DNA from: Bacteroidota bacterium
GTDB taxonomy: Bacteria; Bacteroidota; Rhodothermia; Rhodothermales; Bin80
Direction: 5' to 3'
DNA: 33,511 bases
NCBI GenBank assembly: GCA_028873925.1
Contig: JAPPNA010000061.1
Location: 1-33,511 of the forward strand
Numbering within the stretch: position 1 is the first letter of the stretch; each line of letters opens with the position of its first letter. The position numbers were made by a program, and so were the translations under genes. The notes below the pieces were generated by a model that saw only the letters and a list, made by a program, of their open reading frames with translations, searched no databases and was not told the origin of the DNA. Of this stretch, positions 1 through 33,511 are shown in pieces.

Positions 1-247
1 TGATCCGATGCCGCCTCAGAAGGTCAGGGCGATGCCGTGGTGAATAAAATGGGTCTGATGGTCTCAGTAGGCGGAGCGGGCCATTTTCCATGAAATTGAC
101 GAAGGACAGGACACTTTGACCAGCAGGTCAGGTGATCCGGACGTGAAATGCTTCGGGCGACCTGGCATCAAGCGGAACCGGCGTGGATCCAAACTCAGAT
201 TCTTCGGTAATACTGCTTTCCTTGGACATGTCCGTTCCCACGCGGTG
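1..247. other. Left edge, no assignable gene
   Basis: No complete gene is visible before the S41 protease. One plus-strand frame is open from the left edge to a TGA at 91-93 and could be the last 29 codons of an upstream gene, but its sequence is not recognisable. The S41 frame extends open back to a TTG at 116, but the added 44 residues are Arg-rich and unlike a family N-terminus, so I treat them as non-coding leader. No convincing promoter was found here. Confidence 0.4.
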
Positions 248-1888
248 ATGAATTTACGTACGAAGATTTCGGTGGCCATCCTGGCAGCAGTTACCGGCGC
301 TTTACTGGGTATGCAGCTGGAGTCGGTATTTGGGGATGACACCAAGGAGGCGCTAAAGAAGCTGGAGCACGCCTTCCTGATCATTAATGAAAGGTATGTG
401 GAGGAAGTGGATTCCGCCGAATTGGTGGAGCATGCACTGGATGGGATGCTGGAGGAACTGGATCCGCATTCCATCTACATTGATGCGGAGAGCATGCGTC
501 GTGTGGAGGAGGACTTCAGCGGCGCATTTGAGGGGATCGGAATCTCGTACGAATTTGTGGAGGGGCCTGATGGTGAGGACACCCTGACGGTACTGAGCGT
601 GATTCCCGGAGGTCCGAGCGAGGCGGTCGGCCTTATGTCGGCTGACCGGATCATTGAGATTGATCAGCAGAGTGCGATCGGATTTGAGAGCCTGGACGTT
701 CAGCGCACGCTGAAGGGGCCGCGGGGGACAAAGGTGAATATTGTGGTGGTCCGCCCGGGATACAATGAGCCGATACCCTTTACGATAACCAGGGATCGCA
801 TCCCGCTCTACTCGGTGGATGTCGCCTATATGCCCGATGAGGTGACCGGGTTCATCAAGGTGTCGCGATTTGCCCGAACGACCTACCAGGAATTCATCGC
901 GGCGGTCGGCCGATTGAAGGAGCAGGGCATGGAGCGCCTGGTACTGGATTTGCGCGGCAATTCGGGCGGCTACATGGACATGGCAGTGCGTATGGCAGAC
1001 GAATTCCTGCCCACCGATGAGCTGATTGTGTCGCAGCAGGGACGTACGCGCGGCACCAATCGGGCATTCATGGGCTCTCAGGGTGGAGTACTGGAGCACG
1101 AGCCGGTCATCGTGCTGGTTGACGCAGCGAGTGCATCGGCTAGTGAAATCGTCGCAGGAGCCCTGCAGGATCATGACCGCGGACTGATCGTGGGTCAGCA
1201 GACTTTCGGTAAGGGGCTGGTGCAGCAGCAGTATTCCCTGCCGGATGGCAGTGCGCTGCGGCTTACGATTTCGCACTTCTATACGCCCTCGGGGAGGCTG
1301 ATTCAGACCCACTATGACGATGGTAATCGCGAGGAATACCTGGAGTACAAGTACCGGGCACTGCAGGAGACCGCGCTATTGAATGCGGAGGAGATCATTG
1401 AGCGCGTGCCGGATTCGCTGCGATACAAGACGGCGGGCGGACGTACGGTCATCGGAGGCGGAGGGATCCTGCCGGATTTCATCGTGCCGGTGGACACGGC
1501 ATCCGCATTGCTGCGTGAAGTGTTCCGGCGCAATCTGACCAACACCTTTGCCCGGAGCTGGTATGACCGGGAAAGTCAGGCGCTGCGTGACGTGTGGGGT
1601 GAGCGCCGGACGGCGTTTATTGATGGCTTTGAGGTTTCCAATGAAGTCTTCGCGGAGTTTCTGGACTATGCGCGCGAACGCGGTGTACCGCTGGGTGAAG
1701 GCCAGGAGGAATTCGGCGCAGCCGAGGTCGCGGCGGACCGGACGTTCCTTGAAGCCCGCATCAAGGCGCGCCTGGCCGTGCGCCTGTTTGATCTGGATGC
1801 GTTTTTCCCGGTGATTCACACGGAAGACCGAATCCTTAAGGAGGCCATGACGCTTTGGGAGCCTGCCGAAACGCTGGCCAGTCGGTGA
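248..1888 (+). CDS. S41 family C-terminal processing peptidase (CtpA-type)
   Basis: Serine endopeptidase of the S41/CtpA family, which acts in the periplasm on C-terminal ends of exported proteins. From the ATG at 248 it is 546 residues. A hydrophobic segment at about 7-23 is an uncleaved signal or membrane anchor. A PDZ domain at about 93-180 would recognise the substrate tail, and the protease core follows. The Ser-Lys dyad is visible as S297 in ASASASE and K322 in TFGKGLVQ. The C-terminal 150 or so residues are a poorly conserved helical extension. The ATG at 248 is preferred over the TTG at 116 because it starts directly at the signal anchor; no Shine-Dalgarno sequence is evident. It stands alone before the ExbB operon. 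The family call is secure; the natural substrate is unknown. Confidence 0.93.
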   Translation: MNLRTKISVAILAAVTGALLGMQLESVFGDDTKEALKKLEHAFLIINERYVEEVDSAELVEHALDGMLEELDPHSIYIDAESMRRVEEDFSGAFEGIGISYEFVEGPDGEDTLTVLSVIPGGPSEAVGLMSADRIIEIDQQSAIGFESLDVQRTLKGPRGTKVNIVVVRPGYNEPIPFTITRDRIPLYSVDVAYMPDEVTGFIKVSRFARTTYQEFIAAVGRLKEQGMERLVLDLRGNSGGYMDMAVRMADEFLPTDELIVSQQGRTRGTNRAFMGSQGGVLEHEPVIVLVDAASASASEIVAGALQDHDRGLIVGQQTFGKGLVQQQYSLPDGSALRLTISHFYTPSGRLIQTHYDDGNREEYLEYKYRALQETALLNAEEIIERVPDSLRYKTAGGRTVIGGGGILPDFIVPVDTASALLREVFRRNLTNTFARSWYDRESQALRDVWGERRTAFIDGFEVSNEVFAEFLDYARERGVPLGEGQEEFGAAEVAADRTFLEARIKARLAVRLFDLDAFFPVIHTEDRILKEAMTLWEPAETLASR

Positions 1889-1915
1889 CGCGCGCGATTT
1901 TTTTTCGGATCAGTA

Positions 1916-1944
1916 TTGACAATTCCACAGAGATTGGATAAAAT
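1916..1944 (+). promoter_or_regulatory. Sigma70-like promoter upstream of exbB
   Basis: TTGACA at 1916-1921 and TAAAAT at 1939-1944 are separated by 17 bases, a near-consensus housekeeping sigma70 promoter in the gap between the S41 gene and exbB. Bacteroidota sigma factors usually prefer another -7 box, so use in this organism is inferred, not shown. Confidence 0.45.
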
Positions 1945-1976
1945 TATCGGGGTTGTGCGGCTGCGGCGATTTCTTG

Positions 1977-2008
1977 TTGCCCATTTGGTCGTGCGGTCCG
2001 TATCTTTG
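1977..2008 (+). promoter_or_regulatory. Bacteroidota-type promoter upstream of exbB
   Basis: TATCTTTG at 2001-2008 matches the Bacteroidota -7 consensus TAnnTTTG exactly. A TTG at 1977-1979, 21 bases upstream, could serve as the -33 element. Transcription would begin near 2015, about 45 bases before the exbB ATG. The match is direct; activity is inferred. Confidence 0.5.
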
Positions 2009-2061
2009 GACGGATGCAATTTTTCCGTTGGTTCTAACCGAAACTCAAAAATCAGGAGTAG

Positions 2062-2745
2062 ATGAAGCTTTTAGGGAACGTCTCACTTGTCGCGCAGGAT
2101 GCCGCCGCCGATGGCGAGGGGGTCATCAACATGCTGGTGAGCTATTTCAATCAGGGGGGCGACTTTATGTGGCCTGTCCTCATCATTCTCATAATCGGCC
2201 TGGCCATCGCCTTTGAGCGCGTGATACAACTGGTCCTGGCTGATGTTAACACCCGCAAGTTCATCGTCAGCGTGAAGAAGGCGTTGGACGAGGGGGGCGT
2301 ATCGGCGGCAGAGGCGATTTGCGCGGAAACGCGCGGCCCGGTAGCGTCGGTCTTCCAGGCCGGGTTGCTGCGTGCCAACGAGGGTATTGACGCGGTGGAG
2401 AAAGCCGTGGTCGCCTACGGCTCAATTGAGATGAGCTTTCTGGAGCGAGGGCTGGTGTGGCTATCGCTCTTTATCGCACTGGCTCCGATGTTCGGCTTCC
2501 TGGGCACGGTTATCGGGATGGTAGAGGCCTTTGATGCCATTGAGGCGGCGGGTGACATTTCGCCGAGCCTTGTAGCCCGAGGCATCAAGATCGCGCTGCT
2601 GACCACGGTGTTCGGCCTGATCGTAGCCATTATTCTCCAATTCTTCTACAACTACGCGGTCTCCAAAATCGACCGAATCGTAGTTGAGATGGAGGAAGCC
2701 TCGATTGAGCTCATTGACTCGCTGGTCATCATGGACTCCGCGTAG
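2062..2745 (+). CDS. exbB: MotA/TolQ/ExbB proton channel family protein
   Basis: Inner-membrane proton-channel subunit of an ExbBD/TolQR-type energy transducer that couples the proton motive force to work at the outer membrane. It has 227 residues and three predicted membrane spans at about 35-55, 133-155 and 175-197, with the large cytoplasmic loop between the first two, as in ExbB. The segment LAPMFGFLGTVIGMVEAF in span 2 is the family signature. The ATG at 2062 is preceded by AGGAG at 2054-2058, one of the few clear ribosome binding sites in the window. It heads a four-gene operon with a small membrane protein and two ExbD homologues. Without a TonB or TolA homologue nearby, ExbB and TolQ roles cannot be separated. 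Confidence 0.92.
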   Translation: MKLLGNVSLVAQDAAADGEGVINMLVSYFNQGGDFMWPVLIILIIGLAIAFERVIQLVLADVNTRKFIVSVKKALDEGGVSAAEAICAETRGPVASVFQAGLLRANEGIDAVEKAVVAYGSIEMSFLERGLVWLSLFIALAPMFGFLGTVIGMVEAFDAIEAAGDISPSLVARGIKIALLTTVFGLIVAIILQFFYNYAVSKIDRIVVEMEEASIELIDSLVIMDSA

Positions 2746-2767
2746 TCCGCAAACCCCAAACAGAATC

Positions 2768-3031
2768 ATGATTAACGTTGCGATATACATTGTGATGGGG
2801 CTGATCGGGTGTGGACTGCTGGCCATGCTGGTATCCGGCGTGCGCAGCCTCATCTTCGGCAAGGTGTCCATGATGGCGATGGGCATCATGGCCGTGCCGT
2901 TCGTGATCCTTATTGTGCTGGGATTAGCTATGGATTCCTGGGCTGAGGCAGGCATTATGACGATCATGATCTCGGTCGGCCTGACGATGCTGGGCCTGCT
3001 GGTCTCCGGCGTAAAGGGGATTTTCTCGTAA
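2768..3031 (+). CDS. Small two-span membrane protein in the exbB-exbD operon
   Basis: An 87-residue hydrophobic protein of no family I recognise, lying between exbB (22-base gap) and the first exbD (18-base gap). Two or three membrane segments are visible at about residues 3-22, 32-53 and 60-82, with almost no soluble part. The frame stays open upstream to 2684, but that part overlaps exbB; the ATG at 2768 fits the gap and begins directly with the first hydrophobic stretch. Its place in the operon suggests an accessory subunit or assembly factor of the channel. That is inference from position only. Confidence 0.7.
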   Translation: MINVAIYIVMGLIGCGLLAMLVSGVRSLIFGKVSMMAMGIMAVPFVILIVLGLAMDSWAEAGIMTIMISVGLTMLGLLVSGVKGIFS

Positions 3032-3049
3032 ATAACAGACGGTGATACC

Positions 3050-3610
3050 ATGGGAGTGCTTGCTAAGAGGAAAAAACGGGACGGTGCGGAGATTCCGACC
3101 TCCTCTATGGCTGACATCGCTTTTCTGCTGCTGATATTTTTCCTGGTGACGACCACGATTGATGTGGACACGGGGATCGGCATGACGCTGCCTCCAAAGC
3201 TGGACGAAAACGTTGAGCCGCCGCCGGTTCGGGAGCGCAATATTCTCAAGATCCTCATCAATGAGCAGGGGCAGGTGCTGCTGGAGGATCTGCCTTCGAG
3301 CGTAGCCCAGATCAGGGGCGAGGTGCTGACCCATGTGCGGAATATGGGGCGGGACCTTCGGTATTCCGAGTCCCCGGACAAAGCGGTGGTGTCGATCAAG
3401 ACGGACCGCCAGACCCCCTATAACATGTACATCCAGACCTTGGATGAGGTGTGGATGGCGTACTTTGAGATCTGGGACAACGAGGCACGCAGCCTGGGGT
3501 TTCTGAACTATCAGGAATACCGCAGCAGTCTTGATGATCCCAAGGCAAATGAGATCCGTGAGCAGTGGCCGGCCCAGGTGTCTCTTGCAGAGCCGGATCC
3601 TGGTGCCTGA
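3050..3610 (+). CDS. exbD: ExbD/TolR family biopolymer transport protein (first copy)
   Basis: ExbD/TolR-type partner of the ExbB channel: a short basic cytoplasmic N-terminus, one membrane span and a periplasmic domain. It has 186 residues. The span is at about 21-37 and carries the conserved proton-path aspartate at residue 22 (SMADIAFLLLIFF). The periplasmic part (about 40-186) is longer than in typical ExbD (about 140 residues), with an acidic C-terminal extension of about 45 residues. It lies 18 bases after the small membrane gene and 21 bases before a second exbD. Two different ExbD copies may form a heterodimer in the ExbB pore; that is inference. Confidence 0.9.
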   Translation: MGVLAKRKKRDGAEIPTSSMADIAFLLLIFFLVTTTIDVDTGIGMTLPPKLDENVEPPPVRERNILKILINEQGQVLLEDLPSSVAQIRGEVLTHVRNMGRDLRYSESPDKAVVSIKTDRQTPYNMYIQTLDEVWMAYFEIWDNEARSLGFLNYQEYRSSLDDPKANEIREQWPAQVSLAEPDPGA

Positions 3611-3631
3611 ACACGTACAAAATCCAGATCA

Positions 3632-4084
3632 ATGGCCCACTTTACCAAGAAATCCAAGGCTAAGCCTCAGATCTCAACGGCCTCGCTGCCGGACATCATT
3701 TTCATGCTGCTGATCTTCTTCATGGTTACGACGGTGCTTCGTGAGCAGGAAGTTCAGGTGCGGGCGGTGCTGCCTATGGCGGAGGCGCTTACCAAGATTG
3801 AACAGAAGCGGTATGTATCGTATGTCTATACCGGTCCGGAGAAGTTGCGCGGCAACCGGTTTGGGGATATCAAGGTGCAGATTGACGATGCCATCATTGA
3901 TGACCTCACCAACATCCGTACCATTATGTACAGCAAACTGGTCGCAGAGCCCCGTCTGATTGTGTCGATGCGCATTGACGAGGAGTCCGACATGGGGGTA
4001 CTCACGGATGTGCAGAGCGAATTGCGGGATGCGGGGGCGCTGCGAATCAACTATTCGTCCAGGCGGGACATTACCGGCCTGTAG
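3632..4084 (+). CDS. exbD: ExbD/TolR family biopolymer transport protein (second copy)
   Basis: Second ExbD/TolR homologue of the operon, 150 residues. A basic N-terminus is followed by a membrane span at about 20-36 with the conserved aspartate at residue 21 (SLPDIIFMLLIFFMV) and a periplasmic domain that ends with a recognisable ExbD-like beta strand and helix (VSMRIDEE...ALRINYSS). It is the last gene of the ExbB operon; a strong hairpin begins 23 bases after its stop. It is clearly divergent from the first copy in the periplasmic domain, so it is not a recent duplicate. Confidence 0.9.
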   Translation: MAHFTKKSKAKPQISTASLPDIIFMLLIFFMVTTVLREQEVQVRAVLPMAEALTKIEQKRYVSYVYTGPEKLRGNRFGDIKVQIDDAIIDDLTNIRTIMYSKLVAEPRLIVSMRIDEESDMGVLTDVQSELRDAGALRINYSSRRDITGL

Positions 4085-4107
4085 GCCGGGGGTCCCGCCC
4101 AACCGCA

Positions 4108-4151
4108 GGAAAAGCTCTGCCCCGGTTCCGGGCAGGGCTTTTCCGGTTTTT
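4108..4151 (+). terminator. Intrinsic terminator after exbD, abutting the icd start
   Basis: A 15-base stem (4108-4122 with 4130-4144, a single G-U pair) closes a 7-base loop and is followed by GG and five Ts ending at 4151. Flanking AACC and GGTT could extend the stem. It terminates the ExbB operon. Unusually, the T-run ends only 7 bases before the ATG of the next gene at 4159. Confidence 0.85.
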
Positions 4152-4158
4152 GCAATTC

Positions 4159-5202
4159 ATGAGCCGGTACACCGTGACCCTGCTTCCCGGTGATGGCATC
4201 GGGCCGGAGGTGACTGACGCAGTCTGCACGGTGCTTCGTGCGGCCGAAGTACCCATTGAATGGGAGCGGTTTGACTCGGTGGGGCATGCAGGCATGGAGG
4301 CTCACGGTACGCCGCTGCCTGAAGCGGTGCTGGAATCCATACGCCGCAATCGGGTGGCACTAAAGGGTCCCGTCACGACACCGCTGGTGGAGGGGTTCAG
4401 GAGTGTGAATGTGTCGCTGCGTCAGAAACTGGATCTGTATGCGAACGTCCGGCCCTGCCGGAACCTTCCCGGCGTGGAGACACGATTTGAGGAGGTGGAT
4501 CTGGTCATTTTCCGTGAAAACACAGAGGGCCTTTATTCGGGCATTGAGACCTACGACGAGAGATTGCAGATAGCCGATTCCATAGCCCGCATAACCCGGC
4601 GCGGATCTCAGCGTATCCTGCGCTTTGCCTTTGAGTGGGCCCGCGCCAACGGGCGTCAGCGCATGACCGCGGTGCACAAGGCGAATGTGGTAAAGATTTC
4701 CACCGGGCTTTTTCTGCAGGAGGCCATCGCCATGGCACCTGAATATCCGGAAATAGAGTTTGACCATCGGATCGTGGATAACATGGCGATGCAGCTGGTC
4801 ATGCGGCCCGAGGAATTTGACTGTGTCGTAACGACGAATCTGTTCGGGGACATTCTCAGTGACCTATGCGCGGGTCTGGTCGGCGGTTTGGGGTTGGTGC
4901 CGGGTGCCAATATTGGTGATGATGCGGCGGTTTTTGAGGCCGTGCACGGCAGTGCGCCGGACATTGCCGGGCATAAGAAGGCTAATCCCACCGCGCTGAT
5001 CCGAACGGCAATCCTGATGCTGCGGCACTTGGGCGAATCCGCGGCCGCTGGTGCCGTTGAATCTGCGCTGTTGCAACTGTACCGGGAGGGTCGCTGGCTG
5101 ACACGCGATGTGGGCGGCAGCTGTTCCACCGGTGAGTTTGCCTTGCGACTGGCCGAACGCGTGCAAAACGTGAGCCATGCTATTGATCGCACTGGATCAT
5201 GA
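4159..5202 (+). CDS. icd: NAD-dependent isocitrate dehydrogenase (IDH/IMDH family)
   Basis: Beta-decarboxylating dehydrogenase, most like NAD-dependent isocitrate dehydrogenase of the TCA cycle (isocitrate to 2-oxoglutarate). It has 347 residues. The N-terminal LLPGDGIGPEV, the isocitrate-binding S86 in VNVSLRQ, arginines at 98 and 101, the ENTEGLYSG loop (120-128), K174 in AVHKANVVK and metal-binding aspartates 231 and 235 (FGDILSD) are all present. The cofactor loop HGSAPDIAG followed by ANPTALI is of the NAD type rather than the NADP type. The ATG at 4159 is used because the conserved N-terminal strand starts four residues later; an upstream in-frame TTG at 4150 lies in the terminator. Isopropylmalate or homoisocitrate dehydrogenase is less likely given the S-containing VNVSLRQ motif. 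It overlaps the next gene by 4 bases. Confidence 0.9.
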   Translation: MSRYTVTLLPGDGIGPEVTDAVCTVLRAAEVPIEWERFDSVGHAGMEAHGTPLPEAVLESIRRNRVALKGPVTTPLVEGFRSVNVSLRQKLDLYANVRPCRNLPGVETRFEEVDLVIFRENTEGLYSGIETYDERLQIADSIARITRRGSQRILRFAFEWARANGRQRMTAVHKANVVKISTGLFLQEAIAMAPEYPEIEFDHRIVDNMAMQLVMRPEEFDCVVTTNLFGDILSDLCAGLVGGLGLVPGANIGDDAAVFEAVHGSAPDIAGHKKANPTALIRTAILMLRHLGESAAAGAVESALLQLYREGRWLTRDVGGSCSTGEFALRLAERVQNVSHAIDRTGS

Positions 5203-5609
5203 TTCAACGAATTCAGACCGTATATCTGGCTGTGGCGGCGATAGCACTGGCCATATTGCTATTCAGTGACGCTGTCCATGGCAGCGGCCCGCCGGCCCGT
5301 TGGGGCACACTGCTGCTCGGTATTCCGGCATGGGGCGGGGCCGTAGCGGCCATATTCATGTATAAGGACCGACACCGGCAGCGCCGCCTGATCGTCGCTG
5401 TGCAGGTAAGCACGATTCTGGCGGTGGTTGTGCTGTATGCCTCACTGTTTATACAGGGCGCGCTTTCTGTGCGAACCATGGCGGGGGTGGATGTGATGCG
5501 TCTGGTGGAACTGATGCTACCTTTGGCAGCCTACTTGTGCCTGCTGTTGGCCCGGCGGGGCGTAACCCGGGACATCAGGCTGGTGGAGTCCATGGATCGC
5601 ATCCGATAG
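5199..5609 (+). CDS. DUF4293 family membrane protein
   Basis: Membrane protein of 136 residues that fits the DUF4293 family, found essentially in Bacteroidota and relatives. The diagnostic N-terminus MIQRIQTVYL and the C-terminal LLARRGVTRDIRLVESMDRI are both present. Four hydrophobic segments are visible at about 7-24, 37-55, 67-86 and 96-118. Its ATG overlaps the isocitrate dehydrogenase stop (ATGA), so the two are probably translationally coupled. The biochemical function is unknown for the family. Confidence 0.85.
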   Translation: MIQRIQTVYLAVAAIALAILLFSDAVHGSGPPARWGTLLLGIPAWGGAVAAIFMYKDRHRQRRLIVAVQVSTILAVVVLYASLFIQGALSVRTMAGVDVMRLVELMLPLAAYLCLLLARRGVTRDIRLVESMDRIR

Positions 5610-6124
5610 GTCGCCAGGACCCGGCCGCCCATGCAAGCCATCGGGCCGAGTCCGCGTGTGGTTCACGGCTGGCCGGCGCGGGCTGAGACAAGGATTCCCG
5701 CAGCTCTTCCAACATCCCGGAGGGCTGATTCACCGGCGAAGTGCCATGCATTTTGTGCAGCAGGTTATGTTCTATGCGCAACTCCGTGTGGATCCAGCGG
5801 TTTCCGAACCATGGCTTACGCTCGTGATAACGCCATTACCAGGAGCGGCGCCAACCAAGGCAGATCCAGACCGCGGATTAGTGCCGGGATGGGTCTGCGG
5901 TGCACTAAGGGTGCGTATCCAAGTAGAGGTATGCTCATGATTGCGCTTCATAATTCGCGCGGGAACGTACGGTTCTGTGAGCGCTCGGGGGTGAGCTTTC
6001 CCCCGGGCGACTCGATGCTAAGACCGCTAAATGCTCGTGATCTAGCTGAAGTCCAAATGAAAAAGTTAGGACAGGTTAGTCCCAGATCCGGTTACCATTG
6101 GAGATTTCGGTGGTTGATGCCTGT
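5610..6124. other. 515-base gap between convergent genes with a mobile-element relic
   Basis: No credible gene lies between DUF4293 and the end of the LRR protease. Several open frames exist but resemble no protein and are Arg/Cys/Pro-rich as expected from GC-rich non-coding DNA. The only recognisable object is a group II intron 3' end at 5926-6016. The rest (5610-5925 and 6017-6124) may be decayed intron or other mobile DNA; I see nothing else in it. Confidence 0.6.
5926..6016 (+). mobile_element. Relic of a group II intron 3' end (domains V-VI)
   Basis: ACGTACGGTTCTG at 5965-5977 is the typical 3' strand of group II intron domain V. GAGGTATG at 5926-5933 could be its 5' strand with two Cs lost (consensus GAGCCGTATG). 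A 10-base stem follows (5982-5991 with 6000-6009), extended outside by GAG/CTC with a single unpaired adenosine at 6010. That A sits 6 bases before a terminal AT at 6016, matching the branch-point bulge and AY 3' end of domain VI. The enlarged domain V loop and the absence of a reverse transcriptase ORF show that this is a dead remnant. Confidence 0.55.
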
Positions 6125-9100
6125 TCACCGGATTCGGATGAAGCTCCCGGATTGGATGGTTGTGCCTTTGGGCAGGTCCACCTGCGTGCGATACACATAC
6201 ATTCCCGAAGGCAATCCGGCTCCGCTCACATCAATGCCGCGATCCCAGCCAGCCTCAAGCATCCGGGCAGGGACATGCCGTACACGCCGTCCTGTAATAT
6301 CCAGCACATCCACAGACACCCGGGCTGCGGCCGGCAGGTCAAACACGATCCGGGTAGAACCCGCAAACGGGTTGGGGTAGTTGCCGTGCACAGCGAATGT
6401 GCTCGGTAACACCTCAGCCTCTATGTCCACGGAAGAATGGACTTCTACGCTGAACTGCAGGCTAACCATGTTATCGGCCGCATCGGTCCCCGTGTATGTG
6501 ATGGTTAGGGGTGCTGTCGTGACTTCCGTCGGTGTTCCGGAAACAGTTCGCGTTACGGTGTTGAAGGCGAGCCCGGTCGGAAGCGCCGGTGCCAGTGAAT
6601 ATGTGATTGGCGGCACGCCTCCGGTGGCTTCGGGCAGCACCAAGGGCGTAATGGGCTGCCCCTGCATGTACGACTGATCCGCGACCATCTGCGCAAACTG
6701 CAATGGTGTTTGAATCCTGAAACGGGCCCGGATGGGCACAGCGGTATCACTGAATGAATTTCCGCTTGCGGTCGTCAAATCCCATAACGGCTGCCATGCG
6801 CCCTGGAGATATACGTGCGATATATTCTCTTCCGTATAGGGTGTAGGCCCCAATACCAGGAGATTGTCGTCGGTGCCCGCGTTCCCGTATGCGATGTGCA
6901 GGGTGTTCGGCAATGCGCCAATGCTCTCGTTTGACAGATCCAGCTCAAAGAAATCCAATGTAGAATTCGCCCCGGCAAACGCCCTCGGATCGTCAACCTC
7001 CTTTGAGAACAGAACATCTGCTGGCGCTCCATCCCGATCCGAATAAATGTAGACGGTGAGATCCCGTGGGGCATCCGTGGGCAGCATGGTGCCGGAAAAC
7101 TGATTGGCAAAGTAAGGGGCCAGCCAGATACGGTTAATTCGCACCTCACGGTCATCTGCCGAAGGGTCTCCGAATCGTCCTTCAGGGTTTTGTCCCGAAG
7201 ACGACCGGAATCGTCCGTCCCGCTCGCCTCCCGCAGGAGACGGGGCTCGTACCTCCCCGTCACCGATCGAAACGCGTTGATCTGCACGCTTCTGTTCATC
7301 TCCAGAAGAGACTTCAACCCGCCCCTTCCGTTCATCCCTCAACCGTTCCCTGATTCGCTTCTGCTCATCTTCCAATAACGCCCAGCTCCGACCTTCCCTG
7401 TGATTCGGGCCATTGAATTCGCTGATCCCCTTCCGTTCCTCCGGCCCAATGGCTCGGATCCGTTCTTTCCGCTGATTTTCCAACAATTCCTCGCTCCGCG
7501 CTTTTTGGTCATCTCCAGCAATAGGACTGTTCCACAGTTTGCCACTGGAAGATGCATCAATCACGAAGCGGGTGGCCATTGGCTCATCCGCCTGCAGACG
7601 AGTATACAGAGCACTGACTGCATCGCCCTGATCGTACCGTATGTCTACAAATCCTTCCCCGCCCATACATGTTGGTCCCGAGCGATCAGGGATGCTGGTC
7701 AGCCACCTCTGAAACTCATCGTCGGAAGGAGCACAAAGGTCCTGCCCGCCGAACTCAAATGTCTGTAGACTATCCAATTGCATCAAGCTCCGTGGAAGTC
7801 GTCCCGTGAGAGCATTCCTTTGTACAGACAGCTGCTTGAGCCGTGAAAGTTTACCGAGTTCGGGCGGGATCGGCCCGGACAAGGAATTGTCCGACAAATT
7901 CAGCCACTCCAATTGCTCAAGATTCCCGAGTTCAGGCGGGATCGGCCCGGTAAGGGAATTTCTAAAAAGGCCCAGTGACCACAGCTGCTCAAGATCCCCG
8001 AATTCAGGCGGGATCGGGCCGGAAAGGGAGTTGCGATACAAATCGAGGTACCCCAGTTGCTTGAGATTCCCGAATTCGGGCGGGATCGACCCGGTGAGGG
8101 AATTGCCGTCAAGCGCCAGCGATTCCAGTTGCTCAAGATTCCCGAGTTCGGGCGGGATTGGCCCGGTAAGGGAGTTGTCCCACAAATCCAGCCATTCCAG
8201 TTGCTTGAGATTCCCGAGTTCGGGCGGGATCGACCCAGTAAGGGAATTCTTCTCAAGCCACAGCCTCTCCAGTTGCTTGAGATTCCCGAGTTCGGACGGG
8301 ATCGGCCCGGTAAGGGAATTGTTCCGCAAAGTTAGCCTCTCCAGTTGCTCAAGATTCCCGAGTTCGGGCGGGATCGGCCCGGTAAGGGAATTTTGCGACA
8401 AAGACAGCACCTGCAGATGATCAAGATTCCCGAGTTCAGGCGGGATCGGCCCGGTATGGGAATTGTCCCACAAAGACAGCACCTGCAGTTGCTCAAGATT
8501 CCCAAGTTCGGGCGGGATCGGGCCGGTCAGTCCCTCATTCCAGATTAGTGAAAGCTCTCGCAAATTCCGTAAGTTCTCAAGCTCGGATGGCAATGTTCCC
8601 CTCAGGTTGTTTTGCCTCATAGCCAGCCCGAGCAGGAATCCATCAGTGGATTTGACACCAAACCATCTGGCCAATTCTTCGTCGGTCGGAACCCGTGCGA
8701 AGTTCCAGTTATCATTGCGTCTCCAGTTGCCTCCGTCCGTCGCCGTGTAAAACGCACTCAGACCCCGGTGGACCGCCTCACGTGACCGGTTAACCCCAAA
8801 CGATAACTGATCAGCTCCATCTTCAAACCCGCCACCCTGTATGTGTGTATAAAGGTGCACCCACTGATTGTCCGGTGCATCACTGGCCACCCTGATTTCA
8901 AACTCCACCTCGATCGAATCGCCGCTGGCCAGTACGCCAACCTGCACCTCTGCCTCTGTCATATCAAGGAACGAATAGGGTTCGGCCCCTACCAGCCCTA
9001 CGGTCAGTTCTCGGGCATCTGAAAGGTAGTTGACCACCGTTGCCGTGATTGTCACCACATCGCCGGAGGCAATCAGGCGGTCGCCATCCTGGTCGGTCCA

Positions 9101-10534
9101 ACTCCAACGCTTCAGACGCACCGCGGGCAGGGTCGGTGCCTGAACGGCGGCCAGCGCATTCACCAGCCCCCGGCCCAGTTGGCCGGCGAAGCCGGGATTC
9201 TCCGTGTCAATGCTCTCGCTCGTCAACCGGATATGTTCCCGCAGCGCGTCCGGATCCATGTTGGGAAACCGCGTCTTCACCAGTGCTGCCAAGCCAGCCA
9301 CCAGAGGAGATGCAAACGAAGTTCCGCTGGTCAATCCATAGCTGTTATTGGTCCCGGTGGTGAGGATTTTCTCGCCCGGAGCAAACACATTTACCAGTCT
9401 CCCGTAGTTCGAAAACCCCGCCCGTCTGCGCGTGTCCTTTTCCGTTGCGCCCACCGATAGCACCCGGGGAGAGCGGGACGGATAGGAACGGAACAGGTCG
9501 TTGCTGGAGTCTTCATTGCCCGCAGCGGCTACAACCAGGGCCCCCATGTCTGTGGCCAGGTTGAGGGTCTGATCAATATACCTCACTCGTTGTTCGTCTC
9601 TCGGCGGACCCCCCCAACTCGCATTGATGATGTCCGCCCCGTTCATGGCCGCATAAAGGATGCCTGGGTAACCGTGGCAAATGGCATCACCACATGCTGC
9701 ATTGATGTGCATAATCTCTGCATTCCAAGCTGCCCCGGCTATCCCCACATTGTTGTCCGTCACGGCGCTGGCCGCCCCCGCTACCAATGTGCCATGCGAG
9801 TTCTCTGGAGATGGTTTTGGATCGTTATCAGTGGCAATTCCATTGGAAAAGTTTACGCCGTGCACATCATCTATGAAGCCATTGTCGTCGTCATCAATCC
9901 CGTTGCCCGGAATTTCATCCTCATTCGTCCATACATTCGCATGAAGGTCCTCATGCCGCCACTCGGCCCCATCGTCAACGATCGCGATCACCACCTCACC
10001 ATCTGAGCTTTTCACTACATCCCAAGCCTCCGGCAACCGCATCAATCCAAGCTCCGGCTGATCATTGAATCTGGGATCATTCGGCTCAATGCGCTCCCGG
10101 CGGACCGGCCGCCGAGTACGATTTACAGGCACCGGTTCGGCGTAGACAATGCCGGGGGCGAGGGCCAGATCTCCAGAAACCCGGTCAGGGGACACATCGG
10201 CGCGATAGCGCACATAGTACGTCCGGCGCAGTGCCAGTAGATTGCGACGCGTCTTGGGAGTCGGTTCCACATGATCCAGAAACGGATACATGCGCTCAAT
10301 AGTGTGCACCCCGTAAGCGGCCGCCTTCCGATCAAACACCTGTAACCCGGTCGTGGCTGTCTTGCCGGAAAGTGAGACTCCGGCTTCAAATTGGACCACC
10401 ACGACATGGGGGACGACCTCCGGGAGGCGCTGGGCCCATGTTCGATCGGTGCCGAGGAACAGAACAGGGATGATCCCTAACGCCAGTAAACCAAATGATT
10501 GACGAATCGGTAGGTACCCGTTTAAATGACACAT
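6125..10534 (-). CDS. Secreted subtilisin-like S8 peptidase with leucine-rich repeats and T9SS sorting domain
   Basis: Giant secreted serine protease, 1469 residues. A signal peptide (1-34) is followed by a propeptide-like region (about 38-135) and an S8 subtilase domain (about 160-465) with the full triad D187 (AIVDDG), H247 (SHGTLVAG) and S406 (GTSFASP), plus oxyanion N340. A beta-domain (470-580) leads to about 12 plant-type 24-residue leucine-rich repeats (631-912, LTGPIPPELGNL). A beta-sandwich region (about 960-1260) is interrupted by an Arg/Glu-rich insert (1008-1133). A cadherin-like Ig domain (1295-1365) and a type IX secretion type A sorting domain (1385-1469, NYPNPF start, ends FIRIR) complete it. 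T9SS cargo is released or anchored at the surface, so it likely digests or binds external polymers. It stands alone between mobile-element relics. Confidence 0.9.
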   Translation of the reverse strand: MCHLNGYLPIRQSFGLLALGIIPVLFLGTDRTWAQRLPEVVPHVVVVQFEAGVSLSGKTATTGLQVFDRKAAAYGVHTIERMYPFLDHVEPTPKTRRNLLALRRTYYVRYRADVSPDRVSGDLALAPGIVYAEPVPVNRTRRPVRRERIEPNDPRFNDQPELGLMRLPEAWDVVKSSDGEVVIAIVDDGAEWRHEDLHANVWTNEDEIPGNGIDDDDNGFIDDVHGVNFSNGIATDNDPKPSPENSHGTLVAGAASAVTDNNVGIAGAAWNAEIMHINAACGDAICHGYPGILYAAMNGADIINASWGGPPRDEQRVRYIDQTLNLATDMGALVVAAAGNEDSSNDLFRSYPSRSPRVLSVGATEKDTRRRAGFSNYGRLVNVFAPGEKILTTGTNNSYGLTSGTSFASPLVAGLAALVKTRFPNMDPDALREHIRLTSESIDTENPGFAGQLGRGLVNALAAVQAPTLPAVRLKRWSWTDQDGDRLIASGDVVTITATVVNYLSDARELTVGLVGAEPYSFLDMTEAEVQVGVLASGDSIEVEFEIRVASDAPDNQWVHLYTHIQGGGFEDGADQLSFGVNRSREAVHRGLSAFYTATDGGNWRRNDNWNFARVPTDEELARWFGVKSTDGFLLGLAMRQNNLRGTLPSELENLRNLRELSLIWNEGLTGPIPPELGNLEQLQVLSLWDNSHTGPIPPELGNLDHLQVLSLSQNSLTGPIPPELGNLEQLERLTLRNNSLTGPIPSELGNLKQLERLWLEKNSLTGSIPPELGNLKQLEWLDLWDNSLTGPIPPELGNLEQLESLALDGNSLTGSIPPEFGNLKQLGYLDLYRNSLSGPIPPEFGDLEQLWSLGLFRNSLTGPIPPELGNLEQLEWLNLSDNSLSGPIPPELGKLSRLKQLSVQRNALTGRLPRSLMQLDSLQTFEFGGQDLCAPSDDEFQRWLTSIPDRSGPTCMGGEGFVDIRYDQGDAVSALYTRLQADEPMATRFVIDASSSGKLWNSPIAGDDQKARSEELLENQRKERIRAIGPEERKGISEFNGPNHREGRSWALLEDEQKRIRERLRDERKGRVEVSSGDEQKRADQRVSIGDGEVRAPSPAGGERDGRFRSSSGQNPEGRFGDPSADDREVRINRIWLAPYFANQFSGTMLPTDAPRDLTVYIYSDRDGAPADVLFSKEVDDPRAFAGANSTLDFFELDLSNESIGALPNTLHIAYGNAGTDDNLLVLGPTPYTEENISHVYLQGAWQPLWDLTTASGNSFSDTAVPIRARFRIQTPLQFAQMVADQSYMQGQPITPLVLPEATGGVPPITYSLAPALPTGLAFNTVTRTVSGTPTEVTTAPLTITYTGTDAADNMVSLQFSVEVHSSVDIEAEVLPSTFAVHGNYPNPFAGSTRIVFDLPAAARVSVDVLDITGRRVRHVPARMLEAGWDRGIDVSGAGLPSGMYVYRTQVDLPKGTTIQSGSFIRIR
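7136..7513 (-). other. Arg/Glu-rich low-complexity insert in the LRR protease
   Basis: Encodes residues about 1008-1133 of the protease. The stretch is dominated by R, E, D, K, G and Q, in imperfect units of about 22 residues around a D(D/E)QKR/A core (GDDQKARSE, LEDEQKRIRE, SGDEQKRADQ, ADDREVRI). It separates a strand-like VIDASSSGKLW from RIWLAPYFANQFS, which read as parts of one beta domain. It is probably a repeat-expansion insertion, disordered or coiled; no function is assigned. Confidence 0.6.
7799..8644 (-). repeat. 72-bp tandem repeats encoding plant-like leucine-rich repeats
   Basis: About 12 units of 72 bases, each encoding 24 residues of the form LxxLxxLxLxxNSLTGPIPPELGN. The central units (about 7850-8572) are very similar at the DNA level, notably the segment coding GPIPPELGN. 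The outer units have decayed. Such near-identity points to recent expansion or gene conversion and makes unit number likely to vary between strains. Confidence 0.9.
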
Positions 10535-10835
10535 TCAGCCGCAGTGTGTATTAAGATCAATTTGCCCACCCACTGGGACTTAAATCAGCGCTGTGTAATG
10601 GGCGCACAGGGCTGGAATGACCGTGTCTAGCGGTTGTTCCAGGGTGTTGAATGAGCGGGTTTCGCGGACTGGTTCTGCATGGTGTTAACGGTGCGTTTGA
10701 CGGAAGTTTGCCATGCTTCCAAAATAGTAAAGACAGCAATCTCGCTGTTCACGGTATGTTAGGCCGATGTCTTAAGAAGTTACTTTATCTAAAGCAGTAC
10801 TCTTTTTTGGGCCTCGTATCTGTGATTTCTTGGGC
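10535..10835. other. Gap upstream of the LRR protease
   Basis: 301 bases holding the presumed promoter of the protease and the tail of the transposase remnant frame. Short open frames on both strands (for example 10557-10739 minus) resemble nothing known. No clear TAnnTTTG or sigma70 promoter could be placed with confidence. Confidence 0.4.
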
Positions 10836-11102
10836 AAATCCATTTGGATTGATCCCCATTACTGAGGCAAGATACCGTTGGAATGGGGTCGGGTCCGTGT
10901 CCTGGATGCACCGGTCCTTGCTCTGCGGCATTTCGGTCGTGATCCGCTGCCGGTAATCGAGCACGAATTGAAGGGCGGTCAAGCTCTGATGGACACCGCG
11001 CGTCTTGAGCTGCAAGCGGATCAGGTGCAGCGCATGGTAGGCGAGCCCCGAGATAAACAGATGTTCGGCAATGCGGTTATCGTTGCGGTGATACAACGAA
11101 TG
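10836..11102 (-). pseudogene. IS1634-like (IS4 superfamily) transposase C-terminal remnant
   Basis: Residues encoded here (YHRNDNRIAEHLFISGLAYH, then LIRLQLKTRGVHQSLTALQF and the QRITTEMPQ region) fit the C-terminal end of IS1634-type DDE transposases, which carry HR..R.E.HLFI..LAY, IR..L...G and a QR.T strand. The catalytic DDE domain upstream is missing: the frame further 5' (to 11324) is unrelated in composition and lacks the acidic motifs. No terminal inverted repeats were found. It is interpreted as a dead fragment of about 90 codons. Confidence 0.6.
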
Positions 11103-11411
11103 TGGCGGGTTGGGTGGAGCGAAGGGCGGGCGATGTTCCGGATTCAGTTGGTTGTGGTGAGCGCCTTGGTGCACCGCCACCGAGAGGCTCAATGCCGCCT
11201 GACCTGTGGCCGTGCGCAGGCTCCAGACATTTTCTACCCCCTTGAATTCACGGATCCGCCATCTGAACGCGCCCGTTGAAGAGTTGGCAGGACGCGTTCC
11301 AAGGTGGAGGTCATGCATCTGCATACTGCGCTCGCCGGCAGTGGAGTTAGGCGCAGCCCTTCGTCAGCAGGTATTTTCCGGCAGGTTTCCAAGGCAGTAC
11401 CTGTACAACCC
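11103..11411. other. Gap between the transposase remnant and the glycosyltransferase
   Basis: 309 bases with no recognisable gene. It probably contains decayed transposase sequence on the minus strand and the 3' end of the trp-operon transcript. No convincing hairpin plus T-run was found downstream of the glycosyltransferase stop at 11412. Confidence 0.4.
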
Positions 11412-12425
11412 TCATCGGAAATCCCCCGGATTCAGGTCGGAAAACACCCGTTTGCGACGCAGCACATGGTCAATGAGGATGGAACGCCGATAGGAGGGGA
11501 GGGCCCCGGATTCCGTCGGGGGGGTATAGGTCTTCATCATGGGGGTCGCATCCCAATAGGCCCGGTATAACGCGAGGCCTCGCGCCCATCTGCCGCGCGT
11601 CAGCCAGGTCTTGGCGATGCCATGGTCCATCATCAGCCGCTGCCAGTACACTAAGCGGAACGCCCTGGCAGACAGGTTCTTGCGCAGCATGACCAGGCTG
11701 TTGCGGACATTGTAGTACAGTTTGCGCGGACTTTGTGCATCCAACGAGGCACCGCCGATATGGTAAACCCGACTAAGCGGGGCGATCGTGATCCGATATC
11801 CCAAGGTGCGCAGCCGCCAGCAGAGATCGATTTCCTCCATATGCATTTCAAACTGCTCGTCCAGCAGCCCGGCATGCGCCAGGGCGCTGCGGCGAAGAAG
11901 CAGGGCGGCACCGCTGGCCCAGTCTAGGTCTACTGAGGTATCATACTGACCCGTGTCTGACTCCAGGCTGTCAAATATGCGCCCGCGCGCAAATGGATAT
12001 CCGAGCCGGTCCAGGTAGCCGCCCGCAGCACCAGCATACTCAAACATCTGCCGCTGCTCAAACTGAAGAATTTTCGGCTGCACCGCCGCGATACGCCGGT
12101 TGCTTTCCGCCCGGGCCACCAGCGGCTCCAGCCAGTCGGGAGGTACCTCCACATCGTTGTTGAGCAGAACGATGTAGTCGCCTTCTGTTTGCCGGATGGC
12201 TTCGTTGTTGCCGCGGCTGAACTTCCAGTTTTCGGGATGCCGGATCAGGCGGATCTGAGGGAATTGCTGCTGCACCCAGGCAGCCGTGCCGTCGGTGGAC
12301 GCGTTGTCCGCCAGCACCAGCTCCAGGCTCGGCCAGCGGGTTCGCGCAACCGAAGGCAGGCACCGGCGAACGATCGGCAGCGCATTCCAGGAGACGATAA
12401 TCACCGTGACGCGGGGCACGCTCAT
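11412..12425 (-). CDS. Family 2 glycosyltransferase
   Basis: GT-A fold glycosyltransferase, 337 residues, of the rhamnosyltransferase-like GT2 branch that acts in cytoplasmic assembly of surface polysaccharide. Visible motifs are the N-terminal VTVIIVSWN strand, D40 in ADNASTDGT for the nucleotide, the DxD-like LLNNDVEV (D91) for metal, and the HMEEIDLCWR acceptor/base motif near residue 194. No membrane span is evident. Its ATG shares one base with the DUF4296 stop (TGATG), so it is the last member of the trp transcription unit although functionally unrelated. Sugar donor and acceptor cannot be told from the sequence. Confidence 0.9.
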   Translation of the reverse strand: MSVPRVTVIIVSWNALPIVRRCLPSVARTRWPSLELVLADNASTDGTAAWVQQQFPQIRLIRHPENWKFSRGNNEAIRQTEGDYIVLLNNDVEVPPDWLEPLVARAESNRRIAAVQPKILQFEQRQMFEYAGAAGGYLDRLGYPFARGRIFDSLESDTGQYDTSVDLDWASGAALLLRRSALAHAGLLDEQFEMHMEEIDLCWRLRTLGYRITIAPLSRVYHIGGASLDAQSPRKLYYNVRNSLVMLRKNLSARAFRLVYWQRLMMDHGIAKTWLTRGRWARGLALYRAYWDATPMMKTYTPPTESGALPSYRRSILIDHVLRRKRVFSDLNPGDFR

Positions 12426-12745
12426 CAGTAGTTGCGGACGCTATGCGATTGCTGTCCCAATCGGTCCGTAATCTGATTCTGCAGGGCGCTGAAAGCATCT
12501 GGATATTCGGCATAATAGCGCATCTGTGCCTCAAACTGCTCGGGGGACAGGCCATAGTGGATTATCACGGAGTCGCGTGTGAGGCCGGAAGGAGGAAGGG
12601 CAAGGGTCTCGCGGGCTTTCAGCAGATGCAACTCCACAAATATTTCGGCCATCAGGCTGTCAGACACCACCCGACCGGTGCCGTCGCCTTGAACACAGCC
12701 GCCCAGTACTATAGTAAGCAGCAGGTAAGCGGCCAGGTTACGCAC
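12425..12745 (-). CDS. DUF4296 family lipoprotein
   Basis: Small putative lipoprotein of 106 residues matching DUF4296, a family of Bacteroidota and relatives. The GTG at 12745 gives MRNLAAYLLLTIVLGGC, a complete lipoprotein signal with lipobox LGGC. AGGAGG lies 12 bases upstream at 12758-12763. The helical remainder carries the family pattern (MAEIFVELHLLKA, then YGLSPEQFEAQMRYY and a D-A-F-S-A-L-Q-N-Q end). An alternative upstream ATG at 12787 would hide the signal peptide. It overlaps DUF4837 by 8 bases and meets the glycosyltransferase. Function is unknown; it is probably attached to a membrane facing the periplasm. Confidence 0.82.
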   Translation of the reverse strand: MRNLAAYLLLTIVLGGCVQGDGTGRVVSDSLMAEIFVELHLLKARETLALPPSGLTRDSVIIHYGLSPEQFEAQMRYYAEYPDAFSALQNQITDRLGQQSHSVRNY

Positions 12746-13862
12746 TGGTCCGCTCGGCCTCCTGCCGCGTCCTGAAGGTGTAGGCAATCACTTCCAACTG
12801 GCGCAGGAATTCCCGCTTCGGATAGGCCGGGGCAAACACCATCCCGTCGATCAGGTACAGGCGGCGGGTTTCCTCCTCATAGAAGGCATACGTCAGAAAC
12901 GGACCTCCCATGCCGAAGAGTACCCGCCGTTCGTTTTCCTGTCCCACCATGTGCCATAGTCCCCGCAATTCGATGGCAAAGCGATCCTTAAAGTTGATCT
13001 CGGCCGCCTCCAACGGGCGTCTCCGGTCCACCTCAACCCACCCTCCGGCGGTACCTTGGATATACTGCCGGGTGAGCTCATCCCGCCGGTTAAGCATCCA
13101 TTCGGGGGTGAGCATGCTCGGATCGGCATTGTCTATGTAATGCACAAACAGACTGCGCCAAGTGTCGCTAAGCGTCCGCCGGAGCCATACAAACTGACTG
13201 GTATCAATGGCAATCACGTAGTCATGCTGCCCGTTCACGGCAAACTGATGTCGGTCCATCAGTATCTGCTCCAGATCCCGCTGTCGCCCGATGTCAAACA
13301 TCTCTATATGGGTCCGCTGCCGGGTGACTTCATTGAAACGCGTCAGCATATGATCGGCGCTTTCCGCGATGGAGGTCACCAGCTCATCTGGTGTGGCAGC
13401 CGCCAGGAAGAAAACCATCTGCCGCCGCCGCCAGAAGTTCGCACGCTCAACCAGTATCGGATCGCCGCTAAGAATTACCTGCCGGAGGGAGTCGCCAAGA
13501 AAACTGTTGACATACCGCGATTCAACCGAAGAGGTATCGCCAATGGCCCCGACCATGAGGATATTCTTGCGCTCCTGCACCCGGTCCAGGGCCCGCTGCG
13601 AGGTAAGCTGCACGGGCACCAGTTCAAAAACCGGTTCAATACCCGGCAGCGTCATGATGGCCTTGCCCAGCGAATCACGCAGGGCATCCCCGACTTCCTG
13701 CTCCCACTGGGCCGAATCAACCACCACGGTGATGAAGCCCTCCTGCCCGGAAGCCGCCGGCCGGTAGTCGCCGCCGAATGTGCCGATGTTTTCGCAGCCG
13801 GAAATAGTCAGCGCGATTATCAGCCAGAATCCTGCCTGCCTTGCATCCATTAAGTGCGTCAT
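12738..13862 (-). CDS. DUF4837 family lipoprotein-like protein
   Basis: 374-residue secreted or lipid-anchored protein of the DUF4837 family, restricted to Bacteroidota-like phyla. The N-terminus has a hydrophobic stretch ending in TISGC, a lipobox-like cysteine at about residue 23. Family hallmarks are the GLWHM..ENERR..GMGGPFLTYAFY segment near residues 305-333 and the C-terminal YPKREFLRQLEVIAYTF. The ATG at 13862 overlaps the trpA stop (ATGA); an ATG at 13850 would give a shorter signal peptide. The pairing of DUF4837 with DUF4296 after trpA suggests a shared envelope role that is not otherwise defined. Confidence 0.82.
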   Translation of the reverse strand: MTHLMDARQAGFWLIIALTISGCENIGTFGGDYRPAASGQEGFITVVVDSAQWEQEVGDALRDSLGKAIMTLPGIEPVFELVPVQLTSQRALDRVQERKNILMVGAIGDTSSVESRYVNSFLGDSLRQVILSGDPILVERANFWRRRQMVFFLAAATPDELVTSIAESADHMLTRFNEVTRQRTHIEMFDIGRQRDLEQILMDRHQFAVNGQHDYVIAIDTSQFVWLRRTLSDTWRSLFVHYIDNADPSMLTPEWMLNRRDELTRQYIQGTAGGWVEVDRRRPLEAAEINFKDRFAIELRGLWHMVGQENERRVLFGMGGPFLTYAFYEEETRRLYLIDGMVFAPAYPKREFLRQLEVIAYTFRTRQEAERTSA

Positions 13863-14671
13863 GTATCCGGTTTAAGAGAATAAGCGAATTGTCTGATACG
13901 CTCCAGGCGCTGTGCGGATGGCAGGGTGGTTTCGTCCCAAAGGTGCTCGATCTCACGCACCAGCGAGGATCCGACGATAAAACCATCGGTGTGGCGGCAC
14001 AGGCGCTGCGCGTCTTGGCGGGTCTTGATGCCGAATCCGACCAGGAGCGGGTTGTTGCGGACCAGTCGCCGTGTGCGGCGCAGGTATTCTTCTATGGAGG
14101 CCATGCGCCGGTCCAGGCCGGATCCGGTCAGACCGGTTACCGATACGGCGTACACAAATCCGGTGGATAAACTGTCAATGAATTCAACACGCTCGTCGGA
14201 GGAATTGGGTGCCACAAGAAACACCAGGTCCAGTCCGGCCTTTCGGCATGCCTCTGTTAGCGGTGCGGCCTCCTGAGGTGGCAGGTCCGGGATGATCAGT
14301 CCGTCAATCCCGCTTTGCTGAGCATCACGGCAAAACCGGGATACCCCGTACTGGAGGATGGGATTGATGTACCCCATCAGGAGCACCGGTGTCGGGCTGG
14401 AGGCCCTAAACGATACCACTGTTTCAAAAGCGTCCTTCATTGTGGTTCCTGCTGCAAGCGCCCGAGCGCTGGACCGCTGAATGGGCAGTCCCTCAGCGAG
14501 CGGATCACTGAATGGCATCCCCAGTTCAATAAAGTCGGCACCGCCCCGGTCAAGCTCCCGCAGAATTCCGGGCGTATCCTGCGGTGTCGGAAACCCGTTG
14601 GTCACAAACAGGCCCATCGCCTTTTGCCCGGAAGCCCGCGTTGCATCAAGCACGGCGGAAAGGCGACTCAT
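13859..14671 (-). CDS. trpA: Tryptophan synthase alpha subunit
   Basis: TrpA, 270 residues: cleaves indole-3-glycerol phosphate to indole and glyceraldehyde-3-phosphate and channels indole to TrpB. The TIM-barrel motifs [15 protein letters not shown] and [11 protein letters not shown] and the phosphate-binding VTGLTGSG are present. Catalytic Glu49 is conserved at position 49. The residue equivalent to catalytic Asp60 of Salmonella TrpA is glutamate here (E60, codon at 14492-14494). Numbering matches the Salmonella enzyme exactly, so the alignment is unambiguous. Its ATG overlaps the trpB stop by 4 bases, and its own stop overlaps DUF4837. Confidence 0.97.
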
Positions 14672-15855
14672 GCGGCGTGCGCCATAATGGTGTCCATATC
14701 CTTGTCTCCCCGCCCGGAACAGTTCACAACAAATGTGCCACCGGGCGCTACCCTGGGAATGATCCGCTCCAGAGCGGCAATGGCATGGGCGGTCTCCAGG
14801 GCCGGGATGATACCTTCGGTTTCCGACAGCATCCGCACGCCTTCCAGGGCCTCCTGATCGGTTACCGACAGATAGTGTACGCGCCCCAGATCCTTGAGCC
14901 AGGCATGCTCTGGACCGACCCCGGGATAGTCAAGTCCGGCGGAAATCGAATGCGCCAGTTCGACCTGACCCTGTGCGTCCTGCAGCAAATAGCTCATCGC
15001 TCCGTGCAGCACCCCCGGTCTGCCAAGCGACAGCGTGGCCGCATGGCGTGCATTGAGGCCTTCTCCGGCGGCTTCAACGCCGAAAAGCCGTACCGCCGGG
15101 TTGTCAATAAAGGAATAGAATATGCCGATCGCATTGGATCCGCCGCCGACACAGGCCACCAACGCCTCCGGTGCCGAGCGACCGGTCGCCTGAATAAGCT
15201 GCGTTCGCGTTTCCTCTCCGATGATCCGATGAAAATTCCGCACCATCATAGGGTAGGGGTGAGGGCCGACCACCGAGCCGATTATATAGAAGGTGTCGCG
15301 GGGATGGGAGACCCAGTCCCGGATGGCTTCATTGGTGGCATCCTTTAGGGTCTGGCTGCCGCTGGTGGCCGCACGTACTTCCGCTCCGAGGAGCTTCATC
15401 CGGGCCACATTAAGGGCCTGCCGTCGGATGTCTACCGCGCCCATATAGACAATGCATCGGAGTCCGAACCGTGCGGCTACGGTCGCCGTGGCTACGCCAT
15501 GCTGACCGGCACCGGTTTCAGCAATGATGCGGGTCTTGCCCATATCCCGGGCCAGCAGAATCTGCCCGATCGTATTGTTGATCTTGTGCGCGCCCGTGTG
15601 GCAGAGATCTTCCCTCTTCAGATAGATCCGGATGTCCCCCAATCGCCCGCTGAGACGTTCCGCAAAGGTGAGCGGGGTGGGACGACCGACATAGGTGTGC
15701 AGCAGGGCCGTGCACTCGGCCCGAAAAGTCTTAGAGGTCCAGGCTGTGCGGAAGGCCTTTTCCAGGGCTATGAGCTCAGGTACCAGAATCTCCGGTACAA
15801 AGGCACCACCATAGGGACCGAACCGCCCCCGCTCATCCGGCACTGTTTGCGTCAT
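14668..15855 (-). CDS. trpB: Tryptophan synthase beta subunit
   Basis: TrpB, 395 residues: PLP enzyme joining indole and L-serine to make tryptophan in the alpha2beta2 complex. The N-terminus [13 protein letters not shown], the PLP-lysine K91 in HTGAHKINN, the serine-binding AETGAGQHG and the phosphate cradle GGGSNAIG are all visible. The monovalent-cation and COMM-domain region looks normal. It is the standard TrpB1 type, consistent with an adjacent trpA. It overlaps trpF and trpA by 4 bases each. Confidence 0.98.
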
Positions 15856-16487
15856 GCGTCCGAATTCTCCAGCACCGCAAATAGGCTGCCCACACGGTCA
15901 AAGTCTTTGTGCCCCGGCGACGACTCCAGGGAACTGGACAGGTCAATGCCCCACGGGTCCACCGACTGCACGGCTGCCAGGATATTCTCCGGGCTCAACC
16001 CGCCGGAGAGAATCAAGGGCCGGCCGATTCGCAGCGCTCGGGCCAGTGACCAGTCAAAGGTCTGCCCGGTACCTCCAGGCAGGCTGCGATGCCAGGTATC
16101 CAGCAGTATGTGTTCCGCCACATCTTCGTACGCGGCTACCATCTGTGTCAGCTGATCGGAAGACATCTCGGGACCTACGCGGAAGGCCTTAATTACCGGG
16201 CGACTGATCCGGCGGCAGAAGGATGGGGACTCCTCTCCGTGCAGCTGCACCTTTTCAAATCCTGCCAGCTCTACAGCCCGGTTGATGGTTTCAATCTCTT
16301 CGTTTACAAATACGCCTACGGACTTGGGACCGTGGATCCAGGCACCTATGGCGGCCACCTCCTGCGGCGCAATATATCGGGGGCTCCGGGCATACTGGAT
16401 GTATCCGAGCATATCCGCTCCGGCTCCGGCACAGAATCGTGCATCGGCCAGCGTGGTGATGCCGCAGATTTTGATACGTGGTTTCAT
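15852..16487 (-). CDS. trpF: Phosphoribosylanthranilate isomerase
   Basis: TrpF, 211 residues: Amadori rearrangement of phosphoribosylanthranilate to CdRP. KICGIT at the N-terminus gives the general base C8, and the acid D130 lies in HILLDTWH. The phosphate-binding [10 protein letters not shown] segment near the C-terminus is intact. It is a separate single-domain protein rather than fused to TrpC as in enterics. Its ATG shares one base with the trpC stop and its stop overlaps the trpB ATG. Confidence 0.97.
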
Positions 16488-17278
16488 CAGGCCGCCTTCA
16501 ATTGCGAAAGGCGGAGTGCCTCCAATGCGCGGCCCGGATGCTTTGCACGCATGAACGATTCTCCAATCAGTACCGCGTCAATGCCGTGCCTGTGGATATG
16601 CGCGAGTTGATGGCTATCGCTAAGCCCGCTTTCGGACACGCGGACCACATGGGGCGGGCACCGGCGCAGCAGGTTTACCGAGTGGTTGATGTCCACGGCA
16701 AAGGTGTGCAGATTCCGATTGTTGACCCCCAGCAGCTGGGTAGAGGGCCAGTCAATCCGATTCATTTCCGATGCCTCATATACCTCCACCAAGCATTGAA
16801 GTCCGAGTTCACCGGCCTGCGACTGCAGCGCACGCAACTGCTGCGCGCTCAGTACCGCGGCAATGAGAAGTACGGCATCCGCCCCGCAGGCCCGGGCCTC
16901 ATACAGTTGGTAGGTCTCCACCACAAAGTCCTTCATGAGCAGCGGTAGATTTACCGCCGCACGCGCCAGGCAGAGGTCTTCCAGTGATCCTCTGAAGAAT
17001 TCCTCATCGGTCAGAACGCTTACGGCACGGGCACCGGCTGCTTCATACTGCCGGGCAATCTCCGCAGCGTTGAGGCCTTTACGGATCCAGCCCTTGGAGG
17101 GAGACGCACGCTTGATTTCGGCAATGAATGAGAGATCGGGCTGCCGCAGTGCTCCTGCGAAGTCCCGGGTGGGCGGCAGCGCAGCGATGCGCTCTTCAAG
17201 TTGACTTACCGGTCGCGCGGCTCTGCGCCGTGCAACGGATTTCCGTGTTACCTCTATTATGGTGGTGAGAATGCTCAT
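16487..17278 (-). CDS. trpC: Indole-3-glycerol phosphate synthase
   Basis: TrpC, 263 residues: ring closure of CdRP to indole-3-glycerol phosphate. The TIM-barrel signature FIAEIKRASPSKGWI (catalytic Lys), LMKDFVV, the CLVEVYEASE segment and NNRNLHTF identify it. The N-terminal helix binding the anthranilate moiety is present. The protein is monofunctional. It overlaps trpD by 4 bases. Confidence 0.97.
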   Translation of the reverse strand: MSILTTIIEVTRKSVARRRAARPVSQLEERIAALPPTRDFAGALRQPDLSFIAEIKRASPSKGWIRKGLNAAEIARQYEAAGARAVSVLTDEEFFRGSLEDLCLARAAVNLPLLMKDFVVETYQLYEARACGADAVLLIAAVLSAQQLRALQSQAGELGLQCLVEVYEASEMNRIDWPSTQLLGVNNRNLHTFAVDINHSVNLLRRCPPHVVRVSESGLSDSHQLAHIHRHGIDAVLIGESFMRAKHPGRALEALRLSQLKAA

Positions 17279-18287
17279 GCCGTCTGCGAGACGCTGCGCA
17301 GCTTTGCAAGGCAGCTCAGGGCGCGTCGGCTGTCAACGCTTTCAATGGCGGCGGCTTTGCAGGCACCGAGTGACTCAAATCGTCCGCTGACCCAAAGCCC
17401 ATAGGTGCTGTTGAGCAGCAGTACGTCCCGCATGGGTCCGTCCTGTCCTTCCAGCAGCGACCTGATGATCCGGGCGTTTTCATCAGATTGACCGCCCTGC
17501 AGGGTGGTCAGCGGCGCACGCATATACCCGTGCATTTCCGGCGTGATCTCATGCCGCCGAACCTCGTCATACCCGGGAGCAAATTCAAAGGCTAAGGTAG
17601 GGCTGCTCAGGGAGATTTCGTCCAATCCGTCAGTGGCGCTAAGTGTAATGATGTGTCTCGCGCCCAGATTGACCAGGATTTGGGCCATGGTTTCTGCGGT
17701 TTCCGCGCTGAATGTCCCCACGATCTGGCGACGGACACCGGCGGGATTGCAAAGCGGTCCCAGAATATTGAAGCAGGTCCGGCTCGCCAAGGTGCGCCGC
17801 ACCGGCATGACATGCTTCATGGCGGGGTGATAGTGCCGTGCGAATATGAACGCTACGCCGCAGGCCTCCAGACAGGTGCGCACCCCGTCCGGTCCTAGGT
17901 CAATGTTGACACCGAGGGCCTCCAGCACGTCCGCACTGCCGCATTGGGACGACACGCTGCGGTTGCCGTGCTTAGCCACGGCTATCCCCGCACCGGCGCA
18001 CACAAACGCGGCCGCTGTGGAAATATTGTAGGTGCCGCTGCTGTCGCCGCCGGTGCCGCAAAGGTCAATCGCATGCGGATCGTCGCAGGGTACGGGCACG
18101 GCATAGGATCGCATGACCCGGGCGAAGGCCGTCAGCTCAGTAACGGTCTCACCGCGCGCTCGCAGACCCATCAGCAGACCGGCAATATGCACCGGATCGG
18201 CCTCCCCGCGCATGAGGGTATGCATGGCTTCTGAAGCCGCTTCAGCCGAAAGCGGCTCTCCGCGTGAAAGTGTCCGCAATTGGGGGA

Positions 18288-18291
<4 letters not shown>
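17275..18291 (-). CDS. trpD: Anthranilate phosphoribosyltransferase
   Basis: TrpD, 338 residues: transfers phosphoribose from PRPP to anthranilate. The PRPP-binding GTGGDSSGTYNIST loop, KHGNRSVSSQCGSADVLEALG, and the second metal site (DGLDEISL) are conserved. It lacks a fused TrpG domain, which is encoded just upstream as a separate gene. Both ends overlap neighbours by 4 bases (trpG stop, trpC ATG). Confidence 0.97.
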
Positions 18292-18862
<571 letters not shown>

Positions 18863-18866
<4 letters not shown>

Positions 18867-19879
18867 GCCGGGTATGTGGTGATCAGTCCGGTCAGCTCCC
18901 TGACCCGCTCCATGCAGGCATCCGCCCGCAGCCTGGCATTCCGGGCTCCCTGGCGCAGCACATCCATGACATAGTCGGGGTGTGCCAGCAGTTCACGCCG
19001 CCGCTCACGGGCGGCTGCAAAATGATGGAGAATCTGCTGTTCCAACTCTTTCTTGGCATGCCCGTAGCCGTAGCCGCCCTTCAGGTAGGCCTCCCGGATT
19101 TCCTCAAGCTTTACGTTGTCTGCGAAGAGCCGCAATAGCGCAAATACATTGTCCGTGTCAGGGTCCTTGGGGGCGTGCAGCGGCGTGGAATCGGTAACGA
19201 TACGCCGGATGCGCTGCGAAAGCACCTTACCTTCATCAAAGATGCCGATCGTGTTGCCGTAGCTCTTGGACATCTTTCTGCCATCTATGCCCGGTACAAC
19301 CGCGACACTGTCAACGATATAGGCTTCAGGGATCGGGAACACAGGGTCCTCAGGGCAGAACGAATGGTTGAAGCGCTGCGCGGTGTTGCGCGTGATTTCA
19401 ATATGCTGGCGCTGGTCTGCACCGACCGGTACGGTGGTGCCGCCATAGATCAGGATATCGGAGGCCTGCAGAATCGGATAATTGAAGAGTCCGCAGTTGG
19501 CGGAAAGTCCCTGGGCGATTTTGTCCTTATATGAGGTGGCCTTCTCAAGTTGGGAAACCGGCGTGAGGCAGAAAAATATCCAGGTCAGCTCATTGAGCAG
19601 CGGCACATCACTCTGTACAAACAGATTGGACCGATCCGGATCGAACCCCAGGGCCAGGTAGGTGATAGCGGCATCCAAGGTATGAGCGCGCAGCTCACCG
19701 GCATCCTTCACGGTCGTCATTGCGTGGTAGTTCACAATGAAATAGTAGGAGGGATGTGCCTTCTGCAACGCGATGTGCTGACGCAGCGCACCGAAATAAT
19801 TGCCGATATGGAGTGTTCCGGACGACTGGATGCCGGAGACTACGATGGTTTCCCCCGGCGTGAATGGGTTGACCGGCAT
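18863..19879 (-). CDS. trpS: Tryptophanyl-tRNA synthetase
   Basis: TrpRS, 338 residues: class I aminoacyl-tRNA synthetase charging tRNA-Trp. The HIGH-type motif is GTLHIGN (21-27) and the KMSKS loop is at 202-206. The Trp-pocket segment ELTWIFFCLTPVSQLEKATSYKDK is recognisable, as is GADQRQHIE. The ATG at 19879 lies one base after the stop of the upstream gene and starts immediately before the first strand. An earlier in-frame ATG at 19936 would add 19 non-conserved residues and overlap that gene. Its position inside the trp operon ties tryptophan use to its synthesis. Confidence 0.96.
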
Positions 19880-19880
19880 G

Positions 19881-20357
19881 TTATCGGGTGCTGGCCTCTT
19901 CGCGGATGCTGCTCCGCAGGTGGTCGAGCCGGTCACTGCTGCTTGTGAGCAGATGGCTGATGACCGCCTCCGTGCGGATCTGGTGATTGAGGGCCTGCTC
20001 CTCGCGGAGGCTGGCCTGGAAGGCGCGTTCCCGGTCCTGCAGGGACTTCAGCATGCCCTCATCCGGCAGTAAAAATCGTTCAGGCTCCATATCCGTGCCG
20101 TTGGGCGGGACCGCACCGCAGCTGAAGACGACTTCCATCAGTTTGCCGACATCGGTGCGCGCGGTCCGCTGGAGTCGGGCAATACCGCTTCGGACTTCCG
20201 GCGACTGGTGGTGGGAAGCAGCAGAGTTGTAGCTGTGATTGAGTGCCATATGCGCAGTAATCAGCGGGCACAGCCGCTCCGCGGTGGCCTGACGGGACAG
20301 CGTGCGTCCGGCCCAGCCCTTTTTCAGTACGGCCGCCTTTATCTCTTTGAGTCTCAT
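19881..20357 (-). CDS. Unknown helical protein between trpE and trpS
   Basis: 158 residues, no family recognised with certainty. It has a short basic N-terminal region (1-25), then amphipathic helices at about 27-48, 51-80, 103-130 and 132-152, consistent with a four-helix bundle. The pattern LNHSYNSAASHH...RTDVGKLMEVVFSCGAVPPNG, with a later E-rich helix, recalls ferritin-like/DUF2383-type bundles, but the metal-ligand ExxH motifs are not clear. It is flanked by trpE (38-base gap) and trpS (1-base gap), so it is certainly co-transcribed. A role in tryptophan metabolism is only inferred from position. It does not look like chorismate mutase. Confidence 0.7.
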   Translation of the reverse strand: MRLKEIKAAVLKKGWAGRTLSRQATAERLCPLITAHMALNHSYNSAASHHQSPEVRSGIARLQRTARTDVGKLMEVVFSCGAVPPNGTDMEPERFLLPDEGMLKSLQDRERAFQASLREEQALNHQIRTEAVISHLLTSSSDRLDHLRSSIREEASTR

Positions 20358-20395
20358 GCCTGTTACAGAGCTGATCGCCCAAATATACCAGTTTA

Positions 20396-21889
20396 TCAGA
20401 GTAGGCCGCGTGACGCAACCAGCAGGGCCTTCTTCAGCGCACGGGCCTTATTGACTGTCTCAAGGAATTCCCGTTCGGGATCACTGTCCGCCACAATGCC
20501 AGCTCCGGCCTGAATAAAGACATCCCGATCACGCACGACCATGGTACGGATGGCTATGCAGGTATCCATATTGCCGCTGTAGTCCACATACCCCACCGCG
20601 CCCGCATAGATGCCGCGGCGAACCGGTTCCAGTGCATCAATAATCTCCATCGCCCGCACCTTGGGGGCTCCGCTGACTGTTCCCGCCGGAAAACATGCCT
20701 TCAAAACGTCCAGCGTCTGAGTGTTCGCAGGCAGCTGCCCCGAAACAGCACTAACAATGTGCATAACATGTGAATATCGTTCAATGTAGGCGTACCGGTC
20801 CACCTGAATACTGCCCAGCGCACAGACGCGTCCCAGATCATTACGTCCCAGGTCCACCAGCATCAGATGTTCAGCACGCTCCTTGGGATCCGCCAGCAAT
20901 TCTTCGGCCAGCTGCTGGTCTTCTTCGGGGGTGGCACCCCGCGGCCGGGTACCTGCAATCGGAAGCACCTCCGCCCGGCTGTCTTCCACGCGAACGAGCA
21001 CTTCGGGGGACGAGCCGATCAGGATTACCGGTCCGAACTCAAGGTAGAACAGGTAAGGAGACGGGTTGACCTGTCGCAGAGCGCGGTAGAGATTGAAAGC
21101 GTCTCCTTCAAAGGACAGCGTAAACCGCTGCGAGAGCACCACCTGGAAGATGTCACCTTCATAAATGAGATCCTTAGCTCGTTCTACGGCGCCTTCAAAG
21201 TTCGATCGGACAAAATTGGACTGCAGGGTGTCTGTGCTCAGCCGGACTGCTTCGGGGCTCTCAGGGGGGGCGGCTAAGTCGGCCTCCATGGCGGACAATC
21301 GGTCGCGGGCCCGATCATAGCAGGCCCGAATGTCAACCCCGGGAGTCACAAACACGCTCACCATAAGCACTATCTGGTGCATGAGGCGGTCAAACGCGGC
21401 CAGGGTATCGTAGAAGCACCATATGGCATCCGGCAGTTCAAGGTCATCCGGCGGAGCATCGGGCAGGTGCTCAATCAGGCGCACCCCATCATAGCCTACA
21501 AACCCCACCGCGCCACATCGCAGTCGTGGAAGGTGCGGCACCGGCACCTCCCGGAATTCATCCATATAGTGCTGGAGGACCGCGAACACATCACCATCGG
21601 GCGGCTCACCGAGCGGCACGCCATCCATGTCTTCAACGGTCACGCTTGCAGAATCCGATCGGACTACGCGAAAGGGGTTCCGCCCGAGAAACGAGTACCG
21701 GGCCATATTCTCACCTCCCTCCACGCTCTCCAGCAGGAACGCATATCGCCCCGTTTTGCGCAGGGCGAGCAGTGCGCTGACCGGTGTGAGCAGATCCGCA
21801 CTCAGCCTGCGACTTACCGGAATCACAAAGCGATCCACACCGCGCTGCCGCTGGCGCTCAACGAGGCTGTCAAAGGCTTCAAAGGTCAT
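20396..21889 (-). CDS. trpE: Anthranilate synthase component I
   Basis: TrpE: converts chorismate and ammonia (from TrpG) to anthranilate, the committed step. From the ATG at 21889 it is 497 residues. The feedback-inhibition motif LLES (in YAFLLESVEGG) indicates that the enzyme binds tryptophan. The chorismate-binding core is complete: PSPYLFYLEF, GSSPEVLVR, PIAGTRPRG, the E.AEHLMLVDLGRNDLG stretch, PAGTVSGAPKVRAMEIID and GAVGYVDYSG. An in-frame GTG at 21904 would add five residues but lies directly against the T-run of the terminator. First structural gene of the trp operon. Confidence 0.96.
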   Translation of the reverse strand: MTFEAFDSLVERQRQRGVDRFVIPVSRRLSADLLTPVSALLALRKTGRYAFLLESVEGGENMARYSFLGRNPFRVVRSDSASVTVEDMDGVPLGEPPDGDVFAVLQHYMDEFREVPVPHLPRLRCGAVGFVGYDGVRLIEHLPDAPPDDLELPDAIWCFYDTLAAFDRLMHQIVLMVSVFVTPGVDIRACYDRARDRLSAMEADLAAPPESPEAVRLSTDTLQSNFVRSNFEGAVERAKDLIYEGDIFQVVLSQRFTLSFEGDAFNLYRALRQVNPSPYLFYLEFGPVILIGSSPEVLVRVEDSRAEVLPIAGTRPRGATPEEDQQLAEELLADPKERAEHLMLVDLGRNDLGRVCALGSIQVDRYAYIERYSHVMHIVSAVSGQLPANTQTLDVLKACFPAGTVSGAPKVRAMEIIDALEPVRRGIYAGAVGYVDYSGNMDTCIAIRTMVVRDRDVFIQAGAGIVADSDPEREFLETVNKARALKKALLVASRGLL

Positions 21890-21904
21890 TCGCAACGGCT
21901 TCAC

Positions 21905-21942
21905 AAAAAAGACCCACTACCTCTATTGAGACAGTGGGTCTT
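21905..21942 (-). terminator. Terminator hairpin in the trp leader (candidate attenuator)
   Basis: Read on the minus strand, AAGACCCACT (21942-21933) pairs perfectly with AGTGGGTCTT (21918-21909), with an inner CTC/GAG stem closing an AATA loop, followed by a run of six Ts ending at 21905. Only 15 bases separate it from the trpE ATG, and none from an alternative GTG. A full intrinsic terminator directly before the first trp gene suggests transcription attenuation. Confidence 0.8.
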
Positions 21943-22089
21943 GTGCGCAGGATTCCGGATCATTCAGAATTCAAATCGGCCCACTGCCCCGTTTAACGGA
22001 TAGCACCAGCTATGGGTCGGCCAAAGATGCATGGGGTGCAGGCGGAATACGTACAATACTGCCGGAAATGATACGCCATTGGACCCACT
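21911..22089 (-). promoter_or_regulatory. trpL: trp leader with five alternating complementary segments
   Basis: On the minus strand, five short segments alternate between two complementary forms: A AGTGGGTC (22089-22082), B GACCCATA (22018-22011), C AGTGGGCC (21985-21978), D GACCCACT (21940-21933), E AGTGGGTC (21918-21911). D:E is the terminator. A:B, B:C and C:D are possible competing pairs. This is the layout expected of an attenuator, but a simple stalled-ribosome model gives the wrong sign, so the mechanism is unresolved. Confidence 0.5.
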
Positions 22090-22117
22090 TAATCAAGCAT
22101 CTGACAAATTGGAACAT
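22010..22117 (-). CDS. Candidate trp leader peptide
   Basis: Small ORF of 35 codons upstream of trpE, starting MFQFVRCLIKWVQWRII, with two Trp codons at positions 11 and 14 separated by two residues. The first Trp codon lies inside leader segment A and the stop codon (22012-22010) lies inside segment B. No Shine-Dalgarno sequence is visible and 35 codons is long for a leader peptide. A random ORF with two close Trp codons cannot be excluded. Confidence 0.4.
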   Translation of the reverse strand: MFQFVRCLIKWVQWRIISGSIVRIPPAPHASLADP

Positions 22118-22179
22118 GCCCGCCATCTATCCATAAATTAGCCGCAAATAAACAGGCTTTCGCCATCAACCCTTTGATT

Positions 22180-23433
22180 ATGGCCAGACAAAAACGAAAC
22201 CGCAACACATCCCGACAGGCAGGCTCACGGCAAGCCGCCGGATTTGTCTACCGGAGAGTGCTGGAACGCAGCCTGTTTCTGCTGTCGGTGGCGGGCATCC
22301 TGGTTACATTGCATCTGGTGATGTGGTACGGTCCGGGGATGGCTGGGGCGGATGATTTTGCGTGCGGCGCGGGATTTGATTGTCAGTCGGTGATTGCCAG
22401 CGATCCGGCTCCGCTGGGGATTTCCAGTTCGTGGTGGGGATTTATGTTCTATGTGTGGCTGGCGGCGCTCTGCTCCGGTATCGCGGGGAATTTTCTGGGG
22501 CAGAGCACGCTGCTGAAGGGCCTTCGGATGGTAACGGTAGGTGCGGGTCTGCTGTATTCGCTGTTTCTTACGGTGTACCAGTTTACGTCGCTGGATGACC
22601 GGTGTCTGCTGTGTCTGATATCGGCTGCGCTCGTTGTGCTGATGGCGGTACTATTGTACGTAGCCTGGAATAAGCCGGCACCGAAAATATCCAGGGCCGG
22701 TCCCCCGGCGCGGGAACTGACCTTTCATGGCGTGGCGGTGGCCATCGCGCTGGTGGTGCTGGCCTTTGACTACAGTGCCCTGCCGGAACGGGTCAGCGCG
22801 CCGACAGCGCCACCGACCGCCGGCATCAACGACCCTTTCTTTGATCCCGCGCTATGCAGCTATGATCCGGGGAGTCCCACATTTACAAATATTGAGCAGC
22901 TCATTCGGGATTATGACCCTGTGGTTGGACCTGCTGATGCGCCGGTAACGGTCATGGAGTTTCTGGATCCGAACTGCAACCACTGCGGGAACCTGCATCC
23001 GATTATGGTGGCTTTGGCCGAATCTTTCCCGGACAGCGTACGGTTTGTGTACAAGCCGGTCACGGTGGTAGGCGGTCCCACGTATTCGCTGGATGAGGTG
23101 ATGGCGCTCTGGATTGCCAATGAGCATGGCCTTTTCAAGGAGATGCTGGATTTGCAGTTTCAGCATCAGTCTCCATCAACGGGGTTTTCTCCAGAGCAGC
23201 TGATTGACTTCGCTGCGGATCTCGGTATGGACCGCGGCGACTTTCGCACCGCGCTGACGGATGGCTCCCAGGAGCCCCGTGCGCGTGAGGTGCTGAGATT
23301 CTTTTCGGGTATGGAATTCAGCAGTGTACCGACGGTCATCATCGGCGGGCGGGTGGTGCACGGTGCCAGTCGTACCCTCGGCTGCATGCAGCACTTTGTT
23401 AAGAGGGAGCTGGCCGCGGTCAGCAATCAGTAG
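22180..23433 (+). CDS. VKOR-DsbA fusion, vitamin K epoxide reductase/thioredoxin-fold protein
   Basis: Membrane disulfide-forming fusion of 417 residues. The N-terminal VKOR domain (about 25-165) has four or five spans, the loop cysteine pair C62/C68, the serine in SSSWWG and the CxxC active site C142-C145 (RCLLC). A further span (183-199) leads into a periplasmic DsbA-like thioredoxin domain (about 240-417) with CNHC at 266-269 and the cis-proline in SVPTVIIGG. By analogy with such fusions, the DsbA part oxidises exported proteins and the VKOR part re-oxidises it with quinone. The ATG at 22180 is preferred; an upstream TTG in frame adds two residues. Divergent from the trp operon across 275 bases. 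Confidence 0.9.
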
Positions 23434-23441
23434 ATCGTGCT

Positions 23442-25445
23442 ATGTCCTCAATAGACGTACGGCTTGAGGCCGACTGCATCAATACGATTCGTCTGCTGGC
23501 GGTGGATGCCGTGGAAGCGGCCCGCAGCGGGCATCCGGGCATGCCCATGGGTGCGGCCCCTATGGCCTTTACGCTTTGGACAAGGTTTCTGCGCCACAAT
23601 CCCGCCGACCCGACCTGGTTTAATCGGGATCGGTTCGTATTATCGGCCGGTCACGGATCTATGCTGGTGTATGCGCTGCTGCACCTGACCGGGTATGATC
23701 TGCCGCTGGACGAAATCAGGTCTTTCCGTCAATGGGGCAGCCGTACCCCCGGCCACCCTGAGTATCGGCTGACCCCCGGAGTGGAGACCACTACCGGGCC
23801 GCTGGGTCAGGGGTTTGCCAACGGTGTGGGCATGGCGATTGCGGAAAAGCACCTGGCCGCTCGGTTCAATCGGGAGGGTTTCCCCATCGTGGATCATTAT
23901 ACATATGGTCTGGTGTCCGACGGGGATCTCATGGAGGGTATTTCGCATGAGGCCGCGTCGCTGGCGGGCCATTTGGGGCTGGGCAAGCTCATTTATCTCT
24001 GGGACGACAACCACATTACGATTGATGGGCGCGCGGAATTGGCCTGGTCTGAAGATGTACCGGCCCGATTTGCTGCGTATGACTGGCATGTGATTGCGTC
24101 AGTGGACGGCACCGACACCGGGGCCATCGCTGATGCGCTTGCGGAGGCCAAAGCGGAAGCGGGCCGTCCCACCCTGTTATGTGTCCGTACCACGATTGGA
24201 CATGGGAGTCCCGGTAAGGCGGATTCGGCCGCGGCCCATGGAGCTCCATTGGGGGCTGACGAGGCCGCCCTGACGAAGCAGAATTTGGGGTGGGCGCGGG
24301 ACGCATCATTTGTTGTGCCTGACAAGGTACGTGCTTTCATGGACGCTGCCCCGTCAGGCAGGAAGGCCCATGCCCGTTGGTCGGCGCTATGGGTGGAGTA
24401 TGCCGAGGCGCATCCCGATGCAGCGTCTGAGTTGAACGCACTGCTTTCCGGCGTATTGCCGAACGATTGGGCGGATGTGCCGGGATGGATTGCCGAGGGA
24501 GCATCCATGGCCACCCGTGCGGCCAGTGGCCGGGTGCTCGGAGGTCTGTTGGACTCGGTGCCCGGCTTGATGGGCGGCTCTGCGGACCTGACCGGGTCAA
24601 ACAAGACCCGGGGCGGCGCACAGACGGATATGCAGGCCGACCATGCCCTCGGAACGTATCTGAGGTTTGGGGTCCGGGAGCACGCCATGGCCGCAATTTG
24701 CAACGGCGTAGCGCTGCATGGCGGGTTGCGGCCATATTGCGGCACTTTTCTGGTCTTTAGCGACTATATGCGTCCGGCCTTGCGGCTAAGTGCGATCATG
24801 GAGCTGCCGGTCATTTATGTTTTCACCCATGATTCCATCGGAACCGGGGAGGATGGCCCGACGCATCAGGGCATTGAGCATCTGATGTCGTTGCGGGCGA
24901 TGCCGAACCTGCTCGTTTTTCGCCCGGCGGACGCAAATGAAACGCGCCGGGCCTGGCATGTGGCGATTCAGCGGCACGAAGGTCCTACGGCCCTGATTCT
25001 TTCGCGGCAGGGACTGCCGGCTGTCACCGGCACTGTTGAGGGGGCTGAAAAGGGGGGCTACGTACTTGTGCGGGAAGAGGGGGCCGCGTGTGAGCTGATT
25101 CTGATCGGAACCGGAAGTGAGCTGCAGTATGCCATGGAAGCGGCTGCCATGCTGCGCGCTGAGGGTATTGGGGTGCGTGTGGTCAGTCTGCCATCGTGGG
25201 AGCTTTTTGCGGCGCAGCCATTGGCGTACCGGACCTCCGTTTTGCCGGACGAGTGCCGGGCACGCGTGGTTATTGAAGCCGGTGTATCTCAGGGTTGGGA
25301 GCGGCATGTCGGGTTGGAGGGCGGCATCATCGGTATTGACCGGTTTGGCGCGTCTGCTCCGGGCGGCGTGCTGTTTGAGAAATTCGGCTTTTCGGCAGCC
25401 CGGGTGGTGGAGGAGGCCAGGAGAGTGTTGGCCGACTGCGCGTGA
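23442..25445 (+). CDS. tkt: Transketolase
   Basis: Thiamine-diphosphate transketolase of the pentose phosphate pathway, 667 residues, full length. [13 protein letters not shown] near the N-terminus, the TPP motif SDGDLMEG with a downstream [18 protein letters not shown], the catalytic Glu in VREHAM and the phosphate-binding [13 protein letters not shown] are all present. It lies 8 bases after the VKOR fusion and overlaps the following gene by 3 bases. There is no obvious functional link to disulfide formation; the grouping probably reflects a shared transcript. Confidence 0.97.
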
Positions 25446-25876
25446 ACCGGATGCGTGTGCTCTGGTGTATGGTGCTGATCTACGCCCTGTCGGGTACGCA
25501 AGGGGCTTCGGCCCAGCGATTCCCGGGTGAGCCCGCCTGGAAACTGCTGATTGAGCACGAAGGAGTCGTGGTGAAGTACATCCGCTACAGAGAGGCAAAT
25601 TCCGTGGGTGACGGGGTCGTCATACTGCTGGAGAATACCAACTCATATACGGTGCGGTATCGCTTTACCGTGGTTTTCCGTTCGGAGGGTGCGGAGGAGG
25701 ATGCCTTGGCGGAGGGAGAACTCATGGCCGGTGCCATGAAGACCGGAGACAGCGAGGGTCTGTTCTGGATCCCGTTTGAAGACGGGCGGGCCATCCGGCA
25801 GGTCGGCCTGCGCGGCTACAGGTTCACGCGGGTAGTAGACCCCATGGCCGGACCGCATGACCGGGCCCGCAGCTGA
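25442..25876 (+). CDS. Small secreted protein of unknown function
   Basis: 144 residues starting with GTG at 25442 (GTGA overlap with transketolase); an ATG at 25451 is an alternative. A signal peptide (about 4-24, ending GASAQ) precedes a beta-rich domain with strands around [31 protein letters not shown] and a C-terminal RGYRFTRV. It looks like a small Ig-like or immunoglobulin-fold envelope protein, but no family is recognised. The last residues (DRARS) are read from a repeat element that also occurs twice downstream, so the C-terminus may have been altered by a rearrangement. Confidence 0.7.
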
Positions 25877-26020
25877 GTCAATGGCACGCCCCGTTTATCC
25901 GGCGCATCACTGGACACTTTACCGGGCCCGCAGCTGAGACAGCCGTTCAGGCGCAGAAGGTGCGCGTCATTGACGGTGACCGGAGCACATTACCGGACCC
26001 GCAGCAACGGCTGAGACAGC
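25861..26020. repeat. Three-copy repeat of a T9SS C-terminal tail sequence
   Basis: A 17-base sequence (CCGGGCCCGCAGCTGAG) occurs exactly at 25861-25877 and 25922-25938. A third, diverged copy with the same flanks lies at 25993-26020, where it encodes the true C-terminal tail of the metallopeptidase on the minus strand (SQPLLRVR then stop). Copy 2 read on the minus strand gives ERLSQLRAR and a stop; copy 1 has lost the stop. Spacing is about 61-70 bases. Confidence 0.75.
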
Positions 26021-28044
26021 TGCTGGTCTCCCGCGGTTATCCGCAGGAGGTACATCCCGGCAGGCTGGTCGGAGAGGTCCAGCGTACGGGTATGCAGGCC
26101 GGCGGGCTCTGTCACTTGCCGAAAGACCATCACGCGTTGTCCCAGTATATTGAATACCTCCACGCGTACCGGTGCGGCGCGGTCAAGGCTGTAAGTGATG
26201 TGGGTAGTGGTCCGAAACGGATTGGGATAATTGGGCTCCAAGTGAAGTGAGCCGGGCTGTTCGGGTATCCGGGCTATGTGTGTCGGGTAGGCGGAGTCCC
26301 GAAACAGCCGGTTGATCAGGGCCACATTCTCACCTCCGTAAAAGTCAATGTCGGCCTGTACGAGGGCCTGGACGGCGCTTTCCATCGTGAACGGTCGACC
26401 CATGTAAGCGTGCGAAATAAGGACCAGACGGTCGGTCTGATATTTGCCGTTGATGCCCCAGAGTTGCAGCAGCACATTGGCCATAATCGTGCCATCCAGA
26501 TAGATGTCGCATCGCACGCCCGAGTCTGCCCGGCAGGTGGCACGGTTATAGGTCCGACTGGGGTCAATATATCGGCCAGGCCAAAAACTCCAAGCTCCAT
26601 CCGAGCGGATACCGGCATCCCAGTCAAACACCTGCCGCCAGTCCCGCGGCGGAATTACGCCGCGTTCAATCAGATCGCGCGTATGCGAGAGGGCCCAATA
26701 GTCGGCGAACCCTTCGTGGTAAGCATCGCCTTCTCCTGGGATGCCGATATCAACGGGCGCGCTGCTGTACAGCACGGCGTGGCCGTACTCGTGCAGAATA
26801 ACCTCCGCATCTTCGCCATCATCCACACCGCCGGTGCCGAAAATAAGTAAATTCTTGATGTCACTGTAGCGGGAATTATCGGATGTGGTTCCGTTAACTC
26901 TCACATTCACCACCTTTTCCCTGATCGGCCGTCCAATATCCAGGGACTGAATGTACACCTGCGACGCATGGATATGATAATAGGCCATGACCGCCTGAAA
27001 ATGATCATCATCCCGTTGGAACAGGAAAGAGTCGGGATCCGCCAGGGCTGGCGGGGTATACAGGCCCGGCGTTTCCCTGATGGCGACATAGGGGCCTTCC
27101 AGACGGTATAGGGAGTCGGCACCCAGCGTGATCTCCTCCAGATCCACCTCCACAAGCTGTTGCGCGAGCACATCTTGGTTTGTATCGCGGATGTCGCGAT
27201 AGAATCCTCCGTAGGGCACCCCGGCCATGGAAAGCGGGTCTGGATCCCAAATCAGGCCGCGTCCGGTCGTGTCGGTAGCGGTCCCGTGTGCAGACTTGTG
27301 CGTTGTATGATGGTATTTAAGTTGGTCGAAAATTCGGATCAGCTCTCCGGTCCGGGCATCAACAAGCACCCGCCAGGAACCTACACCTTCCGCAGGCGAC
27401 ACATCCACGCTCCAGATCAGGCGCGGATCAGGTTCAGGGTACATAAACAGCTTAGCGGAATGAATGTCAGCCTGACCGGTAGTCACGGCTGTACCGGCAA
27501 CGGAGCGGGCCTGTGCCTCACTGATAACGGATTGCGTGTCTGGAGCCTCCATCGGTTCAATGTGCGGCGCATAGCTGCTGTGGACCATCGTCGGCAGACC
27601 GCTATGCCCCAGGTTGATGTGCACATATCGCTCGTACACCGGAATCTCTCCCAGCACCTGCTGAAACGTAACATGCCGGATGCCGTGCGTGCCGGTGTCG
27701 CGGATCAGGCGAAGATTCGCGGGTGAAGCGATGCCGTAGCGATGCCCGTACTGATCCACCCAGGCCCGCGCGGTGGCTTCCGGCGTGGCCTGCACCGCCA
27801 TATTGGGGGACAGCCCGAATCCGGCCCGCCAGATATTGAGATCCGAATCAATAATGCCCCCGTCCACATGGGTCAGATTGAAGGTGCCGGTCGGGTCGCT
27901 TTGGGCCAGGTAGGCCCGCGAGGCCGGATTTATTGAGGATTGAGCCGGGGAGGTCTGACCAGCTGCTGCCGCAGCGACCAGCATCAGCCCGGACAGGAGG
28001 GCAATCCGACAAAAAACAGGCGGGCGGAGAGTAGGACAATTCAT
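25990..28044 (-). CDS. Secreted HExxH metallopeptidase with FTP-like prodomain and T9SS sorting domain
   Basis: Zinc metalloprotease of the gluzincin clan (M36/fungalysin- or M4-like), 684 residues. A signal peptide (about 1-29) and an FTP/PepSY-like propeptide (about 45-240, with WRVLVDARTGELI at the end) precede the catalytic domain. The zinc site is H418-E419-Y420-G421-H422, with the third ligand E444 in HEGFADYW. The C-terminal 85 residues form a T9SS type A sorting domain starting at EPNYPNPF (603-610) and ending in RVR. T9SS cargo is exported across the outer membrane after Sec export. The gene is convergent with the small secreted gene and divergent from the amidase. Confidence 0.9.
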   Translation of the reverse strand: MNCPTLRPPVFCRIALLSGLMLVAAAAAGQTSPAQSSINPASRAYLAQSDPTGTFNLTHVDGGIIDSDLNIWRAGFGLSPNMAVQATPEATARAWVDQYGHRYGIASPANLRLIRDTGTHGIRHVTFQQVLGEIPVYERYVHINLGHSGLPTMVHSSYAPHIEPMEAPDTQSVISEAQARSVAGTAVTTGQADIHSAKLFMYPEPDPRLIWSVDVSPAEGVGSWRVLVDARTGELIRIFDQLKYHHTTHKSAHGTATDTTGRGLIWDPDPLSMAGVPYGGFYRDIRDTNQDVLAQQLVEVDLEEITLGADSLYRLEGPYVAIRETPGLYTPPALADPDSFLFQRDDDHFQAVMAYYHIHASQVYIQSLDIGRPIREKVVNVRVNGTTSDNSRYSDIKNLLIFGTGGVDDGEDAEVILHEYGHAVLYSSAPVDIGIPGEGDAYHEGFADYWALSHTRDLIERGVIPPRDWRQVFDWDAGIRSDGAWSFWPGRYIDPSRTYNRATCRADSGVRCDIYLDGTIMANVLLQLWGINGKYQTDRLVLISHAYMGRPFTMESAVQALVQADIDFYGGENVALINRLFRDSAYPTHIARIPEQPGSLHLEPNYPNPFRTTTHITYSLDRAAPVRVEVFNILGQRVMVFRQVTEPAGLHTRTLDLSDQPAGMYLLRITAGDQQLSQPLLRVR

Positions 28045-28256
28045 TCTTTTGAAAATTGGAAATAATTCATGAGCTGCAGCGCAGAGGTCTGAAACAGCAT
28101 CAGATCGGCAACGAACTCAGTTTGGTGGCCACAATCCATCTGAATATCCAGTTAAACGCATAGAGCCGAAAACAGTGCCGGATCGGTGGGGTCTACCAGC
28201 GTCCATCAATATCGAGCGTCCGTTGGCCTATTTTGCAGGGTCCACCGATATCCACC

Positions 28257-29942
28257 ATGAGACTCACGCGGCGACAATTTGCTGCCCTGCTGACTTCACT
28301 GGGTGTCTCCAACACCTCGTTTGCTCAGGTACTGGCGGATGCTAAGGGCCCCATTACGTCCGCTACGATTGCGTGTGCGGAAGACATCGCGGGACTGACG
28401 CTGACCGCCGGGCAGCGGGAGCAGCTGGTGGAAGATCTGGAGGAACTCCTTGAACAGTACAAGAGCCTGCGGGCGCTCAGGATCCCCAACGATATTCCGC
28501 CGGCACTGGTTTTCGATCCGACTCTGGCTGGCGTATCAGCGGCAGCCGACACGCACAGTCTGTACTGGTCACCGGAGGAAGTGGAACGGCCGCTTCGCGC
28601 GGAGGATCTGGCATTCATGTCGGTGGCTGAGCTGGCATGGCTCCTGCGCAGCCGGCAGGTAACATCGGTAGCTCTGACGGAGCTTTACCTGGCCAGGCTC
28701 AAGCAGTATGACCCGGTCCTGGAAGCCGTGGTCACCTATACGGAGGAGCGAGCCTTCCTACAGGCATCACGCGCGGATGAGGAGCTGGATGCAGGCATAT
28801 GGCGTGGCCCGCTGCACGGGGTCCCGTACGGTGCTAAGGATCTGCTGGCAACCACCGGCTACGCGACCACCTGGGGTGCTATGCCGTATCGGAGTCAGCA
28901 GATCAACTCGGATGCCACGGTGATTCAGAAGCTGGAGCTGGCCGGTGCCGTGCTGGTGGCAAAACTGACCTTGGGGGCACTGGCGTGGGGGGATGTCTGG
29001 TTTGGGGGCAAAACGAAGAACCCTTGGAATATTGAGCAGGGATCCAGCGGCTCCTCAGCCGGCCCGGGATCCGCAGTTGCCGCCGGGCTGGTGGGATTTG
29101 CCATTGGGTCGGAAACTCTGGGATCCATAATCTCGCCCTCAACGCGCAACGGCGTAACAGGGCATCGACCCACCTTCGGCCGGGTAAGTCGCCATGGAGC
29201 TATGACCCTTTCCTGGTCGATGGATAAGTTGGGGCCGATGGCACGGTCCGCGCTGGATTGCGCACTGGTGTTTGAAGCCATCCGGGGACGCGACCCGTTG
29301 GACCCGGTGTCGGTCAGTGCGCCGTTTGAATTTGCGGCGGATCCCGATCCGGGCGGCCTGCGCGTTGGGGTGGTGGCATCGGCATTCGACCGCGATTACC
29401 GCAACCGCGAAGCCGATAGGGCATCATTGGAGGTTATCAGGAGCTTGGGCATTGAGACCGTACCGGTGACGTTACCAGAGGATCTTCCCGTTGATGCCAT
29501 GCTGATGACGCTCGGCGTGGAGGCCGCTGCCGCCTTTGATGACCTGACCCTTTCCGGGGGTGTGGATGCCATGGTGCGGCAGGGCCCCGATACCTGGCCC
29601 CATGAATTCCGCAAATCCCGATTTATCCCCGCAGTTGAATTCATTCAGGCCAACAGAGCCCGCACGCTCCTGATGCAGCGGATGGCGGAAGTGATGCGGT
29701 CGGTGGATGTCATCATCGCGCCCACCTTCGGCGGCAGCACCCTGGGCATTACCAATCTGACCGGTCACCCGGCGGTAACGCTGCCCAATGCGTTTCACGA
29801 TGTACCCGACGCTCCAGACCGAAAAAGCCCCGGCAGTATCACGTTTGTAGGCGGTCTGTATCAGGATGCGGCCGTGTTGCGTCTGGCCCATGCCTTCCAG
29901 ATGGCTACGGATTTTCATCTCCGCCGACCTCCTATTCATTAA
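28257..29942 (+). CDS. Tat-exported amidase signature family hydrolase
   Basis: Amidase signature hydrolase, 561 residues from the ATG at 28257. A twin-arginine signal (LTRRQFAAL, Arg 5-6) at the N-terminus points to Tat export in folded form. The Ser-cisSer-Lys triad is visible as K194 (YGAKDLL), cis-Ser S267 in GSSGSSAGP and nucleophile S290 in SETLGS. Residues 30-110 form an accessory N-terminal region. The order and spacing match AS-family amidases with the extended GSSGSSAGP loop. Substrate is unknown; amidases of this family hydrolyse a range of amides. The 212-base gap upstream, shared with the divergent metallopeptidase, shows no clear promoter. Confidence 0.9.
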   Translation: MRLTRRQFAALLTSLGVSNTSFAQVLADAKGPITSATIACAEDIAGLTLTAGQREQLVEDLEELLEQYKSLRALRIPNDIPPALVFDPTLAGVSAAADTHSLYWSPEEVERPLRAEDLAFMSVAELAWLLRSRQVTSVALTELYLARLKQYDPVLEAVVTYTEERAFLQASRADEELDAGIWRGPLHGVPYGAKDLLATTGYATTWGAMPYRSQQINSDATVIQKLELAGAVLVAKLTLGALAWGDVWFGGKTKNPWNIEQGSSGSSAGPGSAVAAGLVGFAIGSETLGSIISPSTRNGVTGHRPTFGRVSRHGAMTLSWSMDKLGPMARSALDCALVFEAIRGRDPLDPVSVSAPFEFAADPDPGGLRVGVVASAFDRDYRNREADRASLEVIRSLGIETVPVTLPEDLPVDAMLMTLGVEAAAAFDDLTLSGGVDAMVRQGPDTWPHEFRKSRFIPAVEFIQANRARTLLMQRMAEVMRSVDVIIAPTFGGSTLGITNLTGHPAVTLPNAFHDVPDAPDRKSPGSITFVGGLYQDAAVLRLAHAFQMATDFHLRRPPIH

Positions 29943-30087
29943 GAATGGCCCGAGTTGGAACATATTGCGATCCAATAGATTGACAGCGATGTACCCGATG
30001 GTGTGCTGGTGCCAGTAGTCAGTTCAGAGCGGCCCGCCCTTGCCCGGGCCAGCGGATGTGCCCCCACCCACAAATTCAGCTGAGGTC

Positions 30088-31191
30088 GTGCCCAAAAGAC
30101 AGATTAGCAGACATCTGAGTTCTGAGCGCCTGAGATTGTCTGACTTCAAGTACGAAATCCCCAAGGGGCTGATTGCCAAGTATCCGGCGGAGCCCCGCGA
30201 TTCCTCCCGCCTTATGGTGGTCGATCATGTTAAGGAAACCATTGAGCACCGGCGGTTTACCGACATCGTGGAGTACTTCTCGGCCGGAGATGTGCTGGTG
30301 GTCAATGATACCAAGGTATTCCCGGCCCGCCTGATCGGGACCAAAGAGAAGACCGGTGCCCGGATTGAAGTATTTCTGCTGCGTGAACTGAATCCGAAAA
30401 GCCGGCTGTGGGATGTCATCGTGGATCCGGCTCGAAAGATCAGAATCGGCAACAAAATCGTATTTCGGGAGGATCTGTACGCGGAGGTGATTGACAATAC
30501 AACGTCCCGCGGCAGGACCATCCGGTTCCACTTTGATGGCAGCCATGAGATGACCTGCAGCGAAACGCTGTACCGCAAAATCCGCGAAGTGGGTCAGACC
30601 CCGCTGCCCCCATACATCAAGCGGGCACCGGAAAAGGAGGACAGTACGCGGTACCAGACCATGTTTGCCAAACACAGAGGGGCGGTGGCGGCACCGACAG
30701 CCGGGCTCCACTGGACACCTGAGCTGGTGCGGAAACTGACGGACAAAGGGGTCAGGGTGCTGCCGGTTACGCTGCACATCGGGCTTGGTACGTTTCGGAA
30801 TGTGGAGGTGGAGGATCTGACCAAGCACAATATGGACTCTGAAAACTTCACGATCTCCAAAGAAACGGCGGATGCGGTCAACCAGGCCCTGGAATCGTCG
30901 GTGAACAAAGTTACCATCAACGGAACGACGGTAGTTCGTGCGGTGGAAACCAATCTGATGGTGTCCCGGCGCCTCAAGCCCGGTACGGGGTGGACCAATA
31001 AGTTCATCTACCCGCCCTACGAGTTTGCCATCACCGAGCGGCTCATCACCAATTTCCATCGCCCCCGCAGCACGCTGATGATGTTGACGGCGGCCCGGGC
31101 CGGCTATGATCTGCTGCTGGAAGCCTACCAGAAGGCCATTGAGCAGAAGTATCGCCTGTATTCCTTCGGTGATGCTATGTTCATCATTTAA
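30088..31191 (+). CDS. queA: S-adenosylmethionine:tRNA ribosyltransferase-isomerase
   Basis: QueA makes epoxyqueuosine in the tRNA wobble position by transferring the ribosyl moiety of SAM to preQ1. The body is complete: LSDFKYEIPKGLIAKYPAEPRDSSRLMV at the N-terminus (given here in part: the RDSSRLMV signature), VVNDTKVFPARL, GLHWTPEL, HIGLGTFR and NFHRPRST. The start is uncertain. Family members begin at or just before LSDF, which here would need CTG at 30130 or TTG at 30136. The GTG at 30088 gives 367 residues with 14 extra. The gene is 10 bases before ispD and begins a queA-ispD-ispF-dedA run. Confidence 0.92.
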   Translation: MPKRQISRHLSSERLRLSDFKYEIPKGLIAKYPAEPRDSSRLMVVDHVKETIEHRRFTDIVEYFSAGDVLVVNDTKVFPARLIGTKEKTGARIEVFLLRELNPKSRLWDVIVDPARKIRIGNKIVFREDLYAEVIDNTTSRGRTIRFHFDGSHEMTCSETLYRKIREVGQTPLPPYIKRAPEKEDSTRYQTMFAKHRGAVAAPTAGLHWTPELVRKLTDKGVRVLPVTLHIGLGTFRNVEVEDLTKHNMDSENFTISKETADAVNQALESSVNKVTINGTTVVRAVETNLMVSRRLKPGTGWTNKFIYPPYEFAITERLITNFHRPRSTLMMLTAARAGYDLLLEAYQKAIEQKYRLYSFGDAMFII

Positions 31192-31201
31192 GTGATGGCA
31201 T

Positions 31202-31894
31202 ATGGGGCGCGTTTGCGTCGTGATTCCCGCAGCCGGGGAGGGAACGAGGATGGGCGGGCTGCCCAAGCAGTTCAACACTCTGGGCGATTCTCCGCTGCTG
31301 TACCAGACCGCATGGGCATTTGAGTGCCATAATAGGGTGGATGACATCGTGGTGGCGGCACCGGCAGACACCACCGCGCATGCGCGGCACCTGATGAGCG
31401 GCATCAGTAAGCTCGTCCGGGTGGTCGCCGGAGGGGCCACGCGACAGGAATCGGTGGCAGCCGGGTTGGCGGCTGCACCCAGGGATTCGGTAATTGTACT
31501 GGTCCACGATGCCGCACGCCCCTTCATTGAGGCCGCCGCTATTACTGAGGTAATAGCGGCGGTCGTGTTGCACGGAGCCGCAGCGTTGGCCGTGCCTGTG
31601 GCAGACACGGTACGCTATGCGGAGGGCGGTTTTTTCACCGGCGAGGCTTCCCGCAGGAACCTGTTTGCCGTCCAGACCCCCCAGGGATTCCGACGCAGCC
31701 TGCTTGCGGAGGCCTTTGAATCCTGCGTGCCGGATGGGGCGGCAACTGACGAGGTGGCGCTGGTCCGCGCCTGCGGGCATGCGGTAGCCCGGGTGCCGGG
31801 TCGTGCGGGGAATTTCAAGATCACCACCGGTGAAGACTGGCATCGGGCCGAGCGCCGATGGCCTGCCTTCGCACGGCGCAATTACGAAAGCTGA
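31202..31894 (+). CDS. ispD: 2-C-methyl-D-erythritol 4-phosphate cytidylyltransferase
   Basis: IspD, 230 residues: MEP pathway step forming CDP-ME from CTP and MEP. The nucleotide-binding [16 protein letters not shown], the GGATRQESV segment, [18 protein letters not shown] and [11 protein letters not shown] are all present, with the TDE active-site acidic motif in GAATDEVAL. The C-terminus has a diverged KITTGEDW (the usual family motif). Its TGA shares a base with the ispF ATG, giving ispD-ispF coupling, as in many bacteria where they are adjacent or fused. Confidence 0.95.
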
Positions 31895-32373
31895 TGGGAT
31901 TACGCGTCGGAATCGGGTACGATGTGCACCGGCTCGCGAAAGGGCGGCCGCTTATGTTGGGCGGCATAGAAATTGCGCACACGCACGGGCTGCTGGGCCA
32001 CTCGGATGCGGATGTGCTGCTGCACGCCATCATTGATGCCATGCTGGGGGCGGCGGCCCTGGGAGACATAGGACATCATTTTCCGGACACCGATCCTGAC
32101 TGGAAAGGAGCCGACAGCACCCGCCTGCTGCACATCGCAGCCGGGCACATTAGGGCTGCGGGATATGGAGTGGCCAATGTGGATGCCACGGTGGTACTCG
32201 AACAGCCCCACCTGCAACCGCACATTCCGGCGATGCGCTCGGCCATCGCTGGCGCACTTCGGATTGAGACCGGCCGCGTATCGGTTAAGGCCACGACCCA
32301 TGAAAAACTCGGCCCCATCGGCCGTGCAGAGGGAATTGCCGCCTGGGCCGTATGTCTGTTGGAAAAACTGTGA
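31894..32373 (+). CDS. ispF: 2-C-methyl-D-erythritol 2,4-cyclodiphosphate synthase
   Basis: IspF, 159 residues: cyclises CDP-ME 2-phosphate to MEcPP with loss of CMP. Zinc ligands D10 and H12 (GYDVHRL) and H44 (SDADVLLHA) are present, as is the [12 protein letters not shown] loop and the CMP-binding KATTHEKLG. The ATG at 31894 overlaps ispD by one base and begins at the first strand; upstream starts in frame lie in ispD. The gene precedes dedA by two bases. Confidence 0.96.
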
Positions 32374-32375
32374 CC

Positions 32376-32984
32376 ATGGAAGAACTTTTTCGCGGGATAG
32401 CGGAACAGATAGCCTCCATACCCGCCGTATGGGGCTATTTGATCATATTCCTGTTCACCTGGCTGGAAAATATCACGCCCCCGATTCCCGGCGACATGAT
32501 CGTGGTGTTCGGAGGTTACGTCGCAGCCACCGGCTCGCTGGATCTGGTGGTGCTGGTGGTCATCAGCACGATGGGGGCGGCTGCGGGCTTTATGTGCATG
32601 TATGCGTTGGGACGTTCCGCAGGCCCGGCGGTGCTCCGGTCACGTCTGTTGCGCTGGATCCCGCAGGATCCGATTGAACGCACCACCCGGTGGATGACGC
32701 GCTGGGGGCTGGTACTGATACTGATCAACCGCTTTCTGGCCGTGGCCCGGGCTGTCGTTTCGCTGCTGGCTGGAATTGCGCGGATTCCTGTCCCGGGGGT
32801 CGCCGTATGTGCCACCCTCAGTGCGCTGTTGTGGACTGCGCTCCTGGCGGTTCTGGGGTATTTCATCGGTACGGAGTGGGAGCGCATCGTGGAGTTTCTG
32901 GGGCAGTACAGCCGCGTGGTATCGGCGGTGGTGGCGGCCTGGCTGGTATGGCAGGCGGTCAGGATGATCCGCCGGCGACGCTGA
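32376..32984 (+). CDS. DedA/SNARE-associated family membrane protein
   Basis: DedA-type integral membrane protein, 202 residues, four to five spans. Family motifs are ENITPPIPGDMIVVFGGYVA near the N-terminus, the GxxxG-like AGFMCMYALGRSAG, and NRFLAVARAVVSLLAGIARIP in the third block. DedA proteins are implicated in lipid-carrier (undecaprenyl phosphate) or phosphatidylglycerol flipping and envelope homeostasis; the transported species here is unknown. The ATG at 32376 lies two bases after the ispF stop. Adjacent MEP-pathway genes give a plausible, but only inferred, link to isoprenoid lipid carriers. Confidence 0.88.
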   Translation: MEELFRGIAEQIASIPAVWGYLIIFLFTWLENITPPIPGDMIVVFGGYVAATGSLDLVVLVVISTMGAAAGFMCMYALGRSAGPAVLRSRLLRWIPQDPIERTTRWMTRWGLVLILINRFLAVARAVVSLLAGIARIPVPGVAVCATLSALLWTALLAVLGYFIGTEWERIVEFLGQYSRVVSAVVAAWLVWQAVRMIRRRR

Positions 32985-33040
32985 TGAAACTCAACCCGAT
33001 CCGGGTTCGTTATATAAGGCTGTCCTATGGGTATTGTTTG

Positions 33041-33113
33041 GCTGGCGTAGCTCAACTGGCAGAGCAGCTGATTTGTAATCAGCAGGTTGGGGGTTCAAGT
33101 CCCTTCGCCAGCT
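33041..33113 (+). tRNA. tRNA-Thr(UGU)
   Basis: Seven-pair acceptor GCTGGCG/CGCCAGC with discriminator T, standard D and T arms (GGTTCAAGTCC), anticodon loop TTTGTAA giving anticodon TGT. The CCA end is not encoded (CTT follows). A TATATAAG stretch 30 bases upstream, at 33011, may be a -10 element. It is the first of four tRNAs before tuf. Confidence 0.97.
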
Positions 33114-33183
33114 CTTTATCAGGATTTTGAATGGCATTGGCACTGACGGCACGAGCGTGCGTAAAAGACAGGTTGCTGAAATC

Positions 33184-33265
33184 GGGCAGGTACCCAAGCG
33201 GTCAACGGGGGCAGACTGTAAATCTGCTGGCTAAGCCTTCGGAGGTTCGAATCCTTCCCTGCCCA
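33184..33265 (+). tRNA. tRNA-Tyr(GUA)
   Basis: 82 bases with a long variable arm typical of bacterial tRNA-Tyr. Acceptor GGGCAGG/CCTGCCC with discriminator A, anticodon loop CTGTAAA (GTA). CCA is not encoded (CCC follows). The G34 makes it a queuosine target, as is fitting near queA. Confidence 0.97.
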
Positions 33266-33269
33266 CCCT

Positions 33270-33342
33270 GCGAGAGTAGCTCAGTTGGTAGAGCATCAGC
33301 CTTCCAAGCTGGATGTCGCGAGTTCGAATCTCGTCTCTCGCT
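33270..33342 (+). tRNA. tRNA-Gly(UCC)
   Basis: Acceptor GCGAGAG/CTCTCGC with discriminator T; anticodon loop CTTCCAA (TCC). The 3' CCA is encoded at 33343-33345, unlike the first two tRNAs of the cluster. Only four bases separate it from tRNA-Tyr. Confidence 0.97.
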
Positions 33343-33347
33343 CCAAG

Positions 33348-33419
<72 letters not shown>

Positions 33420-33456
33420 CCAGTTACGTATTTGGGACAAATCTCGTCTAAGAGGT

Positions 33457-33511
33457 ATGGCAAAGGAAGTATTTCAGCGGACGAAGCCGCATGTGAATGT
33501 GGGCACGATCG
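33457..33511 (+). CDS. tuf: Elongation factor Tu, N-terminal fragment
   Basis: The first 18 residues, MAKEVFQRTKPHVNVGTI, are the conserved EF-Tu N-terminus just before its GTP-binding P-loop; the window ends inside the gene. AGAGG at 33451-33455 serves as a ribosome binding site. Together with the four tRNAs it reproduces the tRNA-tufB arrangement known from E. coli. Confidence 0.95.
   Translation, partial: MAKEVFQRTKPHVNVGTI

Follow-up and report, generated by a model that had tools for sequence, protein, structure and literature searches.

A probable E. coli-type tryptophan attenuator in the trpE leader of a Bacteroidota bacterium

The window, by which we mean the whole 33,511-nt stretch of DNA analysed, belongs to a draft genome of 3.9 Mb and carries a tryptophan operon on its minus strand, with the Pfam-assigned order trpE-orf158-trpS-trpG-trpD-trpC-trpF-trpB-trpA (21889-13859). 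The closest named matches of TrpE are from an uncultured Bacteroidetes bacterium (63% identity) and Balneola (56%), and on these nearest named records the genome would be placed in the Rhodothermus/Salinibacter lineage. The gene for tryptophanyl-tRNA synthetase, trpS, is located inside the operon (18863-19936, minus strand), a placement that is conserved, also on the Balneola side. An attenuator ahead of trpE would thus also control the enzyme charging the sensed tRNA. Between trpE and trpS, at 19881-20357 (minus strand), a 158-aa protein without a known family is encoded. Homologues (33-58% identity) sit at the same position in nearly all order relatives checked, and the ORF therefore looks like a conserved, unnamed member of the trp operon. 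A tRNA cluster, Thr(TGT), Tyr(GTA), Gly(TCC) and Thr(GGT), lies at 33041-33422 on the plus strand. The features of the trpE leader are listed below, with the basis of each in brackets.

22091..22096, minus strand: promoter -35 element TTGATT (matrix from 66 relatives' promoters)
22068..22073, minus strand: promoter -10 element TATCAT, 17-nt spacer (promoter matrix)
22082..22089, minus strand: segment A, inside the promoter spacer (sequence and promoter matrix)
22010..22117, minus strand: 35-codon ORF with Trp codons 11 and 14, an existing open frame that we do not take to be the leader (promoter overlap; stop-to-terminator distance)
21964..22032, minus strand: putative leader ORF trpL, 22 codons, MHLWPTHSWCYPLNGAVGRFEF followed by a stop (geometry of 78 relatives; by-eye alignment)
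22021..22023, minus strand: Trp codon 4 of trpL (sequence)
22006..22008, minus strand: Trp codon 9 of trpL, in TGG TGC TAT (sequence)
22010..22027, minus strand: segment B, possibly corresponding to segment 1, the protector that pairs with C (free-RNA folding)
21980..21990, minus strand: segment C, corresponding to segment 2, GGGGCAGTGGG, antiterminator 5' arm (C:D energy; covariation with D and E)
21928..21941, minus strand: segment D, corresponding to segment 3, terminator 5' arm (sequence, covariation)
21910..21923, minus strand: segment E, corresponding to segment 4, terminator 3' arm (sequence, covariation)
21905..21910, minus strand: terminator T-run (sequence)
20396..21889, minus strand: trpE, the regulated gene (Pfam)

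An intrinsic terminator (21941-21905) precedes the first structural gene of the operon. It consists of a 14-bp hairpin (21941-21910, -20.8 kcal/mol) followed by six T, and ends 15-20 nt ahead of the trpE ATG at 21889. A strong terminator against the trpE start had been pointed out in a preliminary description of this DNA, together with five alternating complementary segments, A to E, all of which are present. The energy of the C:D pairing (-21.2 kcal/mol) is nearly equal to that of D:E, and shuffled leaders give a far weaker C:D (z -4.0).

To place the leader in context, DNA upstream of trpE was sampled from 89 genomes of the order (88 readable, one too short) and 20 on the Balneola side, and a further draw of 40 from the phylum contained two inside the class and 38 outside it. 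A relative was scored by a hairpin plus T-run and an ORF of 8-45 codons ending ahead of the hairpin. A terminator with a leader ORF of at least two Trp codons was found in 59 of 88 readable order relatives, 19 of 20 sampled Balneola-side genomes and 21 of 38 phylum members outside the class, counts that may be somewhat inflated since the rule takes the ORF with most Trp. Three genomes of genus g48 (L194, L195 and L197) carry a terminator and a leader-like region before trpE without a clear Trp-rich ORF, possibly a variant or a remnant. The C, D and E strands vary in concert across relatives, as a comparison for compensatory changes revealed. At position 4 of D the three strands read C:G:C in 31 sequences and T:A:T in 19, with positions 5, 7 and 8 similar; since the sequences are related to one another, these figures do not represent independent events. 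The C:D and D:E pairings of the window rank among the strongest of all 79 members compared.

Of the 78 class members, 66 have a promoter of the form TTGNNN-spacer-TANNNT ahead of the leader start, the spacer being almost always 17-18 nt; in dinucleotide shuffles the mean number was 5.8 and the highest 11. In most relatives it ends 6-10 nt before the leader start. A matrix was built from the 66 promoters ahead of relatives' leader ORFs. TTGATT-N17-TATCAT (22096-22068) scores 15.3 with this matrix, the second-highest value in the whole window on both strands, and the next-best site near the leader on the same strand scores 5.2. The spacing from the -10 element would put the transcript start near 22062. 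The top match of the window (1977-2012, plus strand, TTGCCC-N18-TATCTTTGG, score 21.4) is located upstream of an ORF starting at 2062 that appears MotA/ExbB-like by eye.

The candidate leader ORF, trpL, runs from ATG 22032 to TGA 21964. Its Trp codons are W4 and W9 of 22 codons (2-5 Trp in the 78 relatives), and its stop lies 22 nt before the terminator, within the 18-52 nt of relatives. Segment C is inside trpL, 14 nt past the Trp 9 codon. The leader ORFs of relatives typically contain WWW. Aligned by eye, SWCYPLNGAVGR of the window matches LWWWSPAQAVGR of one relative (L145); compared with this and with GWWWFSTAAVGR of another (L173), WWW has become WCY in the window, while AVGR, whose codons hold the GCAGTGGG RNA arm, has been retained. 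TGG TGC TAT is apparently worn from the TGG TGG TGG of relatives. Among shuffled window leaders, 3.8% contain an ORF placed in this way with two or more Trp codons; because of this chance rate, and with only two, separated Trp codons in trpL, the case for the ORF draws mainly on comparison. The start is uncertain: ATG 22032 would leave a leader of ~30 nt, and starting instead from the in-frame TTG at 22056 would make the ORF 30 codons long and the transcript near-leaderless.

The promoter match, the ORF and its Trp codons, the C:D and D:E complementarity, the covariation and the conserved geometry are seen in the sequence and in its comparison with relatives, and from them we consider it very probable that the trpE leader works as a classical trp attenuator, ribosome-mediated as in E. 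coli. The earlier suggestion of an attenuator of trpE is supported. In the proposed mechanism, transcription would start near 22062 and a ribosome would translate the 22-codon (or 30-codon) leader with its two Trp codons. When charged tRNA-Trp is scarce, the ribosome would wait at Trp 4 or Trp 9 and C would stay open; C would then take D once D is made, leaving E without a partner, and the polymerase would proceed into trpE. With ample Trp, the ribosome would run to the stop (21966-21964) and cover C, D:E would pair and transcription would end at the T-run. Translation of trpL, its Trp response and the remaining strength of that response in this species are predictions from the sequence.

Folding with competing constraints, as had been proposed for this leader, gave a difference in C:D between ribosome states before E is made. 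The expected C:D pairs numbered 11.7 with a ribosome stalled at W9, 11.6 at W4 and 0.0 once the ribosome had reached the stop; C:D also forms in RNA free of ribosomes, again before E is transcribed (8.7 expected pairs). The antiterminator shares an arm with the terminator and, being encoded in the ORF past the Trp codons, is masked in these foldings once translation completes. In full-length RNA, D:E wins in every ribosome state modelled, which implies that the choice made by the switch must be kinetic. Stalling favours C:D over a stop-positioned ribosome in 62 of the 79 members, and the opposite is seen in 5. Segment B may act as a protector of C: B:C forms in free full-length RNA (8.6 expected pairs), but the local fold does not surpass that of shuffles (z -0.6). 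Across the 79 members the mean z is -0.38, which gives no statistical support for conservation of such a hairpin.

Within the family of the window the switch seems to be eroding, as judged from losses in relatives and from WCY in the window. In the sister genus (g2, 10 species) and in g3, of the same family, terminator and leader are both absent, and one of two g5 genomes has a decayed copy, with the other g5 genome, g4 and g6 keeping the switch. In several species of the sister genus (L127-L136) a TATAAG-like element is found shortly before the trpE ATG, as though a deletion had brought promoter and gene together and had left trpE itself near-leaderless. The reduction of WWW to WCY, together with these losses, would also fit a worn-out attenuator in the window itself, in which the terminator is left, Trp is no longer usefully sensed and trpE is read through at a constant partial level. 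We consider this unlikely, since C:D and D:E, still in step with the ORF, rank among the strongest of the 79 members, and two Trp codons still precede C.

The preliminary description had instead proposed a leader of five segments in which the 35-codon ORF is translated and the switch either works in reverse or is set by a further signal. The elements of this model are real. The frame is open (22117-22010), with Trp at codons 11 and 14, the first Trp codon falls in segment A, the TAG stop runs into the end of B (22018-22010), and A:B could pair with -12.2 kcal/mol. However, the first half of the ORF overlaps the promoter, its stop lies 68 nt from the terminator compared to 18-52 nt in relatives (median 30.5), and it occurs in no relative and is thus not conserved. 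Segment A is probably not transcribed, since it falls between the -35 and -10 elements of the best trp-type promoter on this strand. As conserved parts, A and B find no support in relatives; of the shuffles of 22117-21992, 1.7% contain a pair of such 6-mer cores. Ranking by Trp count and length alone puts a shortened form of the 35-codon ORF on top, but this form fails on the promoter and distance tests. We regard the five-segment model as very improbable. The logic appeared backwards because the wrong small reading frame had been chosen: trpL lies downstream of the 35-codon ORF in a different frame, and with a ribosome stalled on its Trp codons C would be free for D, the classical direction. 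An extra signal is not needed under the trpL model, and an apparent exception to attenuation logic is removed. A leader that senses a protein or tRNA without a translating ribosome (TRAP-like or T-box) is scarcely credible: no positive support was found, apart from the link to tRNA charging that trpS in the operon could provide, all Rfam families including T-box fall below threshold in the window, and the Trp-rich leader ORFs across relatives indicate translation.

The leader peptides of relatives look leaderless or nearly so, given that their promoters end only a few nucleotides upstream and that transcripts would start ~6 nt past the -10 element. The bacterial group of the host is reported not to rely on Shine-Dalgarno initiation. 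In Flavobacterium psychrophilum, leaderless transcripts are only 5.5% of the examined mRNAs (PMC9723704), so that leaderlessness would be special to the leader ORF. A search of the window with cmscan against Rfam gave four tRNAs only, with no T-box and no other family. The Trp_leader family (RF00513) had no match in the host genome, with E. coli alone positive among 14 control genomes, and no Rfam family matches the leaders in 15 relatives. That these leaders form an old, phylum-wide family of trp attenuators, leaderless or nearly so, absent from Rfam and described in none of the literature searched, of which the window copy would represent late erosion within one family, is a proposal to which we give even odds. 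Control of trp genes by a leader peptide appears to be common in this class and to extend to other parts of the phylum, with translation beginning at the 5' end or close to it. These leaders offer a natural set for studying how early ribosome loading can control RNA polymerase without the usual ribosome binding site, and the same set would be useful for following how attenuators decay.

In a 2010 survey, leader-peptide control of trp genes was described as known from no phyla other than Proteobacteria and Actinobacteria until the hisS case that the survey itself added from Firmicutes (PMC2965389). We found no published account of trp attenuation in Rhodothermus, Salinibacter or Balneola, most of the subscription literature lying outside the search. 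Within the Bacteroidetes, leader-peptide attenuation has been inferred upstream of amino-acid biosynthesis operons in F. psychrophilum (PMC9723704), a likeness to the present leader, although the main text of that paper does not mention trp. Sinorhizobium meliloti trpL-trpE(G) provides a leaderless precedent (PMC7298713): its transcript starts at the ATG of the Trp leader ORF, as is apparently the case in most of the relatives studied here. It differs in belonging to another phylum and in its 14-aa peptide, and in the window copy the start is either a TTG or lies behind a longer 5' leader. The closest parallel in mechanism is the trp attenuator of E. coli (RF00513; PMC1183508), in which a short ORF with Trp codons also lies upstream of trpE, antiterminator and terminator share an arm, and stalling favours antitermination. 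Compared to E. coli, the leader peptide of the window is longer, its stop is downstream of C and the protector hairpin is putative. The mechanism would thus be of the already known E. coli type, and the members in this lineage are new and mostly uncatalogued.
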